Virus record (IMG/VR): IMGVR_UViG_3300023170_000007
Span: 1-64,000 of that record
Reading direction: 5' to 3' (one strand)
DNA from: a virus
Length of the DNA: 64,000 nt
Part shown: positions 1 to 64,000 of the stretch, piece by piece
How the letters are laid out: every line of letters begins with the position of its first letter
Numbering within the stretch: position 1 is the stretch's first letter
Notes under the pieces: model-generated
Seen by the model: the letters and a program-made list of their open reading frames with translations, nothing else
What the model was told of the DNA's origin: nothing
Database searches by the model: none
Position numbers and translations under genes: made by a program

Positions 1-342
1 AATCTACAAGCATTCCGTCCTGGATTCTCTAGCGCAAAGACAATCGTTACGCTGGCAAGATTCAACGGTATTGTCACTCTTATCGCATTCGAAGAGCTGA
101 ATGTCCAGCCAGAGTTTGTGAACGTCAATTCTGCTAGAAAACTCGCTGGCTTGAAAATAATTAAGAAGTCTGATGTAACCACGAAAGACCAAGTCTTAAA
201 TTTTGTGAAAGAGAAGGAACCAACTTTTGAGTGGCCGACTCGAACCCTCAAGTCAGGCGCAAGAAAAGGTCATGTAATACCAGCCGATTGCTGTTATGAT
301 ATAGCAGATGCATATATTGTAGCAGCAGCCGGTTGTGTTTAA
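1..342 (+). CDS. RuvC-like Holliday junction resolvase, C-terminal part
   Basis: The frame is open from the first base, so only the last 113 residues are present. The segment resembles the C-terminal half of RuvC/RNase H-fold resolvases: a helix near NVNSARKLAGLK, then a terminal YDIADAYIVA segment with the paired aspartates (DxxDA) that these enzymes use to bind metal. Such enzymes cut four-way junctions during recombination and before packaging. The stop overlaps the primase start (TAATG), so the two are translationally coupled, and a recombination nuclease follows, which fits this role. The N-terminal acidic residues lie outside the window, so the catalytic set cannot be checked. Confidence 0.6.
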   Translation, partial: NLQAFRPGFSSAKTIVTLARFNGIVTLIAFEELNVQPEFVNVNSARKLAGLKIIKKSDVTTKDQVLNFVKEKEPTFEWPTRTLKSGARKGHVIPADCCYDIADAYIVAAAGCV

Positions 343-1310
343 TGAGTGAAGATCTTCTCGTAAGAAAAAGAATAAAGCTGATTCGAGATGCTTTTGGTGA
401 CGTTCTTCTAGATAGAGACGGAGTTAACGCTGCGATCTGCTGTATTAATCCGAAGTGTTCGACATACGGAAAAAAGCATAAGAAGAAGCTGTGTCTTAGG
501 GTTGATAATGAGTTTTATCACTGCTGGGTGTGTGGTACAAGAGGTAAGGGCCTCGCTCGTTTCTTCAAGATTCACGCTCCTCGATATTACAACATCGCTG
601 AAGACATCTTTCACAAACAGGTAAAAGAAAAAGAAGCCCAACAAGAGAGAATTACGCTTCCTGAAAACTTTAGGCTACTAGCAGCCATCGGTAGAAATGC
701 CGATCCGGATCTTAAGGCTGTAAAAAAGTATGTTCTTCAGCGTGGGGTTACCGAGAAGCAAATGTGGTATTTTAAAATGGGAGCCGTTCCCTCCGGTCGT
801 CTACGCAGAAGAGTTATAATTCCGTCTTTCGATTCAGAGGGCTTCTTAAATTACTACACTGCTCGCTCAATCGATGAAGATAACAGGAAGTATGTAAACC
901 CAAAAGTAAAGAGGTCTGAAATTATCTTTAACCAGATTAATATAGACTGGTCTAAGCGACTGATTTTGGTAGAAGGACCATTTGACTTAATAAAGAGTGT
1001 TCAAAACTCTACTTGCCTGCTCGGGTCTTCTTTAAGCGAGAACCACCTGTTATTCCAAGAAATTGTTAAGAATAATACACCCGTGACTCTAGTACTTGAT
1101 CCGGACGCTAAACTAAAATCACAGAAAATTGCGTCATTACTGCACTCATATGACGTTGATGTAAAAACTTTAGACATAGAGCCCCATACAGATGTCGGAG
1201 AAATGCCTCTCGGTAAACTGTCTAAAATGCTTGAGCGAGCAGTACCGTGGTCCTCGAACGATAGATTGAGATCTCTAATAAGTACAATTCGCTCCGGCTC
1301 CTTAATATAG
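342..1310 (+). CDS. DNA primase (zinc finger plus TOPRIM)
   Basis: A DnaG-type primase of 322 residues that would make RNA primers for lagging-strand synthesis with the DnaB-type helicase at 45435. The N-terminus carries a CHC2-like zinc finger (cysteines near residues 34 and 39, then CWVCG at 61-65). A TOPRIM core follows, with LILVEGPFDL near residue 207 (catalytic Glu) and LVLDPD near 250 (Asp-x-Asp). It is shorter than bacterial DnaG (about 580) and lacks an evident C-terminal helicase-binding domain. I chose the ATG at 342, which shares its A with the preceding stop; a TTG nine bases upstream would add only three residues. Confidence 0.85.
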   Translation: MSEDLLVRKRIKLIRDAFGDVLLDRDGVNAAICCINPKCSTYGKKHKKKLCLRVDNEFYHCWVCGTRGKGLARFFKIHAPRYYNIAEDIFHKQVKEKEAQQERITLPENFRLLAAIGRNADPDLKAVKKYVLQRGVTEKQMWYFKMGAVPSGRLRRRVIIPSFDSEGFLNYYTARSIDEDNRKYVNPKVKRSEIIFNQINIDWSKRLILVEGPFDLIKSVQNSTCLLGSSLSENHLLFQEIVKNNTPVTLVLDPDAKLKSQKIASLLHSYDVDVKTLDIEPHTDVGEMPLGKLSKMLERAVPWSSNDRLRSLISTIRSGSLI

Positions 1311-1328
1311 ATATTGGAGTATTAATTA

Positions 1329-4300
1329 ATGACTTTAAAGTGCGCGCATTTTGCAGATATTCACTTTCGAGGCCTTTCCCGCCACGACGAATATAGAAAA
1401 GTGTTTTCTCAATCATTCGAGAAACTAAAAGAATTGCAACCTGATATCATCTTCTTGGGTGGGGACATTGTACATTCTAAAACCCAAGGAATCTCACCAG
1501 AGCTAATCGATATCCTACGCTGGTGGTTCACCAGCCTTGCTGACATTGCTCCAGTGCATATAATACTTGGCAATCATGACGGTCTAATGACAAACGAAGA
1601 TCGTTTAGATGCAGTTACGCCGATTGTAAGAGCGATTGGTGACCCTAGAATCAAACTCATGAAGGGTACAGGAGTGTATCCGACGGGAATTCCCGGGTAC
1701 AACTGGTGTGTATTTTGTTGTTTTGACCCTAAGGGCTGGCCTGACTTAAAGCCTCCGGAAGATGGAATCAACATTGCGTTATATCACGGTCCTGTGAATG
1801 GTTCACTAACTGACCAAGACTGGGAAATTAATGGCGATAGCGTTAAAGTTGACTTTTTTAAAGGCTTCGACTACACTATGCTGGGAGATATCCACAAGAG
1901 ACAGTTTCTGACTGAAAAAGTAGCATACCCTGGTTCTACGATACAACAGAACTATGGCGAGGACGTTGAGAAAGGTTTCTTGTTTTGGGAAATTCGAGAT
2001 AAAGACGACTTTGATGTTAAATTTATAGAACTGAAGAATGACCATGCTTTTCGTTCAATAAAGTGGCAAGGAGATGTTTCTTCGACACTGGATGAAGTCC
2101 AAGATGACTGGACAGGTTCAAGGTTTAGAGTGATCCATAAAGGGATGACTCAAACTGAATTTAAGCAGCTTCAGAATTCCTTAAGGGAAAAGTACGATGC
2201 GTATGAGGTCGTCTCCAAGAATGAGCAGGAAAGCTTCAAGGGGGCTGATACTGAGATCGCGACAAGCATCGGGAAAATATCAAGGAATGACCTTAGAAGC
2301 TTCAAACAACAAGACGCCTTGATGTCTGAATACGTCAAGCGTATGGAGCTTTCTGATGAAGACAGACAGTCACTACGAGAACTGCATAAAGACGTATTCG
2401 GAAGGTGTGTTCAAGAGGCCTCCGCCAAGTCACACCAGTGGAGACTTCGGCGCCTAAATTTTGATAACACGTTTGGGTATGGAGAAGGCAACATAATAGA
2501 TTTCGATACCTTGAACGGTATAACGGGAATATTCGGTAAGAACAGGGTCGGCAAATCTTCAATTCCTGGCACGATATCTTATTCTCTATTTAATGCCTCT
2601 GATCGTGGCACTCTTAAGAACATCCATATCGTAAACAATCGAAAGAATTATTGCAAAGCCGCCGCCGACTTTTCAGTAGCTGGAGAGATGTGGAGAGCAG
2701 AAAGACAGACAGTAAAGAGAACCAACAGAAACGGTGTCGTATCTGCTCCAACGAATTTGAATCTATTCAGAATAGATGAATCGGGTAACCCAATAGAAGA
2801 CGCAACCGGTGAACAGCGCAGAGAAACAGAAAAGACTCTGCGCGAATTAGTCGGTACTGTAGACGACTTTATGATGACGTCATTCGCTTCTCAAGGTGGA
2901 ATGGATGCCTTCATCAAAGAGGGCTCAACACAACGTAAGAATATACTGACCCGCTTTTTGGACTTACAGATCTTTGATGACATGTTAAAGATAGCTAAGG
3001 GAGAGATGTCTGAGCTTCGAGGGGAGATGAGATCTGCTCCTGATCGTAATTGGCAAGAATTGATTGATGAACAGTCATCCCTTGGAGAGAAGCTAAATTT
3101 GGAGATATCTGAAGTAGAGGAAGAGCTAGTATCTCTTAAGAAAGATAGGGATGACCTAAAGATAAAGTTAGCTGCTCTACCAGATTCAGAGCTTTATACG
3201 AAAGAGCAAATACAGGAGCAGGTACAAAAGCTTTCTGATATGAACACCAAGCGCGAAACTCTTTCAAAAAAGATAATTGAGCTGTCTAACAGCATTGACA
3301 CAGCTTCAAAAAAGATAGAAAAGATTGGCCTTATAAAAGAGCAGTTCCCCATTGAAGAACTGAGGAAAGAATTTGATACTCAAAAAGCTCTACAGTCGCA
3401 GCAAGAACTAATAGAGTCAAAGTTAGAGTTAGAACTACAACGCCTTGACAGCAAGAAAAAGTCCGCTAAAAAACTTGAGAGAGTGCCTTGTGGTGACCAA
3501 TTCCCAAAATGTCCGTACATCAAAGATGCCCACAAGAGCGCTTCTGAGTTAGATGATCAAAAACTTGTTATAACTGGTGTGAGAAAAGAGTTAAGAGCCC
3601 TCAAGTCGAATATACAAGCGCTGATGGAAAAGGGCTTGTCTGAAAGACTGCTTAAATACGAGGACCTCTTGAAGAAAGAGAGCTCTTTGAGAATTAGCCA
3701 TTCAGACTTTCGTTTAGAAATGAAAGAGATTGAAAGTGATCATCAGGATGCTATCAACTTCATAAAGGAAGGAAAGACTCAACTTCGAGAGATGCGCCTT
3801 CGCTCCATCGACGAAGAAAAAGATACGGCTGTAATCGCAATGAGAGATCAGCTAAAGAAAGTTGAGGATAGAATAAGCAATCTTGATGCAGAGAGATTAT
3901 ACCTCACTGAACAGATAAGTGTGGCAAAGCAGAAGAAGATTACTTTGATCGAAGAGAATCGGAGGTTCGGCGCTGTTAAGTCAAGGTGGGAGACATATAA
4001 CGTGTTTATGCAAGCTGTTGACAAGAAGGGTATCCCACTCACAATCTTGTCTTTACAGCTACCACAAATCAACAATGAGCTAACAAAGATCCTACAAGGA
4101 GTTGTAAACTTTGACCTTTCCCTTGAAGCCGATTTAGAGTCTAACAATATGGAGATCTTTATAGATTACGGAGATTCAAGGAGAATAATTGAGTGTGGTT
4201 CCGGAATGGAAAAAATGATTTCTTCGCTAGCCCTTCGAGTCGCACTAATCAACGTATGTAATGCGCCAAGGAGCGACGTACTCATAATAGATGAAGGGTT

Positions 4301-4472
4301 TGGAGCTTTAGATGATAAGAACATTGAGGCATGCTCCAGACTGCTTGAATCTCTTAAGAAGTATTTTGCAAACATACTTATCATATCTCACGTTGATGCT
4401 ATGAAAGACGTGGTTGATAACGTCTTGGACATCCAAAAGAACGGAAAGGACTCATATGTCAGATGCACATGA
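1329..4472 (+). CDS. Single-chain Mre11-Rad50 / SbcDC (T4 gp47-gp46) fusion nuclease
   Basis: A 1047-residue protein joining two partners that are normally separate. Residues 1 to about 330 are an Mre11/SbcD/gp47-type metallophosphoesterase (D10, H12; GGD at 44-46; GNHD at 81-84; GDIH further on). From about 370 a Rad50/SbcC/gp46-type ATPase begins: Walker A GKNRVGKSS near 403, long coiled coils, a turn with Cys-x6-Cys (about 720-727) where a zinc hook is expected, signature region CGSGMEK, and Walker B IIDEGFGALDD near 986. It would process DNA ends for recombination-dependent replication. The frame is uninterrupted across the junction, so the fusion is real in this sequence. The 3' end overlaps the next gene by 17 bases. 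Confidence 0.92.
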   Translation: MTLKCAHFADIHFRGLSRHDEYRKVFSQSFEKLKELQPDIIFLGGDIVHSKTQGISPELIDILRWWFTSLADIAPVHIILGNHDGLMTNEDRLDAVTPIVRAIGDPRIKLMKGTGVYPTGIPGYNWCVFCCFDPKGWPDLKPPEDGINIALYHGPVNGSLTDQDWEINGDSVKVDFFKGFDYTMLGDIHKRQFLTEKVAYPGSTIQQNYGEDVEKGFLFWEIRDKDDFDVKFIELKNDHAFRSIKWQGDVSSTLDEVQDDWTGSRFRVIHKGMTQTEFKQLQNSLREKYDAYEVVSKNEQESFKGADTEIATSIGKISRNDLRSFKQQDALMSEYVKRMELSDEDRQSLRELHKDVFGRCVQEASAKSHQWRLRRLNFDNTFGYGEGNIIDFDTLNGITGIFGKNRVGKSSIPGTISYSLFNASDRGTLKNIHIVNNRKNYCKAAADFSVAGEMWRAERQTVKRTNRNGVVSAPTNLNLFRIDESGNPIEDATGEQRRETEKTLRELVGTVDDFMMTSFASQGGMDAFIKEGSTQRKNILTRFLDLQIFDDMLKIAKGEMSELRGEMRSAPDRNWQELIDEQSSLGEKLNLEISEVEEELVSLKKDRDDLKIKLAALPDSELYTKEQIQEQVQKLSDMNTKRETLSKKIIELSNSIDTASKKIEKIGLIKEQFPIEELRKEFDTQKALQSQQELIESKLELELQRLDSKKKSAKKLERVPCGDQFPKCPYIKDAHKSASELDDQKLVITGVRKELRALKSNIQALMEKGLSERLLKYEDLLKKESSLRISHSDFRLEMKEIESDHQDAINFIKEGKTQLREMRLRSIDEEKDTAVIAMRDQLKKVEDRISNLDAERLYLTEQISVAKQKKITLIEENRRFGAVKSRWETYNVFMQAVDKKGIPLTILSLQLPQINNELTKILQGVVNFDLSLEADLESNNMEIFIDYGDSRRIIECGSGMEKMISSLALRVALINVCNAPRSDVLIIDEGFGALDDKNIEACSRLLESLKKYFANILIISHVDAMKDVVDNVLDIQKNGKDSYVRCT

Positions 4473-4701
4473 TGTTTCATACGTTCCTATAGATTGCCCA
4501 ATTTGTAATTTAATGATCAGGGATACGAATGACGTAACAAGATATCATAGCTCTAAGTGTTGCGTTGATTGCTGGATAGGATTTTTAGAACCGTTACGAA
4601 AACTAAACCGCGACGAAGGATATTTACCTACAGGCAGTGAGATTGAATCTTACCGAAATAGAGTAGCCGCTCTTACAAAACTTGGAGAAGGAACGTGTTA
4701 A
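4456..4701 (+). CDS. Small zinc-ribbon protein
   Basis: An 81-residue protein with two cysteine pairs, CPIC near residue 14 and CCVDC near 34, spaced as in a zinc ribbon. The remainder is mostly helical. It starts inside the end of the SbcDC fusion gene and ends overlapping the next gene, so it is translated as part of the same operon. The family is not recognised; small zinc-ribbon proteins next to phage recombination genes may be DNA- or RNA-polymerase-binding factors, but nothing here decides that. The ATG at 4456 is preferred over upstream in-frame starts because it begins a compact protein. Confidence 0.6.
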   Translation: MSDAHDVSYVPIDCPICNLMIRDTNDVTRYHSSKCCVDCWIGFLEPLRKLNRDEGYLPTGSEIESYRNRVAALTKLGEGTC

Positions 4702-5063
4702 ACCTAAAAGAAATTAGAGCTCTGGCTCAAGCAACAGAGACTTCATGGGGATATTCATCAAAAGACAGGAAGGTCACCAGCAGACTAGATGGAGAAGTTC
4801 TAGAGCTTCAAATGATGTCCATTGTTCAGTTTGCAAGCGAGAAAGCGCTTAGTCAGCAGCTGCAGGCTCAACGTGAATATGCAAATGACGTTTTTACAGA
4901 GCAGCTTAAGAGAATTAAGCAAGAATTTAAAGAAGCCACCGATCGAGCACTGGTGACTAAAGAGATCGAAAGAGATGATGATGTAGAGCTTGTGTCTGCG
5001 ACTTCAAATTCTCCACGAAAGATCGCGTATTTTCGTGCAAACATAAAGCTTCAAGTTAGTTAG
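4695..5063 (+). CDS. Hypothetical protein upstream of the large terminase
   Basis: A 122-residue protein starting at GTG inside the end of the zinc-ribbon gene, with AAGGA-like bases just upstream. The middle is a long charged helix (about residues 45-90) suggesting a coiled coil, followed by a short basic C-terminus. It sits directly before the large terminase, the usual place of the small terminase subunit, but I see no helix-turn-helix or other motif that would support that. Treated as unknown; a terminase partner is only a positional guess. Confidence 0.55.
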   Translation: MLNLKEIRALAQATETSWGYSSKDRKVTSRLDGEVLELQMMSIVQFASEKALSQQLQAQREYANDVFTEQLKRIKQEFKEATDRALVTKEIERDDDVELVSATSNSPRKIAYFRANIKLQVS

Positions 5064-5068
5064 AAGAT

Positions 5069-6667
5069 ATGCCGCCGCTAAGTAAGCAAAAGCAAATAAG
5101 CGAGATTGTAAAGTGTGGAAAAGATCCAGCTTACTTTATAAATCGTTACGTGCAGATTCAGCATCCTATGAAGGGAAGAATTTCATTTCACACCTTTCCA
5201 TTCCAGGATGATTGCTTACAGCAGTTTAACGATCATAGATTTAACGTAGTAGTAAAGTCACGACAGTTGGGTCTTTCAACCCTAACTGCAGCCTATGCTG
5301 TCTGGCTGGCTATGTTCAGAAAAGATAAAAGCATTCTGGTAATCGCCACGAAGTTAGCGGTTGCTCAAAACTTTATTAAGAAAGTCAAGGTGGCACTGTC
5401 TGGAATACCACAATGGATGTGGATAACTGAAATTACTGCAAAGAATACACAAGCGATAGAGTTTAGTAATGGTTCTCAAATAAAAGCCGTACCAACGTCC
5501 GATGATGCTGGTCGTTCTGAAGCCTTGTCACTGCTAATTGTGGATGAGGCTGCTTTTATTAGAAACTTTGATGAGCTCTGGAAGGGTCTGTATCCCACTC
5601 TTTCAACTGGTGGTCGAGCTATATTAGTTTCAACCCCGAATGGGACTGGCGGCCAATACTACGACATCTACCATGGCGCCGAGCAGAAATCTAACGAGTT
5701 TAACGCTATAAAGCTTCCTTGGGATGTCCACCCCGAGAGAGATGATGCATGGTTTCAAAAAGAGGCTCGAAATCTTAACAAGCAACAGATTGCACAAGAG
5801 TTGCTTTGCGATTTCCAAGCGTCTGGTGACACATTTCTGTCAACAGAAGACATAGAGCGGCTGCAAATGAATATTCGGTCTCCGATAGAGAAATGGGGAC
5901 CAGAGAATGCTGTCTGGGTATGGAAGTACTTTATACAAGGTCATAACTACGTAATATCTTCTGATGTTGCTAGAGGTGATGGGAGTGATTACTCTACTTT
6001 CCATGTGATAGATACCACAGAATCAGAGGTAGTGGCGGAGTTTAGAGGCAAAGTTCCGCCAGACCAACTTGCTGTACTGTTATCAGAAGCAGGACGTCGA
6101 TATGGGGATGCTGTAGTTTGTCCAGAAAGCAACACATACGGTTATGCTGTGTTGATGAAACTCCGCGAAATGAATTACAAAAACATCTATTTTGCGAAAG
6201 AAAAAGACAAGTTTAATGCCATATATGGTGATGGAGCTATTGGCAAAGCTGGTTTCTCTACCCAGGGAGCTAGTCGTGCTCAGATACTGACAAAGCTTGA
6301 GGAGATGATAAGAAATAACCGCGTTGACATATATTCATCTCGACTCGTGTCAGAGTTTAAGACCTTTGTGTGGAGCGGATCGAAAGCTCAAGCCCAGCGC
6401 GGTAAAAATGATGATCTAGTCATGTCGTTAGCAATTGGTCTGTGGTTGTATGAGTACTCGTCAAAGAAATCGTCCAAGTCAGTTGATATAAATTCTGCTA
6501 TGTTAGCCGCATTTGGAGTCAATAAACAACAGTCACGTGACTCGAAGCCTAGAAGCCCCTATTCGTACGAGATGGCTTATCTTGCGAGAAAAGGGATGCC
6601 AGTAGAAATGGATGAAAGTCATCCTGCTGTTTCTGGGTCTGTAGATTTTAAGTGGCTGCTATCGTGA
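5069..6667 (+). CDS. Terminase large subunit (T4 gp17-like)
   Basis: The 532-residue packaging motor that pumps DNA through the portal and cuts it into headfuls. The N-terminal ATPase has the Walker A variant KSRQLGLST (about 63-71) typical of gp17-type terminases and Walker B LLIVDEA (about 155) with the catalytic Glu. The C-terminal RNase H-like nuclease begins near SSDVARGDGSD (about 298) with its first metal-binding Asp; PESN and a late KNDDLV segment supply further acidic residues. The length is typical of the family. The portal gene follows after 32 bases. Confidence 0.95.
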   Translation: MPPLSKQKQISEIVKCGKDPAYFINRYVQIQHPMKGRISFHTFPFQDDCLQQFNDHRFNVVVKSRQLGLSTLTAAYAVWLAMFRKDKSILVIATKLAVAQNFIKKVKVALSGIPQWMWITEITAKNTQAIEFSNGSQIKAVPTSDDAGRSEALSLLIVDEAAFIRNFDELWKGLYPTLSTGGRAILVSTPNGTGGQYYDIYHGAEQKSNEFNAIKLPWDVHPERDDAWFQKEARNLNKQQIAQELLCDFQASGDTFLSTEDIERLQMNIRSPIEKWGPENAVWVWKYFIQGHNYVISSDVARGDGSDYSTFHVIDTTESEVVAEFRGKVPPDQLAVLLSEAGRRYGDAVVCPESNTYGYAVLMKLREMNYKNIYFAKEKDKFNAIYGDGAIGKAGFSTQGASRAQILTKLEEMIRNNRVDIYSSRLVSEFKTFVWSGSKAQAQRGKNDDLVMSLAIGLWLYEYSSKKSSKSVDINSAMLAAFGVNKQQSRDSKPRSPYSYEMAYLARKGMPVEMDESHPAVSGSVDFKWLLS

Positions 6668-6671
6668 CTAT

Positions 6672-6680
6672 AATAGTTAA
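6672..6680 (+). promoter_or_regulatory. Candidate late promoter core (AATAGTTAA) before portal gene
   Basis: One of a set of TATA(G/T)TTA(A)-like sites lying 17-38 bases before start codons of mainly virion genes. This copy ends 19 bases before the portal ATG. Confidence 0.4.
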
Positions 6681-6699
6681 GTTGTAAGTAAGGATTGAT

Positions 6700-8649
6700 A
6701 TGGCTGAAAAGGGAAATATATTTCAGAGACTGACAAGCCTCTTTCGAAGCGGTCCCACTGTAAAGCGGAGGGTAAGATCATCCGTTACTTCGAATATGAA
6801 GTCATCTGCTGTTGAGACTTTCCGTCGCGCTCATAATGACGTTTATTCTAACACACTGAGTGCCTATGGTTCCTTCGATAGAATGTCAAGGTACAGTGAC
6901 TTTAGCGAGATGGAGGCGACTCCTGAGATTGCTTCTGCTCTAGATATCTACTCTGAAGAGACAGTGTCTCCTGACGAGCATGGCCGAGTTTTACACATTT
7001 ACTGTGAGGATGATCTAAAGAAAGAGATACTTGAGTCTCTCTTCTATGACACTCTCAACGTAGAATTTAATCTCGTCATGTGGGTAAGAAATCTTTGTAA
7101 GTACGGAGATTTTTTCCTTTTTAATGATATCGATCCGAATTATGGTGTTGTCAATGCCTACCCGATTCCGATATCTGAAATGGAAAGAGAAGAAGGGTTT
7201 GACCCCGAGAACCCATCAGCAGTAAGATTTCGTTGGCTTACTCAAGGAAATCAATCTTTAGAGAACTGGCAAATATCTCACTTTCGTCTGCTCGGAAATG
7301 ACGCCTTCCTCCCATATGGGTCTAGCGTCCTCGAGTCAGCCCGCCGAATTTGGCGCCAGTTGATACTTATCGAAGATGCGATGTTGGTCTACAGGGTGAT
7401 CAGAGCTCCTGAGAGAAGGGTTTTCTACGTAGACGTAGGTAACGTTGCTCCTGAAGATGTTCCTAACTACATGGAGCAAGCAACGTCAGTTCTTAAAAAA
7501 GCACCAGTGATAGACAAATCCTCTGGTAAGGTCGATCTAAGATACAACCCACTTAGTGTTGATGAAGATTATTTCATTCCTGTTCGTGGCGGCGATAGTG
7601 GCACACGAATTGACTCTTTAGCTGGTGGCCAAAACACAGCTGCGATCGAAGATGTTGAATACATTCAAAAGAAACTGTTTGCCGCCCTTAAGATTCCTAA
7701 AGCGTATCTTGGGTATGATGAAGATATCGGTGCTAAAGCAACCTTAGCTCAAGAAGACATAAGGTTCAGTCGTACTATCCAGAGAATTCAAAAAACTGTT
7801 ATTTCCGAGCTGAACAAACTTGCTATGATCCATCTTTATGTGCACGGCTTTGACGGCGAAGACCTTCTTGATTTTGAGCTGAAGCTTTCTAACCCGTCCT
7901 CAGTTGCACAATTACAAAAGCTTGAGCTAATCTCTCAAAGGTTTGATATAGCTGGTAAGGTTCCTGAAGGTATGCTCGACCGCCGGTGGGTACAGAAGAA
8001 TGTTCTTGGGTTAACTGATAAGCAGATACAAGAAGTTCAAGAAGGTCGGATACAAGACAAGGTTGATGACGCTGGAGTTGAAGGCGCCGGCGCTGAAGGT
8101 GAAGGTGGAGGTGCAGAAGGTGGAGGCGATGAGGGTGGCGGCCTATTCTCTGCCGACGTTCCGTCGAACGGTCAACTTCTAACTGCTGAGCCCTCGACGG
8201 GTTCAAAGATTGTAGACGACGAAGAAGAAGATGATGACTACATTGATATCGCGTCTTTGTCAATTGACGATGAATCGTCTCCAATCAAAGCGCAAGCAGC
8301 GTATAGAAAGCAACCTAATTCTAAGAGCACTCGGGGTCCAGGTACTACACACATGCCAGACTTCAAAGGGATGGTGACAAACAAGAGATCACAAGATTCG
8401 ATGCGTCGTCCTTTCGGTGATGATTATCTTCGGCCTGCTTTTGAGGGAACGGAACCCTACGATGATGATAGTTATTCACATAAGCCAAAACTTCGTTCTC
8501 CGATGACTCCGGAAATGAAGAGTGTTTATAGTTCTTTAGTTAATATTTTGAGTCCACAAGGCGGAGTGCTTTTATCGGAAGCAAACAACAATGAAGGGGA
8601 AAGAAATCCTCTTGAAGAATACGATGCCGGAGAAATAGATGAAAGTTAA
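6700..8649 (+). CDS. Portal protein (T4 gp20-like)
   Basis: A 649-residue portal vertex protein; twelve copies would form the ring through which DNA enters and to which the tail attaches. Residues 1 to about 430 match gp20-type portals (helical core with segments such as TPEIASALDIYSEE and KIPKAYLGYDED). The C-terminal third is an acidic, Gly/Glu/Asp-rich tail not found in T4 gp20 (524 residues), ending with an LLSEA segment near residue 625 that resembles a prohead protease site. The start has a clear AAGGA ribosome binding site. The end overlaps the next gene by 11 bases. Confidence 0.93.
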   Translation: MAEKGNIFQRLTSLFRSGPTVKRRVRSSVTSNMKSSAVETFRRAHNDVYSNTLSAYGSFDRMSRYSDFSEMEATPEIASALDIYSEETVSPDEHGRVLHIYCEDDLKKEILESLFYDTLNVEFNLVMWVRNLCKYGDFFLFNDIDPNYGVVNAYPIPISEMEREEGFDPENPSAVRFRWLTQGNQSLENWQISHFRLLGNDAFLPYGSSVLESARRIWRQLILIEDAMLVYRVIRAPERRVFYVDVGNVAPEDVPNYMEQATSVLKKAPVIDKSSGKVDLRYNPLSVDEDYFIPVRGGDSGTRIDSLAGGQNTAAIEDVEYIQKKLFAALKIPKAYLGYDEDIGAKATLAQEDIRFSRTIQRIQKTVISELNKLAMIHLYVHGFDGEDLLDFELKLSNPSSVAQLQKLELISQRFDIAGKVPEGMLDRRWVQKNVLGLTDKQIQEVQEGRIQDKVDDAGVEGAGAEGEGGGAEGGGDEGGGLFSADVPSNGQLLTAEPSTGSKIVDDEEEDDDYIDIASLSIDDESSPIKAQAAYRKQPNSKSTRGPGTTHMPDFKGMVTNKRSQDSMRRPFGDDYLRPAFEGTEPYDDDSYSHKPKLRSPMTPEMKSVYSSLVNILSPQGGVLLSEANNNEGERNPLEEYDAGEIDES

Positions 8650-9481
8650 GCATAATAAAAAAAGAAATGTTGGGTTGCTGTTTGCACAGCTTTCTCAAGC
8701 TGTTTCTGAGTCCATGGTAGAAGGAGATGTCAAGAGGGCGAACAGGGTTCTTTCTCTAATAAAGCGACATTTCGCTCCTGGTACAGAATTATTCAAAGAG
8801 TTTAGACTTTTTAGAGCGATCATGGTAACGTCTGTTCCTTCCGATTCTCTTGCGACGTCTATAATCGGAGAGGCAAAAACAGCTTCAAAGAATATCAACA
8901 CCAGATTGTTGACACAGCAAAAATCAGCACTCATCAAAGATATAAATTATAACTTGAGTGAGTCAAACTTTTATTCCAGAAGAGTTCCTGATTACAAGAC
9001 ATATGCGACAGTCCAGACTCTTTTAGCAGAATGGAGAGCGTCAGATCCAGATGTGTCTGTTGTCGCAAAGTTCGAGTCAGAACTACATTCACATCTTCTA
9101 AAAGAGAAAAAGCTGGCCGATATTGAAGAGATGAAATCCCCTGACGCGAACAGCTTGGTCGTTGATATTATGCGTAAGAAGCTTGAGGAAAAGTTTGGGT
9201 CTCATCTAAACGATAAGCAGATGTCTCTCTTGAGAGAATATGTCTTTTTTGATGATGACAAGACATCTTTCTTGACTAAATTAAGCTCGATTAAGTCTGA
9301 AGCACTTGAGGCTATCGATGCTTTCGAGAGCACGTGCCAAAACAAGATAATTTTAAAGCAGGTTCCTGATGTAAGAGACGCCATCTTAAGCCTTTCTGAA
9401 TCCACTGCGGATGATGAGACTCTCTCAAGATATTTGACGCTTATGAATATAACTGAAGAGTTACTATCAGGAGGTGAGTGA
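8639..9481 (+). CDS. Hypothetical protein between portal and prohead protease
   Basis: A 280-residue, mostly helical, charged protein with no recognised domain. It starts inside the portal gene's end, and its stop shares a base with the protease start (TGATG), so it belongs to the head operon. In T4 this position holds the small prohead core proteins gp67 and gp68, so a core or portal-associated role is possible, but the length is quite different and I see no sequence evidence for homology. Confidence 0.65.
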   Translation: MKVKHNKKRNVGLLFAQLSQAVSESMVEGDVKRANRVLSLIKRHFAPGTELFKEFRLFRAIMVTSVPSDSLATSIIGEAKTASKNINTRLLTQQKSALIKDINYNLSESNFYSRRVPDYKTYATVQTLLAEWRASDPDVSVVAKFESELHSHLLKEKKLADIEEMKSPDANSLVVDIMRKKLEEKFGSHLNDKQMSLLREYVFFDDDKTSFLTKLSSIKSEALEAIDAFESTCQNKIILKQVPDVRDAILSLSESTADDETLSRYLTLMNITEELLSGGE

Positions 9482-10098
9482 TGAGTGACAACCTTAAGCT
9501 TTTGACAGAATGGAGCCCTTGGCAATACTCTAAAGAGATGATCGAGGAGTCCAAGCAAAACAACGACGGCAAGATTGTGATGAAGGGTGTTCTCCAGAAG
9601 TCTGACACCCTCAATCAAAACGGCCGAATTTATCCCAAGGTTATTCTTGAGAGAGAAGTAAGGAACTATCAGAAGTTCATTGCTGAAAACAGGGCCCTCG
9701 GTGAATGTGACCACCCTGATAGCTCAGTCGTCGAACTTAAGAACGCATCTCACATTGTAAGAGAAGCATACATGGACGGTGACGTTTGTTATGGTGTTGT
9801 AGAACTTCTAAACACTCCTTCTGGGAAGATCCTACAAAGTTTGGTGGAGTCTGGGGTGACGCTTGGTATTTCCAGCCGCGGCGTCGGCTCAACTCGCCGT
9901 AATGGAGATGTAGACGTTGTCCAAGATGATTTTCAACTGATCTGTTGGGACTTTGTTTCAGAGCCTTCAACTCCGGGGGCATTTATGATGAAAGAAGGTA
10001 TTGAAGTTCGACGTAACGATCTCAATAAAGTATTCAACAAATCTGATAGAGTACACCGTGCTTTTAATGATGTGATAGCATGGAGGGATGACAAATGA
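9481..10098 (+). CDS. Prohead maturation protease (T4 gp21-like)
   Basis: A 205-residue serine protease of the T4 gp21 / herpesvirus-assemblin fold that cleaves scaffold, core and capsid proteins during head maturation. Diagnostic motifs are LNQNGRIYPK, the catalytic His in LGECDHPDSS, and the catalytic Ser in LGISSRGVGS. The length is close to T4 gp21 (212). The ATG overlapping the previous stop is preferred over the GTG one codon upstream. It is placed between portal and scaffold as in T4. Confidence 0.93.
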   Translation: MSDNLKLLTEWSPWQYSKEMIEESKQNNDGKIVMKGVLQKSDTLNQNGRIYPKVILEREVRNYQKFIAENRALGECDHPDSSVVELKNASHIVREAYMDGDVCYGVVELLNTPSGKILQSLVESGVTLGISSRGVGSTRRNGDVDVVQDDFQLICWDFVSEPSTPGAFMMKEGIEVRRNDLNKVFNKSDRVHRAFNDVIAWRDDK

Positions 10099-10454
10099 GT
10101 TCAAGTTGGCCAAAACCGGGATTAAATAGTGTCGGTGAGTATCAATTAGCTGGTGTCCCGTTCGTTGTAGAAGACGCCTCCTCCGCCCGCACAGTTACTC
10201 TACAGAGAGTATCACGAGCGATTACTTTTATATCTGATGCAGCCGGAGCGAGTGTTCACTTTTTCGATGTTGATGCAAGCGGTGTCGCCGTCAATACTGA
10301 GGTTGCTTTACCTGCCGGTGCCGTCAGGTTTGAAGTTAGATGTAGCAAGTTTTATATCACCGCCGGTGCAACAGTCGGAGCAGTCGTAGAACTTACAGGA
10401 ATCGAACCGCAACAGATGCCTTTACCATTACGAACATTAGGGACTGTGGCATAG
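10095..10454 (+). CDS. Putative virion structural protein, beta-rich
   Basis: A 119-residue protein with an ATGA overlap with the protease gene. The N-terminal SWPKPGLNSVGEYQLAG followed by alternating hydrophobic strands looks like a compact beta-sandwich. I associate this pattern with small conserved structural proteins of marine myophages, but that is from memory and unverified. Its place within the head cluster suggests a head or head-surface component. Confidence 0.6.
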   Translation: MSSSWPKPGLNSVGEYQLAGVPFVVEDASSARTVTLQRVSRAITFISDAAGASVHFFDVDASGVAVNTEVALPAGAVRFEVRCSKFYITAGATVGAVVELTGIEPQQMPLPLRTLGTVA

Positions 10455-10464
10455 GAGATTTAGA

Positions 10465-10881
10465 ATGGCAAAGATGACAAGAAATGATTTAAAATCTCTA
10501 GTTAAAGAATGCTTGTTCGAGATTTTGTTAGAAGCAACAGATGCTGAAAGTGGTCAGCAGCTACAAGAAGTAAGACTTCCTAAAAAGAAAACTCGCCCTG
10601 TCACTTCTCGGCGTCCCGCTCTAGACAACATCTCGATAGGAAAGAGCCAACCCGCTCGAGAGCAACCTCAATTTGATGTATCACAGATAACGTCAGATCC
10701 AGTGATGGCCGCGATATTTCAAGACACTGCAAAGACGACTCTGCTTGAGCAATCCAGAGCAGAAAGGTTAGGCCCACAGTCTGGTGGTGATGCTGCAACA
10801 GCAGCTATGGCTCAAGCTGACCCACAAGAAGTTTTTGGTGAAGCATCGAGGAATTGGGCAGCCCTCGCGTTTAACGATTAA
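10465..10881 (+). CDS. Putative prohead core protein
   Basis: A 138-residue protein with a good ribosome binding site (GGAG). It starts with an amphipathic segment (NDLKSLVKECLFEILLEATD) containing an L-L-E/A site like those cut by gp21-type proteases, followed by a polar, probably disordered region. T4 core and internal proteins carry a short N-terminal capsid-targeting sequence removed at L/I-x-E sites, and this protein fits that plan. No family is recognised. Confidence 0.55.
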   Translation: MAKMTRNDLKSLVKECLFEILLEATDAESGQQLQEVRLPKKKTRPVTSRRPALDNISIGKSQPAREQPQFDVSQITSDPVMAAIFQDTAKTTLLEQSRAERLGPQSGGDAATAAMAQADPQEVFGEASRNWAALAFND

Positions 10882-10961
10882 ATCTCGGCAGCAAGAAAAA
10901 AACAAGTCTGCTGAATACTTACAAGATAGACGACAGTCATTCGATCAGGAGGAATACCAAG

Positions 10962-11237
10962 ATGGCTAAAAACTTAAAGTTGACCCCGGCTCTACTAAAG
11001 AAGCTGGTTATGGAAGAGAAAGCAAAACTGATGGAAACCCTTGAGCAGGGCAAAGAAGACTCTGAGAAGGTAAAAGCTGATGAAGTAGAGGCTGATGAGC
11101 TAGCTGACGCTTTAGAACAAGACATCGATTTTATGGCTGCACTTAAGATTCAAGAAAGCGTTCTCAAGAAGAAATACGCCAAGGTTCAAGCAGCTAAGAA
11201 GAGGCTCATGAAAAAAATCAATGAGCGTAAGAACTAA
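10962..11237 (+). CDS. Small charged prohead core-like protein
   Basis: A 91-residue, highly charged, Lys/Glu-rich helical protein with a strong ribosome binding site (AGGAGG). The N-terminal ALLKKLVMEEKAKLMETLE helix resembles the putative targeting segments of nearby proteins, and the C-terminal half is a basic coiled coil. Size, charge and position fit a small core protein analogous to T4 gp67/gp68, but no homology can be shown by eye. Confidence 0.55.
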   Translation: MAKNLKLTPALLKKLVMEEKAKLMETLEQGKEDSEKVKADEVEADELADALEQDIDFMAALKIQESVLKKKYAKVQAAKKRLMKKINERKN

Positions 11238-11275
11238 TAGTTCTACTTTAACCCAAAAAACTGAGGAGAATCCAA

Positions 11276-11758
11276 ATGCCAACCCATAAGCAACAAACTG
11301 TAGCCCCGCTAACGACTGTAAGAGATAAAGGCTCCTCCGACTCAGCGAGTCTCAAGTCTGCATTTCCGGCTTCTCCAATTCATCAAGGAGAGATGACAGC
11401 TGAAAGCATTCGACAGCAGTTCCAAGATGAAGTAATTGACGGGACTGTCAATGACGGCGGCCACACCTTCGGTACTTTTAGCAGAGATTACTCTGGCGCT
11501 CCTGATATGGCAGAGGTCAAGACTGGCGGTGGCGGACTTCCCGCGTCTCCCTATGTTCCCAACCCAACATCTCCCGGTCCTGGTAGTGTTAATGCTGCCG
11601 ACCAGGCAGAGGCTCCTGATGGTTTTGGTGAATCACCGTCCAACGTTCCCGGCTCTGGTGTTGGTTCACAGTTACAGCCAAAGACATCATCAGAGTCTCA
11701 ATCAAGAGGTAAGTTGGGTGACTTCATTATGGGCAAGGCTTGGGGCAGTACCTCTTAA
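11276..11758 (+). CDS. Hypothetical Pro/Gly/Ser-rich head-cluster protein
   Basis: A 160-residue low-complexity protein rich in Pro, Gly, Ser and Thr, likely disordered, preceded by GAGGAG. It lies in the scaffold/capsid operon and its stop shares a base with the next start (TAATG). No motif is recognised; it could be an internal head protein. Confidence 0.5.
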   Translation: MPTHKQQTVAPLTTVRDKGSSDSASLKSAFPASPIHQGEMTAESIRQQFQDEVIDGTVNDGGHTFGTFSRDYSGAPDMAEVKTGGGGLPASPYVPNPTSPGPGSVNAADQAEAPDGFGESPSNVPGSGVGSQLQPKTSSESQSRGKLGDFIMGKAWGSTS

Positions 11759-12342
11759 TGTCAAAGAAGCCTACAGCAGACTCACCGGGAAGCCTGGGTT
11801 ATCGGCCCGGGCTTTCTCATGATGGTCGAACAGACTTAGGCTATGCGACGACAAAACAAAAATTTCATGCGCCACGACAAAAGGGTTCATCATTCCCTTA
11901 TGAAGAAGAGCCAGAGTCTCTCGACGACCTTGAAGAGCCGGTCTTAGATTACGAGACATCGAAAAAAATAGATAACAAAATCTCTACTCCTTACAATTCC
12001 CATGATAGCTTAATAGGTCGCGCTGCTGACTCTTTTTATCTAATTGGCGGAAATTCACGAGTTGCCATCGGGGAAGCTGTCGCAAAAGGAATGGTACCGT
12101 TTCCTGGAATGTATAAAAAAAGACTGCAGGTCGGCGGAGGTGTAAATTCCCCTAAATTAGTCGCCCCGGGTCAATATAATCGTACTGGAACGTACAGAGG
12201 TTGGAGCCACTCTCCAATTCCTGCTGATGAGATAATTCATAAAAGTGAAGATGGCTATGCTGAAAGTACAGATGAAGACAATGTTGAGAGGGTAAGAAGC
12301 ATTGTTAGATCAATACTTAAAAACAACGCGAGAGAAGCATAG
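11758..12342 (+). CDS. Hypothetical head-cluster protein
   Basis: A 194-residue polar protein with many Gly, Pro and Tyr residues and a helical C-terminus (VRSIVRSILKNNAREA) resembling the N-terminal amphipathic segments of neighbouring genes. The ATG overlapping the previous stop was chosen; an upstream TTG would extend it into the preceding gene. Function unknown; position before the scaffold gene suggests a head component. Confidence 0.5.
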   Translation: MSKKPTADSPGSLGYRPGLSHDGRTDLGYATTKQKFHAPRQKGSSFPYEEEPESLDDLEEPVLDYETSKKIDNKISTPYNSHDSLIGRAADSFYLIGGNSRVAIGEAVAKGMVPFPGMYKKRLQVGGGVNSPKLVAPGQYNRTGTYRGWSHSPIPADEIIHKSEDGYAESTDEDNVERVRSIVRSILKNNAREA

Positions 12343-12346
12343 TTAT
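12339..12346 (+). promoter_or_regulatory. Candidate late promoter core (ATAGTTAT) upstream of scaffold gene
   Basis: A copy of the recurrent ATAGTTA motif overlapping the preceding stop codon, 74 bases before the scaffold start. A second site nearer the gene, at 12377-12385 (GATATTTAA), is the better-placed candidate. Confidence 0.25.
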
Positions 12347-12380
12347 CAATGTTTTAGGTTAACTTCAATTTATATTGATA
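12344..12380 (+). repeat. Inverted repeat in scaffold gene leader
   Basis: Perfect 7-base arms TATCAAT (12344-12350) and ATTGATA (12374-12380) around a 23-base loop in the 77-base leader of the scaffold gene. No T-run follows, so it is not a terminator. Similar arms occur in several other leaders. Confidence 0.35.
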
Positions 12381-12385
12381 TTTAA
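12377..12385 (+). promoter_or_regulatory. Candidate late promoter core (GATATTTAA) before scaffold gene
   Basis: Matches the TATATTTAA form of the recurrent motif and ends 34 bases before the scaffold ATG. It would drive the scaffold and major capsid genes, whose expression must be high late in infection. Confidence 0.35.
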
Positions 12386-12419
12386 GGATATGTGTACACA
12401 CTGTCTGTGAGGTTTTGGA

Positions 12420-13937
12420 ATGTCAACAACGTTGTATAAAGAAGCGATTGCAGAAGCTCAACAGCTAAAAGAGTTAGCTGAGCAAAATGCAAAGAATAAA
12501 ATCATAGAGGCTCTGACTCCTCGGATCCAAGCAATGGTAGAATCGCAACTACTGTCTGAACAAGATGATATAGATATTATAGATTCAGATGATGACGATG
12601 ACGGTCTAATGCCTATGCCCACCCCTGAAATGCTCGTTGTACCTGACGAGGATGACGACGCGGAAATTGAGGCAGAGGTTGAGGCTAGCGTGGTTATTAA
12701 CGCTCAGGGTGATGTTAATGTCGCCGTGACCGAGACCGTCAAAAAGAATCTCAAAGACATTAAAGAAGCAATCAATAATTCTAACTCTGCGTCTTCCAAT
12801 AGTAATAAGCTGGCTAACAGAATTGCTAAGCTTCAAGGGAAGGTTAGGAGAATGGATGCATTGTTGGAGAGTATAGATGCAAGTGCTCTTACTAACCAGC
12901 AACGCGCTGTAATCAAAAAGTCATACGAAAAATTGTTGGGGGAAGCCGTAACTTTACGCTCAGAGGCAATAGTTATTTCTGAGAGTGAGGGGCAAGGCGT
13001 CCGACTTCAGCTGTTCGAAACATTAAAGGAGATGAATAACATGACTAAATCCCGCAGCCGCGCCATCTTCAACCAACTATTTGAAGCTGGTTACGGCGAA
13101 TTAGACGAAATGGAACTAGTTCTCAGTGATGAGGATCTAGAGGCACTTGGTGTTGAAGACGCTGAGGAAGCCGATATCGACGCCCTTGATATTGATATCG
13201 CGATGGAGGGTGGAGAAGAAGCCGAAGAAGAAGCCGAAGGTGAAGAAGAAGGCGAAGAAGAAGCAGAAGAAGGAGGCGAAGAAGAAGTTGAGCTTGACCT
13301 TGGAGAAGCTGATCACAAGGACGAACTTGATGAAGTCTTCGAAATCGACCCCGCGATGCTTCGTAACGAAATCCGTCGACTTCGCTCAATTAGAGAGCAA
13401 GCCGAAGAGGAAGCAGATCAATTCGGAGGCGGTGAGGTAGAGCTCGAGGTAATGGAGGTTGATGAGGAAGACCTTATTAATGCTCTTGCAGATGAGCTTG
13501 GTTCCGTCGCTGATGTAGAGTCCGCTCCAGAGGCAACAGCTGGTCCAGTTGCAGAGCGCCGCCGTAGAACGGCACGTCGCCGCACCGGTGCAAATAACGC
13601 TGTAGTCCGCGAAAACCGTGAGTTGAAGAAGCAACTCGATGAAATGAATCTTTTTAACGCAAAACTGCTTTATGTGAATAAGCTGATCCAGAATCGTAAT
13701 GTGAGTTCTAAGCAGCAGCGTGCCATAGTCGAGGCTCTTGATAATGCCAAGACGGTGAGAGAGGCTAAGTTGGTCTATGAAGGACTGACCAAGTCACTTA
13801 ACAAGAAGTCCCTTAGTGAGGGCACGAGAAGAGTTCTTGGATCTTCTAGCAAGCCAACTCGTAGCGGTGGTGCTACGTTGAATGAGTCGGCACAGACTGA
13901 TCGATGGGCTAGACTCGCTGGTATTAAAAGCAAGTAA
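12420..13937 (+). CDS. Prohead core scaffolding protein (T4 gp22-like)
   Basis: A 505-residue, very acidic, helical protein immediately before the capsid gene, the place and character of T4 gp22 (269 residues). The N-terminus LYKEAIAEAQQ contains an I-A-E/A site like the T4 core-protein cleavage site. Residues 45-75 are Asp-rich and residues about 255-290 nearly pure Glu/Ala/Gly, encoded by a GAAGAAG purine tract. The C-terminus is basic (RRRRTARRRTG near 380) and helical. It would nucleate the prohead and be degraded by the protease. It is about twice the T4 length because of the acidic insertions. Confidence 0.8.
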   Translation: MSTTLYKEAIAEAQQLKELAEQNAKNKIIEALTPRIQAMVESQLLSEQDDIDIIDSDDDDDGLMPMPTPEMLVVPDEDDDAEIEAEVEASVVINAQGDVNVAVTETVKKNLKDIKEAINNSNSASSNSNKLANRIAKLQGKVRRMDALLESIDASALTNQQRAVIKKSYEKLLGEAVTLRSEAIVISESEGQGVRLQLFETLKEMNNMTKSRSRAIFNQLFEAGYGELDEMELVLSDEDLEALGVEDAEEADIDALDIDIAMEGGEEAEEEAEGEEEGEEEAEEGGEEEVELDLGEADHKDELDEVFEIDPAMLRNEIRRLRSIREQAEEEADQFGGGEVELEVMEVDEEDLINALADELGSVADVESAPEATAGPVAERRRRTARRRTGANNAVVRENRELKKQLDEMNLFNAKLLYVNKLIQNRNVSSKQQRAIVEALDNAKTVREAKLVYEGLTKSLNKKSLSEGTRRVLGSSSKPTRSGGATLNESAQTDRWARLAGIKSK

Positions 13938-13967
13938 TAGACGCTAACATTCAAAGGAGATAATGAA

Positions 13968-15881
13968 ATGTCTAAGAAATTCACTTTAGAGACGCTTACC
14001 GAAGGAATTCGCCAGCGTCATCAGGGCGAGGCAAATGCTCGTCTTACTGAGAAGTGGTCTCGGACGGGTCTTCTGCGTGGTCTAGACGGCGTCCATCGTG
14101 AAAACATGGCAACGCTACTCGAGAACCAAGCAGGACAGGTCCTTCGTGAGTCCTCAACACTTGGCGGCGGTGGTCTCAACCCTGCTGCTGGCAGCGGAGA
14201 CATCCGCGGCTTTACCAACATCGCTTTCCCAATCGTCCGTCGTGTATTCGGTGGTTTGGTTGCTAACGAGTTGGTTTCAATCCAGCCAATGAGCCTTCCT
14301 TCTGGTCTGCTCTTCTACCTTGACTACACTTACGGCACAAACGTCGGTGGTGAGGGTGACGGCATTGGTAGTTCGACAAAGAACACCTACAGTAACAACC
14401 AGTCGATTTACAACAACCCGGCTGGTAAGGGTATCCGTTCTGGATCACTCGGCGTAGGTGGTCAGTACGACCTTGCTGGTAGCGGCTACAGCCGCGTTCA
14501 CACCGGCTCGAACGTTACTACCCTCGCTGACGGGGTCACTACAAGCGTTTTCTGTCTTGGTGGTAGTGCTTCTCAAACCCGTGCTGTTATTACAGGCGGT
14601 GGTCTTGCCTCTTCCGGTTCTGACGGTCGCTTCCTGCAGTTTGATCCCCAGATCAGCCAGTTGATTGATGAAGAGAGCGGCGAGTTCTTCTTCATGACCG
14701 TCGACTTGGGCGCGCTTGGTGCTGACTTCGATGTAACAGCAGTCAAGGAAGCAGCGCTTGTTCTTTCTGGTACAACTGGTCTTACTGCCGCTCTTAATGA
14801 CATGCAGCCAATTCCGGAGACAGTCCAGGGTGGTGCTGGTGTCTACAACATTCGTCGTCTGAACCAGCTTGTTAGTTCAAGCTCATTCAAGGGCGAGATC
14901 TCACCTGCACCGATGGCATCAGCTCAACAAGCTGGCGCTGCTCTATTGCTGGTCTGTTCAGGCTCTGTCATGAATGACACCGCTTCATTCATGTTAACGT
15001 ACCCGAAGACAGCGACTCTCAACGCTGATGACGGTTCAACTCTCGTTGTTCCAACATTCGAGTCTGATTTCGGTTCCGGTACTCCTGGTTCACCTGTTCC
15101 AGAGATTCCCGAGATCGATATCAAGATCGAGAGTGTTTCGGTTGTTGCTCAGACTCGTAAGCTCCGCGCCCGCTGGTCACCAGAGCTCGCTCAGGACTTG
15201 AACGCTTACCACAGCCTTGACGCTGAGGTTGAGCTTACTCAGATCCTCTCCGAGCAGATTGCCCTTGAGATTGACCGTGAGATCCTCAACGATCTTCTCA
15301 TGCAGGCTGATACCAACTACTACTGGGACCGTCGTCCTGGTCGTTTCGTCAACAAGAAGACTGGTGCCGATCAGACAAGCGCTGGCTCGCTCACTTCACC
15401 TGCCTTCACTGGTACGGTCCGTGAGTGGTACGAGACTCTTGTTGAGACCATCATCGACGTTGCTAACGAGATTCACCGTAAGACCCTTCGTGGCTCGGCG
15501 AACTTCATCGTTGTTAGCCCTGATGTTGCCACGGTTCTTGAGGCAAGCGTTCTTTACCGTCCAAGCCTTAGCATTGACGGTGACGGACAGGTCGGTGCCA
15601 TGTCACTTGGCGCTGAAGCAGTTGGTAGCTTGAGCAACCGTTTCACGGTCTACAAGGACCCCTACTTCCCACGCAACAAGATTCTTGTTGGTTACAAGGG
15701 TGGTAGCTACCTTGAGACTGGTTACGTATACGCTCCTTACGTACCTCTCATCGTTACTCCGACGATCTTCGCACCTGAGGACTTCACCCCGCGTAAGGGT
15801 GTCATGACTCGCTACGGTAAGAAGATGGTCCGTAACGACTTCTACGGTACCGTTACCTGCCTCGGCATGGACGTTATCTAA
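13968..15881 (+). CDS. Major capsid protein (T4 gp23-like)
   Basis: A 637-residue HK97-fold capsid protein. The N-terminus resembles gp23 precursors, and the sequence VLRE/SSTL at residues 58-65 gives a probable maturation cut after E61, close to T4's cut after E65. The core segments IVRRVFGGLVANELVSIQPM and the C-terminal RYGKKMVRNDFYGTV are typical of the family. It is over 100 residues longer than T4 gp23 (521), with a Gly/Ser-rich insertion around 120-330. Arginines are almost all CGT/CGC, unlike neighbours that favour AGA, consistent with very high expression. A strong terminator follows. Confidence 0.96.
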   Translation: MSKKFTLETLTEGIRQRHQGEANARLTEKWSRTGLLRGLDGVHRENMATLLENQAGQVLRESSTLGGGGLNPAAGSGDIRGFTNIAFPIVRRVFGGLVANELVSIQPMSLPSGLLFYLDYTYGTNVGGEGDGIGSSTKNTYSNNQSIYNNPAGKGIRSGSLGVGGQYDLAGSGYSRVHTGSNVTTLADGVTTSVFCLGGSASQTRAVITGGGLASSGSDGRFLQFDPQISQLIDEESGEFFFMTVDLGALGADFDVTAVKEAALVLSGTTGLTAALNDMQPIPETVQGGAGVYNIRRLNQLVSSSSFKGEISPAPMASAQQAGAALLLVCSGSVMNDTASFMLTYPKTATLNADDGSTLVVPTFESDFGSGTPGSPVPEIPEIDIKIESVSVVAQTRKLRARWSPELAQDLNAYHSLDAEVELTQILSEQIALEIDREILNDLLMQADTNYYWDRRPGRFVNKKTGADQTSAGSLTSPAFTGTVREWYETLVETIIDVANEIHRKTLRGSANFIVVSPDVATVLEASVLYRPSLSIDGDGQVGAMSLGAEAVGSLSNRFTVYKDPYFPRNKILVGYKGGSYLETGYVYAPYVPLIVTPTIFAPEDFTPRKGVMTRYGKKMVRNDFYGTVTCLGMDVI

Positions 15882-15908
15882 GTCCTTTAATCTTCGGATT
15901 AACTTTAG

Positions 15909-15938
15909 CGGGGTCCCTTCGGGGGCCCCGTTTTTGTT
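15909..15938 (+). terminator. Intrinsic terminator after major capsid gene
   Basis: A 9-bp stem (cggggtccc / ggggccccg, one G-T pair) with a TTCG tetraloop followed by TTTTTGTTTT. It isolates the capsid operon from the neck genes. Confidence 0.93.
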
Positions 15939-15996
15939 TTAACCTATTTTTGATTCGATTATTATTGATAAAATTTGCTTTGCAAAGGAGAAACTT

Positions 15997-16317
15997 ATGG
16001 CTACTGCAAAAACCTCTTCAACTAGAAAAACGACAAGTTCTTCTAAAACTACTGCGGATTCTACTGTGACCTCTACAACTGCTGCTTCAACAGCTTCTAC
16101 AAGTGACGCAGCTGTTAATGAACTGAAAGCAAGAATTTCGCAACTTGAAGCTCAAATTGAAAACCTTGAGTCGAAAGTTGCCACAGCTACGGCTCTCGCC
16201 AGCTCTGTAAATAATGCCACAGTAACTGACAAAAATGTTGTCGATAAAGCTCTTCTTAGAAGGGCGTTGGAAAGAATGGGCATTAGACAGCACGTAATTT
16301 CAGGGCTGGGTATATAA
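15997..16317 (+). CDS. Hypothetical Ser/Thr-rich coiled-coil protein
   Basis: A 106-residue protein: residues 1-40 almost entirely Ser/Thr/Ala/Lys, 42-70 a coiled coil (ELKARISQLEAQIENLESKV), then a short C-terminal helix. The ribosome binding site is AAAGGAG. It lies between the capsid terminator and the gp13-like gene. No family is recognised; a small oligomeric virion or head-associated protein is possible. Confidence 0.55.
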   Translation: MATAKTSSTRKTTSSSKTTADSTVTSTTAASTASTSDAAVNELKARISQLEAQIENLESKVATATALASSVNNATVTDKNVVDKALLRRALERMGIRQHVISGLGI

Positions 16318-16358
16318 GAGCACCCCGCCGTTTCGATTCATAACTTTCATAAAGACAT

Positions 16359-16375
16359 TTCACCGCCTCGGTGAA
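16359..16375 (+). other. Leader hairpin before gp13-like gene
   Basis: Perfect 7-bp stem TTCACCG / CGGTGAA with a 3-base loop, ending 21 bases before the ATG. There is no T-run after it, so it is more likely an mRNA leader structure than a terminator. Confidence 0.5.
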
Positions 16376-16396
16376 TACTTAAAAAGAGGTGGTGTT

Positions 16397-17563
16397 ATGT
16401 CTTCATTTACGTTTACTAGAAATCCTACGCCGTTTGGTTTTTTTGATACAGATGCAGACTTTCAGTCTGAAGCAGACTCTGTTGTCACCTTTGTAAAAAG
16501 AAAACTAGGCGATGATATTCTTAGTGTCGAGCTGACAAAAAAGCAGATTTGGGCGTGTCTAGAAGAAAGTTTTCTAGAATACTCTAGAATCATTAACGAA
16601 GCCGATGCTAAGTCTCAACTAAATAATCACTTGGGCTATCCCACTGGGAGCGACGTCCAAGGGTTATTCCCTAAGCAGAACCTTGAATATCTCTTAAGGA
16701 TGGCCGAACCCTACTCTATGGAGTCGGGAATCGGTGGTTCTTATAACGATGTCAGTGGCTCAATCCAACTGGTGGAAAACCAGCAAGACTACGATATATA
16801 CGAGAGCTTGGTGGATGATGCAGGTAACCTGATTGTTTCCAGCAGCGCGAATACTCCAAGGAATAAGATGAGAATCAGAGAGGTATTCCACTTTGATCCT
16901 CAAGCTGCTTATCGTTTTTTTGATACCACGTCTGCTGTCAATTATCTAAATAACGAGTTTAGCTTTGAGTCATTCACACCTGAAACGGTGTTTTATGTAC
17001 TTCCTGTGTTCGAAGACGTCTTGCGCGCCGGCCAGATGGACATATCAAATAGAGTAAGAAAATCAAACTACTCTTATAGGGTCGTCGGAAGTAAGATCAG
17101 GATATTCCCACAACCAACAGGGGATATGACTAACAAGAAGCTCTGGATTAGAGTTGCTTTTAATCCCGATCCATATAATCCTGACGTCACTGATGAAACA
17201 ATCTATGGCACGTCGAACCTCTCGAATATCCCATTCGGCTTGTACGAATATAGTAAGGTTAACTCGATGGGCCGCCAATGGGTCCGACAATACTGCTTAG
17301 CGCTCTGTACAGAGTTGTTAGGGCAAGTTCGATCAAAGTTTTCATCTATTCCAATCCCGAACTCTGATTTAACGCTAAACGGAAGTGATCTGTTAAGCCA
17401 GGGACGTGAGGATCAAGCACGTTTACGAGACCAGATGGTAGAGCTCTTAGATAGTTTAACCTACTCTAAACTGCTAGAAGGACAAGCAACAGACGCAGAA
17501 AATATTCTAAGAGCGCTAAAGACTATGCCAATGCCGTTAGGCAAAGCAATACTAATCAAGTAG
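16397..17563 (+). CDS. Neck / head-tail connector protein (T4 gp13-like)
   Basis: A 388-residue protein whose N-terminal part (VVTFVKRKLGDDILSVELTK, then LEESFLEYS) has the helical pattern of connector proteins that dock on the portal. Position fits as well: the next genes are gp14-like and gp15-like, the T4 order. It is longer than T4 gp13 (309). Assignment rests on pattern and order rather than a catalytic motif. GAGGTGGTG provides the ribosome binding site. Confidence 0.7.
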   Translation: MSSFTFTRNPTPFGFFDTDADFQSEADSVVTFVKRKLGDDILSVELTKKQIWACLEESFLEYSRIINEADAKSQLNNHLGYPTGSDVQGLFPKQNLEYLLRMAEPYSMESGIGGSYNDVSGSIQLVENQQDYDIYESLVDDAGNLIVSSSANTPRNKMRIREVFHFDPQAAYRFFDTTSAVNYLNNEFSFESFTPETVFYVLPVFEDVLRAGQMDISNRVRKSNYSYRVVGSKIRIFPQPTGDMTNKKLWIRVAFNPDPYNPDVTDETIYGTSNLSNIPFGLYEYSKVNSMGRQWVRQYCLALCTELLGQVRSKFSSIPIPNSDLTLNGSDLLSQGREDQARLRDQMVELLDSLTYSKLLEGQATDAENILRALKTMPMPLGKAILIK

Positions 17564-17572
17564 CGAGGAGCC

Positions 17573-18235
17573 ATGGCACGTTTATTCATAACGCCGAGAG
17601 AACAAGCTCTGATATCAGACTTGACGAAAGAGATTGTTAAAGATGTCATAGGTCAAAAAATATACTACTACAGAGTAATGACCGAAGTTACCTCTGTCCA
17701 TGATGTATATGAAGAAGCGATAGATAAACACTTCGATACCCCGGTAGAGCTCGACGCGACAGTAGAGTGGAACCCGTCAGAGACGGCAACCAACAGATTT
17801 GGTAGTGAGAAGGTAGCTACGATGAATGTGTACATTCACTACCGCGATTTGATTGATAAAGACATACAAGTGAAAGAAGGCGACTTCTTTTCTTATGGAG
17901 ACACATTCTTTGAGATAGTAACGACGTCGTTCACTTCAGAAATATATGGCGAGGTAGAGTATAAGACAGGAATACAGCTCGTAGGTAAGCAGGCTAGAAA
18001 GGGTCTCATTGACAAAGATCCAATCGGGCCTACTGACGAAGGTATTGGCGACAACGATGCAGTACAAGAGACGTTTGTTCAGCAAAGAGGTCAGGCCGAA
18101 AACAAGCTTGGCGAAACTGGTGACGTCCGCACGCTACAAGAACAGGGTAAGCTTGATGCCCCCGAGGATGGCCCGAGAGAGGTTTCACCCCGCGGTGATG
18201 ACGATGACATTAGCTCCTCATTTTACGGTGATTAG
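17573..18235 (+). CDS. Neck / head completion protein (T4 gp14-like)
   Basis: A 220-residue protein. The segment DVYEEAIDKHFDTPVELDA and the VKEGDFFSYGDTFFEI strand pattern resemble the head-closure (stopper) fold seen in gp14. The C-terminal 70 residues are polar and probably disordered. It starts nine bases after the gp13-like gene with an AGGAG site. In T4, gp13 and gp14 complete the head so that the tail can attach. Confidence 0.65.
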   Translation: MARLFITPREQALISDLTKEIVKDVIGQKIYYYRVMTEVTSVHDVYEEAIDKHFDTPVELDATVEWNPSETATNRFGSEKVATMNVYIHYRDLIDKDIQVKEGDFFSYGDTFFEIVTTSFTSEIYGEVEYKTGIQLVGKQARKGLIDKDPIGPTDEGIGDNDAVQETFVQQRGQAENKLGETGDVRTLQEQGKLDAPEDGPREVSPRGDDDDISSSFYGD

Positions 18236-18237
18236 AG

Positions 18238-19548
18238 ATGACTACTCGATACACAAATAATAAGAAAGGCTTTTCAGAGAAAGTCAATTCTGGGTATACA
18301 AATGATGTCGCTGATGATTTTTCTATGCCGTCATGTACCATAGAGGATGTCGATAGAGCTGTCTTTGAGCTGTTTGATAAAGAGCTACCCTTTTATTTCT
18401 CTAGAAAAGATGCGAAGAAAAAAATCCCTGTTATCTTTGCCACCGGTGAACGCTTCGCACTACTTGCAAGAAACAAACCACTTAGGGACAAGAGTGACGC
18501 CTTAATTTTACCGCTGATATCAGTTGTCAGAACCGGTATAGACCAAGATAGCGCCAAGGGCACTGGATTATTCCAGGGCGCACCTGTTCTTGTAAAAGTA
18601 CAGCTCTCTGATGAGGACCCAATATACCAAAGATTGCAAAATAAGAATGGGTTCAAGAATGCTAGTGATATTGCTATATCGGCTGATGACAACACTCCCG
18701 CTGGTTTGGGGGGCGGAACTACGCCCGACCAGCTTGCAACCAGGAGAGTTGCTCCTGCAATATCAGTATCAGCAAGAAACGGTACTATTCTAAGCAACAG
18801 CGTTAACAAGAATATTTTTGAATTTATAGAGATTCCGCCGATAAAACAGTACACTGCAAATTATGAAGTTACATTTTGGGCGCAGTATACACAAGAGATG
18901 AATTCTATGTTGACAGTCATGATGAACGGATACATAGAGAATCGCCGTCGCACTTACGTCGTGACGACAAAAGAAGGTTATCAATTCACGGCTTACGTTG
19001 ACGCGGCACTAAGTCCACAAAACAACTTCGATGATTTTACCGATTCAGAGCGCCTTGTGAAGTATAGTTTCGCGATGTCCGTAAGCGCTTACTTAGTAGC
19101 GGCTCAAGAGCCAGGGATGCCTGTTCCTTTTCGCAAAACGGTATCTGCACCAGAAATATCGTTTGATACTTCTACTGCTGCGAGAGGCGGTCCTCAAACA
19201 GCCCCAGTGGCAGCAGTTGCTTCTGGAGACCCTAAAAGTTATGTGCTTGATGATATCGCGACCGAAGAAGATGGGTATCCAGCAGCCGCGATGGGAGCCG
19301 ACCCTACGAAGTTGATATCAGGTTTTCCCGGTAATCCCGCTGCTTCAATTGGTGGCAAGCAATCTGATTTAGGTAATTCAGGTCCAACCGCCATATTTAC
19401 AGATATAGACCCCTTTACAGGTAAAAGGGAGAAAAGGATTATATTGATGTCCGCATCTACTCCTAATAAGGGAGAGACTGTTTTTAGGTTCGGACTTAAA
19501 GCACCCGAGGGTATTGCTATTGACTTGGGAAAATTACTTAAAGATTGA
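18238..19548 (+). CDS. Tail completion / sheath stabiliser protein (T4 gp15-like)
   Basis: A 436-residue protein resembling T4 gp15, the terminator that caps tube and sheath and joins tail to head. The shared pattern is a strand reading KKIPVIFATGERFALL, then ALILPLISVVRTGI, then YEVTFWAQYTQEMNSMLTVM, matching gp15's VPITYASKEHFM, ILPRI and YELSIFTRYEDDMFQIVEQIL. It is longer than T4 gp15 (272) because of a Pro/Gly-rich C-terminal extension. It sits directly before the sheath genes as in T4. Confidence 0.75.
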   Translation: MTTRYTNNKKGFSEKVNSGYTNDVADDFSMPSCTIEDVDRAVFELFDKELPFYFSRKDAKKKIPVIFATGERFALLARNKPLRDKSDALILPLISVVRTGIDQDSAKGTGLFQGAPVLVKVQLSDEDPIYQRLQNKNGFKNASDIAISADDNTPAGLGGGTTPDQLATRRVAPAISVSARNGTILSNSVNKNIFEFIEIPPIKQYTANYEVTFWAQYTQEMNSMLTVMMNGYIENRRRTYVVTTKEGYQFTAYVDAALSPQNNFDDFTDSERLVKYSFAMSVSAYLVAAQEPGMPVPFRKTVSAPEISFDTSTAARGGPQTAPVAAVASGDPKSYVLDDIATEEDGYPAAAMGADPTKLISGFPGNPAASIGGKQSDLGNSGPTAIFTDIDPFTGKREKRIILMSASTPNKGETVFRFGLKAPEGIAIDLGKLLKD

Positions 19549-19569
19549 TTTCGTAATAAAAGACATTTC

Positions 19570-19600
19570 GCTATCTCACAGAATAGTTATTTGTGATAGC
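19570..19600 (+). other. Leader hairpin enclosing late-promoter-like motif, before first sheath gene
   Basis: Arms GCTATC..ACA and TGT..GATAGC pair with a 2-base bulge; the loop is the promoter-like ATAGTTA. It ends 23 bases before the sheath ATG and has no T-run. Confidence 0.45.
19582..19590 (+). promoter_or_regulatory. Candidate late promoter core (AATAGTTAT) before first sheath gene
   Basis: Copy of the recurrent motif, ending 33 bases before the ATG and lying in the loop of a hairpin. Confidence 0.4.
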
Positions 19601-19623
19601 TTAAGATCCAGGAGACCTGACTA

Positions 19624-22600
19624 ATGGCCGAACAAACATTTAGATCACCCGGTTTTTTCGAGAGAGAGATTGATGCATCTCAAAGACAGACAGAAATTGT
19701 GGGTGTTCCCGCAGGAGTAGTAGGTACCGCCGAGAAGGGTCCCGCTTTCGTTCCTGTTACAGTAGGAAGCACAGCAGATTTTGTTAACAAGTTTGGAACA
19801 GTAGATCCAGAAAGATTTGGACCGTACGCTGTAGATGCATTTCTTTCGAACAGAACTGCTTTGACATACGTTAGAGTACTGGGTGCTGGCGCGAATGAGA
19901 CCGCCGCTGATATAACAAATACACAGAACACAGGGACCGTCTTAAACGCCGGGTTTAAAATTGAACCTATTATTTCTGATTCACCAATGAGTGCATCGGA
20001 CAGTTCAGTCCAGTTCATCGTTGCGCGTCACGATGTATCCGCGTCAGCAGATTATTCGTTCCCGCAGTTTACAGACAACCCTTCATTTGATCCAGGGAAC
20101 ACTGGCGACAAGGTTGACCTTGTTCGTGCTGTTGTTTTAACGGCATCAGGCTCACGCTTACAGGTTCTCGACATCGGAGAGACTTGGGGCAATGAGCTCG
20201 ATCAAAACGCTGATCTAAAGAACGATTCAAGCCACGCTGCGAACCTTTGTTTTGCTCTGGCAATTTCGTCTTCGGCTGGTGCTGCTTTTACTAACGAATA
20301 CCTTGATCAGGCTGGTGCGGGTGTTAAGATTGTTACTGCTTCGTTGAATCCGACACATCAATCATACATTACCAATGTTCTGAATACTGACCCTCTGAAG
20401 TTCGCTGAAGAGAAGCACTTGCTATATCTCGACTTCGCGGTTGAAGATGAGTTGGCTTCTGTAGATGTTAACGCAGCACCAGCTGTAAGTGTCCTGTCAG
20501 GATCTAACAACGTGGTTACAACTGCTCTAACTGGCAATGCTGCCAAAGCTTTGAATGCGTTTGGTCGATTCGACACAAGGTTTAGAACACCGAAATCACC
20601 TGCGATTATTTCACAGCCCTATGGAAAGAAAGAGCACGATTTGTTCCACTTCGAGACGCTTTCAGATGGTGAGTGGGGTAATGACAAAGTCAAGATCACC
20701 ATAGCTAATATTAAGGCGTCGACAAACGACAACTACCCTTACCCAAGCTTCGAGGTTCAAGTACGTCGCTTTGATGATTCCGATCTTGATCAGCAAGTCT
20801 TAGAGGCATTCCCAGGATGTGTCCTTGATCCAGACTCAGATAACTTTATCGGTAAGAAAGTCGGTGACTACAAGGCACGTTACAACTTCGACGCCACGAA
20901 CGCGGCTGAAAAGAGAATCATCGTTACCGGTCGTTATCCAAACGTCTCAAATTTCGTGAGAGTTGTTCTTAACGATGCAGTCTATAACAAGACCCTTCCA
21001 AGAGACGCATGTCCTTTCGGGTTCCGCGGCGTTCCGGTAATCAAGACTTCTGACGCGATGACAGATCGCCTCCATACAGGTCTCGAGCTCGACGGTATAA
21101 CTTATGGTCAGGCAGGAGCGTCTCTTCAAAGGTTGTGGGGTGCTGATAAGTTAACCACTAGATACGCACTAACCGGTTCAATCGTTCCTCCGCTACCTCT
21201 TCGTTACAAGGTAACGCGTGGTGATGCAAAGGATGGCTGGTTCTCAGGTTTCCCTGGAGAGAAAGAGCTTGTTGATAAGCGTCTCAACTGGGGTGTTAAG
21301 TACGAGCGTTGTCCAGAAACCGGAAGTATTGCAAACGCGAATCAGAACGTTAACGCTTCTAGCGTTCTCAACCCTCTAGTCCGTGCGTACTCTAAGTTCC
21401 AAGGGCTAGCAGAGATTGGCACTATTCTTACTGGCTCTGGCGCTGATGCCTTTAACGCTAACAAGTTTACTCTTGCTAGAGTGGTTCTTGCAGGTACTGG
21501 CTCTACCGCCTCGACGCTGCTAGACAACCTAACCGGATCCGCTCCAGAACATATGCTTGAAGCTGCGTACATCAGAAACGGTGTACCGGACTCCAAAGAC
21601 TACACGATCATGGATCCGGATCTTTCTGATTACGGCAGAATTACTCTAGCGACTCTAATCCAGAGTTCATCAGTGAAGTTTAACCGCTTCACACCGTACA
21701 CTGCTTTCAACATTCCAGTATTCGGTGGGTTTGACGGTGTTAATATCTTAGACAAAGATATGAGATACATGAACGATAGAGCGGCATCGACAGATGATAC
21801 CTCGAGCGTTGATGGTCAGATCGGAAAGGCCGCGTCTGGTTTCAGCGCTGGTACAATCGGTCTGAGGTCGAACCCAGGCGGTACTGGACGAAAGAACAAC
21901 AGCATTGCTTCTTACAGAGAAGCCGCGACGATTATTACTGATCCCATGTCTACAAGGATTAACATCCTAGCAATTCCTGGAATCAGGGACTCATATGTCA
22001 CGGATTGGGCCGCAGAGAGAACGAAGGACTACTCTATGGCTATATACCTCATGGATATTCCTGCGTGGTCTGAAGCCCAAGCACGTCTATTCCTCACTGA
22101 GGACCGCGAAGCTATCGCGTCTGCATCGATTGCGTGGCCTGATGTTAGAGAAACAGCTGAGCAGTTTGAGTCCAGAGTGTTTGATAATAACTACTCTGCG
22201 ACGTACTTCCCAGATGTGTACATCACCGACAAGACCACTGGAAGCAGAGTAAGAGTTCCCGCTTCTGTGGCTGCTATTGGAGCTTTGGCTTACAACGATT
22301 CAGTCGCATACCCGTGGTTCGCTCCGGCAGGTTTCAACAGAGGTGGCCTTGACCAAGTCAAGAACACAGACATTAGGTTGACGGCTGGTGATAGAGACAC
22401 GCTATACGACGCAAGGATCAACCCGATTGCAAACTTTGCTGATGGTAGCTTCGTAATCTTCGGTCAAAAGACTTGCCAGCTCGCTCAAAGCGCGCTTGAT
22501 AGAGTTAACGTCCGTCGAATGATGCTAGAGTTGAAGCGACAAGTTGTATCCGTTGCCGATAAGATTCTATTTGAGCCTAACACTCCTGCGACCAGAGCTC

Positions 22601-22812
22601 GTTTCGTTAATTCTGTTACACCGCTCCTGGCTACCATACAGTCTCAGCAGGGTATTGAGTCTTTTAGAGTCGTGATGGATGATACCAACAATACTCAGGA
22701 AGACGTTGAGAACAACAGACTGAACGGTCGCATTGTTGTGGTGCCAACAAGGGCTATCGAATTTATTGCTATAGATTTTGTCATTACAAACAGTGGCGTA
22801 GACTTCCAGTAG
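19624..22812 (+). CDS. Tail sheath protein, first paralog (T4 gp18-like)
   Basis: A 1062-residue contractile sheath subunit. The N-terminus (FRSPGFFEREIDAS, then GVVGTAEKGPAFVPVTV) and C-terminus (LFEPNTPATRARF, then VPTRAIEFIAIDFVI) match the family's handshake arm and conserved core. T4 gp18 has 659 residues; the extra 400 are central insertions, probably surface domains. A second sheath gene follows after 34 bases with the same start, end and middle landmarks (FRTPKSPAIISQ, PYAFP-type WFAPAGFNRG), so the two arose by duplication. Ribosome binding site CAGGAG. Confidence 0.95.
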   Translation: MAEQTFRSPGFFEREIDASQRQTEIVGVPAGVVGTAEKGPAFVPVTVGSTADFVNKFGTVDPERFGPYAVDAFLSNRTALTYVRVLGAGANETAADITNTQNTGTVLNAGFKIEPIISDSPMSASDSSVQFIVARHDVSASADYSFPQFTDNPSFDPGNTGDKVDLVRAVVLTASGSRLQVLDIGETWGNELDQNADLKNDSSHAANLCFALAISSSAGAAFTNEYLDQAGAGVKIVTASLNPTHQSYITNVLNTDPLKFAEEKHLLYLDFAVEDELASVDVNAAPAVSVLSGSNNVVTTALTGNAAKALNAFGRFDTRFRTPKSPAIISQPYGKKEHDLFHFETLSDGEWGNDKVKITIANIKASTNDNYPYPSFEVQVRRFDDSDLDQQVLEAFPGCVLDPDSDNFIGKKVGDYKARYNFDATNAAEKRIIVTGRYPNVSNFVRVVLNDAVYNKTLPRDACPFGFRGVPVIKTSDAMTDRLHTGLELDGITYGQAGASLQRLWGADKLTTRYALTGSIVPPLPLRYKVTRGDAKDGWFSGFPGEKELVDKRLNWGVKYERCPETGSIANANQNVNASSVLNPLVRAYSKFQGLAEIGTILTGSGADAFNANKFTLARVVLAGTGSTASTLLDNLTGSAPEHMLEAAYIRNGVPDSKDYTIMDPDLSDYGRITLATLIQSSSVKFNRFTPYTAFNIPVFGGFDGVNILDKDMRYMNDRAASTDDTSSVDGQIGKAASGFSAGTIGLRSNPGGTGRKNNSIASYREAATIITDPMSTRINILAIPGIRDSYVTDWAAERTKDYSMAIYLMDIPAWSEAQARLFLTEDREAIASASIAWPDVRETAEQFESRVFDNNYSATYFPDVYITDKTTGSRVRVPASVAAIGALAYNDSVAYPWFAPAGFNRGGLDQVKNTDIRLTAGDRDTLYDARINPIANFADGSFVIFGQKTCQLAQSALDRVNVRRMMLELKRQVVSVADKILFEPNTPATRARFVNSVTPLLATIQSQQGIESFRVVMDDTNNTQEDVENNRLNGRIVVVPTRAIEFIAIDFVITNSGVDFQ

Positions 22813-22821
22813 TATAGTTAA
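22813..22821 (+). promoter_or_regulatory. Candidate late promoter core (TATAGTTAA) before second sheath gene
   Basis: Exact consensus copy of the recurrent motif, ending 25 bases before the ATG of the second sheath gene. Confidence 0.45.
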
Positions 22822-22846
22822 GAAATGAAACAGGAGATTATCAGAA

Positions 22847-25800
22847 ATGGCTGAACTTACCTTTAAAAGTCCGGGAGTGTCCACTAGAGAGATTGATCTT
22901 TCTGGCCCAACCCAAACGGGACCGAGTGGAATTCCTGCTGGTGTAATCGGAACCGCCAAGCAAGGTAGAGCATTTGTTCCGATCACTGTCGCAACATTTG
23001 CCGACTTCATCGCGGAGTTCGGAGATGTAGAGACAACGCTCTTCGCTCCGATGGCAATGAGACAGTGGTTAAGTTATGCAAATGCTGGAACTTTCGTTCG
23101 AACCCTTGGTGCTGGTGACGGAAAGAAGAGAACCGCAACCGGCGCAGTAACAAACGCTGGGTTCGTTGTTGGGTCGCAAACTATCCAAACAAACGGTGCT
23201 ATCGGAAAGAACGGTTATGCTGGATCGACTACAATAAACCCCGGAGCTCTTGGTAGGGCGCACTTCCTGGGTGTCATTATGTCTCAATCAAATGGCTCCG
23301 ATGTGTTCACAGATGCTGGACTTCAAGCTGTACAACCGATTCTCAGAGGTGTTCTCCTGGCACCCTCTGGTGTCAACCTTGCGTTGAGCTCTTCAAGATA
23401 CGAGACCACCAATAACCTTCCGCTGGGTGCACCCACTGCGAACAACTACGCTGCAAATTTCGCGTTCGGCACCGGCGCGGCCCAAGATGCTGGTTCAACG
23501 CTTGGTGCTGTTAACATCGGAGGTGGTCGCCAAGAGTTCGTGATTTTACAGAATGGTCACACTCACACTGACAGCTATCCAACTGTCATTACAGCGTCTT
23601 TTGATGTTGATGCTCCAAATTACTTTGGTAACATTCTAAACACTGATCCTACGAAGACAGAGCTAGCAGGTCACTGTCTGTATGCTCAATTCAACGTTCC
23701 TCCCGCGTTTGCGGTATGCTCAGGCTCATTGCGGATGGTCTCGACCTACAGTGCGTCTTTCGACGGTGTTAAAGAGGGTGTCACAATAAAGAACGAAGAG
23801 ATTGCATTCCTCCTGACCGGTTCAGCAGGCAGAAACACAGGGACTACAACGAAGCCGAACTTTGAAGCCTTTACAGACAGGTTCCGGACTGCAAAGTTCC
23901 CGACTATAATTTCACAGGAATTCGGTGGTCAAAACAAAGACTTATTTACCGTTCACTGTCTTGATGATGGAGCGATTGGTAACCACCGAGTTAAGATCTC
24001 TGTTGAGAACATTGTCAAGTCAACGAACGTAAACAATAAGTACGGCACGTTCGATCTGCTCGTTAGAGATTTCTACGATACCGATGCTGAGCCGAAAGTT
24101 TTGGAGCGGTTTGTTAAGTTAAGCCTTGATCCTAATAACGAACGGTACATTGCTAGAGTGATTGGTGACTACAATATCTTCTACGATTTTGACAAGCGTG
24201 CTGGTGGCCAGAAGCTTGTTGTAGAAGGAAGTTATCCGAATGCTTCGAATTACGTCAGAGTATCTCCGTCAGTAGACATGGAGCGTGGCACACTTCCTGC
24301 AACTGCTTTACCGGTAGGTTTCCGAGGAGTACCTCACTTGGTGACGTCTGGATCATCTATATTCGCAGATCCAACTGCTTATGATGTCACAAGCGTTCTT
24401 GATGATGCTGAAGTCGCCGCGCAGCTGGTCCAGCCCCCGGTTCCGATGAGAAGAACTGTCGCTCAAGGTCTTGCGCCAAGAAAGAGAGTTAACTCATCCC
24501 TATACTGGGGTATCCAGCACGAGAAGCTGCAGAGTGTGGCACAGCCCAACTCTTCGACCACACTGGACGCCTCAATCGATTCATACGGATTGTACTTCCC
24601 GACTTGGGACGTTGTGAACCAAGCAGCAATGGTTGGAGCTAATCCTGGCGTTGCTGATAATGATGGAACAATCTACGATTGTGATAGATTCAATAACAAC
24701 AAGTTCTCACTTGAGAAAATTCAGGTCATCACCAATTCTAGTGACGAAGCCGATGCTCAACAGTGGGCCGCTGCTACCTACAGAAGGAAGGGTCTCGCTG
24801 AGGCGACAATGAATGACATTGATGGTAGTTCGTCGTCATCTACACGACTGCTTAGCGTAGAGAAAGACTTTGGTCTCTCGACTGCTCGTCCGTTCCTTAA
24901 GTTCACCATGATCGCTCAAGGTGGCTTCGACGGTCTAGACGTCTTCAATGAAGAAAGGGTCAAGATGACCTCTCCAGCCGTCAGAAGAGAAATGACATAT
25001 GAGAACCAAGGTCTCATTGCTGGACCTACTGTGGCGGCTTACAGGAAGGCTCTAGATGTTATGGCTGAGAGATCAGACGTAGACATCCAGTTGTTGGCGA
25101 TTCCAGGCATTCGTCACAGCGGAGTTACTGATTACGCGATCACAACCGTCGAGAATAGATTTGATGCAATGTACATCATGGATATCGAGGTTGAAGACGT
25201 TCTTGGTAATATCGTCTCCGGGTCCGATCAAGATGTCAGTGTTACAAACACTGCAGCAACTTTCGCGGCAAGAAATCTAGATTCAAGCTTCGCGGCTGCA
25301 TACTTCCCCGATGTTGTAATGACAGATCAAACATCAGGTGCTGCTTCTTCTGCTCCACCAAGTGTAGCGGTTCTTGGGGCTTTCGGTCTAAATGACCAAG
25401 TTGCCTTCCCATGGTACGCCCCCGCCGGCTTCACCCGCGGCGCTCTGAAGAACGTAGTAGAGACACAGGTCAAGTTGAACAGAACAAATCTTGATACTCT
25501 CTACGAAGTAGACATCAACCCGATTACGTCGTTCCCACAATCACCAGAGGTTGTCGTGTTCGGACAAAAGACTCTTCTAGCCGCCCAAAGTGCTCTAGAC
25601 AGAGTTAACGTACGACGACTCTTGATTGATATCCGTCGGCAAGTTAGAAAGATTGGCGATACATTCTTGTTCGAGCCAAACAGGGAGTCCACGCTGGCAA
25701 GGTTCTCAGCAGCGGTTACTCCGGTCTTAACTAGAATTCAACAGCAACAAGGCCTTGAGCGGTTCAAGGTTCAGATCGATACCACAACGACTACTCAAGC

Positions 25801-25909
25801 TGATATCGAAAACAACACTGTAAGAGGTAAGATCTTCTTGCAGCCAGTACGTTCTGTCGAGTTTATCTCACTCGACTTTGTTGTAACGAACGCTGGTTTG
25901 GACATATAA
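22847..25909 (+). CDS. Tail sheath protein, second paralog (T4 gp18-like)
   Basis: A 1020-residue sheath subunit paralogous to its upstream neighbour: FKSPGVSTREIDLSG start, GVIGTAKQGRAFVPIT, FRTAKFPTIISQ, FPWYAPAGFTRGALK, and the LFEPNRESTLARF to VRSVEFISLDFVVTNAGLDI end. The central regions have diverged strongly, so the duplication is old or under diversifying selection. The two proteins could build a mixed sheath, or one could form a specialised end ring. It has its own promoter-like motif and AGGAG site, so the dosage of the two may differ. Confidence 0.95.
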   Translation: MAELTFKSPGVSTREIDLSGPTQTGPSGIPAGVIGTAKQGRAFVPITVATFADFIAEFGDVETTLFAPMAMRQWLSYANAGTFVRTLGAGDGKKRTATGAVTNAGFVVGSQTIQTNGAIGKNGYAGSTTINPGALGRAHFLGVIMSQSNGSDVFTDAGLQAVQPILRGVLLAPSGVNLALSSSRYETTNNLPLGAPTANNYAANFAFGTGAAQDAGSTLGAVNIGGGRQEFVILQNGHTHTDSYPTVITASFDVDAPNYFGNILNTDPTKTELAGHCLYAQFNVPPAFAVCSGSLRMVSTYSASFDGVKEGVTIKNEEIAFLLTGSAGRNTGTTTKPNFEAFTDRFRTAKFPTIISQEFGGQNKDLFTVHCLDDGAIGNHRVKISVENIVKSTNVNNKYGTFDLLVRDFYDTDAEPKVLERFVKLSLDPNNERYIARVIGDYNIFYDFDKRAGGQKLVVEGSYPNASNYVRVSPSVDMERGTLPATALPVGFRGVPHLVTSGSSIFADPTAYDVTSVLDDAEVAAQLVQPPVPMRRTVAQGLAPRKRVNSSLYWGIQHEKLQSVAQPNSSTTLDASIDSYGLYFPTWDVVNQAAMVGANPGVADNDGTIYDCDRFNNNKFSLEKIQVITNSSDEADAQQWAAATYRRKGLAEATMNDIDGSSSSSTRLLSVEKDFGLSTARPFLKFTMIAQGGFDGLDVFNEERVKMTSPAVRREMTYENQGLIAGPTVAAYRKALDVMAERSDVDIQLLAIPGIRHSGVTDYAITTVENRFDAMYIMDIEVEDVLGNIVSGSDQDVSVTNTAATFAARNLDSSFAAAYFPDVVMTDQTSGAASSAPPSVAVLGAFGLNDQVAFPWYAPAGFTRGALKNVVETQVKLNRTNLDTLYEVDINPITSFPQSPEVVVFGQKTLLAAQSALDRVNVRRLLIDIRRQVRKIGDTFLFEPNRESTLARFSAAVTPVLTRIQQQQGLERFKVQIDTTTTTQADIENNTVRGKIFLQPVRSVEFISLDFVVTNAGLDI

Positions 25910-25920
25910 TCTGAGAACGA

Positions 25921-25929
25921 TATAGTTAG
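25921..25929 (+). promoter_or_regulatory. Candidate late promoter core (TATAGTTAG) before tail tube gene
   Basis: Copy of the recurrent motif, ending 21 bases before the tube ATG. Confidence 0.45.
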
Positions 25930-25950
25930 TAATAACAAGGAGTAACAAAG

Positions 25951-26439
25951 ATGCCAGAGACACTATCAGTTACCGACATGCTGCCGAACAAGTTTGAGCC
26001 GAAAAGAAAGTTTCGGTGGGTGTTCGCTATTGAGGGTATTGACGCATTTCTTATTAAGACGGCTGCCCGTCCTACCATGAACACTGCCGAGATCGAAATT
26101 CCATATATGAACGGTCAAAGGTATATCGCTGGTAAGACGAAGTTTGACGCAGTTTCAGTGACCCTTCACGATCCAATCGCTCCGTCAGGTGCGCAACAAG
26201 TTATGGAATGGGTCCGTACTCATTACGAATCTGTTTCTGGACGTGGTGGTTACGCGGATTTCTACAAGAGAGATTGTCAGCTTAAGCTTCTTGACCCTGT
26301 CGGGACAGTCGTAGAGCTTTGGGACATGAAGGGTTGTTTCCTAACGTCTGCCGGTTTTGGTGACTTGGATTACGGCTCAGAAGATCCTGCAGAAATCGCT
26401 CTTACGATCCGTTTCGATAACTGCGTCCTTCAGTACTAA
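25951..26439 (+). CDS. Tail tube protein (T4 gp19-like)
   Basis: A 162-residue tube subunit, the same length as T4 gp19 (163). It shows the family pattern: N-terminal NKFEPKRKFRWVFAIEGID, a central NGQRYIAGKTKFDAVSVTLHDP and a C-terminal LTSAGFGDLDYGSEDPAEIA. Hexamer rings of this protein form the tube inside the sheath through which DNA passes. It lies after the sheath genes, has an AAGGAG site, and is followed by a terminator. Confidence 0.95.
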   Translation: MPETLSVTDMLPNKFEPKRKFRWVFAIEGIDAFLIKTAARPTMNTAEIEIPYMNGQRYIAGKTKFDAVSVTLHDPIAPSGAQQVMEWVRTHYESVSGRGGYADFYKRDCQLKLLDPVGTVVELWDMKGCFLTSAGFGDLDYGSEDPAEIALTIRFDNCVLQY

Positions 26440-26481
26440 TAAACATCTAGTCTCAGATTGTTTGCTAAGCTTCGGCTTACG

Positions 26482-26511
26482 AAAAGCCCTCCTTTACGGT
26501 GGGCTTTTTTG
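26482..26511 (+). terminator. Intrinsic terminator after tail tube gene
   Basis: Stem AAAAGCCCTCC / GGTGGGCTTTT with one mismatch and a TTTAC loop, running into TTTTTTGTTTTATTTTT. It separates tube expression from the chaperone and tape measure genes. A smaller AAGC-TTCG-GCTT hairpin lies just before it. Confidence 0.85.
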
Positions 26512-26543
26512 TTTTATTTTTATAGGTGAACGTTTACACACAC

Positions 26544-26583
26544 TTCGTACTTCTTTAAGATGTTAATACGTAGTATGTACGAA
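26544..26583 (+). repeat. Inverted repeat in leader of tail chaperone gene
   Basis: Perfect 7-base arms TTCGTAC (26544-26550) and GTACGAA (26577-26583), the second overlapping a direct repeat ACGAATACGAAT. It ends 21 bases before the ATG. The 165-base gap 26440-26604 otherwise holds only the terminator. Confidence 0.35.
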
Positions 26584-26604
26584 TACGAATAACCGGAGCA
26601 TTAA

Positions 26605-27444
26605 ATGTCAAACGAAAATGAAAGAAGCGAAATCTTTGGTTCCATGAAGGAACATATGCCTACCCATAACGTCATGAGAGACGATTTTGGGTTTGAAGTC
26701 CCCGTTGAGACCGTTCCGCTCCCGTCTGGCGGTAAGTGCTATGACCAAGATCATCCGCTTCACGGAAAAGAGACGGTTGAGATTAGAGCAATGACTGCTA
26801 GAGAAGAGGATATTCTCACCTCAAAGGCGCTGATTAAGAAAGGTACTGTGATTAGCCATCTGATTAAGTCATGTATGATCGACAAAAGAGTTGATCCTGA
26901 CACACTTTTGGCAGGTGACAGAAACGCTTTGATGGTTGCGCTTAGAGTGACGGGCTACGGCGCAGAGTATAAGGTGGAAGTTGATTGCCCTGCGTGCAGC
27001 GAGAGATCAAAACATTCCTTCAATTTAGGTGAGCTGCCTATTAAGACTCTTGATCTAGATCCTATTGCTGAAGGTCAAAATGTTTTCGAGACTACGCTAC
27101 CAGTTACTAAGGCTAAGATTAGGTTCAAGCTTCTAACAGGTCACGATGAGCAGGAGATTATGACGATCTCCGAACGTCGTAAGAAACAAGGTCAAAGAGC
27201 AGAGAATCTTGTTACACAACGTTTAAAGTACGCCATTGTTTCAGCAAACGGTATTAATGATAAGACAAAGCTCGATATGATGGTTAATAACCTCCCAGCT
27301 CGTGATTCGTTATTCTTGCGGAAGTTTATCGACAACAACGAGCCTGGCATTGAGATGAAGTCCTGGATGGATTGTCCTTCATGCCTTGAACATTCGGAGG
27401 TGAGGCTGCCTTTAGGCGCCGCGTTTTTTTGGCCTGACGAGTGA
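26605..27444 (+). CDS. Tail assembly chaperone / T4 gp26-like baseplate protein (zero-frame product)
   Basis: A 279-residue protein. The segment VEIRAMTAREEDILTSKALIKKG is typical of the gp26-related family. Two cysteine pairs, CPAC (about residue 131) and CPSC (about 259), suggest a zinc-binding fold. The protein ends in FFWPDE. Its place between tube and tape measure is that of the tail assembly chaperone (G of lambda), and a T7 run at its end allows a frameshift into an overlapping frame, as in G/GT genes. I cannot decide by eye between a chaperone role and a baseplate hub role; both labels have been used for relatives. Confidence 0.75.
   Translation: MSNENERSEIFGSMKEHMPTHNVMRDDFGFEVPVETVPLPSGGKCYDQDHPLHGKETVEIRAMTAREEDILTSKALIKKGTVISHLIKSCMIDKRVDPDTLLAGDRNALMVALRVTGYGAEYKVEVDCPACSERSKHSFNLGELPIKTLDLDPIAEGQNVFETTLPVTKAKIRFKLLTGHDEQEIMTISERRKKQGQRAENLVTQRLKYAIVSANGINDKTKLDMMVNNLPARDSLFLRKFIDNNEPGIEMKSWMDCPSCLEHSEVRLPLGAAFFWPDE
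27424..27430 (+). other. Probable programmed ribosomal frameshift site (TTTTTTT)
   Basis: Seven T bases five codons before the zero-frame stop. A +1 (or -2) shift here continues translation into the frame ending at 27685, giving ..FFGLTSENKEVYLEQIF... The second frame is open only from 27416, so a shift must occur within the 29 bases to 27444, and the T-run lies inside that interval. GGAGGTGAGG lies 18 bases upstream. A one-base sequencing error in the run would give the same picture. Confidence 0.6.
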
Positions 27445-27481
27445 GAATAAAGAAGTCTATCTAGAGCAGATCTTTAATCTT

Positions 27482-27685
27482 ATGTATTATATGGGCTTCA
27501 CGTATGTTGAAGCCTATAACATTCCTATTTGGGTTCGAATATGGATGATAACGAGGCTGAACAAAGAACTTAAGCGAGCGGGTGATGCTGGTTCTCGAGC
27601 CGCTCACCAGAATGATCCTGAGACTCGCGCTCTAATGAGTCGTCACAGGTCACAAGTACCGTCAAAATTGCGTAGATTTACATAG
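27482..27685 (+). CDS. Frameshift extension of the tail chaperone (T-like domain)
   Basis: The first ATG in this frame gives 67 residues (MYYMGFTYVEAYNIPIWVRI...), but the frame is open and protein-like upstream to 27416 (GLTSENKEVYLEQIFNL). The ATG has only a weak ribosome binding site. I therefore read it as the C-terminal domain of a frameshifted fusion with the 279-residue protein, the equivalent of the T domain of GT that recruits the tape measure. A free-standing small protein is the alternative. The EAYNIPIWVRIW pattern is one I associate with small proteins following gp26-like genes in other phages (from memory). Confidence 0.65.
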   Translation: MYYMGFTYVEAYNIPIWVRIWMITRLNKELKRAGDAGSRAAHQNDPETRALMSRHRSQVPSKLRRFT

Positions 27686-27689
27686 TTAT
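27681..27689 (+). promoter_or_regulatory. Candidate late promoter core (CATAGTTAT)
   Basis: Copy of the recurrent motif overlapping the preceding stop, ending 17 bases before the ATG at 27707. Confidence 0.35.
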
Positions 27690-27706
27690 AGAATGAGGTG
27701 AATGAT

Positions 27707-27952
27707 ATGCAAAGTGTTAACGATACATTTCTCAGAGATTGTGCTCTTTACGTCAAGGGTGAGATATCAGAAATCAAGCTAAAGGGTAACAAAGATGCTG
27801 TGAACCTTTTTGCGAAAGTTCTATCAGAGTCCCGGCGCTTTTATGTAGCCCTACAGTCTGGTGAGATGAAGGATGTCATACCACTTCTAGAGAGGAAGAG
27901 GGCCGCCTCTAGGGCCCTACGTAAAAAGACAGGTTATGTTTGGCCCCTATGA
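27707..27952 (+). CDS. Hypothetical small protein before tape measure
   Basis: An 81-residue helical protein with no recognised domain. The ATG at 27707 has a GAGGTG site at ideal spacing; the GTG at 27698 lies within that site and is less likely. Its position just before the tape measure suggests a small tail assembly factor. Confidence 0.6.
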   Translation: MQSVNDTFLRDCALYVKGEISEIKLKGNKDAVNLFAKVLSESRRFYVALQSGEMKDVIPLLERKRAASRALRKKTGYVWPL

Positions 27953-27970
27953 TCAAATAAAGGGCGCAGA

Positions 27971-28013
27971 TTCTCGTTCGTTATATTTAATGGTAAGGTA
28001 GCGTTAACGAGAA
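27971..28013 (+). repeat. Inverted repeat flanking promoter-like core in tape measure leader
   Basis: Perfect 8-base arms TTCTCGTT (27971-27978) and AACGAGAA (28006-28013). The promoter-like TATATTTAA lies between the arms. It ends 15 bases before the tape measure ATG and no T-run follows. Confidence 0.45.
27982..27990 (+). promoter_or_regulatory. Candidate late promoter core (TATATTTAA) before tape measure
   Basis: Part of an 11-base GTTATATTTAA element that recurs exactly at 53187-53197; ends 38 bases before the start codon. Confidence 0.4.
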
Positions 28014-28028
28014 GTGTAAGAGCATAGC

Positions 28029-31000
28029 ATGGCTGATTCAAAAGAATTACAAACTCAACTACAGATTAATCAGCAGATCAACAAAGTTCTGGCTGACCGT
28101 GCTAAGCAGATGGACGCTCTATCTAAGCAGATAGGCGGCCAGGCGCAGCTTGCTAAAGAGCTGTGCAAAGCGATGGAGTGTCAAGATCTCGACGGTCTAG
28201 AAGACAGAATAGCTGGTCTATCTTCAACACTTAGCTCTGCTGCTGAGGAAGCTTCAAAGGCTGGTGGTGCCCTAGACAAGATGGGCCAAGACGGCCAGAA
28301 GTCTACCGGCGGTCTCGGGGACACTCTCGGTAATATACTAAGTAAGTTTACACCGATGAAAGCCGCAGCTGTTGGTGCTGCATCTGGAATGATGAAGACA
28401 TTCAGCCGTCTGCCAGGGATGTTCAGTATGATCTCTGGCGGGATCGGTAGCGTTGTTGGTGGCCTATTCAACGTCGGTAAGTCTATAGTCGGTATTCCGT
28501 TTCAGGTCTTGGGCGAGTTCACGAAAGCTGCTGCATCTACAACCGGCGGAGTCAATGAGCTTCGCCAAGCCATGGAAGAGCTTAAAGGCGAGATGGGCGA
28601 CTTGTCGAAAGGCGAAGGCGCCGCCGTTATGGAAGGGTTTGACAACTTACGCTCTTCGTCATCGGCTTTAGCGCAATCTGGTCTAAGCGTAAGCCAAGTT
28701 TTTGGATATGGCTCAGGTGGTGCCGCTGCCATGCTAAAGGCGGTTGGTGAGATAGCAAAAGCCGCAGGCCCTCAATTCTCAATGCTGAAAGATCAGATCG
28801 CCGGCGCGGCTGACAAGATGGTCATGATGAACAAGGGTCTTGGCATGACCAATGAAGCCCTTGCTGAAATGGCAAGAAAGGCCCACAATACCGGTAAGGA
28901 TGTAGGGACTGAGCTCGTTGAGATGGGTTCAATGGCTATCCAGATGGGTAACAAGTTTGGCGTTTCTGCCAAGACGATCGGTAAAAACATGTCTGCTCTT
29001 ACTGAAGATGTTGCAAACTTCGGTAACATGAGCAAGAAAGAACTTGCTGCTACTGCTACCTACATGGCTAAGCTTGGTATGGAAGCAAAAGACCTACAGG
29101 GAGTTATTGATAAGTTCGATGATTTTGAATCTGCCGCCGGCTCCGTAGCACAGCTGAACCAAGCGTTCGGTCTCCAGCTTGACACTATGGAAATGATGAA
29201 CGCGCAAAACCCAGCTGAGCGTATTGACAAGATGCGTGAAGCATTCCATGCTGCCGGTAAATCCGTCGACGACATGTCAAGAGCAGAAAAGAAGCTAATG
29301 GCTGAACAGATGGGTCTGTCCGTTTCTGCTATGGAGAATGCGCTAGCCACAGAAAACATGGGCGTTGCTTATGAAGACATGGAGGCGGCAGCTGAAGAAT
29401 CCGAAGCCAACAAGATGTCTGAAAAAGAAGTCATGCTTGAGCTCTCGAAATCAATCCAGAAACTAGTTCATAGTGGTCAGGGTGTCGACGGCTTCTTTGA
29501 TGCATTCGCAAAAGGTTTCAGCCGGGGGTTCGCTCAGAATAAAGAGTATAAAGAATCCATAATGGAGATCAAGAAAGCTTTCAAGGTTGTTATGGACTTC
29601 GGCAAGAAGCTCGGCGGGATGTTTGCTGATTTGATGGGTAAACTCGGCCTCTTTGATGCTGTCAAGAAGATCTTTAATGCAGAAGCCTTAAAAGGACTTT
29701 TCGATAAGCTGACAGGATATTTCCAAAAGTTCTCTGATTCTATTTCTGGTGGCGGCGATTATAGCATAGTTGATCTTATAAAAGATGTATTCGGGGATGT
29801 CTATGACTATATAACAGGCGGAGCCGGTGCAGAAGGTGCCAGTGCCTTCAGCAAGTTTTTTGAGAATATCATTCGTGTTATTGGTGATGCGCTAGCAGAC
29901 TTGATCCCATTCCTCGCCACGAAGCTCGGTGATCTTATGAATAGTGTTGCCAGCTTCTTATCCGACCCCGGAGGACTTGATGGCGCATCTGACGGCCTAT
30001 CTACCGGCATCGGCGGTGCGTTTGCTGACGCATTCGCCAAGATTGGACCAGCGCTTCAAGATGCATGGCCGCCGATTTGGGAAGGCCTACAAAACATGTT
30101 CTGGGCAGTGATGGATAGATTCGGGCCATTGATCTTCAAGGTCATGGCTGGTATTGTTGCATTCAATGTTGCGAAAGCTGTTGTCGCTGGTTTGATAGAA
30201 GCTGCCGGCGCAGCCATTGTCGCGAAGATTGTTGGCTTTTTCACTGGCGACTTGGGTGGTAAGGTAGGAGCAGGCCTAGAGAAAGAAGGCGGCGACGCCA
30301 TGAAGAAAGAGGGTGGCGGTTTCTTTGAGGGCTTAAAAAGCATGATTGAAAAGATCGGAGAGATAAGCCCTAAAGACGTCGTCAAAGCCGGATTTAACCT
30401 TACAATACTCGCCGCCTTCGCAGGGATTTCTCTAGTCTTGTTTGCAGGAGCCATCGCATTAGCCTATGCTATATTAAAAGATGTGCCCTTCACAGGCTTG
30501 CTCAAGGTATTTTTAGCCCTAGCAATAGCGATAGCAGCTATGGTCCCCTTTGTGTTTGCCGCACTCATGATGGAACCGACAACGATTACAACCGCCGGTC
30601 TCATGATGCTTGTCGGTGCGTTGTTCTTTACTGTGTCTGTAGTCGCTTTTGCGGCAGGGATCAGAATAGCATACGAAGTATTGAAGGCTATTCCGTTTGT
30701 AGACTTTGTTAAAATACTTGGGATGCTGGCGCTGACTCTAATGGCTACTATTGCTCTTGGCGCTGTCGGTATGCTCTTTGGATCATTCGTGACAGCAGTA
30801 CCAATAATGATAGTCGGTATGGTCGCCGCAGCGCTACTGTTCACAGCAGGTGTACTGATATTTGGGAAAGCCCTGCAAGAGCTTCTGCCTACGTTCAAGA
30901 AGATATCTGACAGCCTACCGATAATCGGGCCAGCTATTGGGGCGATTATAGTCATGGTCGGAATAATAGCAGGTATGGCCGGTCTCGGTGTGGCCTTCGC

Positions 31001-32447
31001 GGCAATTGGAATTTTTGCTCCAATTCTGGCGGGCGGATTTAAGGTTGCCGCCGACTTCTTCGTTGGTGCGATGGGTGATATCAAGCGTATGATAAGCGCT
31101 CTCATGTCTCTGGAGATACCGAACGTTGATGACGTCGCCAAGAGAATAAACGTTATTGCCAAAGTCGCCGAAGTGATGCAGTCTCTTGCGGGTATCGGGC
31201 TCGATGCAGCGAAGCTGGGTGTTGTATCGCAGTTGATGGGTGGACCATCTATGTCGGAAATATTCACTTCAATCGGCGATCTTCTTGGGAAGATTACTGA
31301 TTCGCTCGTGACGATCATGGTTACCCTCGTATTTCTCGCAGGGGTACTTCCTGACGGCTCTGAAAAGAAAGTGGAAGTCATCGCTGGTGCTCTTGGTGCC
31401 GTCGCTGAACTCGCGTCTGCATTGATGACACCGCTCCAGGCGCTCTCGGAAATATCGAGTGGCATGTTCGGCAAGGACGTCGCGAAAACAATGGGAGCAA
31501 TCGTTGACGGTATAATCAAGCTTTTAGACGCGATTAAAGATACTCTACCCGATATGCTTTTAACTCTTATTGTGATGGCTAACTTAGTCGGAGATCCAGA
31601 GAAGGCCGGCCCAAGGATGAAGGTTGTTGTCGATGCTATGGCAGCGGTTGGGAATTTCGCCAAAGCTATTGGAGACGTCTCCAAGCTCATACCTAAAGAT
31701 GATAGCTGGTTCGGTGGTGATGATTTGGCTACGAGAATAGGACAAATGGCAAAGATGATAACAACCATCGTTAATTCTGTCAAGAACGAGATGCCGAAGC
31801 TCATCAATGCTGTACTTGACGCCGCGGCGGGTCTAGGTGATGATGCCGCTGTGGAACTGGCGTTGAAGAAAGTTGATGTTGTCTCCAAAGCCATGGCCGC
31901 TGTTGGTTCTTTTGCCGATACAGTATCGAAGTTGTCGGGCATGCAGGTTCCTGAAGGATCTTCTGTCGGTGGCCTTGTTAAGAATGTCGTCCAGGGTATG
32001 GTCAGCTCTCTCACTGGAGAGAATAGCATTGCGACCCTGTTCACCACACTCGAATCGATGACGCTTAATGAAGCGGCTTTGACCACACTTGACACAGCGG
32101 GTAAGATGACCAAGGGTCTTATCGACTTCTCTCAAGCACTCACTGAGTTGACGACTGCTTCGGAAGGAATGGGACCAGCTGAAACTATGGGCGCTGCCGT
32201 CACAGCGATGGTGGATAACGCAAAGGCTGCGATAACTGCTCTAAACAGCGTTGGAGAACTCAACGCCAAAGTAGCTCTTGATAATTTCGCGAAAGCGATC
32301 GGGACAGGCGATGGCCAATTTAACGTTACCAACGAACCGGTAAATATTACTCTTAATGTACAGGTTACCATGGATGCTGACAAGGTCGGCAAGGTCTTGG
32401 TAGATAAATCTGTTATGACCACCGCGCTAGCATCAGCAGAAGGATAG
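28029..32447 (+). CDS. Tail tape measure protein
   Basis: At 1472 residues this is the longest tail protein. The N-terminus is helical with Gly/Ala/Met-rich repeats (residues 1-480). Residues about 790-1007 hold six or so long hydrophobic segments able to cross or insert in a membrane, and the remainder is Ala/Met-rich helix. This is typical of tape measure proteins, which set tail length and may help DNA cross the inner membrane. The gene follows the chaperone. Its length would predict a tail well over T4's if the usual residue-to-length rule holds. A long minus-strand frame over it is a composition artefact. Confidence 0.88.
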   Translation: MADSKELQTQLQINQQINKVLADRAKQMDALSKQIGGQAQLAKELCKAMECQDLDGLEDRIAGLSSTLSSAAEEASKAGGALDKMGQDGQKSTGGLGDTLGNILSKFTPMKAAAVGAASGMMKTFSRLPGMFSMISGGIGSVVGGLFNVGKSIVGIPFQVLGEFTKAAASTTGGVNELRQAMEELKGEMGDLSKGEGAAVMEGFDNLRSSSSALAQSGLSVSQVFGYGSGGAAAMLKAVGEIAKAAGPQFSMLKDQIAGAADKMVMMNKGLGMTNEALAEMARKAHNTGKDVGTELVEMGSMAIQMGNKFGVSAKTIGKNMSALTEDVANFGNMSKKELAATATYMAKLGMEAKDLQGVIDKFDDFESAAGSVAQLNQAFGLQLDTMEMMNAQNPAERIDKMREAFHAAGKSVDDMSRAEKKLMAEQMGLSVSAMENALATENMGVAYEDMEAAAEESEANKMSEKEVMLELSKSIQKLVHSGQGVDGFFDAFAKGFSRGFAQNKEYKESIMEIKKAFKVVMDFGKKLGGMFADLMGKLGLFDAVKKIFNAEALKGLFDKLTGYFQKFSDSISGGGDYSIVDLIKDVFGDVYDYITGGAGAEGASAFSKFFENIIRVIGDALADLIPFLATKLGDLMNSVASFLSDPGGLDGASDGLSTGIGGAFADAFAKIGPALQDAWPPIWEGLQNMFWAVMDRFGPLIFKVMAGIVAFNVAKAVVAGLIEAAGAAIVAKIVGFFTGDLGGKVGAGLEKEGGDAMKKEGGGFFEGLKSMIEKIGEISPKDVVKAGFNLTILAAFAGISLVLFAGAIALAYAILKDVPFTGLLKVFLALAIAIAAMVPFVFAALMMEPTTITTAGLMMLVGALFFTVSVVAFAAGIRIAYEVLKAIPFVDFVKILGMLALTLMATIALGAVGMLFGSFVTAVPIMIVGMVAAALLFTAGVLIFGKALQELLPTFKKISDSLPIIGPAIGAIIVMVGIIAGMAGLGVAFAAIGIFAPILAGGFKVAADFFVGAMGDIKRMISALMSLEIPNVDDVAKRINVIAKVAEVMQSLAGIGLDAAKLGVVSQLMGGPSMSEIFTSIGDLLGKITDSLVTIMVTLVFLAGVLPDGSEKKVEVIAGALGAVAELASALMTPLQALSEISSGMFGKDVAKTMGAIVDGIIKLLDAIKDTLPDMLLTLIVMANLVGDPEKAGPRMKVVVDAMAAVGNFAKAIGDVSKLIPKDDSWFGGDDLATRIGQMAKMITTIVNSVKNEMPKLINAVLDAAAGLGDDAAVELALKKVDVVSKAMAAVGSFADTVSKLSGMQVPEGSSVGGLVKNVVQGMVSSLTGENSIATLFTTLESMTLNEAALTTLDTAGKMTKGLIDFSQALTELTTASEGMGPAETMGAAVTAMVDNAKAAITALNSVGELNAKVALDNFAKAIGTGDGQFNVTNEPVNITLNVQVTMDADKVGKVLVDKSVMTTALASAEG

Positions 32448-32451
32448 TAAA

Positions 32452-32649
32452 GTGACTAAAGGTATAAACGGTGAAGATCAAGATAGAGCAGCTCTTAGAG
32501 AGAAGTTTTTAGAAGACCTAAGAAAACTTGAGAAACTTGAAGTACCGCTTCCGATGCGTAATCTGTTAGAGATCATTGAATTGGTTAAGAAAGACGAGGA
32601 AGCTCTAGAAGTTTTAAGAGAAGAGATACTTAAAAATCATGGCCAATGA
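32452..32649 (+). CDS. Hypothetical small helical protein
   Basis: A 65-residue, charged, helical protein starting at GTG four bases after the tape measure stop (AGGA seven bases upstream) and overlapping the next gene by 11 bases. No family is recognised. Its coupling on both sides suggests a small tail assembly factor. Confidence 0.55.
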   Translation: MTKGINGEDQDRAALREKFLEDLRKLEKLEVPLPMRNLLEIIELVKKDEEALEVLREEILKNHGQ

Positions 32650-35600
32650 AAAAGACTACATTCCAGAAGGTTCAAGCCCAAACGGCGCCGTTAAAGAGGG
32701 CGATGACCTGAGCACCTCTGCAAAGGCCACGCTGGGGTCGTATCTGAGTTCTCTGACCAAGTCTCCTGACACTAAGAATGCTTTTCCAATAGATGATAAT
32801 CCTATCGCTGAAACGTCTCTTAGGGGTACATCTGGACTACCAGCAGAATTTAAGACGGGTGGAGCCGATGAGACTCAAGGATTTACAAGAACGTTCCCGA
32901 CGGGTGGGAAGTCGTCCGAGTCAGCAGTTAATAATTTTGAGACATTAAGCAACTCTGGAAAGATATCAACTTTATCCGACGTTCTAAATAAGAACGCTCA
33001 AACTGATGGCCATAATCTATTAAGAGATGTGGTCTCAAACAGGGAACCCGGCGAACCCGGTGTCGGTGATCCTACGGGGGCGTCTGCTGTCAAGTCTCCC
33101 TCCGGCGAGACACCAGTACAAAAGAAGATATCTAGTATGCTCCGGACTGGTAACAGGTTCGACCCGACGCCTGGATCAAGTCCCTATATCGAAGATGGCC
33201 GATTCACAGAGCCCGGAATTCCTATAACTCAAAGCGGTTTTGGTGTATACGACGACGATGCTGTAAGGACAAGTTTGAATGATCTTCACAAGATCGCTCA
33301 CTCGTTGATGGTGCGCTCCACTGGTCACAGGATGAGTAATTCCTCAGATCCAGACGGCGGAAGCGCGGTGTCGACAACTGATGTTCAGATGGGCTCTGCA
33401 AAGGTTGACGTAGAGAAGCTTCGTCCTACCAACGTCTATGCGTCTCCAGAGAAGATACAGCTTCAAAATGCCGAACTTCGTTATGACGATATTACAGGGG
33501 CCGCCTTACCAGCACAAAAGACTTTTGGTAATCTTTCATCTTATAGGGAACCTTTTGAGCATGCTGTTTTTGCGAACCTTAATACAGCTGTGCAGGCGCT
33601 TGGTGAGTATCTTTTAGGTGCTGCAGTGTTTACTGCACTTATTACCCTTGTGGAACTCTTAGAGTCGACAGAAAAACCCCACAATCCTAAGTCTCCGCGT
33701 AGCCTTGCGAAGGGAAGATGGTATAAGGAAGGTACTATCCTCCGTATTCTACGGCAGGCAGGATTTCCTCGACTAGATCGTCCAGCTTGGAAATGTGCGA
33801 TATACGGTTTAGCTGCTTGGTTGAAGATTCCGCCATCCGCTCTTCCCGATGCGTCAGATGAGGCACCTTCCCCGATCCCGTCTTTTCCACCCTTGCCTGA
33901 GGTCAGTGCTGTAACAGGTATGTCTTCCGTCGCGGCATGGTTTTCAGAAGTTGCAGCATCTGGCGATGATGTGCTGTTCAACGCGCTTTATGGATCTGGG
34001 TACTACGCAAACGTGATGAGAGTAGTTAGAAGAGATTTAGACAGAATGTTGGAGACTGTGACTCTGGACAGTGGCACAACATCCGGACCAGACGGCGCTC
34101 GAGCCATTTTCGATATGATAATGAACTTGAACAGATATCCTGCCTGGAATTTCTTCGTTTCAATTTTGACGATGGGCGACGCTTGGCTGAATTCATACAA
34201 CAAATATGTGAAGTTTAACGCGCTAAGCACGACTGGCCAGACGAGAACCCAAATGAGCCGACAGCCTGGGAGTGACAAACAGGCTTGGAGACACCGATCG
34301 GCGCCAGCTCTTGTGCTTCTAAACGAGAAGTACACTAATGCTGCTACCGCTTTTGGGTACCACCCGACATTTATGCAAGAGTTGCACTCCAGAATTGGAG
34401 ATGACGAATCAAGAACACCAGTTCCGTACGGCGATAACCTGAGACCGGGTGGAAACAACAGGGGTGTTAAAGGGAATGCTGCACAGTCTTCGATCCGGTA
34501 TAGCAGAGAAGACGTAGAGTTGATTGAAAACGAACTTGATGCAGAGTATTGTCCCTTCTACTTTCATGACCTTCGTACTAACGAGGTGATAAGCTTCCAT
34601 GCCTTCTTGAATGATCTAAAAGACTCATATAGCGTGTCATACTCTGAGAGCGCGGGATATGGGAGGATAGACAAGGTCAAGATCTACCAAGACACAACAA
34701 GAAGTATAAGTTTATCATGGACGCTTGTGTCTACTTCACCTGACGATTTTGATTCCATGTGGTGGAGTGTAAACAAGCTCGTCTCTATGCTTTACCCTTC
34801 ATTCTCACCAGGGAAATCTGTCAAAGCCGGTGATAAGAAGTTTGTAATGCCGTTCTCTCAGATCCCGACGGCGTCGCCAGTCATAAGACTAAGGGTGGGT
34901 GATGTCGTAAGGAGTAACTATAGCAGGTTTAATCTCGCAAGGATATTCGGTTTGTCAGAGATAAAGCTTGCGCCGGCAGACGCAGAGAAGGGTAAGAGTA
35001 CTGAAGTCAATAAAGAACTGGCCGCTGCTGGCTTTGATATATCTGCCGCGTCCGCAGTAAGTTCTGCGAAAGCAGATTCTGACAAAGAATATAAAGAAGC
35101 ATTCGATGCCGCAACCAAAGAACGAACGGCACGCTTCTCAACAGAACCTGCCTCCGCTGCTGATGTTGCCCATGGATACCTACCGGGTGATGAGACGTGG
35201 GGCTACGCGATACTTTCGCCAAGTTCAGCAGGTTATACGACATATGACACTAAAGCTGGGAAGATAATTCCCGCTGCTTCAACTGGTGATAAAAGCCAAA
35301 ACACTCATAACACGAACCCGCCCGATGGCGGTGATCATGTAACTTCAAAGGCTTTTAGATCTCGTCCGACGACGTCCGGTAAGGTTAAGATTCTAGAGAG
35401 GCAAGTGTACTCAAGTTACGATGCCGAAGGTGAACTAGAGGCATCTTATGCGGAATATTTTGTGCAGTATGAAGATCAAGATGATGCAGCAGACCCGTAC
35501 GGACCAGCAAGCGCCAAGGGACATTTTCACACTTATGTCGTTACGTCGAATGATCTTGCGCCTATTCCAGCTACAATCAAGAAGCTTACACCAGCTGATC

Positions 35601-36049
35601 CTGCAATCACATTAGACACTCAAATAGAGGATGTTGATAAATTCTTTGATCCCAAGAATAACGCAATTGTTCGATCTTTTGAAGCCGCCGGCGGCCGAGG
35701 ACTAGCGGGTGTTATAACAAGCATGGACTTCGACTGGAATGAAGCACAATGGGATATGAGTGGGCTGGGACGTCGCGCTCCAACGATGTTGACGATTTCG
35801 ATTTCGTTTAGCCCGATTCATGATATTATTCCAGGCCTGGATAGTAATGGTATGATGAGGTCCATGAACTATCCTGTCGGAGGTCTCGCGGGACCGATGG
35901 CGACAGATTATCATGACAAGGGTGGAATTAGAAGTCCGTTTAACAGTGCAAAAACACCAGAGGTTAGTTCGAAAGTCACCGATGATCGTTCAGCGAACTA
36001 CGACAACTTTGCTAAATCAATAGACAAAGACGGCGAAGGTGGAGGATAA
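32639..36049 (+). CDS. Large tail/baseplate structural protein
   Basis: An 1136-residue protein. Residues 1 to about 300 are Gly/Ser/Pro-rich and probably disordered. The most family-like stretch is residues about 640-740 (CPFYFHDLRTNEVISFHAF, GYGRIDKVKIYQDTTRSIS, LSWTLVSTSPDDFDSMWW), a pattern I associate with baseplate proteins of marine myophages. Being between tape measure and LysM-like genes places it in the central baseplate or tail tip. The exact T4 counterpart is not clear. Confidence 0.65.
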   Translation: MANEKDYIPEGSSPNGAVKEGDDLSTSAKATLGSYLSSLTKSPDTKNAFPIDDNPIAETSLRGTSGLPAEFKTGGADETQGFTRTFPTGGKSSESAVNNFETLSNSGKISTLSDVLNKNAQTDGHNLLRDVVSNREPGEPGVGDPTGASAVKSPSGETPVQKKISSMLRTGNRFDPTPGSSPYIEDGRFTEPGIPITQSGFGVYDDDAVRTSLNDLHKIAHSLMVRSTGHRMSNSSDPDGGSAVSTTDVQMGSAKVDVEKLRPTNVYASPEKIQLQNAELRYDDITGAALPAQKTFGNLSSYREPFEHAVFANLNTAVQALGEYLLGAAVFTALITLVELLESTEKPHNPKSPRSLAKGRWYKEGTILRILRQAGFPRLDRPAWKCAIYGLAAWLKIPPSALPDASDEAPSPIPSFPPLPEVSAVTGMSSVAAWFSEVAASGDDVLFNALYGSGYYANVMRVVRRDLDRMLETVTLDSGTTSGPDGARAIFDMIMNLNRYPAWNFFVSILTMGDAWLNSYNKYVKFNALSTTGQTRTQMSRQPGSDKQAWRHRSAPALVLLNEKYTNAATAFGYHPTFMQELHSRIGDDESRTPVPYGDNLRPGGNNRGVKGNAAQSSIRYSREDVELIENELDAEYCPFYFHDLRTNEVISFHAFLNDLKDSYSVSYSESAGYGRIDKVKIYQDTTRSISLSWTLVSTSPDDFDSMWWSVNKLVSMLYPSFSPGKSVKAGDKKFVMPFSQIPTASPVIRLRVGDVVRSNYSRFNLARIFGLSEIKLAPADAEKGKSTEVNKELAAAGFDISAASAVSSAKADSDKEYKEAFDAATKERTARFSTEPASAADVAHGYLPGDETWGYAILSPSSAGYTTYDTKAGKIIPAASTGDKSQNTHNTNPPDGGDHVTSKAFRSRPTTSGKVKILERQVYSSYDAEGELEASYAEYFVQYEDQDDAADPYGPASAKGHFHTYVVTSNDLAPIPATIKKLTPADPAITLDTQIEDVDKFFDPKNNAIVRSFEAAGGRGLAGVITSMDFDWNEAQWDMSGLGRRAPTMLTISISFSPIHDIIPGLDSNGMMRSMNYPVGGLAGPMATDYHDKGGIRSPFNSAKTPEVSSKVTDDRSANYDNFAKSIDKDGEGGG

Positions 36050-36051
36050 TA

Positions 36052-36345
36052 ATGCCAACAAGATACAAAAGATCTCCACGCATAAAAGGCGGCAAGTCTT
36101 ATGGCACGTATTCCGCAGGTTATGCTATAAACAGAGCTGTTAATTCAGGCGCACTAGATTTTGTCAAGAGGGTCACAGTAGAAAATGATCGTCTTGATAT
36201 TATCGCTGGTGAATACTACGGAGACGGAACCCTGTGGTGGGTGATTGCTGCTGCTAGTGGGATTGGGTGGGGTCTTCAAGTTCCAGCTGGGATTGAATTA
36301 ATTATTCCTGTCAACATTGGACAGATAGAAGCCCTGGTGGGGTAA
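36052..36345 (+). CDS. LysM-like baseplate protein (T4 gp53-like or P2 gpX-like)
   Basis: A 97-residue protein whose second half is a LysM-type fold: ENDRLDIIAGEYYGDGTLWW, then IPVN near the end. Small LysM proteins of contractile tails (T4 gp53 C-terminal domain, P2 gpX) sit in the baseplate and contact hub or peptidoglycan. Ribosome binding site GGAGG. It lies between two large baseplate genes. Confidence 0.75.
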   Translation: MPTRYKRSPRIKGGKSYGTYSAGYAINRAVNSGALDFVKRVTVENDRLDIIAGEYYGDGTLWWVIAAASGIGWGLQVPAGIELIIPVNIGQIEALVG

Positions 36346-39300
36346 ATGGCAATATACGACTCCAAACTTGGTGACATAATAGCCGCTCTTGGTCGGTACT
36401 ATAGCATCGTGTCAAAAGAAAAATTCACCTCGATCCTTGCGTTCGGTGATGAAAATACGATAGACAAGTTTGGGAACGTTGATTTTGACTCTACACCTGA
36501 GATCGAGAAATTAGCTAGGACGTTTAACGACGCCACCGAGGGCGGAGTTATCATGTCGAAGAACGTAGAGGCTCTTAAAGATATAGTAACTGGTGACTCT
36601 GATTCTTTGAAGCTCGCGATGAAAACGTATCAATACGTTGGAGAGCCAGACACGTTTTCGTCTATATTCTCGAGCGATGATTACAAGAAGATATGTTCTC
36701 CCATAAGTGTTAGGGACATGTGCCGTATAACTCCAGGGTCTGACGGTAGCGAAGACGGTACAATCAACGGTGCATTTGCTTCTCCAACGAAGTTTACCCC
36801 TAACCTTTGCGCTCTCCAAATTAAAAATCCAAAGCTGGTCCCTGCTACCCGCGACTCCGGGGCTGCTGCCTTATTTATGAATGCTATCCCGACTCTAGAG
36901 TTCTCGAGATGCCAACCGTATCTCGATATAACACTTGTCTCGCCTATGAAAGGCCTCAGCGAAGACGGTCGTATACAAACACTTAGCTTGATGCAACATG
37001 TAGCAGGGCAGAGCCAGCCTGCAACAGACGTAGACAAAGCTTTGGCGACAGCATTAAACGAAGAAGCTGTGCAGGGTAAGCTGGAGAGTGAAGAAGCCCG
37101 TGCTGCAGCCGGCCTTGACGGCGACGGTAAGAAAACATCGGGAGGTTCTGATACCATCGCTTCCGCCGAAGACTTAGATGTAGCGACTGTTGGGATGGAG
37201 ATCTTCACCGCTCCCCAAACTCTAGTCCCAACACTAAACGGTCAACTAGAGGGATATACTGATTTCGAAGCGTTCTCTAACGTTAAGGGAGACGATGGTA
37301 AACCAGTCTCTGCAGGCGGCCGCAGGGGAGCTCCTATCATTGACCCTTTCCGTCCTTTGATGAGTATAGAAGATTTCGGTATTTCTGTTACACCCTCGAA
37401 GGGGATGATGTCACACAAGACTGCTGATCTTTCCCTTGTCTTACATGACAGATCTCGTCTGACGGAAATATCCGAGTTCGTGAAACCAGATCTATACGGT
37501 CGGACTGAGCTTTTGATAACCTACGGATGGTCTCACCCTGATAACGACTTAGCAAGCGGAAATTATTACGGTGCATTCTTGGACGCGCTTAAGGTGACCG
37601 AAAAATATATGATCGTCAACAGCTCGTTTTCTTTTGACGACGTAGGGCAAGTCAAGATTAAACTTAAGCTATCGATGAAAGGCGCCTCGAATGTCGATAC
37701 AAATAATATCAGCCAAGGTGAAGACGTAGAAGATGCGATGCAGGCGCTTAAAGATATGGTCGATGTGATCAAAAAACTTAAAGCTACTGCCCTTAAAGAT
37801 GCCGCTGCGACGGGCGGAACGAAGGAAGCGAAGGACGTCTTTGGAAAGTCGTTTTTTAGTGCTGCATCTGATACAAGCCGCGCTTTGACGATGGATGAAG
37901 AAACACAGAAAGCGTTAAAGAAGTATATATCTGCGAACAGGGGTGCCGAAGGTACGTCAGGTCAGCTGGCAGATACTTTGGAAGACATGTTCGGTAAAGA
38001 TGGGAAAGGTGGCGCCGCCGCGCAACTAAAGAAGACAATCGCGGATGCAGTTGGCGAGAAGATAAGCCACTTGAAAAAGATGCGCCAGTCGAAAAAAGAT
38101 CCATTTGCCAAAGAAGTGACAGGTCATAATGGCAGTAAAAGCTTTGTCAATATCCCACAGTGGTCGAATAATCATATTTCGTACGGCGCGTTACTCATGT
38201 ATATGGTGGGAAAACCTCTTGCTGCCACTAAGAGATTTGACGAGATCCAGTTTTTGTTCTATCCTATGAATGATAAGTCTTCTTATCTAAAGGATTTAAC
38301 GACTGCTGAAATCCCAATCAACTTAAAGCAGTTTGACTTAGTCTTTAAAGAAAACACGAAGAATACAGTTAATCTTCCTCTTGGTAGGTTTATGGGTATG
38401 ATGGGTAAAGAGTTTATCCATAATCAGACTGCAGAAGCGTTCGGTCTTGCTTCTTTGTACGACACTGACAAAGAAGGTAAAAAGACAGTGAAAGAGAAAT
38501 TCAAGGAAGATCCAACAAAGCTTAACGACGAGAAAAAGAAGCGCCTTGAAGATGCCTACGGGGACACTTCGGAGCTTGAATTCAAGATGCCAAGAGTTAG
38601 GTTTCATATTGAAGCTGTACCTGCAAAAGATACAGGTCATCCCGAAGGCCGCCGTGCAACGATACTCAGGATCCATATATACGATTCAGTATGTACTCCC
38701 TACACTGCGCTTAATAGGTTGTCTCAAGCCACACGTTCAAACTCGATGGGTCTTTTAACAACTGCTGCTACGAACACAACTCGAGCGATGAACACAGAGG
38801 CGGAATTCGGTCTTGACGCCGATATTTCAGTCGATCACAAAACAGCATTTTTAGAGCAGCTACAGGAAGCGCTAGACTACGGTTTACTGGAAGCTGTACC
38901 CTCGATGTCTGAAGATGATATGAAATCTTATGATCCAGCCACTCAACCTGATACGTACTTTAGGGTTAAAGGCGGGTTTCCCGCGCTAAAGGGGTTCATC
39001 CAAAGCACAATGCCGTCGATAATATATGGTTCTACAAACTCCGCTGTGTTATCTGCTGACTTATCATCTATGAATGACCCGAAGCTTGCCTCGATTAACA
39101 TGATGCGTGGGGGAATGGGCGGAGGTACAACCGCACAGGGCGTTAGAGACGCTGGCTTACCATTACAGACAGCCCCGGTCACTCTTTCAATGAATACATT
39201 TGGATGTCCAGTAATAAGTTATGGACAGAACTTTTTTGTTGACTTCGGCACCGGGACCACAATAGATAATGTGTTTGTTGTCTCGGGGATCGACCACTCT

Positions 39301-39417
39301 CTTTCAAAGGGAAAGTTCGAGACGAAAATCAAGATGACACAGGTCGACGCGTTTGGTAGCTATACCAGCATGATAACGAATATCACTAAGACACTAACAG
39401 CATTAAAAGATTCGTAG
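36346..39417 (+). CDS. Putative baseplate hub protein
   Basis: A 1023-residue protein starting immediately after the LysM-like gene. Residues about 380-450 (LLITYGWSHPDND, then YMIVNSSFSFDDVGQVKIKLKL) and the C-terminal part (PVISYGQNFFVDFGTGTTIDNVFVVSGIDHSLSKGKFETKIKM) resemble beta-barrel hub domains of gp27/gpD-type proteins, with Lys/Ala-rich helical insertions. It probably forms the tail tip through which the tape measure exits. The exact family is uncertain, and no lysozyme domain is visible. Confidence 0.62.
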   Translation: MAIYDSKLGDIIAALGRYYSIVSKEKFTSILAFGDENTIDKFGNVDFDSTPEIEKLARTFNDATEGGVIMSKNVEALKDIVTGDSDSLKLAMKTYQYVGEPDTFSSIFSSDDYKKICSPISVRDMCRITPGSDGSEDGTINGAFASPTKFTPNLCALQIKNPKLVPATRDSGAAALFMNAIPTLEFSRCQPYLDITLVSPMKGLSEDGRIQTLSLMQHVAGQSQPATDVDKALATALNEEAVQGKLESEEARAAAGLDGDGKKTSGGSDTIASAEDLDVATVGMEIFTAPQTLVPTLNGQLEGYTDFEAFSNVKGDDGKPVSAGGRRGAPIIDPFRPLMSIEDFGISVTPSKGMMSHKTADLSLVLHDRSRLTEISEFVKPDLYGRTELLITYGWSHPDNDLASGNYYGAFLDALKVTEKYMIVNSSFSFDDVGQVKIKLKLSMKGASNVDTNNISQGEDVEDAMQALKDMVDVIKKLKATALKDAAATGGTKEAKDVFGKSFFSAASDTSRALTMDEETQKALKKYISANRGAEGTSGQLADTLEDMFGKDGKGGAAAQLKKTIADAVGEKISHLKKMRQSKKDPFAKEVTGHNGSKSFVNIPQWSNNHISYGALLMYMVGKPLAATKRFDEIQFLFYPMNDKSSYLKDLTTAEIPINLKQFDLVFKENTKNTVNLPLGRFMGMMGKEFIHNQTAEAFGLASLYDTDKEGKKTVKEKFKEDPTKLNDEKKKRLEDAYGDTSELEFKMPRVRFHIEAVPAKDTGHPEGRRATILRIHIYDSVCTPYTALNRLSQATRSNSMGLLTTAATNTTRAMNTEAEFGLDADISVDHKTAFLEQLQEALDYGLLEAVPSMSEDDMKSYDPATQPDTYFRVKGGFPALKGFIQSTMPSIIYGSTNSAVLSADLSSMNDPKLASINMMRGGMGGGTTAQGVRDAGLPLQTAPVTLSMNTFGCPVISYGQNFFVDFGTGTTIDNVFVVSGIDHSLSKGKFETKIKMTQVDAFGSYTSMITNITKTLTALKDS

Positions 39418-39454
39418 CATGTGAAAATTGTAGCTGCGCTGTGTAATATTCCAT

Positions 39455-40648
39455 ATGCGTTTACTAATCTATAAGCAGGTCACGGGCTTTCCGTATGATG
39501 TAATACTGCAGGATGGTATGCTGAAACCAGCACAGGAGTTGGAGGAGCATGACTTCTGCGTCGGTGACTTAACAGCACCTGCTGCTATCGAAGACCTTTT
39601 AAGACTCTATGGCTACGAGGTACCAGACTTGATCCCTCGTGAGTATAAGAACAGCTTCAAAGAGTGTGGTTATACAGGTGATGTTCCATGGTCATATGTA
39701 ATTCCCACCCCGCGGTTTAAGCAAATACTGATGCCATTCCTAAAAGACATACAAGAAATGACAGCAGAGGTAAGCAAGTCAGAGTATTCTTCATTCTTTC
39801 AAGACACGAATGCACTCTTTTCGATGCTCGAGCCCTGTACCCTAAATGAGAAGTCTGCTCGTTCGATTCTTGAAAACGAAGATAACCATGTCCTTAATTC
39901 TTTTGTAAGTTCATCTGTAGGCGGCTCTTTACCCGTACCACAGTATTCTAGGTCTTCGACAAAGACTGGACGTCTAGTGGTGAAATCAGGCCCTCAAATA
40001 TTAACGATGAAGAAAGACCACAGGGCTGTTCTAAGAGCATCATCACGAAACAAAAAGTTATACGAAATAGACTTTGTTTCTCTTGAGCCGCGAGTTGCTT
40101 TGAACATCGCTGGTGCGGACCTACGGGGTGATGTATACACTTCATTCTCTGAGAACTTGGGGCTTGGAATCAGCAGAGATGCAGCGAAGTTAGCAGTATT
40201 ATGTACTTTATACGGCGCCGGGAAGTATAGGCTGGAAAGTATGCTCAGAGATGAAGGTTCTGATATACCAGTAGAGAAGCTAATGAAAGAGGTTGCAAAT
40301 TACTTTAAGGTAGACAGCCTGAGTAAAAGCCTATCAGATCAAGCAAAGACTGGATCCATCACTAACCTTTTTGGTCGACCTATCGAGGTTGATGACCAGC
40401 GCCCCTCTATCTTGGTTAATAACTTCCTGCAATCTACTGCCGTTGATGTATCTCTTGCCGGCTTTCTGGATTTTTGCAGACAGTTCGCGGGTGTCGTAAA
40501 ACCCTTATTTATTATCCATGACGCTCTGCTATTTGAGGCAGATCCTAAGAAACTTACGGCGGTATCTGAATATGTATCTAATGGATACGATATGCAGGGT
40601 GTAGGCAAGTTCCCACTGAAGATTACGGAGTTAAACTCTAATGAATGA
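39455..40648 (+). CDS. Family A DNA polymerase, polymerase domain only
   Basis: A 397-residue protein with the conserved blocks of PolA: TGRLVV near 171, motif A YEIDFVSLEPR with D206, motif B R241/K245/Y253 and motif C IIHDAL with D356. Three points stand out. It is far shorter than E. coli Pol I (928) and has no exonuclease domain; the 3'-5' exonuclease is separate at 41232. The motif C glutamate (HDE) is alanine. The position equivalent to E. coli Phe762 is Leu249, a substitution common in virioplankton PolA. No good ribosome binding site precedes the ATG; an in-frame stop lies just upstream, so this start is the only reasonable one. Confidence 0.88.
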   Translation: MRLLIYKQVTGFPYDVILQDGMLKPAQELEEHDFCVGDLTAPAAIEDLLRLYGYEVPDLIPREYKNSFKECGYTGDVPWSYVIPTPRFKQILMPFLKDIQEMTAEVSKSEYSSFFQDTNALFSMLEPCTLNEKSARSILENEDNHVLNSFVSSSVGGSLPVPQYSRSSTKTGRLVVKSGPQILTMKKDHRAVLRASSRNKKLYEIDFVSLEPRVALNIAGADLRGDVYTSFSENLGLGISRDAAKLAVLCTLYGAGKYRLESMLRDEGSDIPVEKLMKEVANYFKVDSLSKSLSDQAKTGSITNLFGRPIEVDDQRPSILVNNFLQSTAVDVSLAGFLDFCRQFAGVVKPLFIIHDALLFEADPKKLTAVSEYVSNGYDMQGVGKFPLKITELNSNE

Positions 40649-41177
40649 AGAAATGCTCAGAAGTTACATCAAGAAGATGATTCTAGAAGAAAATGAAGAG
40701 GCTGCCAAGCCAGAAGAGAAAGAGAAGGAATCGAAACGCTCTGGAGAAACCAAACCCGGAGAAATAGGATCCTCCGTCGGTCGGGGTCGCTGGAACAAAG
40801 ACGTTCAAGAAGCCGGGGCCCTCGCGAAAGAAAACCCGAAGCAGCTTATGAAGAATCTTAAGATAGAGAAGTCAGGTTCAGAACTTCAGGGGATTGCCGA
40901 TATTTTGAAGCAAGCTCTTTCTGGTGCTGACGTTATGAAGCGAGCATATGCTCCGGGACTGTCTCAAAAGAGGCAGGGAGACATGACTGGAATCATTATT
41001 AAAATGGGTGATCTCGATAGTCGTAATGGAGCGAAGTACATTCATCATACCCTCATCGGTGCTAAGAACGCCGGTAAGTTGAGTCTTAGTATTCCGGTCC
41101 AAGTCGACAGGCTAGGCGATGGCTCTGTTGTCGTATACAAATCTTCAAAGAAAAATTCTTGGCCTGAAAATGCGTAG
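40641..41177 (+). CDS. Hypothetical protein with putative capsid-targeting N-terminus
   Basis: A 178-residue protein overlapping the polymerase gene. Residues 1-20 (MLRSYIKKMILEE) form an amphipathic helix with an I-L-E/E site, followed by a highly charged linker (25-45) and a compact C-terminal domain with a basic end. The N-terminus resembles those of other proteins in this window and may be a targeting sequence cut by the gp21-type protease. The rest is not recognised. Confidence 0.5.
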   Translation: MNEEMLRSYIKKMILEENEEAAKPEEKEKESKRSGETKPGEIGSSVGRGRWNKDVQEAGALAKENPKQLMKNLKIEKSGSELQGIADILKQALSGADVMKRAYAPGLSQKRQGDMTGIIIKMGDLDSRNGAKYIHHTLIGAKNAGKLSLSIPVQVDRLGDGSVVVYKSSKKNSWPENA

Positions 41178-41181
41178 TAGC

Positions 41182-41209
41182 ATGTAAACCCCCATGTTTT
41201 CTTTTACAT
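41182..41209 (+). repeat. Inverted repeat in exonuclease leader
   Basis: Perfect 7-base arms ATGTAAA and TTTACAT with a 14-base loop, ending 22 bases before the exonuclease ATG. No T-run. Confidence 0.3.
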
Positions 41210-41231
41210 TATCTTGAATGAGAGGTGTAAT

Positions 41232-42071
41232 ATGAAGCATTTGGAAAAAGACGGAGTAGTAACACTAGAGAAGCTACTTGCACTAGCAGCTCCAGACAGA
41301 GATCCAGCGCCAGGTGATGTACCGGCTGTGATCATTGATGTCGAGACAACTGGTCTAAATAAGGATAATGACGAGATTATCCAGATTGCAATGCGACCCT
41401 TCTTTGTATCGCCGGCAACCGGCGAAGTTTCAGGCGTCAAGAAGAGCATTGAGTATCTTCAAGAACCGGCTAATCCTCTAAGCCAGATTATTACTGACAT
41501 AACTGGATTTGTTGATGAGGATCTAAAGGGTCATTCCATCCCATGGGATAAAGTTGCAAAGATCTTATCGAAATGTCAGTTTGCGATTGCTCATAACGCT
41601 TCATTCGATAGACAGTGGATTGAGAAGGCGCTCCAAAAGAATGGACAGATTGTACCTTCAGACGTCGTCTGGTGCTGCTCAATGACCCAAGTTGATTGGA
41701 CAGTCATCTGTCGCGCTTCGAAGGCTCTAGAGGTGCTCTGCGCTTGGCATGGTTTCTTTTATGATTCGCACAATGCCGTTGCTGACGTTGATGCGACTCT
41801 TCATCTTTTAAGGCATGAAAAGTACATGACTGAGATGCTAAGCAATGCTATGCAACCTGATTATCACGTCTTCGCTGCTGGCTCCTTGAGAGAAGAGAAT
41901 CATCTTCTTAAGCAGCGCCGTTATCGTTGGAATCCAGAACTTGGGTGTTGGTGGAAAGAAGTAAGTAACCTCGCGAAAGCAGAGGAAGAGTCACTTTGGC
42001 TTTCTCAAAACCTTCAAAAATGTGAGCCGCAATATTTCGAAGTTGAGCCACAACACCGCTTTACTACATAA
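41232..42071 (+). CDS. DEDDh 3'-5' exonuclease (DnaQ-like proofreading)
   Basis: A 279-residue exonuclease of the DnaQ superfamily with all motifs: Exo I VIIDVETTGL, Exo II AHNASFDRQW, Exo III HNAVADVDATLHLL (His and Asp). It most likely proofreads for one of the two polymerases, or degrades DNA ends. The C-terminal part, with RRYRWNPELGCWWKEV, is an extra Trp-rich domain often found in phage versions. I chose the ATG at 41232 with GAGAGG upstream; a TTG six codons earlier is unlikely. Confidence 0.9.
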   Translation: MKHLEKDGVVTLEKLLALAAPDRDPAPGDVPAVIIDVETTGLNKDNDEIIQIAMRPFFVSPATGEVSGVKKSIEYLQEPANPLSQIITDITGFVDEDLKGHSIPWDKVAKILSKCQFAIAHNASFDRQWIEKALQKNGQIVPSDVVWCCSMTQVDWTVICRASKALEVLCAWHGFFYDSHNAVADVDATLHLLRHEKYMTEMLSNAMQPDYHVFAAGSLREENHLLKQRRYRWNPELGCWWKEVSNLAKAEEESLWLSQNLQKCEPQYFEVEPQHRFTT

Positions 42072-42079
42072 TTAAAGAT

Positions 42080-42268
42080 ATGAAATATCTTAGAATGCTT
42101 ATACGGGAAATGTTGGCCGAAGAAGAAGTTTTAGGTGAGCCAGACGAGAGCGCCGAGGATGAGCGAGAGGCTGACGAGCAAGCAGTTACCACTGCAGTTG
42201 CGGGTGCGACAACTCCTATCGGAACGGGCTCAACATACCCAAATAAGAAAAAGAAAAAAAAGACTTGA
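42080..42268 (+). CDS. Small acidic protein with lysine tail, putative targeting N-terminus
   Basis: A 62-residue protein: an amphipathic N-terminus (LRMLIREMLAEEE) with an L-A-E/E site, an acidic middle, and a C-terminal run of lysines (KKKKKKT). The plan resembles T4 internal proteins: capsid-targeting helix plus a basic DNA-binding portion. Function unknown. It starts 8 bases after the exonuclease stop. Confidence 0.5.
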   Translation: MKYLRMLIREMLAEEEVLGEPDESAEDEREADEQAVTTAVAGATTPIGTGSTYPNKKKKKKT

Positions 42269-42292
42269 AAAATTAAGAATTTAGACTTATAC
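42264..42292 (+). promoter_or_regulatory. Sigma70-like promoter for SSB gene
   Basis: TTGAAA (42264-42269), exactly 17 bases, TATACT (42287-42292). Transcription would start near 42299, giving a leader of about 60 bases. This is a host-type promoter, distinct from the late motif, which suits an early-needed replication protein. Confidence 0.75.
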
Positions 42293-42297
42293 TACTA

Positions 42298-42336
42298 ATG
42301 TCCTCACGGACAAATTAACTGCAAATTGCCTATTGC
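42298..42336 (+). other. Structured leader of SSB mRNA
   Basis: Two hairpins: TGTCC-TCAC-GGACA (42298-42311), at the predicted 5' end, and TGCAA-ATTGCCTA-TTGCA (42319-42336), followed by an A/T-rich stretch up to the GGAGG site. T4 gp32 represses its own mRNA by binding a structured leader and adjoining unstructured region; this leader could work alike. Confidence 0.4.
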
Positions 42337-42359
42337 ACATTAAACATTTGGAGGTTATC

Positions 42360-43172
42360 ATGGCAATTGATTTTGATGCACTTCGTAAGAAGCTCGGCCA
42401 GCTATCTGGCACAAACTCTCGCCGCAACGTTATGTGGCGACCACAAGAGGGAGAAGAGTCCGTAGTACGTCTCCTCGCGTTCTCAGGTAATGATGACGGT
42501 CTACCGTTTGCTGAGCGTTGGTTTTACTACAACATTGGAAACAACCCTGGTCTTTTGGCGCCATATCAGTTCGGTAATCCTGATCCCATCCAGGAGCTTA
42601 TCACAAAGCTCCGTGATGAGGGCACCAAGGAGTCTTATGAGCTTGCGAAGAAGCTCTACCCTAAGGCTCGCTACTACGCTCCAGTTGTAGTTCGAGGTGA
42701 AGAAGACAAGGGCGTACGTATCTGGTCTTTCGGAAAGACCGTATACCAGTCTCTTCTTAACATCATGCTTGATGAAGATTATGGCGACATCACTGATGTG
42801 ATGGAAGGTCGTGACATTAAGGTTGTTTGTACTAAAGCGCCCGGTCGCCAGTGGGCAACGACCGAAGTCCGTCCCCGAGGGAAGCAGAGCAAGCTTGCTG
42901 ACAGCAAGAAGCAGATCACTGAGTGGACTGACGGAATTCCTTCCCTGGAAGAGATGTATGAAGAGAAGTCTTATGACACTCTGACAAAGATCGTAAATGA
43001 TTGGTTGAACGGTGACGAAGATAACTCTTCTACCGACGACAACTTTGGCACGTCTCGTGGCTCTACAAGCAACTCAACTACCAGCTCTACAACAAACAAC
43101 AGCGAAGCTGCGGTTAGTGATAAGTTCAAGAGTCTTGATGATGCTTTTGCCGATCTCGAAGATGACTTTTAG
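42360..43172 (+). CDS. Single-stranded DNA-binding protein (T4 gp32-like)
   Basis: A 270-residue gp32-type protein. The N-terminus FDALRKKLGQLSG resembles the cooperative-binding basic segment of gp32, followed by NVMWRPQEGEESVVRLL at the start of the OB domain. The C-terminus is a Ser/Thr/Asn linker ending in an acidic tail (LDDAFADLEDDF) that recruits replication partners. The zinc-binding cysteines of T4 gp32 are absent. Start ATG has a strong TTGGAGG site. Codon choice is biased to CGT and GGT as in the capsid gene, consistent with high expression. Confidence 0.9.
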   Translation: MAIDFDALRKKLGQLSGTNSRRNVMWRPQEGEESVVRLLAFSGNDDGLPFAERWFYYNIGNNPGLLAPYQFGNPDPIQELITKLRDEGTKESYELAKKLYPKARYYAPVVVRGEEDKGVRIWSFGKTVYQSLLNIMLDEDYGDITDVMEGRDIKVVCTKAPGRQWATTEVRPRGKQSKLADSKKQITEWTDGIPSLEEMYEEKSYDTLTKIVNDWLNGDEDNSSTDDNFGTSRGSTSNSTTSSTTNNSEAAVSDKFKSLDDAFADLEDDF

Positions 43173-43194
43173 ACAAAAGCTGTCCTCGTGACTT

Positions 43195-43228
43195 CAAGGG
43201 AGGGAAGAAATTCCCTCCCTTGTTTTTT
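43195..43228 (+). terminator. Intrinsic terminator after SSB gene
   Basis: Perfect 12-bp stem caagggagggaa / ttccctcccttg with a GAAA loop followed by TTTTTT. With the sigma70-like promoter it makes SSB a single-gene transcription unit. Confidence 0.95.
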
Positions 43229-43251
43229 ATGAACATCTAGTTACATAATCT

Positions 43252-43260
43252 TATAGTTGT
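43252..43260 (+). promoter_or_regulatory. Candidate promoter core (TATAGTTGT) before uvsX
   Basis: Weaker copy of the recurrent motif between the SSB terminator and the uvsX-like gene, ending 23 bases before the ATG; some promoter is needed here because a terminator precedes it. A direct repeat TATGAACAT lies on both sides (43228 and 43263). Confidence 0.35.
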
Positions 43261-43283
43261 TCTATGAACATAGGAGTGTTTTA

Positions 43284-44477
43284 ATGTCAAAAAAGAAGCA
43301 AGACAACAGCGATGAGTTTACCTCTGACCTGATTAAGTCACTGAATAAAGAACATGGTTCTCGAATTGCCTACAATCTGTCAACTGATGAGTCACCAACC
43401 CACGTGAATCGGTGGATTAGTACAGGATCTAAGCAGTTGGATTATATCATCGCGAATCGTCCGAATGGTGGTTTGCCAGAGGGGCGTATTGTAGAGATCT
43501 TCGGGCCGCCATCTATCGGAAAATCTCATATTGCGATTCAAATTGCTCGGTCTACACAGGCAATGGGCGGAATTGTCGTCTATATTGACACTGAAAACGC
43601 AACTAGTGTAGAGAACCTTTCGATGCTTGGTGTCGATATCAGCAAGCGATTTGTATATGTTGACACGCACTGCACAGAGGAGGTTATGTCTATCGCTGAG
43701 TCGACTATTCTCAAGGCGAAGGCGATGGATAAGGATGTACCTGTCACGATCATCTGGGATTCCGTCGCTGCTACATCTCCTAAAGCTGAGCTTGTCGGCG
43801 ACTATGACAAAGAGACAATCGGCTTACAGGCTCGAGCTATCTCGAAAGGAATGAGAAAGATTACAGGCGTAATCGCAAATCAGAACGTGTTGATGATCTG
43901 TTTGAACCAGATTAGGACAAAGATTGGAGTTATGTATGGAGATCCTACTACTACACCCGGTGGTAAGGCAATCCCTTTTCACTCATCTGTACGAATTAAA
44001 CTGGGGGCAGGGCAGCAGATCACGAACAAGAATAAGGAAGTAATTGGAATTCACGTTCGTGCAAAGACTATCAAGAACAAGGTCGCCCCACCTTTTAGAG
44101 AATGTAATTTTGAGATTCATTTCGGAAAAGGAATATTCGAGCATGAGCAGGTGTTCGATGAGCTGAGGAAGTTCGGCGCTGCCACAATAGATGACAAGAC
44201 AATCAGCATTAGCGGAACCGGAAGCTGGAAGTCCCTTGTTGTTGCCAGCGCTTCTACAGGAGAAGTGATTGTTGAAAAGAAGTTCTATAAAGCTGATTTT
44301 GGTGATGTCTGGAATGATCCTGAATATCATGGGTATGTAGAAGCGCTGTTAGAAGCTTGCATGACAAGAAAGCTAGAAAACCCTGCTGACGCTCATCTTG
44401 ACACGGAGTCATACGAAGAAGTGAGAGCCGCTGCTCTCGATCTAGACTTGGATGGTATTGAGGACTTAGATGTCTAA
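43284..44477 (+). CDS. RecA/UvsX-like recombinase
   Basis: A 397-residue strand-exchange ATPase. Walker A GPPSIGKSH is near residue 74; VYIDTEN holds the Glu after strand 2 and VTIIWDSVAA is Walker B. A RecA-type loop region follows (NQIRTKIGVMYGDPTTTPGGKA). It pairs with the SSB upstream and the SbcDC fusion and RuvC at the window start for recombination-dependent replication. Start ATG at 43284 has AGGAG; an upstream ATG would overlap the leader. It ends in an acidic tail and overlaps the next gene by 8 bases. Confidence 0.93.
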   Translation: MSKKKQDNSDEFTSDLIKSLNKEHGSRIAYNLSTDESPTHVNRWISTGSKQLDYIIANRPNGGLPEGRIVEIFGPPSIGKSHIAIQIARSTQAMGGIVVYIDTENATSVENLSMLGVDISKRFVYVDTHCTEEVMSIAESTILKAKAMDKDVPVTIIWDSVAATSPKAELVGDYDKETIGLQARAISKGMRKITGVIANQNVLMICLNQIRTKIGVMYGDPTTTPGGKAIPFHSSVRIKLGAGQQITNKNKEVIGIHVRAKTIKNKVAPPFRECNFEIHFGKGIFEHEQVFDELRKFGAATIDDKTISISGTGSWKSLVVASASTGEVIVEKKFYKADFGDVWNDPEYHGYVEALLEACMTRKLENPADAHLDTESYEEVRAAALDLDLDGIEDLDV

Positions 44478-45417
44478 TGATCGTCCTGTTCTAGTGTTAG
44501 ATGGACTGAATGTCTTCTACAGGCACTGGGCAGCGAATCCCACTATGGATACCAACGGTGAACATGTCGGTGGGATAGTGGGGTTTCTGAAGGGCATACA
44601 ACTGTTGTGCGAAAGGTATCAACCAAGTGATATAGTGGTCACTTGGGAGGGTGGGGGCTCTGTACGCCGGCGAGGGGTAAGCTCTACATACAAGTCTGGC
44701 CGTCGCCCTGCAAAGTTAAACCGCTTTTACGAAGATATACCCGACACTGTCGAGAATAGAAATTCACAAGTAGCAAGACTTGTTTCATTATTACGAAAAG
44801 CTGGAATCAAGCAAGTGTATGTATCTGACTGCGAAGGTGATGATATCGTTGCTTACATCGTAAACGCCGTCTTTAAAGATAAAGAGTGTATTGTCGTATC
44901 AACTGATAAAGATTTTTTTCAATTGATAAACGACAGGGTAAGAGTGTGGTCGCCCGGAAGCAAAAAAGAGTGGAGTATAGAGAGCGTTATCGATAACTTT
45001 GGCGTTCACCCAGAAAATTTTTGTCTCGCAAGATGCTTCATTGGTGACGCCTCTGACGGTCTAAAAGGTGCCCCTGGAGTTGGGTTTAAAAACCTCTCGA
45101 AGAGATTTCCGCAGTTTGGAAATTCTGACAGTCTTACTGTGGATGACATAGTTACTGAATGTGAAAAGCTTCGAGTACAAAAGAGTCTTAAGCTCTATGA
45201 TAATATCATTGAACACGAAGAGAACATACGAAAGAACTGGAAGCTTATGTATCTCGGCTTAGGTAAGTTGTCTGCAAGCCAGGCACAGAAAATAGAGTCA
45301 GCTCTCCAGAACGATACCACCCGTGATAAACTTGGGTTCATCAGAGAACTGATGAAGATACAGATCACTAACGTTGATTATGACAAGCTTTTTATGACCT
45401 TGAAGGTATTAAAGTAG
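44470..45417 (+). CDS. 5'-3' exonuclease / flap endonuclease (T4 RNase H-like)
   Basis: A 315-residue FEN-type nuclease. N-terminal VLVLDGLNVFYR supplies the first metal Asp; SDCEGDDIVAYI and VVSTDKDFFQLI give the acidic clusters; the helix-hairpin-helix follows (GDASDGLKGAPGVGFKN). It would remove RNA primers and flaps on the lagging strand. It corresponds to the nuclease domain missing from the short family A polymerase. Confidence 0.92.
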   Translation: MSNDRPVLVLDGLNVFYRHWAANPTMDTNGEHVGGIVGFLKGIQLLCERYQPSDIVVTWEGGGSVRRRGVSSTYKSGRRPAKLNRFYEDIPDTVENRNSQVARLVSLLRKAGIKQVYVSDCEGDDIVAYIVNAVFKDKECIVVSTDKDFFQLINDRVRVWSPGSKKEWSIESVIDNFGVHPENFCLARCFIGDASDGLKGAPGVGFKNLSKRFPQFGNSDSLTVDDIVTECEKLRVQKSLKLYDNIIEHEENIRKNWKLMYLGLGKLSASQAQKIESALQNDTTRDKLGFIRELMKIQITNVDYDKLFMTLKVLK

Positions 45418-45434
45418 ACTAACAGAGGATTTTT

Positions 45435-46844
45435 ATGCAGCCCGCAACAAGCAAGACAGCAATTTTAGATGATCTGCCCGCCGGCCAGTTCGCACACTAT
45501 AACAAGCCTTTTCAAGAGAAGATCTTTCAAGGCTTGTTGACGGACTTAAACTGGGCCGCTCAGATGGTTGAAGTTATGAGGCCTGATTTTTTCGAGCTGC
45601 GTTATCTAGAATATCTTTGTGATAAGTACTTCAACTACTTTAGAGAATATCGGTGCTTTCCAACTCAATCACTTTTGATTTCGATCATCAAAGATGCGCT
45701 TAGCGAAGACGGCGATATCATCCTAAGGGATCAGATTGTATCTTACTTGATTCGGATGCGCGAGAATCCTAACCCTGGTGATATTGCCTATGTTAAGGAA
45801 AAGTCGTTGGACTTCTGCAAGAGGCAGGCATTCAAGGAAGCCCTTGAGCAGTCGGTAGAATTGATTAGTACTGACAACTTCGAGTCTGTAATCTCGTTGA
45901 TGAAAAACGCTGTATCAATCGGCATGCCGAATACGGTTGGGCACGACTTCTTTGAAGATATTGAAGCTCGCTTTCAGAAGATTGACCGATGTGTATGTCC
46001 CACGGGTATTCCAGAACTAGATGCTAAGGACGTTCTAGCAGGTGGGTTGGGTCGAGGTGAGATTGGGGTCGTTACCGCGAACACAGGTGTTGGTAAGTCT
46101 CACTTTCTTGTGCAGATGGGTGCTAATGCAATGAGAAACGGAAAGAATGTTCTGCATTACACATTCGAGCTGACTGAACAGGCTGTGGGTATTCGATACG
46201 ATTCGAACCTCTGTAATATACCGTCTTCAGATGTTCACGATCACAAAAAGCAAGTCAAAGAGTTTTACGAAAAGAATGAAGACTTAGGACGCTTGATGAT
46301 TAAGGAGTATCCAACTGGTACCGCGTCAGTAACGACCATTAGAAACCACATTGAGAAACTTGCTTTACGAAACTTCAAACCTTCTCTGATACTTATCGAT
46401 TATGCAGACATTATGAGATCAACACGCCAGTATGACTCTTTACGTCATGAGCTTAAGCTTATTTATGAAGAGCTCAGAAATCTTGCAATGGAACTAAGGG
46501 TACCAGTGTGGACAGCGAGCCAAGCGAATAGAGACTCGGCAAATTCTGACATCGTTGGTCTTGAGAATATGTCGGAAGCATATGGGAAGGCAATGGTTGC
46601 TGACTTAGTTGTTTCGCTTTCAAGAAAGGCAACTGAGAAAGCTACTGGGACCGGTCGTATCTTTATCGCTAAAAACCGCGCTGGTAAGGACGGGATTCTT
46701 TTTCCTATACACATTGACACCGCGCGCTCTAGTATTAAAGTAATCGATAGTGAGTCGGCGACTCTCGCTGAAGCCCGCCAGGACGAACAACGCGAGACAA
46801 AAGACCTGATTAGAAAGAAGTGGAAAGAGATTAATAGAGTTTAA
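45435..46844 (+). CDS. Replicative DnaB-type helicase (T4 gp41-like)
   Basis: A 469-residue hexameric helicase. The helical N-terminal domain (about 1-180) is followed by the RecA-like motor: Walker A TANTGVGKSH near 214, Walker B LILIDYADIM, and the sensor region PVWTASQANRDS. The length matches gp41 (475). It would unwind DNA for both polymerase systems and interact with the primase at 342. No loader (gp59) is recognised in this window. Confidence 0.93.
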   Translation: MQPATSKTAILDDLPAGQFAHYNKPFQEKIFQGLLTDLNWAAQMVEVMRPDFFELRYLEYLCDKYFNYFREYRCFPTQSLLISIIKDALSEDGDIILRDQIVSYLIRMRENPNPGDIAYVKEKSLDFCKRQAFKEALEQSVELISTDNFESVISLMKNAVSIGMPNTVGHDFFEDIEARFQKIDRCVCPTGIPELDAKDVLAGGLGRGEIGVVTANTGVGKSHFLVQMGANAMRNGKNVLHYTFELTEQAVGIRYDSNLCNIPSSDVHDHKKQVKEFYEKNEDLGRLMIKEYPTGTASVTTIRNHIEKLALRNFKPSLILIDYADIMRSTRQYDSLRHELKLIYEELRNLAMELRVPVWTASQANRDSANSDIVGLENMSEAYGKAMVADLVVSLSRKATEKATGTGRIFIAKNRAGKDGILFPIHIDTARSSIKVIDSESATLAEARQDEQRETKDLIRKKWKEINRV

Positions 46845-46848
46845 TAAG

Positions 46849-49371
46849 ATGGAGACAGAAGTGTCGAAAACATATACGTACCAAGAAGTATACGCTCGGT
46901 GTCTTGAGTATTTTTCAGGAGACGAGTTAGCAGCTAATGTCGTCGCGACTAAATACTTGCTTACCAATCAAGATGAAGAATTTCTGGAGTTGAGTCCGGA
47001 TGATATGCACCGACGTATTGCTGGCGAACTAGCTAGGATTGAGCAAAAATATCCGAATCCCCTGACAGAGGGTGAAATATACTCTCTGTTAAAAGACTTT
47101 AGTCAGGTAGTTCCTCAAGGCTCTCCAATGTCTGGTATCGGAAATGACCAAAGAATCCAGTCACTATCCAACTGTTTTGTTATAGAGTCACCAGAGGACA
47201 GTTATGGTGGAATCTTGAAGACTGATCAGGAGTTAGTACAGATTGCGAAGCGTCGTGGGGGTGTCGGCTTTGACCTTAGCACAATTAGACCGAAGGGCCT
47301 TACCACAGCCAACGCAGCTAGGACTACAGACGGCATTGAAGTCTTCATGGATAGATTTAGCAATTCGTGTCGAGAAGTCGCTCAGGGAGGCCGTAGAGGG
47401 GCTCTGATGCTAACGATATCTGTTCACCATCCACAAATCCGTGACTTCATAAAGATAAAGCAAGATTTGACGAGGGTGACGGGTGCCAACATCTCTGTTC
47501 GTGTTACAGATGAATTTATGGAGGCCGTACGAAATAACGAAGAAGTCGAGCTTCGATGGCCCGTAGACTCTTCTAACCCGAAGATCAGTGTTGTTGATGA
47601 CGCCGCTGAAATCTGGCACGAGATTATTGAAGGCGCTCACGCTGCCGCAGAACCTGGTGTCCTCTTTTGGGACACTGCAAAGTCCATGACACCTTCTGAT
47701 GTATATACTAAAGAAGGCTTCGGTTCTGTGTCGACAAACCCATGCGGTGAAATTATTCTATCACCATACGATAGTTGCCGGTTGATGCTTGTGAACCTGA
47801 CAGCGTTCGTGAAGAATCCATTCTCTTCTCGTGCTGAATTTGACTTTGACGAGTACTCTAGCGTTGTGATTAAAGCGCAGCGCTTGATGGACGACATGGT
47901 TGATCTTGAAGTTGAGCAAGTCGATAAGATTCTTGACAAGATCGATCGTGACCCAGAGTCTGATCATGTTAAGTATCATGAGAGGTCCCTGTGGAATAAT
48001 ATTCGAACAGCTGCTCTGAAGGGTCGTAGGACAGGGCTTGGGATTACTGGTCTTGGTGACGCTCTTGCCATGATAGGTGTCACTTACGGCTCTGAAGAGT
48101 CTGTTGATGTCGTAGAAGACATTTATAAGACTCTTGCCTTGAACGCTTATAGAAGTTCGTGCACACTTGCGAAAGAACGTGGCGCCTTCGAAGTTTACGA
48201 CTTTGAGAGAGAATCAAACCATAAGTTTATCCAGCGCCTCTATGAAGCAGACCCTGAATTAGAAAAATTGTCGAGAGCCTACGGACGTAGAAACATTGCG
48301 TTAACCACAACAGCTCCAGCCGGATCTGTCTCTGTGCTGACGCAAACAACATCTGGAATCGAGCCAGCTTTCATGCTTCATTACACTCGCCGCAAAAAGT
48401 TGACTGGTCAAGATGCCGATGCTCGAGTAGATTTCGTGGATGATTCCGGCGATAGGTGGCAGGAATATACCGTCTATCACCATGGCTTCAGGCAGTGGAT
48501 GGACACAATAGAGATTGGTGAAGGCGAAACAATGAGCAACGAAAAGCTTGTTGAGATGAGCCCTTATGCCGGCGCAACAGCCAATGAGATTGATTGGGTT
48601 GCTAAGGTCAAGATGCAAGCGGCCGCCCAGAAGTGGGTTTGTCATGCGATATCGAACACCACAAACCTCCCTAACGATATTGACGTGGAGACAGTCAAGC
48701 AAGTGTATATGAAGGGGTGGGAGCTTGGATGTAAGGGAGTAACTGTCTACAGAGATGGTAGCCGTTCAGGGGTTCTTGTCGCTGCTGAAGAAAGTCATGA
48801 TGACCCTCGAGAGTCTTCTGAGATACTTGTTAATACAGCGCCTCGCCGACCCGAAGATTTAGAGTGTGATATACACCAAGCAAATATTAAGGGGGAAGCA
48901 TGGACCATTCTGATAGGCCTTTTGAATGGCCAGCCATATGAGGTCATTGGGGGACTGTCGGAGTACGTAGAGATTCCCAGGAGACACACAACAGGTGTGA
49001 TTAAGAAAAGAGTTAGGAAGTCTGTTCCCTCCAAGTATGATCTCGTTGTAGGATCAAATGGCGATGAATTTATAATCAAGGATGTCGTGAAAGTGTTTGA
49101 TAACCCAAACCACTCTGCGTTCACACGTACATTATCGCTAGCGCTTCGTCACGGTGTACCAGTTCAATATCTTGTCGAACAGTTACAGAAAGATAAAGAT
49201 GCAGATCTGTTTAGCTTCTCTAAAGTAATTGCTAGATGTCTAAAGAAATACATCGCGGACGGTACCAGGGCGAGTAATGGAGTACTAAGCTCTTGCTGCG
49301 ACAGTCCGAATGTAGTATACCAAGAAGGATGTGCCACATGTATTAACTGTGGTATGGCGAAGTGTGGATAA
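46849..49371 (+). CDS. nrdJ: Adenosylcobalamin-dependent (class II) ribonucleotide reductase
   Basis: An 840-residue reductase that makes deoxynucleotides from ribonucleotides using vitamin B12. Conserved parts include SLSNCFV (first active Cys), STNPCGEI near 298 (radical Cys and Glu), and LTTTAPAGSVSVL. The end has the TSCPD-type domain (KGEAWTILIGLLNGQPYEVI) and a cysteine cluster (CCDSPN, CATCINCG) used for re-reduction and zinc. Class II enzymes have no NrdB partner, and none is seen. Two starts are plausible: ATG 46849, or GTG 46861, which has a better GGAG site. Confidence 0.93.
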   Translation: METEVSKTYTYQEVYARCLEYFSGDELAANVVATKYLLTNQDEEFLELSPDDMHRRIAGELARIEQKYPNPLTEGEIYSLLKDFSQVVPQGSPMSGIGNDQRIQSLSNCFVIESPEDSYGGILKTDQELVQIAKRRGGVGFDLSTIRPKGLTTANAARTTDGIEVFMDRFSNSCREVAQGGRRGALMLTISVHHPQIRDFIKIKQDLTRVTGANISVRVTDEFMEAVRNNEEVELRWPVDSSNPKISVVDDAAEIWHEIIEGAHAAAEPGVLFWDTAKSMTPSDVYTKEGFGSVSTNPCGEIILSPYDSCRLMLVNLTAFVKNPFSSRAEFDFDEYSSVVIKAQRLMDDMVDLEVEQVDKILDKIDRDPESDHVKYHERSLWNNIRTAALKGRRTGLGITGLGDALAMIGVTYGSEESVDVVEDIYKTLALNAYRSSCTLAKERGAFEVYDFERESNHKFIQRLYEADPELEKLSRAYGRRNIALTTTAPAGSVSVLTQTTSGIEPAFMLHYTRRKKLTGQDADARVDFVDDSGDRWQEYTVYHHGFRQWMDTIEIGEGETMSNEKLVEMSPYAGATANEIDWVAKVKMQAAAQKWVCHAISNTTNLPNDIDVETVKQVYMKGWELGCKGVTVYRDGSRSGVLVAAEESHDDPRESSEILVNTAPRRPEDLECDIHQANIKGEAWTILIGLLNGQPYEVIGGLSEYVEIPRRHTTGVIKKRVRKSVPSKYDLVVGSNGDEFIIKDVVKVFDNPNHSAFTRTLSLALRHGVPVQYLVEQLQKDKDADLFSFSKVIARCLKKYIADGTRASNGVLSSCCDSPNVVYQEGCATCINCGMAKCG

Positions 49372-49383
49372 TAAGGAGTTATA

Positions 49384-49986
49384 ATGCACTGGACAACAGA
49401 AATTGATCCCAAAGTTAAAGAAATAGAACTAAGAAAGCAGCCTGTAATAATCAGGGTCAATAAATTTGATGAAGATTCTGCAAAGAAGTTCGCTCAAGAG
49501 ATGGCACAAGCCCATAACACAGGCCAGAAAGTAATTCCTATTGTCATTGATTCATACGGTGGCCAAGTCTACAGTTTAATGTCAATGATCAGTGCGATAA
49601 AGCATTCAGAAATTCCTGTTGCTACCATCGTAGAAGGTAAAGCGATGAGCTGTGGAGCTGTATTGTTTTCTTTTGGTGAAGAAGGCATGCGCTTTATGGA
49701 TCCAAACGCAACAGTAATGATTCACGACGTCAGCTCCATGGATTTCGGCAAAGTTGAAGAACTAAAAGCGGGAGCGACAGAAGCCGATAGACTTAACACA
49801 ACTATCTACACTATGATGGCTCGTAACTGCGGGAAAAAAGATGACTACTTCATGAAGATTGTAGACAAAAAGAAGCATGCTGATTGGTTCCTCGACGCTG
49901 AAGAAGCAAAGAAACATGGGATGGCAAATCAGCTGCGAGTTCCAAAGATTCATATCAAGGTATCTGTTGATATAGATTTTGAGTAG
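49384..49986 (+). CDS. ClpP-like serine protease
   Basis: A 200-residue ClpP-fold protease. The triad is visible: Ser89 (KAMSCGAVL), His114 (VMIHDVSS), Asp171 (WFLDAEEAKKHGMAN). The length matches ClpP (about 195-207). The nucleophile elbow AMSCG differs from the AASMG of bacterial ClpP. Phage ClpP-like proteins serve as head maturation proteases in some phages, but here a gp21-type protease exists and the gene lies in the metabolic cluster, so host proteome control or partnering with host ClpX is more likely. AAGGAG precedes the start. Confidence 0.88.
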   Translation: MHWTTEIDPKVKEIELRKQPVIIRVNKFDEDSAKKFAQEMAQAHNTGQKVIPIVIDSYGGQVYSLMSMISAIKHSEIPVATIVEGKAMSCGAVLFSFGEEGMRFMDPNATVMIHDVSSMDFGKVEELKAGATEADRLNTTIYTMMARNCGKKDDYFMKIVDKKKHADWFLDAEEAKKHGMANQLRVPKIHIKVSVDIDFE

Positions 49987-49994
49987 AGGGCAAC

Positions 49995-50915
49995 ATGGAC
50001 AAAGTATTCTACAACAAAAGCTCCGCCGATTCATTGGGATGGGATCCCTCGTGGTTCGGAGCAGATGAACATGATGATGATTTAGTAAAAGCAATTAAGA
50101 AGTGGCAAAAGTCTCACGGATTAACTGCTGATGGGTTATGCGGTCCTGCGACGTATAGAAGAATTTGGACAGAGAGAGAAGATGAGATATCAGACTTTTC
50201 TCCTTCCCAAAGCTCATGTCGATCAGGCGATAAGTTTATTGTTCATAACGGTAATTTCCTACCTATAGAGTGGGACAAAGTTGTTCTGTGGGACGAACCT
50301 GATGGTCTAGGATGCAAAGACGGTACTTACACCAGCTATGCCGGGAAACCTGATAGACGACCGCACTATTTTGTTAACCACTGGGACGTCTGCTTGTCTA
50401 CTGAGTCAATGGCAAACGTGATTGCGAAAAGAGGAATATCAATCCATTTTGGTATCGACAATGATGGCACGATTTACCAGCTATTAGATACGCAGCATGC
50501 CGCTTGGCAGGCTGGCGGTAGGAAATGGAATCATGAGAGTATTGGCGTCGAGATTGCAAATGCCTTCTACCCGAAATACCAGAGCTGGTATGAACGTAAG
50601 GGCTTCGGCTCCAGACCTATCAACCCTGCTGGTTCCGTAAAGTGTCACGGTAGAGGATTGGAAGAGCACCTTGGGTTCTATGACGTTCAAATTGACGCTT
50701 TAAAAGCTCTCTGGAAGGCGCTTCACAAAGGGTTAGATATACCCTTACAATGTCCGACTGATTCTTCAGGTGAGCTAATTACAACTGTTGATAAAGAGTG
50801 CGAAAGATCTAGGTTTTCCGGGTTCATAAACCACTACAATCTTACTAAGAGAAAGATCGATTGCGCTGGTCTAGATTTAGCCGCTCTTTTAGATGAGTGT
50901 CGGAGAGAAGTATAA
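49995..50915 (+). CDS. Endolysin: peptidoglycan-binding domain plus N-acetylmuramoyl-L-alanine amidase
   Basis: A 306-residue lysis enzyme. Residues about 28-60 (LVKAIKKWQKSHGLTADGLCG) form a peptidoglycan-binding domain. An Amidase_2-type domain occupies about 115-240, with zinc ligands expected at VNHWDVC and later His residues and the HESIGVEI strand. It ends with HYNLTKRKIDCAG. Having the wall-binding module at the N-terminus is common in phages of Gram-negative hosts. There is no signal peptide, so a holin would be needed. The stop overlaps the glutamine synthetase start. Confidence 0.88.
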   Translation: MDKVFYNKSSADSLGWDPSWFGADEHDDDLVKAIKKWQKSHGLTADGLCGPATYRRIWTEREDEISDFSPSQSSCRSGDKFIVHNGNFLPIEWDKVVLWDEPDGLGCKDGTYTSYAGKPDRRPHYFVNHWDVCLSTESMANVIAKRGISIHFGIDNDGTIYQLLDTQHAAWQAGGRKWNHESIGVEIANAFYPKYQSWYERKGFGSRPINPAGSVKCHGRGLEEHLGFYDVQIDALKALWKALHKGLDIPLQCPTDSSGELITTVDKECERSRFSGFINHYNLTKRKIDCAGLDLAALLDECRREV

Positions 50916-51913
50916 TGGTACATGTTGATTATGTTTGGGTTGACGGACTGGAATCACCCCTTGTGCGTTCAAAGACAAAGATCGTAACTCCATCTGTAAG
51001 CCAGAAAGGTGAAATGGAGATCCAAATTGCTGAATGGACGTTTGACGGCTCCTCGACGAACCAGGCAGTCACAAGCAACTCTGAGCTTTTGCTTAAGCCA
51101 CACAGAGTCTATCAGTTATCAGATCAACACTACATTGCTCTTTGCGAAGTCTGTGATCCAGCTTCTGGAGAACCACACGACACAAATTACCGAGCCGTCT
51201 TAAGGGATAAGATAGCAGAGTCTGGTGACAAGGGACTGTGGGTAGGTTTTGAACAGGAGTTTTTTATCACCAAGAACGACAAGAACGTTTTGTGGCCTAA
51301 GCATGGTCTGCCACCACAGGACACTAGGTACTACTGTTCCTCTGGTGGACCCATCAGACATAGAAAACTTGTGAGAGAACACGCTACGATCTGTAACAAG
51401 GCTGGAATTAGCGTCGTTGGCTATAATACTGAGGTTTCCCCCGGGCAGTGGGAATATCAAGTATTTGCAGAAGATCCGCTAAAGGCTGCTGACGACCTGT
51501 GGGTTAGTAGATACATTCTGCAATTGTGTTGTGAGACATACGACATTGGTATAGATTGGCACCCGAAACCGCACGAGGGCTGGAACGGATCTGGATGTCA
51601 TACGAATTTTTCGACTAACTCCATGAGAGAATCAGGTGGCGAAGAGTTGTTCAGAGCGATTATGGAAACTGCGTCAGCCAAACATTCTGAGCATATGCAG
51701 AACTACGGGAAGTTGAACAGGAGGAGAATGACAGGAGAGCATGAAACATCTTCTTACAGTGAATTTTCGTGGGGCGTCGGTTCCAGAAATACAAGTGTCA
51801 GAGTCCCTGTGGCGACAGCCGAGGAGTGGAAGGGTTACGTAGAAGACCGCCGCCCCGCTTCAAATTGTGACCCTTATAGAGTCGTAAGGTGTGTGCTCGA
51901 ATATGTAAAGTAG
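50915..51913 (+). CDS. Type II glutamine synthetase
   Basis: A 332-residue enzyme of the GSII family (eukaryotes, Rhizobium GlnII), making glutamine from glutamate, ammonia and ATP. Diagnostic blocks are intact: WTFDGSSTNQA (41-51), FEQEFF with E113 and E115, NTEVSPGQWEYQ with E173 and E180, GWNGSGCHTNFST with H229, SRNTSVRVP with R291, and YVEDRRPASNCDPY with E310 and R312. The length is near the family's (about 340-370), so it looks functional. The start overlaps the endolysin stop (TAATG) and the thioesterase follows after 2 bases, so it is embedded in the phage operon. Its role may be to supply nitrogen for nucleotide synthesis. Confidence 0.95.
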   Translation: MVHVDYVWVDGLESPLVRSKTKIVTPSVSQKGEMEIQIAEWTFDGSSTNQAVTSNSELLLKPHRVYQLSDQHYIALCEVCDPASGEPHDTNYRAVLRDKIAESGDKGLWVGFEQEFFITKNDKNVLWPKHGLPPQDTRYYCSSGGPIRHRKLVREHATICNKAGISVVGYNTEVSPGQWEYQVFAEDPLKAADDLWVSRYILQLCCETYDIGIDWHPKPHEGWNGSGCHTNFSTNSMRESGGEELFRAIMETASAKHSEHMQNYGKLNRRRMTGEHETSSYSEFSWGVGSRNTSVRVPVATAEEWKGYVEDRRPASNCDPYRVVRCVLEYVK

Positions 51914-51915
51914 TT

Positions 51916-52353
51916 ATGGAGAATTTAGAACTTATAGCTACTCATATGTGCAAAGAATCTTGTGTCGGATATCATGGTAACCTATTTGGTGGAACCATGC
52001 TGGCATGGTTGGATGAAGCCGGTGTCGCCTTCGCTTCACAAGTCTGCGGTTCGCCAAGAATGGTGACAAAGTCAATATCAGAAGTCATCTTCGTGCGGCC
52101 TGTTCGTCCTGGGCAAATCATAAAGATATACGGTGATGTCGTGAATATTGGCAACACGTCTATTAAGATTAGATTGTTTGCAAGGCGACACAGCGTAGTG
52201 AACGGCTCACAAAAGCCTGTCTGCGATGTTGAGATGACGTTTGTCAGAATTGATGGCGACGGTGAGCCTGTACCAATCTTGAATATAAAAGAAAAGTACG
52301 CTGATAAAAAGCAGAAGATAGAATCTGAAGTAAGAAAAGATATGGAGTATTGA
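51916..52353 (+). CDS. Hotdog-fold acyl-CoA thioesterase (YciA-like)
   Basis: A 145-residue thioesterase. HGNLFGGTMLAWLDEAG is the hotdog signature with its catalytic Asp, and VIFVRPVRPGQIIKI is the following conserved block, as in YciA/Acot enzymes that hydrolyse acyl-CoA. The C-terminal 30 residues are charged. The ATG 2 bases after the synthetase stop was chosen; a GTG 27 bases upstream inside that gene is possible. It sits between glutamine synthetase and ThyX in an unbroken operon. Possible roles are releasing CoA or altering membrane lipids, unproven. Confidence 0.88.
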   Translation: MENLELIATHMCKESCVGYHGNLFGGTMLAWLDEAGVAFASQVCGSPRMVTKSISEVIFVRPVRPGQIIKIYGDVVNIGNTSIKIRLFARRHSVVNGSQKPVCDVEMTFVRIDGDGEPVPILNIKEKYADKKQKIESEVRKDMEY

Positions 52354-53102
52354 TGTTAGATAGAGTTGAATTGTATGGCGATGGTATTGGAACAGTAGAG
52401 TACGTCGAGCACATGGGCAATGATTTGACAATCGTCAATAGCGCCAGAGTTTCATTTGGAAAGCACAAGGAAGAGTTAGATGAGAAAGACGAGAAGCTTA
52501 TTAAGTACCTTGTTAACCACGGCCACACGAGTACGTTCGAGCATAATGTTGTCACTTTTCGCTTTGTGGTTCCTCTCTTTATTAGGAGCCAGCATCACCG
52601 TCATAGGACTTGGAGTTATAACGAGATTAGCAGACGGTATACTGACGTTGATCTAAGGTTTTATGAACCGGATAGTTTTAGGACCCAGCACAAGAGTAAT
52701 AGACAGGCAAGCAACGTCCAAGAAGAGGTGGATCCTGTAATAATACCTGACTTAAGTGACGCTGGCTATGGGACGAGAGCATCACAAGTAGTGAGAGAGC
52801 ACCATGTCCAGAGCTTGAACCTTTATAACAGTTTACTGTCAGCGGGAGTTTGTAGAGAGCAGGCACGAGGGGTGCTTCCTCAAAACCTCTACACAGAGTA
52901 TTACGGGACATGTTCATTACATAACGCTCTTCATTTTTGTCGTCTCCGATTGCACGAGGGCGCCCAGTGGGAAATTCAAAGAGTGGCTGAGGCCATGGTA
53001 CAAATAATGTCGACATTGTATCCTGTCGCTGTGTCTGCGTGGATTGACAACTTGGATGATAAAGACCTCCGAAAAAAAATGAAAAAAAATATTAGCCTGT
53101 AA
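52353..53102 (+). CDS. thyX: Flavin-dependent thymidylate synthase
   Basis: A 249-residue ThyX making dTMP from dUMP with FAD and folate. The family signature RHRTWSYNEISRRY is near residue 84, fitting RHRxxSxNExSxRY. The C-terminal NALHFCRLRLHEGAQWEIQ and the last conserved Arg/His are also present. The length is typical. The start shares a base with the thioesterase stop (TGATG). Together with NrdJ and the dUTPase-like gene it directs nucleotide flow to dTTP. A terminator follows. Confidence 0.96.
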   Translation: MLDRVELYGDGIGTVEYVEHMGNDLTIVNSARVSFGKHKEELDEKDEKLIKYLVNHGHTSTFEHNVVTFRFVVPLFIRSQHHRHRTWSYNEISRRYTDVDLRFYEPDSFRTQHKSNRQASNVQEEVDPVIIPDLSDAGYGTRASQVVREHHVQSLNLYNSLLSAGVCREQARGVLPQNLYTEYYGTCSLHNALHFCRLRLHEGAQWEIQRVAEAMVQIMSTLYPVAVSAWIDNLDDKDLRKKMKKNISL

Positions 53103-53150
53103 ATACACAATACTTGCTACTGGCTCTCTTGAGAATTACCTCCATAAACG

Positions 53151-53188
53151 AAACCTGCACGATGTAAAAGTCATGCAGGTTTTTTTGT
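53151..53188 (+). terminator. Intrinsic terminator after thyX
   Basis: Stem AAACCTGCA / TGCAGGTTT (53151-53159 and 53174-53182) followed by TTTTTT. It ends the nucleotide/lysis operon. Confidence 0.9.
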
Positions 53189-53197
53189 TATATTTAA
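53189..53197 (+). promoter_or_regulatory. Candidate late promoter core (TATATTTAA) after thyX terminator
   Basis: Part of GTTATATTTAA (53187-53197), identical over 11 bases to the element before the tape measure gene. It lies just past a terminator and 30 bases before the next start codon. Confidence 0.45.
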
Positions 53198-53227
53198 AAG
53201 TAGGTCGTTAGTTCCGGAGGTTTCACA

Positions 53228-53446
53228 GTGTCAGGTAATCTTGAAAAACTTAGGTCCTTGAGGCAGGAGATTTGTGCGAAAGAGCAAGAGAGAAAACACT
53301 TACTTGAGTGTAGGGTTGTTTTGATCGCAGAGCTCTCCAGTATTCATGAGCAAATGTTGCAAGATAAGTCCGTGTCTGTGCACTATCTAGATAAAATCAC
53401 TGAACTACTCACGTTGGTTAGTAACCCAATCGTGAAGGAGGGATAA
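53228..53446 (+). CDS. Hypothetical small coiled-coil protein
   Basis: A 72-residue helical protein starting at GTG with a GGAGG site seven bases upstream. Charged heptad pattern (LEKLRSLRQEICAKEQERKHLLE) suggests a coiled coil. It is followed after one base by a coiled-coil membrane protein; the two may interact. No family is recognised. Confidence 0.55.
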   Translation: MSGNLEKLRSLRQEICAKEQERKHLLECRVVLIAELSSIHEQMLQDKSVSVHYLDKITELLTLVSNPIVKEG

Positions 53447-53447
53447 G

Positions 53448-53768
53448 ATGTCGTCAGATAATGGGTGGGCAGAATACTCTAGGTTAGTATTGAAAGAGCT
53501 TGAGACTTTAGCGACTGGTATCGAAGCGTTAAGAACTGAACTCCAAGACGTGAAACAAGAGTTAGCTAAGTTTCAGTCTCGAGAGGATAAAGTAGATGAA
53601 CTTCGCGCTTGGAAAGAGAAGATAGATGAGGTTGCGTCCCCGACGCAATTAAAAGAATTAACTAAGGAAGTCGAAGACCTCAAACTATTCAAGACTAAAG
53701 CGGTGACCGTGTTTGCTGTTGTGCAATTCGGCATGGCGCTTTGGGCTTGGGCTTCAAAGTTTATGTAG
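53448..53768 (+). CDS. Coiled-coil membrane protein, possible holin
   Basis: A 106-residue protein: N-terminal helix (WAEYSRLVLKELETL), coiled coil to about residue 80, and one C-terminal transmembrane segment (TVFAVVQFGMALWAWAS) ending in a short tail. The pattern (VDELRAWKEKIDEVASPTQLKEL then KTKAVTVF) is one I have seen in several phages next to tail or lysis genes. With a cytoplasmic endolysin lacking a signal peptide, a holin is required, and this is the best candidate in the window, though a single C-terminal segment is unusual. GGAGGG precedes the ATG. Confidence 0.6.
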   Translation: MSSDNGWAEYSRLVLKELETLATGIEALRTELQDVKQELAKFQSREDKVDELRAWKEKIDEVASPTQLKELTKEVEDLKLFKTKAVTVFAVVQFGMALWAWASKFM

Positions 53769-53826
53769 ATTGAGTGAGCTTACGTTTACTGGATCTGAAA
53801 CAATTTAGCAAAATAGAGAGTGAAAA

Positions 53827-54828
53827 ATGGCTATTACAACCCAAATTAGGCTTAAGCAGCTCACTGGGTCGCTTCCTGTTTCTAGCAGATCGGCTCCGCT
53901 GTCGCCTCCAAGTCTTGCAGATGGGCAAGACATTTTAGATGAAATCGCTTCGTCGATTCGTCGCGTTCTAGATTATGACACCTCGGCATCATCTTTCTTT
54001 GATGCTCCCGCTACGTTCCGTTCGATGGGAACTGAAGGTGTCTTTGTCGCTACTTCTGACCTGTATGTTACAGGGACGGCTTATACAACAGCAATTACAG
54101 GTTCGGGTGGTCTTGAGCTTGTCGCTTCTAACAACGGCGCTGTTATTATTGATGGAGACTCTGGTGCTACATTCACAGAAGACGGCACTGAAGTCTTGAT
54201 AATCGATGGAGCTGGAGACACTCGATTTGCATCAGCTGGCGGATCTGCTGACGATCCCGATGTCGAAGTCGACGGGTATTTAAGGCTAGATGGAGCGATG
54301 GCAACGTCGGGGTCAGTCTTCTTCCTCGGCACGTCAACACGTCACGACTTAGCAAAGACCACTACAGGAAATCTCGTGCTGTCTGGTGCCGGCGGCAGAC
54401 TTTACTTTGTGGATTCTCACGTCACATCGTCAAACTGGTCTGACAAAGACGTCGGTGTACCTTTGGCTACTGCCGATTCTCAATGGACGTCGTTTAACAG
54501 TCTCGGCTACGACTCCTTGATTGGTGCTATTACGTCGTTAGGGTCTACAGCTTCTGGAGCTACTAAAGCGCTTCAAGCGTTGTCTTCTGACGTATCCGCT
54601 GATTCTGCTACAGGACAACTTAGCGTAGATATTTCTGCTGTACCTGCTGCAGACAGAGATGCTCGAATAGATGTGTTCGTTAATGGTGTCTTACAAGTGT
54701 CAGGTTCTTCCGGTGAAGTCACGGCCGGTACAGCTGATTATAGGCTGTCTGGTGTAGACACTGCGATAGATGCCGTGTTCTCGTATGCACTTGTTACCGG
54801 TGATCAGCTCACGCTTATCGTCAGGTAA
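53827..54828 (+). CDS. Tail fibre-like structural protein
   Basis: A 333-residue protein with an N-terminal conserved helix (LADGQDILDEIASSIRRVL) probably attaching to the virion. Repetitive Gly/Ser/Thr-rich beta strands follow, and the C-terminal module (DARIDVFVNGVLQVSGS) is common in phage fibres. It lies between the membrane protein and a cluster of LamG-like proteins, in a host-recognition region bounded by a terminator. Confidence 0.65.
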   Translation: MAITTQIRLKQLTGSLPVSSRSAPLSPPSLADGQDILDEIASSIRRVLDYDTSASSFFDAPATFRSMGTEGVFVATSDLYVTGTAYTTAITGSGGLELVASNNGAVIIDGDSGATFTEDGTEVLIIDGAGDTRFASAGGSADDPDVEVDGYLRLDGAMATSGSVFFLGTSTRHDLAKTTTGNLVLSGAGGRLYFVDSHVTSSNWSDKDVGVPLATADSQWTSFNSLGYDSLIGAITSLGSTASGATKALQALSSDVSADSATGQLSVDISAVPAADRDARIDVFVNGVLQVSGSSGEVTAGTADYRLSGVDTAIDAVFSYALVTGDQLTLIVR

Positions 54829-54837
54829 GGGTTTGGA

Positions 54838-54870
54838 GGCACGCACCGTGTGATGCGGTGCGTGCCTTTC
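54838..54870 (+). terminator. Terminator-like hairpin after fibre gene
   Basis: Perfect 11-bp stem GGCACGCACCG / CGGTGCGTGCC with a 7-base loop, followed by a short TTTCT run. The strong stem but poor T-run make it an intermediate terminator, or an mRNA-stabilising structure. Confidence 0.75.
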
Positions 54871-54906
54871 TAGCATACAATACGTAATATATAAAGGAAC
54901 ATAATC

Positions 54907-55692
54907 ATGGCAATAGTAATTAGAGCAAGCGGAACTTCACTGGAAGTCCCCAGTTCACCAACGTCAGACTTTACTACCGGTCTGTCTGCTAGATACCTAT
55001 TCACGTCAGACGCATCAGACTCGTTAGGGAACTATGATACAATGACAGCCGAATCTGCTGTAACTTATGATAGTAGTAACGGCGTTTACTTTGAGAAAAT
55101 TGGAAACACAAGTAGGATAAGTCTTGGTGCTGACAGCACATCAACGTCGGCATCTAAGTTACTGAATGATATCGGTACCAACGACGGCACAATATCATTC
55201 TGGCTAAATCCTGACACGAATCAGATAGATGATTCGGGCAATGATGCTTCGTTCATCCTTGGCTCTTACGCTGGTTCGACTATAGGCACCCGAGGTCCCC
55301 AGTTTGGGTACTTCGACGATCAACCGACCGTCAATGGTGACAAGGGCGGGTGGCATTTCTTTAGCCGAGTTGGGACCGGTTCATCCTTTGAAGGTGTTCT
55401 TTGGGAAGGAGATTCCGGGACTACTTGGGTACATATAGTATTCACTTACGATAGTGCAACCGACACAGCCAAGCTTTACAAAGATGGAAGCCTAGCAGAT
55501 ACGCAAACGTTTGCTAACGGTTTTCCTCAAGATCGCCGAGAGTGGATAATGAACGGTTCAGCCCAAAGCCCAACCGCTTCAACACTACAGTGGGAGGGAT
55601 ACTTTAAAGACCTCAGCATTTGGGACGGTCGCATCTTAACAGCAGACGAGATCAGTGATCTTTACGACAACGGTCACGGCGGCAGCTACTAG
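54907..55692 (+). CDS. LamG/concanavalin-like protein 1 (putative adhesin)
   Basis: A 261-residue protein with the LamG/ConA-like jelly-roll pattern: ARYLFTSDASDSLGNYD, DGTISFWLNPDT, WVHIVFTYD, AKLYKDGSL, and the ending KDLSIWDGRILTADEISDLY. Such domains bind sugars or proteins. It begins a tandem array of four paralogs. In this location they are likely receptor-binding or virion surface-binding modules. AAAGGA precedes the start. Confidence 0.8.
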   Translation: MAIVIRASGTSLEVPSSPTSDFTTGLSARYLFTSDASDSLGNYDTMTAESAVTYDSSNGVYFEKIGNTSRISLGADSTSTSASKLLNDIGTNDGTISFWLNPDTNQIDDSGNDASFILGSYAGSTIGTRGPQFGYFDDQPTVNGDKGGWHFFSRVGTGSSFEGVLWEGDSGTTWVHIVFTYDSATDTAKLYKDGSLADTQTFANGFPQDRREWIMNGSAQSPTASTLQWEGYFKDLSIWDGRILTADEISDLYDNGHGGSY

Positions 55693-55701
55693 GGAGGAAT
55701 T

Positions 55702-56442
55702 ATGCCGATAATATTTAAGGTAAGTCGCTCCATAGACTTTACAACAGATCTCGTGGCTAGGTATCTTTTTACGTCAGACACATCAGATTCGCTTGGAAAT
55801 TATTCAGATGTATACGCTGGTTCTGGTGTTACCTTTGATTCATCTGGGGCACGTATGCAGACCACCTCGAACCATAAGATCAAATTTGGCGCTGATGGTT
55901 TATCGAATCTATCGACAACATTGAATGATCTAAACGGTGTTGGGGGGACGATATCATTCTGGGTTAAGATGAACACAGGGTACACCGCTGGTGGGACTGC
56001 TGATAATCGTTATATCTTTGGTTCTTACAGAGGCGGGTCAGCCAACCAGCGTGGGGTCCATTTTGGGTACTTTGACCAAAACAGCGTTCTCGCTAGCGGC
56101 GCAGGCGGATGGCATTTCTTCAATAGCGCCAGTCCAGCCTCGGCCGGATATGAGGGTATCGTCGCGACTGGTGACTCTGGTACTTCTGAGGTGCATATAG
56201 TCGTTACTATAGACAACGGTGACTTCCGCATGTACAAAGACGGCTCGCTGGTAGGTACCGAGACTGCAAGTTACTGGCCTGAATATTCTCTTGAGTGGGA
56301 GGTAAATGGCTCTGCTGGAAGCTACCTTACCTCGCGTATGTTCGATGGGTGGTTCAAGGACTTGTGCGTGTGGGATGGAAGAGTGTTGTCAGCAGCAGAG
56401 GTAGCGGCGTTGTACAGCAATGGATCTGCTGGAAGCTTTTAG
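55702..56442 (+). CDS. LamG/concanavalin-like protein 2 (putative adhesin)
   Basis: A 246-residue paralog of the preceding gene: ARYLFTSDTSDSLGNYSD, TISFWVKMNTG, VHFGYFDQ, HIVVTIDNGDFRMYKDGSL, KDLCVWDGRVLSAAEVAALY. It is the closest relative of copy 1 in the array; the central loop regions differ most, as expected if binding specificity is under selection. It starts 9 bases after copy 1 with GGGAGG. Confidence 0.8.
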   Translation: MPIIFKVSRSIDFTTDLVARYLFTSDTSDSLGNYSDVYAGSGVTFDSSGARMQTTSNHKIKFGADGLSNLSTTLNDLNGVGGTISFWVKMNTGYTAGGTADNRYIFGSYRGGSANQRGVHFGYFDQNSVLASGAGGWHFFNSASPASAGYEGIVATGDSGTSEVHIVVTIDNGDFRMYKDGSLVGTETASYWPEYSLEWEVNGSAGSYLTSRMFDGWFKDLCVWDGRVLSAAEVAALYSNGSAGSF

Positions 56443-56450
56443 GGGGAAAC

Positions 56451-57245
56451 ATGCCAATCATATTTAAGATAGATAATATAATCGACAACTTGGTATCTGC
56501 GATAAATTCTCGCTGGAAGCTAGAGACAAATGCTGATGACTCTGTAGGTTCCAACGACGGCACTGTTGTTTCTGCGACTGGTGCTGGTACAGACGTTTCA
56601 TTTGGTACCGCTGGGGATACTTCTGCTGCAATCTTTGCGGGAGGACAAGCCAACCAGCACGTCAATGGAAAAATATCTCTTCCAACAGCAGCAACAGATG
56701 ACTTTAACTTTGAATATGGTTCTGGGACGATATCTTTTTGGGTAAGACCTGCAAACATTTCAACGTTTTACATGTTGTCAGATTACGCACCTTCATCTGA
56801 ACCGGATGGGTTTGCGTTCTGGCAAGCAATGGACTACTACAGTTATAAGTACGATGAAGAGGGACCGGCCACCCGGCTTCTCTTGATAAGTTCTCCCTCA
56901 TCGGACAGCTTAGCAGGATCGGTCTTAGCGGCTTCAAACACTCGGGTTTCCGCTAACAACTGGTCTCACATATGTTACGTAAAGAACCATAACGTGAGTA
57001 CATTGTACATAAACGGTGAGCCGGTAGAGCAGAAAGTATGGAATGACAACAGGCCGTTTGTCAGCAGCGCTTCTTCGCTGGTACCGGGATCAACTAGAAA
57101 TGTTGGCATCGGTTCTCAGACGGGAACAGTTGGGCAAAGGTATCCGGGAGCTATAAAAGATGTCATTGTTGCCAAGGGTTACGCGGCGAGCTCTCTTCAA
57201 GTCAAGCAGCTTTATTTAGCTGGTAACGAAGCACCTGATCTATAG
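56451..57245 (+). CDS. LamG/concanavalin-like protein 3 (putative adhesin)
   Basis: A 264-residue member, the most diverged: SRWKLETNADDSVGSNDGTV, TISFWVRPANIS, WSHICYVKNHNVSTLYINGEPV, KDVIVAKGYAASSLQVKQLY. It keeps the LamG core but has a different first strand and lacks the SLGNY element. The ATG at 56451 shares its MPIIFK start with copy 2, and GGGGG lies just upstream; in-frame upstream codons overlap copy 2 and are not part of the gene. Confidence 0.78.
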   Translation: MPIIFKIDNIIDNLVSAINSRWKLETNADDSVGSNDGTVVSATGAGTDVSFGTAGDTSAAIFAGGQANQHVNGKISLPTAATDDFNFEYGSGTISFWVRPANISTFYMLSDYAPSSEPDGFAFWQAMDYYSYKYDEEGPATRLLLISSPSSDSLAGSVLAASNTRVSANNWSHICYVKNHNVSTLYINGEPVEQKVWNDNRPFVSSASSLVPGSTRNVGIGSQTGTVGQRYPGAIKDVIVAKGYAASSLQVKQLYLAGNEAPDL

Positions 57246-57254
57246 GAGAGAACT

Positions 57255-57974
57255 ATGATTATTGTTAGAGCAAGCGGAACCTCATCGGAATCCCCTAATT
57301 TTACTACCGATCTGTCTGTGAGATACCTTCTAACTTCGAACTACGATGATTCCGTCACTTCTGATTCTGCAACTGCAGTCAGCTCGCCAGACGGAGTTAA
57401 TTCTGAAGGCTTTTCGTCGAGTCAGGGGTATCTTCAGATGCCGAGCTCATTCGCATCCGCGATGTTTTGGGACACTGGAGACGGTACTCTGTCTTGGTGG
57501 AACACTTTTGATGAAGTACCCCCTACAAACAACGTCTACGCTTTTACAGATCGTGAAGGTGGAAACTCCAACGATACAGGGGCTATAAGCATTTATCTCG
57601 GCGGAGATTACCTCCGGTTTTATAGGAACTACGAAAATTCACAAGGTAATTACGGTCCATCCATGACAAGAGCTGAGTCAGGGCTAGATTATACCTCGCC
57701 TTTTCAGCAGAACCATATCGTCTTAGTTAAGGACACGACATCATCGACTATGAAGGTCTACGTGGACGGTGCCGAAGTCGATTCTGTGGCCTGGGGCTCA
57801 ACCGATCAGTGGGTGATCAGCGCATCCAGGACATGGTACATAGGAAACTATAATACGGGTACTTATTATGATTGGCCTGGTAGAATCGCGGATGTAGCTG
57901 TGTGGAAAGGACGTGCACTTAGCGCTAGCGAGGTAACCGCACTCTACAATAAAGGCCAGGGCGGAAGCTACTAG
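57255..57974 (+). CDS. LamG/concanavalin-like protein 4 (putative adhesin)
   Basis: A 239-residue member whose start (IIVRASGTSSESPNFTTDLSV) repeats that of copy 1, while its middle (GTLSWWNTFDEV, QNHIVLVKDTTSSTMKVYVDG) differs. It ends ADVAVWKGRALSASEVTALY. The alternation of first-strand types (1 and 4, 2 and 3) hints at more than one duplication step. GGAGAG precedes the ATG. Confidence 0.8.
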   Translation: MIIVRASGTSSESPNFTTDLSVRYLLTSNYDDSVTSDSATAVSSPDGVNSEGFSSSQGYLQMPSSFASAMFWDTGDGTLSWWNTFDEVPPTNNVYAFTDREGGNSNDTGAISIYLGGDYLRFYRNYENSQGNYGPSMTRAESGLDYTSPFQQNHIVLVKDTTSSTMKVYVDGAEVDSVAWGSTDQWVISASRTWYIGNYNTGTYYDWPGRIADVAVWKGRALSASEVTALYNKGQGGSY

Positions 57975-58001
57975 TCTACATGTAAATCCGGTACCAGTCC
58001 A

Positions 58002-58007
58002 TATAAT
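58002..58007 (+). promoter_or_regulatory. TATAAT immediately before MBD4-like gene
   Basis: A perfect -10 hexamer five bases before the ATG with no Shine-Dalgarno between, but without a convincing -35. If used, the mRNA would be leaderless. Confidence 0.3.
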
Positions 58008-58012
58008 ACATC

Positions 58013-58435
58013 ATGAGCTGGATACCACCGAAATCTCCTTTTGATTTACTTCAAGAAAGGTATTGGCCAGACGATTGGAAAATTCTGATCGTCTGTCTTT
58101 TATTGAACCAAACAAGCCGTAAACAAGTTGAGCCAATGATCGAGTCATTCTTCGAGAAGTGGCCTGATCCAGAGTCAGCTTCCAATGCTGATGAAGATGA
58201 GATGCGTGATCTTGTCCGTCCTCTTGGCATGTTCAACCGCCGGGTGAAATCCATCAAAAAGATGTCTCAACAGTTCATGTCTGGTTTCGATAACGCAATC
58301 GAGCTTTATGGTTGTGGAAAGTATGCCGATGACACCTACCGAATCTTTATGAAGGGTGAGTGGAGAGATGTTGAGCCAAATGATCATGCTCTGAACGATT
58401 ATCACGGATATTTACGGGAGGTGTATTCTGCCTGA
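58013..58435 (+). CDS. MBD4-like HhH-GPD DNA glycosylase
   Basis: A 140-residue protein closely matching the catalytic domain of MBD4-type mismatch thymine/uracil glycosylases: WIPPKSPFDLLQE, then WKILIVCLLLNQTS, LGMFNRRVKSI, the helix-hairpin-helix YGCGKYADDTYRIF (99-112), and VEPNDHALNDYHGYL with catalytic D124. The human enzyme has the same order, with WTPPRSPF, HGIGKYGNDSYRIF and the catalytic HPEDHKLNKYH. It would remove T or U from G mispairs left by cytosine deamination. The overlap with the Fpg-like gene suggests a repair unit. No ribosome binding site precedes the start. Confidence 0.88.
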   Translation: MSWIPPKSPFDLLQERYWPDDWKILIVCLLLNQTSRKQVEPMIESFFEKWPDPESASNADEDEMRDLVRPLGMFNRRVKSIKKMSQQFMSGFDNAIELYGCGKYADDTYRIFMKGEWRDVEPNDHALNDYHGYLREVYSA

Positions 58436-59240
58436 AGGTCCTGAGGTAAAGAAGACCACAGACGGATTGAGAGAGTTCTTCTTAAATGAGGAGATAACTG
58501 CTCTAGATTTCGGATCTGGAAGGTACGCCAAGAAAGAACCCATCGGCTACTCATCTTTTTGCGAAGAACTTCCAAAGCTGGTGACAGCAGTTGGATGCAA
58601 GGGAAAGTTCATCTATTTTGTGTTTGCAGACGGCAGCAGCATGTGGAACACTTTAGGCATGACAGGATGGTGGTCAGAGACAGCAGGCTATCATCCTCGC
58701 GCTGCGTTGTATGTCAATGATGATAAACATATGGTGTATAACGATATGAGGAATTTTGGGACCTTCAAGTTTGTCAGCACATACGATGAGCTAAAGAAGA
58801 AACTTAACTCCTTAGGCCCAGACTTGCTCTCTGAAGATGTTTCGTTAGATGTATTTAAGAAAAGCCTTACGAAAGGAAAGAGGGCTGAGAAACCCATCTC
58901 GCAACTCTTGATGGATCAATCTGTCGTGTCAGGAATTGGAAACTACCTCAAGGCAGAGATCTTGTACAGCTGCAAGATGTCTCCTCATCGGCTGTGTCAA
59001 GATATCTCTGATGGCGAGTTCGAGTCGCTGCTTTACGCTTCAAGAAGTATTATGAAGTTATCGTATAGCACTGGTGGTGCGACCATCCGAAATTATAAAA
59101 GCACGACTGGTAAAAATGGCATGTACACTAGAAGGTTCGCTGTCTATAATCAAAAGAGTGATCCTCTTGGAAACGCTGTAGTCAGAGAAACGACGGCTGA
59201 TAAAAGGACCACACACTGGGTTCCAAGTATTCAGAAATAA
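58428..59240 (+). CDS. Formamidopyrimidine/Nei-type DNA glycosylase with CTG start
   Basis: A 270-residue glycosylase/AP lyase of the Fpg/Nei family. These enzymes need an N-terminal proline, and the frame reads PEGPEV directly after a CTG at 58428, with GGGAGG six bases upstream. The first conventional start, TTG 58467, would delete Pro2 and Glu3. Other features are the GKFIYF hairpin lysine, the SQLLMDQSVVSGIGNYLKAEILY helix-two-turn-helix, and the C-terminal TTADKRTTHWVPSIQK, a zincless finger without four cysteines, as in plant Fpg and NEIL1. It removes oxidised bases. Confidence 0.9.
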   Translation: MPEGPEVKKTTDGLREFFLNEEITALDFGSGRYAKKEPIGYSSFCEELPKLVTAVGCKGKFIYFVFADGSSMWNTLGMTGWWSETAGYHPRAALYVNDDKHMVYNDMRNFGTFKFVSTYDELKKKLNSLGPDLLSEDVSLDVFKKSLTKGKRAEKPISQLLMDQSVVSGIGNYLKAEILYSCKMSPHRLCQDISDGEFESLLYASRSIMKLSYSTGGATIRNYKSTTGKNGMYTRRFAVYNQKSDPLGNAVVRETTADKRTTHWVPSIQK

Positions 59241-59249
59241 GGAGTTAAA

Positions 59250-59480
59250 ATGGAAAACTTAAATCTAACTGATAATGCGATTTCCCATATCGCCAAGCTC
59301 GTACAGGTCGCGATTTTGACAGGTACTGATATCGTCGACAACTTACGAATGGCTCAGTTTGTAACTGTGAATGGCCAGATTGAAGTGTCACCCGACTACC
59401 AAGAGACTTTTGACGCCAATATTCAGAAGATGCTTTCAGAAGCCACTCAGCTCGCTGCGGATGGTGAAGCACAGGAGTAA
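59250..59480 (+). CDS. Small conserved hypothetical protein
   Basis: A 76-residue protein (LTDNAISHIAKLVQVAILTGTDIVDNLR, then a short acidic helix). I associate this pattern with small proteins conserved in marine T4-like phages, but no function is known to me. AAGGAG precedes the ATG; it is followed after two bases by the MazG-like gene. Confidence 0.6.
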   Translation: MENLNLTDNAISHIAKLVQVAILTGTDIVDNLRMAQFVTVNGQIEVSPDYQETFDANIQKMLSEATQLAADGEAQE

Positions 59481-59482
59481 AG

Positions 59483-59848
59483 ATGCAAGATAGGCTAGAG
59501 CAGATTTTTGAACTCCGCCAGGAGTTTATGTCTAAGATTAATCAAAAGATACCGGGAGCTTACCCTGAATGGCCCATTGATCTTTCTTCAAAGGCAGATC
59601 AGAAAGCTGTTCGAGAATTTGCGTTCCGAGGTATGGAAGAGCTCTTTGAGGCTCTGTTACATCTCAAGAACTGGAAAGACCATAGAGCTGGGTCTGGTGA
59701 CTTTGATCGAGACGAGTTTGTTGAAGAGATGATTGATGCCTATAAATACTTTACTGCAATTTTGATTCTCATGGGTGTAGATAGCCAGGAGTTTTTCGAG
59801 TGCTACGTTAATAAGCACAATAAGATTTGCGATAGGCTAAATCAATGA
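59483..59848 (+). CDS. MazG-like / all-alpha dUTPase-type NTP pyrophosphohydrolase
   Basis: A 121-residue all-helical protein with the family's paired metal-binding motif ExxE...ExxD: MEELFEALLHLKNWK (about 51-65) and FVEEMIDAYKYF (about 79-90). Such enzymes hydrolyse dUTP or other nucleotides to monophosphates. Feeding dUMP to ThyX and keeping uracil out of DNA would fit the neighbouring glycosylase genes. MazG and dimeric dUTPase cannot be told apart by eye. Confidence 0.78.
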   Translation: MQDRLEQIFELRQEFMSKINQKIPGAYPEWPIDLSSKADQKAVREFAFRGMEELFEALLHLKNWKDHRAGSGDFDRDEFVEEMIDAYKYFTAILILMGVDSQEFFECYVNKHNKICDRLNQ

Positions 59849-59869
59849 ACGAACTTCATACTTAACTGT

Positions 59870-60640
59870 ATGAAGGCACCTCAAAGAATCCTAAAGAGAA
59901 AGATTAAAATCTTAAGTTCAGAGCTTAAGATGCTACAATCTTACAAAACTGATATCGCGTTGTTGAACGATGACTACAAGTCTGAGTTCCTTCGCGATAT
60001 GCTGTATATAGAGGATAAGTTATCTTCGACACCAGAAGACGATTCGAAACCAGATGAGAATCAGGATTCAAAAGACATCGTAGACACGCTGAGATTAGAT
60101 CCCTCAAAATCGAACCAGCGCTGGAAAAAAACGGAAGACGGGTGGAAACTCGAAGATGATGAAGAAGACAGCAGAGAATCTCCAGAAGATTCTTCGATAG
60201 ACGAAAAACCAGATATTCCAGCCTGGGCGAAAAAGTTATATAAAAAGATCGCATTAGCAGCCCATCCAGACAGGACATTACAGGAAGAAGAGGCGAAGAG
60301 AAAAAGATTGAATAAGTTGTTTGCTGACGCAGCTCAAGCCATAACTGATGGTGAATTTAAGAGCCTGCTCGGGTATGCGCTAGAGCTGGACATAGAGGTA
60401 GACGAAGATCCAACCAGCATCCCGCTGCTTCAAGCCAGAGTTGATACTCTGAAACAAGAAATATCTCAAATCCAAGGTTCTCTAGAGTGGTTGTGGGGCG
60501 AGCATCTTGGGGCTCATGATATCCGAGCGAAGATAGCAATGGGGTATTTCTCTAAGAAGAACCTGCTTTTGAAAAATGAAGACCTGCTTGTTACAATAAA
60601 AGAAATGGAGCAAGCTAATGAAGCCCGGGGATCTAGTTAA
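59870..60640 (+). CDS. J-domain (DnaJ-like) protein
   Basis: A 256-residue protein. The HPD tripeptide at 132-134 lies within WAKKLYKKIALAAHPDRTL, the helix II/loop of a J domain, followed by RKRLNKLFADAAQAIT (helix III). A coiled coil (1-50), an acidic linker and a C-terminal coiled coil surround it. The HPD motif recruits host DnaK (Hsp70), so the protein may direct host chaperones to phage assembly or replication. No zinc-finger or substrate-binding domain of classical DnaJ is present. Confidence 0.82.
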   Translation: MKAPQRILKRKIKILSSELKMLQSYKTDIALLNDDYKSEFLRDMLYIEDKLSSTPEDDSKPDENQDSKDIVDTLRLDPSKSNQRWKKTEDGWKLEDDEEDSRESPEDSSIDEKPDIPAWAKKLYKKIALAAHPDRTLQEEEAKRKRLNKLFADAAQAITDGEFKSLLGYALELDIEVDEDPTSIPLLQARVDTLKQEISQIQGSLEWLWGEHLGAHDIRAKIAMGYFSKKNLLLKNEDLLVTIKEMEQANEARGSS

Positions 60641-60818
60641 TTTTACGTCACCTGTTCATTTTTTCGACGATTTAGGCGAGAATTACTGGGTTACGGGTAT
60701 TGCTTTAGTGTTAGATGCTAACGAATACGACGTAACATGTTTGTCGTCTGGTATTATCCTATATTCATCGTGGCAAGAGATAGGTCAAGAGCATGAGAGT
60801 ATGAAGTATGTCACCTGA
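60618..60818 (+). CDS. Small hypothetical protein
   Basis: A 66-residue protein, beta-rich (KPGDLVNFTSP, WVTGIALVLDANEYDVTCL), looking like an SH3-type barrel. It overlaps the J-domain gene by 23 bases and the next gene by 11. Function unknown. Confidence 0.6.
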   Translation: MKPGDLVNFTSPVHFFDDLGENYWVTGIALVLDANEYDVTCLSSGIILYSSWQEIGQEHESMKYVT

Positions 60819-61035
60819 AGTTCAAAAGATTATTCTTGAAGCTGCTCGATTAGCTGGTGATGAGCTTAAGGGTAAACTTCCACCCCACCACATGCACCCA
60901 AAAGGTAGAAATTCCTACGCTCACATTTTTGAGAGAATTAAGTCAAAGATGGGAAGAAGTTACAAAGAGTGTGAAGATTGGGAAGCTCAAAAGATTCTGG
61001 ATCTCATTGAGTATTACTCAAATAACCCCTGCTGA
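60808..61035 (+). CDS. Small conserved hypothetical protein
   Basis: A 75-residue protein with a PPHHMHPKGRNSYAHIF segment rich in His, followed by a helix. It overlaps the preceding gene and ends before the dnaE promoter region. The pattern looks like small proteins of other T4-like phages, but no role is known to me. Confidence 0.6.
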   Translation: MSPEVQKIILEAARLAGDELKGKLPPHHMHPKGRNSYAHIFERIKSKMGRSYKECEDWEAQKILDLIEYYSNNPC

Positions 61036-61039
61036 ATTC

Positions 61040-61068
61040 GTGAAAATGTCCTGTCTGTGTGGTATAAT
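61040..61068 (+). promoter_or_regulatory. Sigma70-like extended -10 promoter for dnaE
   Basis: GTGAAA (61040-61045), 17 bases, TGG-TATAAT (-10 at 61063-61068, extended TGn). Transcription would start near 61075, inside the loop's end of the hairpin described next. Confidence 0.7.
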
Positions 61069-61093
61069 AAACCAAACGTAGACAGGAGTTTTT
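61049..61093 (+). other. Hairpin with promoter in loop and ribosome binding site in 3' arm (dnaE leader)
   Basis: A 12-bp stem, TCCTGTCTGTGT (61049-61060) with ACGTAGACAGGA (61076-61087), two G-T pairs, loop 61061-61075 containing the TATAAT. The 3' arm includes AGGA of the AGGAG site (61084-61088), and TTTTT follows (61089-61093). On read-through transcripts it would hide the site or terminate; transcripts from the loop promoter lack the 5' arm. Confidence 0.7.
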
Positions 61094-61096
61094 ATT

Positions 61097-64000
61097 ATGC
61101 GTCGTTCATCTCTTCTTGTGCCTGACAGGTTCATCTCTCTTCATTCCCATGATGGGTTTAGTACCTTCGATGGCTTAGGCTATCCTCAAGAGCACATCGA
61201 TTTTGTGATTGAGAATGGGATGGACGGGTGGTGTCTTACCAACCATGGTCACATGAATTCTTTCGGTCACGCTTTTTTGCACGCTGAAAAGATTGCGAAG
61301 CGTGGCGGAAACTTTAAGTTTGTACCAGGGTGCGAGATGTATGTCCATCCTGATCTAGATGCGTGGCGCCTTGACATGCAGATCCGAGAAGCTGCTAAGA
61401 AGGGTGATAAGGCCGCGCTCATGACTCTTCGTTCTCAGCGAGAAGCTATTGCTACACCACTGACTGCAATTGTTGATGGTGATGACGAAATTGTAGATGT
61501 TGGCACCGAAGATGCTGGTCTCACTGTTGAGAATGAAGAAGAAACCAAGTCTGCAAAGTTCTATGATCCAATCAAACGCCGCCATCATTTGGTAGTCCTT
61601 CCCAAGACGAGCGAAGGTCTCCAGCGTCTTTTTCACCTCGTCAGTAAGGGGTATCAGGAGGGCTTCTATCGCTTCCCACGTATCGACTATAAGATGCTAA
61701 AGGAAGCGGCCGCTGGTGGTCATCTGATGGTTTCTACAGCTTGTATCGGCGGTCCAATCGCTTACGAGGTTTTCCGTCATGCTCAGCAAGTTGAGTTTGA
61801 TGATCTTTCGTATAAGTTGATGGATGACCCGACTTTCCGAAACAACGTCTTGACTGGCGTTGGAAATGCGTACCAGGGTCTTGTAGACGCTGTTGGTATC
61901 GATGATGTTAATCTCGAACTTCAATTTAATAAGCTTCCTGCGCAGCATCTGGTCAACCGCGCGATTATTGAGTTTGCTAACAAGAACGGGCTACAAGATA
62001 AGCTGGTAGTCACAACCGATTCTCACTACGCACGTCCAGAACACTGGCGAGAGCGTGAGCTCTATAAGAAGCTTGGGTGGCTTAACTATCGAGAGTTTGA
62101 TCCCTCCAAGTTGCCGCAAGGTATTGAAGACTTGAAGTGTGAACTATATCCTAAGAACAACGAACAGGTTTGGGATACGTACCTTAAGACAACTGACGGT
62201 ATGGATTTTTATGATGATGAGGTAGTGCACAACGCCATCACTCGCCCGTATGATCTTGTCCACAACGAAATCCAACAGATTACCCCTGATCGTTCGATGA
62301 AGCTGCCCTCTTACGTCGTTCCTGAAGGTACTACTGACGATAAGGCTCTACTTGAAGCCTGTAAGAAGGGTTTGGTCGAGCGTGGTCTTGCGCACGATGA
62401 AAAGTACATCAAGCGTCTCAAGTATGAGCTAAAGATCATCAAGGAAAAGAATTTTTCTCGATATTTCTTGACCATGGGCGCCATCATCGATATCGCTAAG
62501 AAGGCGATGCTGGTCGGTCCAGGCCGCGGTTCTGCTGCCGGAAGTCTCGTGGCGTATGTTCTCCGTCTTACCGACGTTGATCCATTTGAGTATGATCTCA
62601 TGTTTGAGAGGTTCCTCAACCCAAGCCGTGAAGGTGCACCAGATATTGATACTGATGTAGGTGACCGTGATCTTCTTATCAACATGATGAAAGAGGAGTG
62701 GGGCGACGAAAACATCGTTCCAATCTCTAACTACAACACTTTTAAGCTTAAGTCTCTGGTCAAGGACATCTCTCGCTTTTACGGGATCCCGTTCGATGAA
62801 GTCAACAAGGCTTTGGCTCCTGTAGAGGATGACGTGAAGCGTGCCGTGTTCAAGCCCGGCACTGATAAAAACTTGTTTGTCTTGCTTTATGAAGATGCGA
62901 TTGCTCACTCGAAGACATTTCGCGACTTTATTGAGAAGTACCCTGAGGTTGCCGAGCCGATTCAGGTACTCTTTAAGCAGAACAAGGCACTTGGCCGCCA
63001 CGCCGGTGGATGTATTGTTTCGGAAAACATCGCTGAGCGTATGCCTCTGATTAAAGCCCGCGGCGAACTACAAACTCCGTGGGTTGAAGGTATGAACTAC
63101 AAGCATCTTGAAACCTTCGGCTGGATTAAGTTTGACCTTCTCGGTCTTGAAACACTACGTATTGTTCAGCGTACTATCGAGCTGATTCTTCAGCGCCGGG
63201 AGGGTATCGAGGATCCGACATTCTCGCAAGTCTATGAGTGGTTCAACAATAACATGGACCCCAAGGTTCTCGATATGGACGACCAGCATGTTTATAAGCA
63301 TGTCTACGAAGAAGGTCGCTTCCCAGGAGTCTTCCAGCTGGCTGGTCGAGGTGCTAGAAACCTCTTTATGAAAGCAAAGCCCAAGAGCATCATCGACATT
63401 GCTACTCTGACATCGATTTATCGCCCGGGCCCTCTCACTGCGAAAGTAGACAAACTGTATATCCAGGCAAAGAACAACCCTGATGATATTGACTACGGCC
63501 ATCCTCTTATCAAGGAAGTTCTTGAAGAGACATACGGTATGATTGTCTTCCAAGAGCAGATCATGAAGTTGTGTTCCGTGGTGGCTGGCTTCCCGGAGGA
63601 GGAAACGGACACAGTCCGCCGGAGCATTATGAAGCGTAAAGCTTCTGAAGCCGCTGAGTCCCTTGCTAAGGCTCGAGCGATTAAGGAACAGTTTGTTGCT
63701 GGTGCCGTCAAGAATGGTGTCGACGCACAGCTTGCCGATGATCTGTACGAAAAGATTCTCTACTTCTCAGGCTACGGTTTCAATAAGGCGCACGCTGTTT
63801 CGTACGCTATTGACTCGTACTACTGCGCTTGGCTTCTAACATACTTTGAGGAAGAGTGGCTTTGCGCTTATCTCGAGGCGATGTCTGGTAATGACAAGAA
63901 GCGTAGTAAGGCCTTTGGTGAGGTTAAGGCTCTCGGCTATCGAGTCGTTCCGCTTGATATCAATTATGCAACCAAGAAGTGGACTATCCTCGACGGTAAG
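61097..64000 (+). CDS. DNA polymerase III alpha subunit (DnaE-like), 3' end outside window
   Basis: The first 968 residues of a family C polymerase; the frame stays open to the last base. The N-terminal PHP domain keeps its metal ligands (H16-S-H18-D, LTNHGH, PGCEMYV, TTDSHYARPEH), which E. coli DnaE has largely lost, so it may be an active exonuclease. The palm has GPGRGSAAGSL (about 474), PDIDTD (515-520) with the catalytic Asp pair, and the third Asp in FDLLGLETL (about 680). An acidic loop (about 128-155) is inserted in the PHP domain. It follows its own promoter and AGGAG. The phage thus has polymerases of two families. Confidence 0.93.
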   Translation, partial: MRRSSLLVPDRFISLHSHDGFSTFDGLGYPQEHIDFVIENGMDGWCLTNHGHMNSFGHAFLHAEKIAKRGGNFKFVPGCEMYVHPDLDAWRLDMQIREAAKKGDKAALMTLRSQREAIATPLTAIVDGDDEIVDVGTEDAGLTVENEEETKSAKFYDPIKRRHHLVVLPKTSEGLQRLFHLVSKGYQEGFYRFPRIDYKMLKEAAAGGHLMVSTACIGGPIAYEVFRHAQQVEFDDLSYKLMDDPTFRNNVLTGVGNAYQGLVDAVGIDDVNLELQFNKLPAQHLVNRAIIEFANKNGLQDKLVVTTDSHYARPEHWRERELYKKLGWLNYREFDPSKLPQGIEDLKCELYPKNNEQVWDTYLKTTDGMDFYDDEVVHNAITRPYDLVHNEIQQITPDRSMKLPSYVVPEGTTDDKALLEACKKGLVERGLAHDEKYIKRLKYELKIIKEKNFSRYFLTMGAIIDIAKKAMLVGPGRGSAAGSLVAYVLRLTDVDPFEYDLMFERFLNPSREGAPDIDTDVGDRDLLINMMKEEWGDENIVPISNYNTFKLKSLVKDISRFYGIPFDEVNKALAPVEDDVKRAVFKPGTDKNLFVLLYEDAIAHSKTFRDFIEKYPEVAEPIQVLFKQNKALGRHAGGCIVSENIAERMPLIKARGELQTPWVEGMNYKHLETFGWIKFDLLGLETLRIVQRTIELILQRREGIEDPTFSQVYEWFNNNMDPKVLDMDDQHVYKHVYEEGRFPGVFQLAGRGARNLFMKAKPKSIIDIATLTSIYRPGPLTAKVDKLYIQAKNNPDDIDYGHPLIKEVLEETYGMIVFQEQIMKLCSVVAGFPEEETDTVRRSIMKRKASEAAESLAKARAIKEQFVAGAVKNGVDAQLADDLYEKILYFSGYGFNKAHAVSYAIDSYYCAWLLTYFEEEWLCAYLEAMSGNDKKRSKAFGEVKALGYRVVPLDINYATKKWTILDGK

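Follow-up and report, generated by a model that had tools for sequence, protein, structure and literature searches.

Glutamine synthetase (GS) has been described in 9 of 25 moraphages (PMC12619734), as glnA in jumbo phages (PMC13037316) and also in Microcystis viruses (PMC12542629), with ocean viromes given as a further source in a review (PMC9083009). In the open-access literature searched, no paper on a phage or viral type II GS (GSII) was found. Eukaryotic GSII is described as devoid of the adenylylation loop of bacterial GS, and in the Medicago enzyme the loops Gln136-Trp141 and Trp145-Gly155 are given as the connections between rings, with the segment Trp141-Gly152 named for ring contacts (PMC3975887). 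The authors speculate that movement at that segment is tied to substrate binding and cooperativity (PMC3975887). Here, we describe a GSII gene in a stretch of 64,000 bases (the window), which corresponds to bases 1-64000 of a virus record of 180,375 bases.

The glutamine synthetase gene and its surroundings

The GS gene is part of a same-strand run from about 43284 to 53102, which encodes RecA, an exonuclease, DnaB, RNR, ClpP, an amidase, GS, a thioesterase and ThyX. From RecA to ThyX, the genes are separated by 2-17 bases or overlap by 1-8 bases. The features of this region are, in window coordinates:

45435-46844, + strand: DnaB-type helicase (PF03796, E 4.7e-23), found in 66 of the 80 ClpP loci considered below
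46849-49371, + strand: adenosylcobalamin-dependent ribonucleotide reductase (RNR; TIGR02504, 512 bits, cut-off 400)
49384-49986, + strand: ClpP-type protease of 200 aa (PF00574, E 3.3e-27), a conserved upstream marker of the lineage
49995-50915, + strand: N-acetylmuramoyl-L-alanine amidase (endolysin) with a peptidoglycan-binding domain (PF01510, E 2.1e-16; PF01471, E 2.4e-06)
50915-51913, + strand: GSII of 332 aa, ATG start, with an alternative GTG at 50897
51290-51361, + strand: GS codons 126-149, the inter-ring loop and following segment, remodelled in the phage clade of the window
51916-52353, + strand: 4HBT thioesterase, ATG start (PF03061, E 7e-16)
52353-53102, + strand: FAD-dependent thymidylate synthase ThyX (PF02511, E 1.5e-49; TIGR02170 above cut-off)

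The open frame containing GS spans 50897-51913 when counted from the GTG, but the ATG at 50915 is the likelier start, and a candidate ribosome site (GGAGAG) is found just 5' of it. A preliminary description had proposed that the amidase and GS genes overlap in a TAATG junction, which is borne out at the base level, the TAA of the amidase occupying 50913-50915 and its final base being common to the ATG of GS. Two bases lie between the GS stop and the thioesterase ATG (51916), and the thioesterase stop and the ThyX ATG (52353) have one base in common.

Genes for portal (phrog_213), major head (phrog_138) and head-tail adaptor (phrog_211) proteins in the window indicate a tailed phage, and we take the portal and major head proteins to be of the T4 type. 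The 180-kb record is probably a piece of a jumbo phage genome of at least 281 kb, because an IMG/VR contig of 280,913 bases (IMGVR_UViG_3300022935_000005) encodes GS and phosphoenolpyruvate (PEP) carboxykinase proteins identical to those of the record. No RNA family matched the window at the gathering threshold and no transfer RNA genes were found in it; seven are present further along the record, including tRNA-Gln, -Glu and -Asn.

The gene order around GS is repeated in IMGVR_UViG_3300020054_000008 and in the 280,913-base contig, records that may not be independent samples. Divergent versions of this order are present in further viral contigs, and in 3300018421_000017 the GS gene is flanked by the same gene families as in the window. 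Since the order recurs in other viral records, chimera and contamination are excluded for the GS locus as far as sequence can tell, which confirms the earlier argument drawn from the shape of the operon. The base composition of the gene is also genome-like (GC 0.471, against a mean of 0.457 and a standard deviation of 0.03 over 83 genes).

A simple script gave 269 open frames on the record, which are not gene predictions, and Pfam was run on 40 of them outside the window and 10 inside. The cell-type gene set found is broad, including a superoxide dismutase domain, UvdE, MgtC, UDP-galactopyranose mutase and a sulfotransferase. In record coordinates, the features are:

65715-66926: UDP-galactopyranose mutase
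73682-74395: superoxide dismutase C-terminal domain
85709-87286: Cpn60
91559-92242: second ClpP
92865-94040 (L148:9865-11040), + strand: tubulin/FtsZ-like protein (Pfam E 7.4e-5, FtsZ model E 3.7e-7, both below cut-off)
110077-110943 (L149:8077-8943), + strand: cysteine synthase-type PLP enzyme (CysK/CysM, E 4.5e-80 to 3.1e-71, below cut-off)
118207-118872: MgtC
119326-120798 (L149:17326-18798), + strand: ATP-type PEP carboxykinase of 490 aa (PF01293, E 2.6e-162), with the P-loop GLSGTGKTTL
136893-137756: sulfotransferase
158582-159520: UV endonuclease UvdE

For PEP carboxykinase, IMG/VR contains 4 stretches from 3 loci, of which two are identical and the third is at 56%. Eight phage records also match, including the metagenomic huge phage LR756504 (40%); the Staphylococcus, Salmonella and Escherichia records among them are presumably host DNA. 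Past the metabolic run, the window contains related neighbouring genes (54907-57974), those at 54907, 56295 and 57255 forming one cluster, which 55702-56442 resembles by eye. We guess that they encode LamG-like adhesion proteins.

Type II identity, ancestry and selection

The Pfam model Gln-synt_C (PF00120) recognizes the protein with 78 bits (cut-off 24, E 9.3e-22). Gln-synt_N reaches 20.6 bits, under its cut-off of 33.4, and the N-terminal beta-grasp domain is supported by the structural model, which aligns to GSII structures across residues 1-332. This AlphaFold2 monomer model, built with 50 sequences, has a mean pLDDT of 94.0 and a pTM of 0.92. All 50 Foldseek matches listed came from GSII-bearing entries, and VIA-align gave a Z of 42.5 to both 4bax and 2d3a, with GSII ranging from 35.1 to 42.5 and the other GS among those listed from 29.8 to 31.7. 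In the PDB sequence search, the 16 best chains are glutamine synthetases (E 1.4e-73 to 1.5e-66), including plant, yeast, animal and Streptomyces GSII, while the other 28 GS chains listed have E values of 9.5e-14 or weaker. We take these 16 chains to be of type II, some of them by their titles. With 332 aa, the protein is of the short form and lacks the additional C-terminal part present in GSI.

Catalytic residues are found at D44, E113, E115, E173, E180, H229, R271, E277, R291, R296, E310 and R312, and the agreement with GS as a whole goes well past what chance could give. When 75 rows were compared, 18 of 19 active-site positions had the GSII residue in all 14 rows of the core clade containing the window; the remaining one (maize Y328) is kept in 13 of the 14 and also varies among the 61 others. 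The positions D56, S59, Y158 and E297 (maize numbering), which we take to be those of the ammonium site, are fixed in 14/14 core rows and 61/61 others.

The protein misses the 500-bit cut-off of the NCBIfam GlnII equivalog model, scoring 290.5 bits. Another member of its clade (L250) has 268, a member of the second, tail-bearing viral clade 323, three bacterial relatives 390-417, the yeast GSII 430 over the aligned stretch, and only the Streptomyces protein (657) is above the cut-off, the clade of the window thus having the lowest scores among the proteins tried. Because the yeast enzyme and the three bacterial relatives miss it as well, we regard this cut-off as a rule of naming suited to a single bacterial branch, and not as something that defines GSII. 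By sequence, fold and residues, the window gene is an intact GSII with predicted activity, and the complete enzyme with substrate and metal residues first described there was found again as an intact frame.

An alignment of 112 rows was prepared, leaving out fragments or remote sequences (L008, L128, L135, L137, L140, L141 and L143), frames over 600 aa and a copy of the window itself (L081); 82 of these rows were kept next. The GS tree contains 77 rows hand-picked from the alignment rows, 105 further GS frames and L331. The window falls within a group of 16 phage rows (support 99/92), whose 14-row core has a support of 100/100 and a stem that is 0.70 changes per column long. The tail-bearing GSIIs are in a second group, made up of 29 viral rows (93/90). 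No cellular row of the 77-row tree is found within either viral group. The union of both groups in one clade was not rejected (p-AU 0.332), which leaves one or several entries into phages compatible with the tree.

The best bacterial identity is 47-48%, mostly with Saprospiraceae, among 62 loci of genome_contigs that were retrieved by exact matches to six short peptides from the window protein, a scan that may miss nearer donors. A recent transfer from a bacterium was considered and rejected, since no bacterial relative exceeds 48% in these loci and the phage groups are free of cellular rows. The suggestion of a recent acquisition in the preliminary description is thus not upheld; the phage-only group and the low bacterial identity in the scan made are better read as a sign that GS is a long-standing phage gene.

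Synonymous sites are saturated in 9 of the 16 pairs in which dN/dS was calculated. The measurable pairs gave 0.034 (L245/L247), 0.071 (window/L003, with 1 nonsynonymous and 3 synonymous changes), 0.018-0.065 (four tail-clade pairs) and 0.2 (L013/L019, with two changes in all). Values are therefore below 0.1 in 6 of 7 measurable pairs, and the ratios indicate that GS is under purifying selection. It is scarcely credible that the gene is a contaminant or a chance recent pick-up without function: its patchy presence in the lineage (see below) is all that was found in favor of this, whereas the same place and order in other records, the genome-like GC, the phage-only group and the low dN/dS values are all against it.

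Distribution in viruses and accessory status

An IMG/VR scan with the window protein found relatives in 582 stretches, and a second scan, with a four-row alignment as query, in 240; the best 80 of each were fetched, their viral status being that of the database. Among 50,697 phage records, 18 match the window GS, four of them at the GSII level (39-44% identity) and the remaining 14 with 22-31% identity. These four are all from uncultured huge phages, two of them being records of 735,411 bases with the same match, and among the 50,697 records no named isolate matched at the GSII level. Phage GSII is thus common in uncultured viral contigs and rare only within this phage set. Its supposed rarity in phages does not survive the number of IMG/VR relatives, and GS from moraphages and jumbo phages was already published. 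In plasmids, 353 records match, the best 8 of the 353 being rhizobial with 42% identity.

In the second viral clade, many members share a recurrent ELLxEYRxD-like motif in the C-terminal tail. Two GSII contigs binned as bacterial may be viral. One, from a Pelagibacter bin (L112), opens with a baseplate hub/tail lysozyme gene (phrog_430, E 7.1e-47). The other, from a Methylophilaceae bin (L141), shares a gene family with viral loci and has its GS frame split in two; the one protein of it tried in a PHROG search gave no match.

We used ClpP to follow the lineage with and without GS. IMG/VR contains 358 relatives of the window ClpP, and the best 80 of them, with 78-100% identity, were retrieved. 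By tblastn, RNR is present in all 80 loci (three at only 22-23% identity), DnaB in 66, the amidase in 60, the thioesterase in 36, GS in 25 and ThyX in 15, counts that are lowered by short loci. Besides the 25 loci with GS in the fetched flank, 12 are uninformative and 43 lack it in spite of having at least 3.3 kb of downstream DNA, that is, 43 of 68 informative loci. In 42 whole records, GS is present in 15 and absent in 27, including records of 293, 242 and 236 kb; as the 42 were hand-chosen from the 80 loci, mainly for length, 15/42 is a biased rate. The order of amidase, GS and thioesterase differs among L183, L204 and L219. The ClpP tree gives four changes of state, a rough number, with 6 of 60 inner branches starred (forcing two). 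Since ClpP loci mostly lack GS and gene order is variable, GS is, judging from these loci, one of several swappable genes following a conserved DnaB-RNR-ClpP replication block. A functional pair of ClpP and GS was dropped as an explanation, ClpP being mostly without GS in the 80 loci.

The gene is of cellular type and not one required for the virion or for replication; it shares the window with virion genes and is absent near ClpP in the 43 loci mentioned above. An auxiliary metabolic gene, as first proposed, remains the best reading of this intact phage-borne GSII under purifying selection, through which host metabolism would be changed during infection.

Inter-ring loop, predicted role and comparison with known systems

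The 61 other GSIIs have 111 columns that are at least 90% conserved, and the 14 core rows diverge at nine of these (maize 22, 69, 144, 154, 155, 161, 168, 299 and 301). Five of the nine are within maize 144-168 and are changed in at least 13 of the core rows. In the region 136-157, 3 of 4 conserved columns are changed (hypergeometric P 0.0015, a descriptive value because the region was picked after the changes were seen). At 144, 154, 155, 161 and 168, the basal group members L183 and L331 still have the ancestral residues, which suggests that the change took place inside the phage group. In the loop, model confidence is among the lowest, still 83-88. On this alignment, the changes of the clade cluster in or beside the loop joining the two pentamer rings, with catalytic residues untouched, and an altered ring assembly is predicted for it.

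We give a nearly even chance to a plain active GSII forming normal decamers, in which the loop changes are neutral drift of a fast-evolving clade, an explanation compatible with our main reading. Only nine columns diverge, the lineage is highly divergent, as the saturated synonymous sites indicate, and the loop is surface-exposed, with a documented flexibility (PMC3975887). On the other hand, drift alone does not account well for the clustering of the diverged columns, even with the region chosen post hoc, nor for the ancestral residues of the two basal members. A bolder proposal, which we regard as rather doubtful, is that of a phage-bred GSII with catalysis kept and the inter-ring contact rebuilt, working as isolated pentamer rings or as a double ring of a new kind. 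Such an enzyme would be uncoupled from the ring-linked cooperativity of cellular GSII, immune to host GSI control and favored by selection in jumbo phages as a glutamine pump without regulation.

The same changes could reflect a GSII-derived gamma-glutamyl ligase, joining glutamate to an amine other than ammonia, for instance in the synthesis or modification of a metabolite or base. The long stem of the core, the clade-specific changes in the segment adjoining the tyrosine at maize 158 and the use of amines by other enzymes of the GS fold (GmaS, 7cqn, 9qur) would agree with it. We consider it quite improbable, since all tested ammonium- and glutamate-site positions are kept in the 14 core rows, those of the ammonium site arguing directly against a switch to a larger amine. 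Moreover, no base-modification gene was recognized by Pfam among the immediate neighbours of GS, and the changed positions fall within the inter-ring loop of a solved GSII or next to it (PMC3975887). Very improbable is a non-catalytic binding or regulatory protein, interfering, for example, with host nitrogen sensing or with the assembly of host GS. GS proteins are reported to act as regulators in Gram-positive bacteria (PMC9249791) and the remodelled loop would suit such a role, which would require neither the catalytic residues nor the purifying selection observed.

Our main reading, which we consider likely, is that of a working GSII. The phage would express it alongside its replication, nucleotide and lysis genes, and in the infected cell the enzyme, with ammonia as its amine substrate, is predicted to make glutamine out of the host's glutamate and ammonium. 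As eukaryotic GSII is described without the adenylylation loop (PMC3975887), we infer that the phage enzyme should escape host control, and glutamine free of that control would be the benefit. Counting against this reading are the GlnII scores, the lowest of the proteins tried, and the absence of GS near ClpP in most informative loci. In two pelagiphage infections, host glnA, gltB, gltD and amt are reported to rise (PMC12753301), which suggests, for that other system, a real glutamine demand in infected cells.

The glutamine would feed glutamine-dependent enzymes of the host for nucleotides, as well as phage protein synthesis. Three families of amidotransferases and asparagine synthase, GATase (PF00117), GATase_6 (PF13522) and Asn-synthase (PF00733), have no match on the 180-kb record, itself probably partial, while they were matched in 14, 14 and 11 of 14 control genomes, respectively. 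Nucleotide use would for this reason probably run through host enzymes, and among these families there is no partner enzyme on the record pointing to a specific use of glutamine. The link with nucleotide synthesis made in the preliminary description is plausible, and phage protein synthesis is an equally possible use; the cysteine synthase-type enzyme and the tRNA-Gln, -Glu and -Asn genes fit amino-acid supply as well as nucleotide supply.

We regard this GS as ordinary as an enzyme and interesting for where it occurs; the gene is real, widespread and accessory and has long resided in phages. It suggests that large uncultured phages have long and repeatedly taken over ammonia assimilation, which would then be more than a curiosity, and the closely related phages with and without GS offer a well-bounded test set. 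The change at the ring contact is the part worth testing; if the prediction is true, the phage enzyme would be a natural experiment on why cellular GS builds double rings.

Compared with the solved GSII of Streptomyces coelicolor (4bax), maize (2d3a), yeast (3fky) and human (2qc8), the window protein shares the fold over residues 1-332 (Z 41.1-42.5, rmsd 1.4-1.7), the catalytic residues and the length, but is only 38-40% identical to them, is encoded in a phage operon and has the inter-ring loop region changed. The nearest cellular relatives found are the GSII of Saprospiraceae and other Bacteroidota, Verrucomicrobiota, Myxococcota and others (62 loci, L082-L143), which are 39-48% identical, except for the remote L143 (29%). 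They have the ancestral loop, and those in the tree fall outside the phage groups. The large second clade of IMG/VR GSII (L009-L080 and more from the second scan) is likewise found in uncultured viral contigs, and a DNA-methyltransferase family, with one representative identified, is present in 57 of its loci. Its proteins are 44-49% identical to the window GS and differ in having the ancestral loop and an extra C-terminal tail (372-457 aa versus about 332). The huge phages LR756501, LR745206 and LR756502, metagenomic records of 635-735 kb, also have a GSII, 39-44% identical to that of the window and occupying at least two separate places in the tree. The GS of moraphages (PMC12619734) and jumbo phages (PMC13037316), compared here by description only, is likewise a metabolic gene of large phages.
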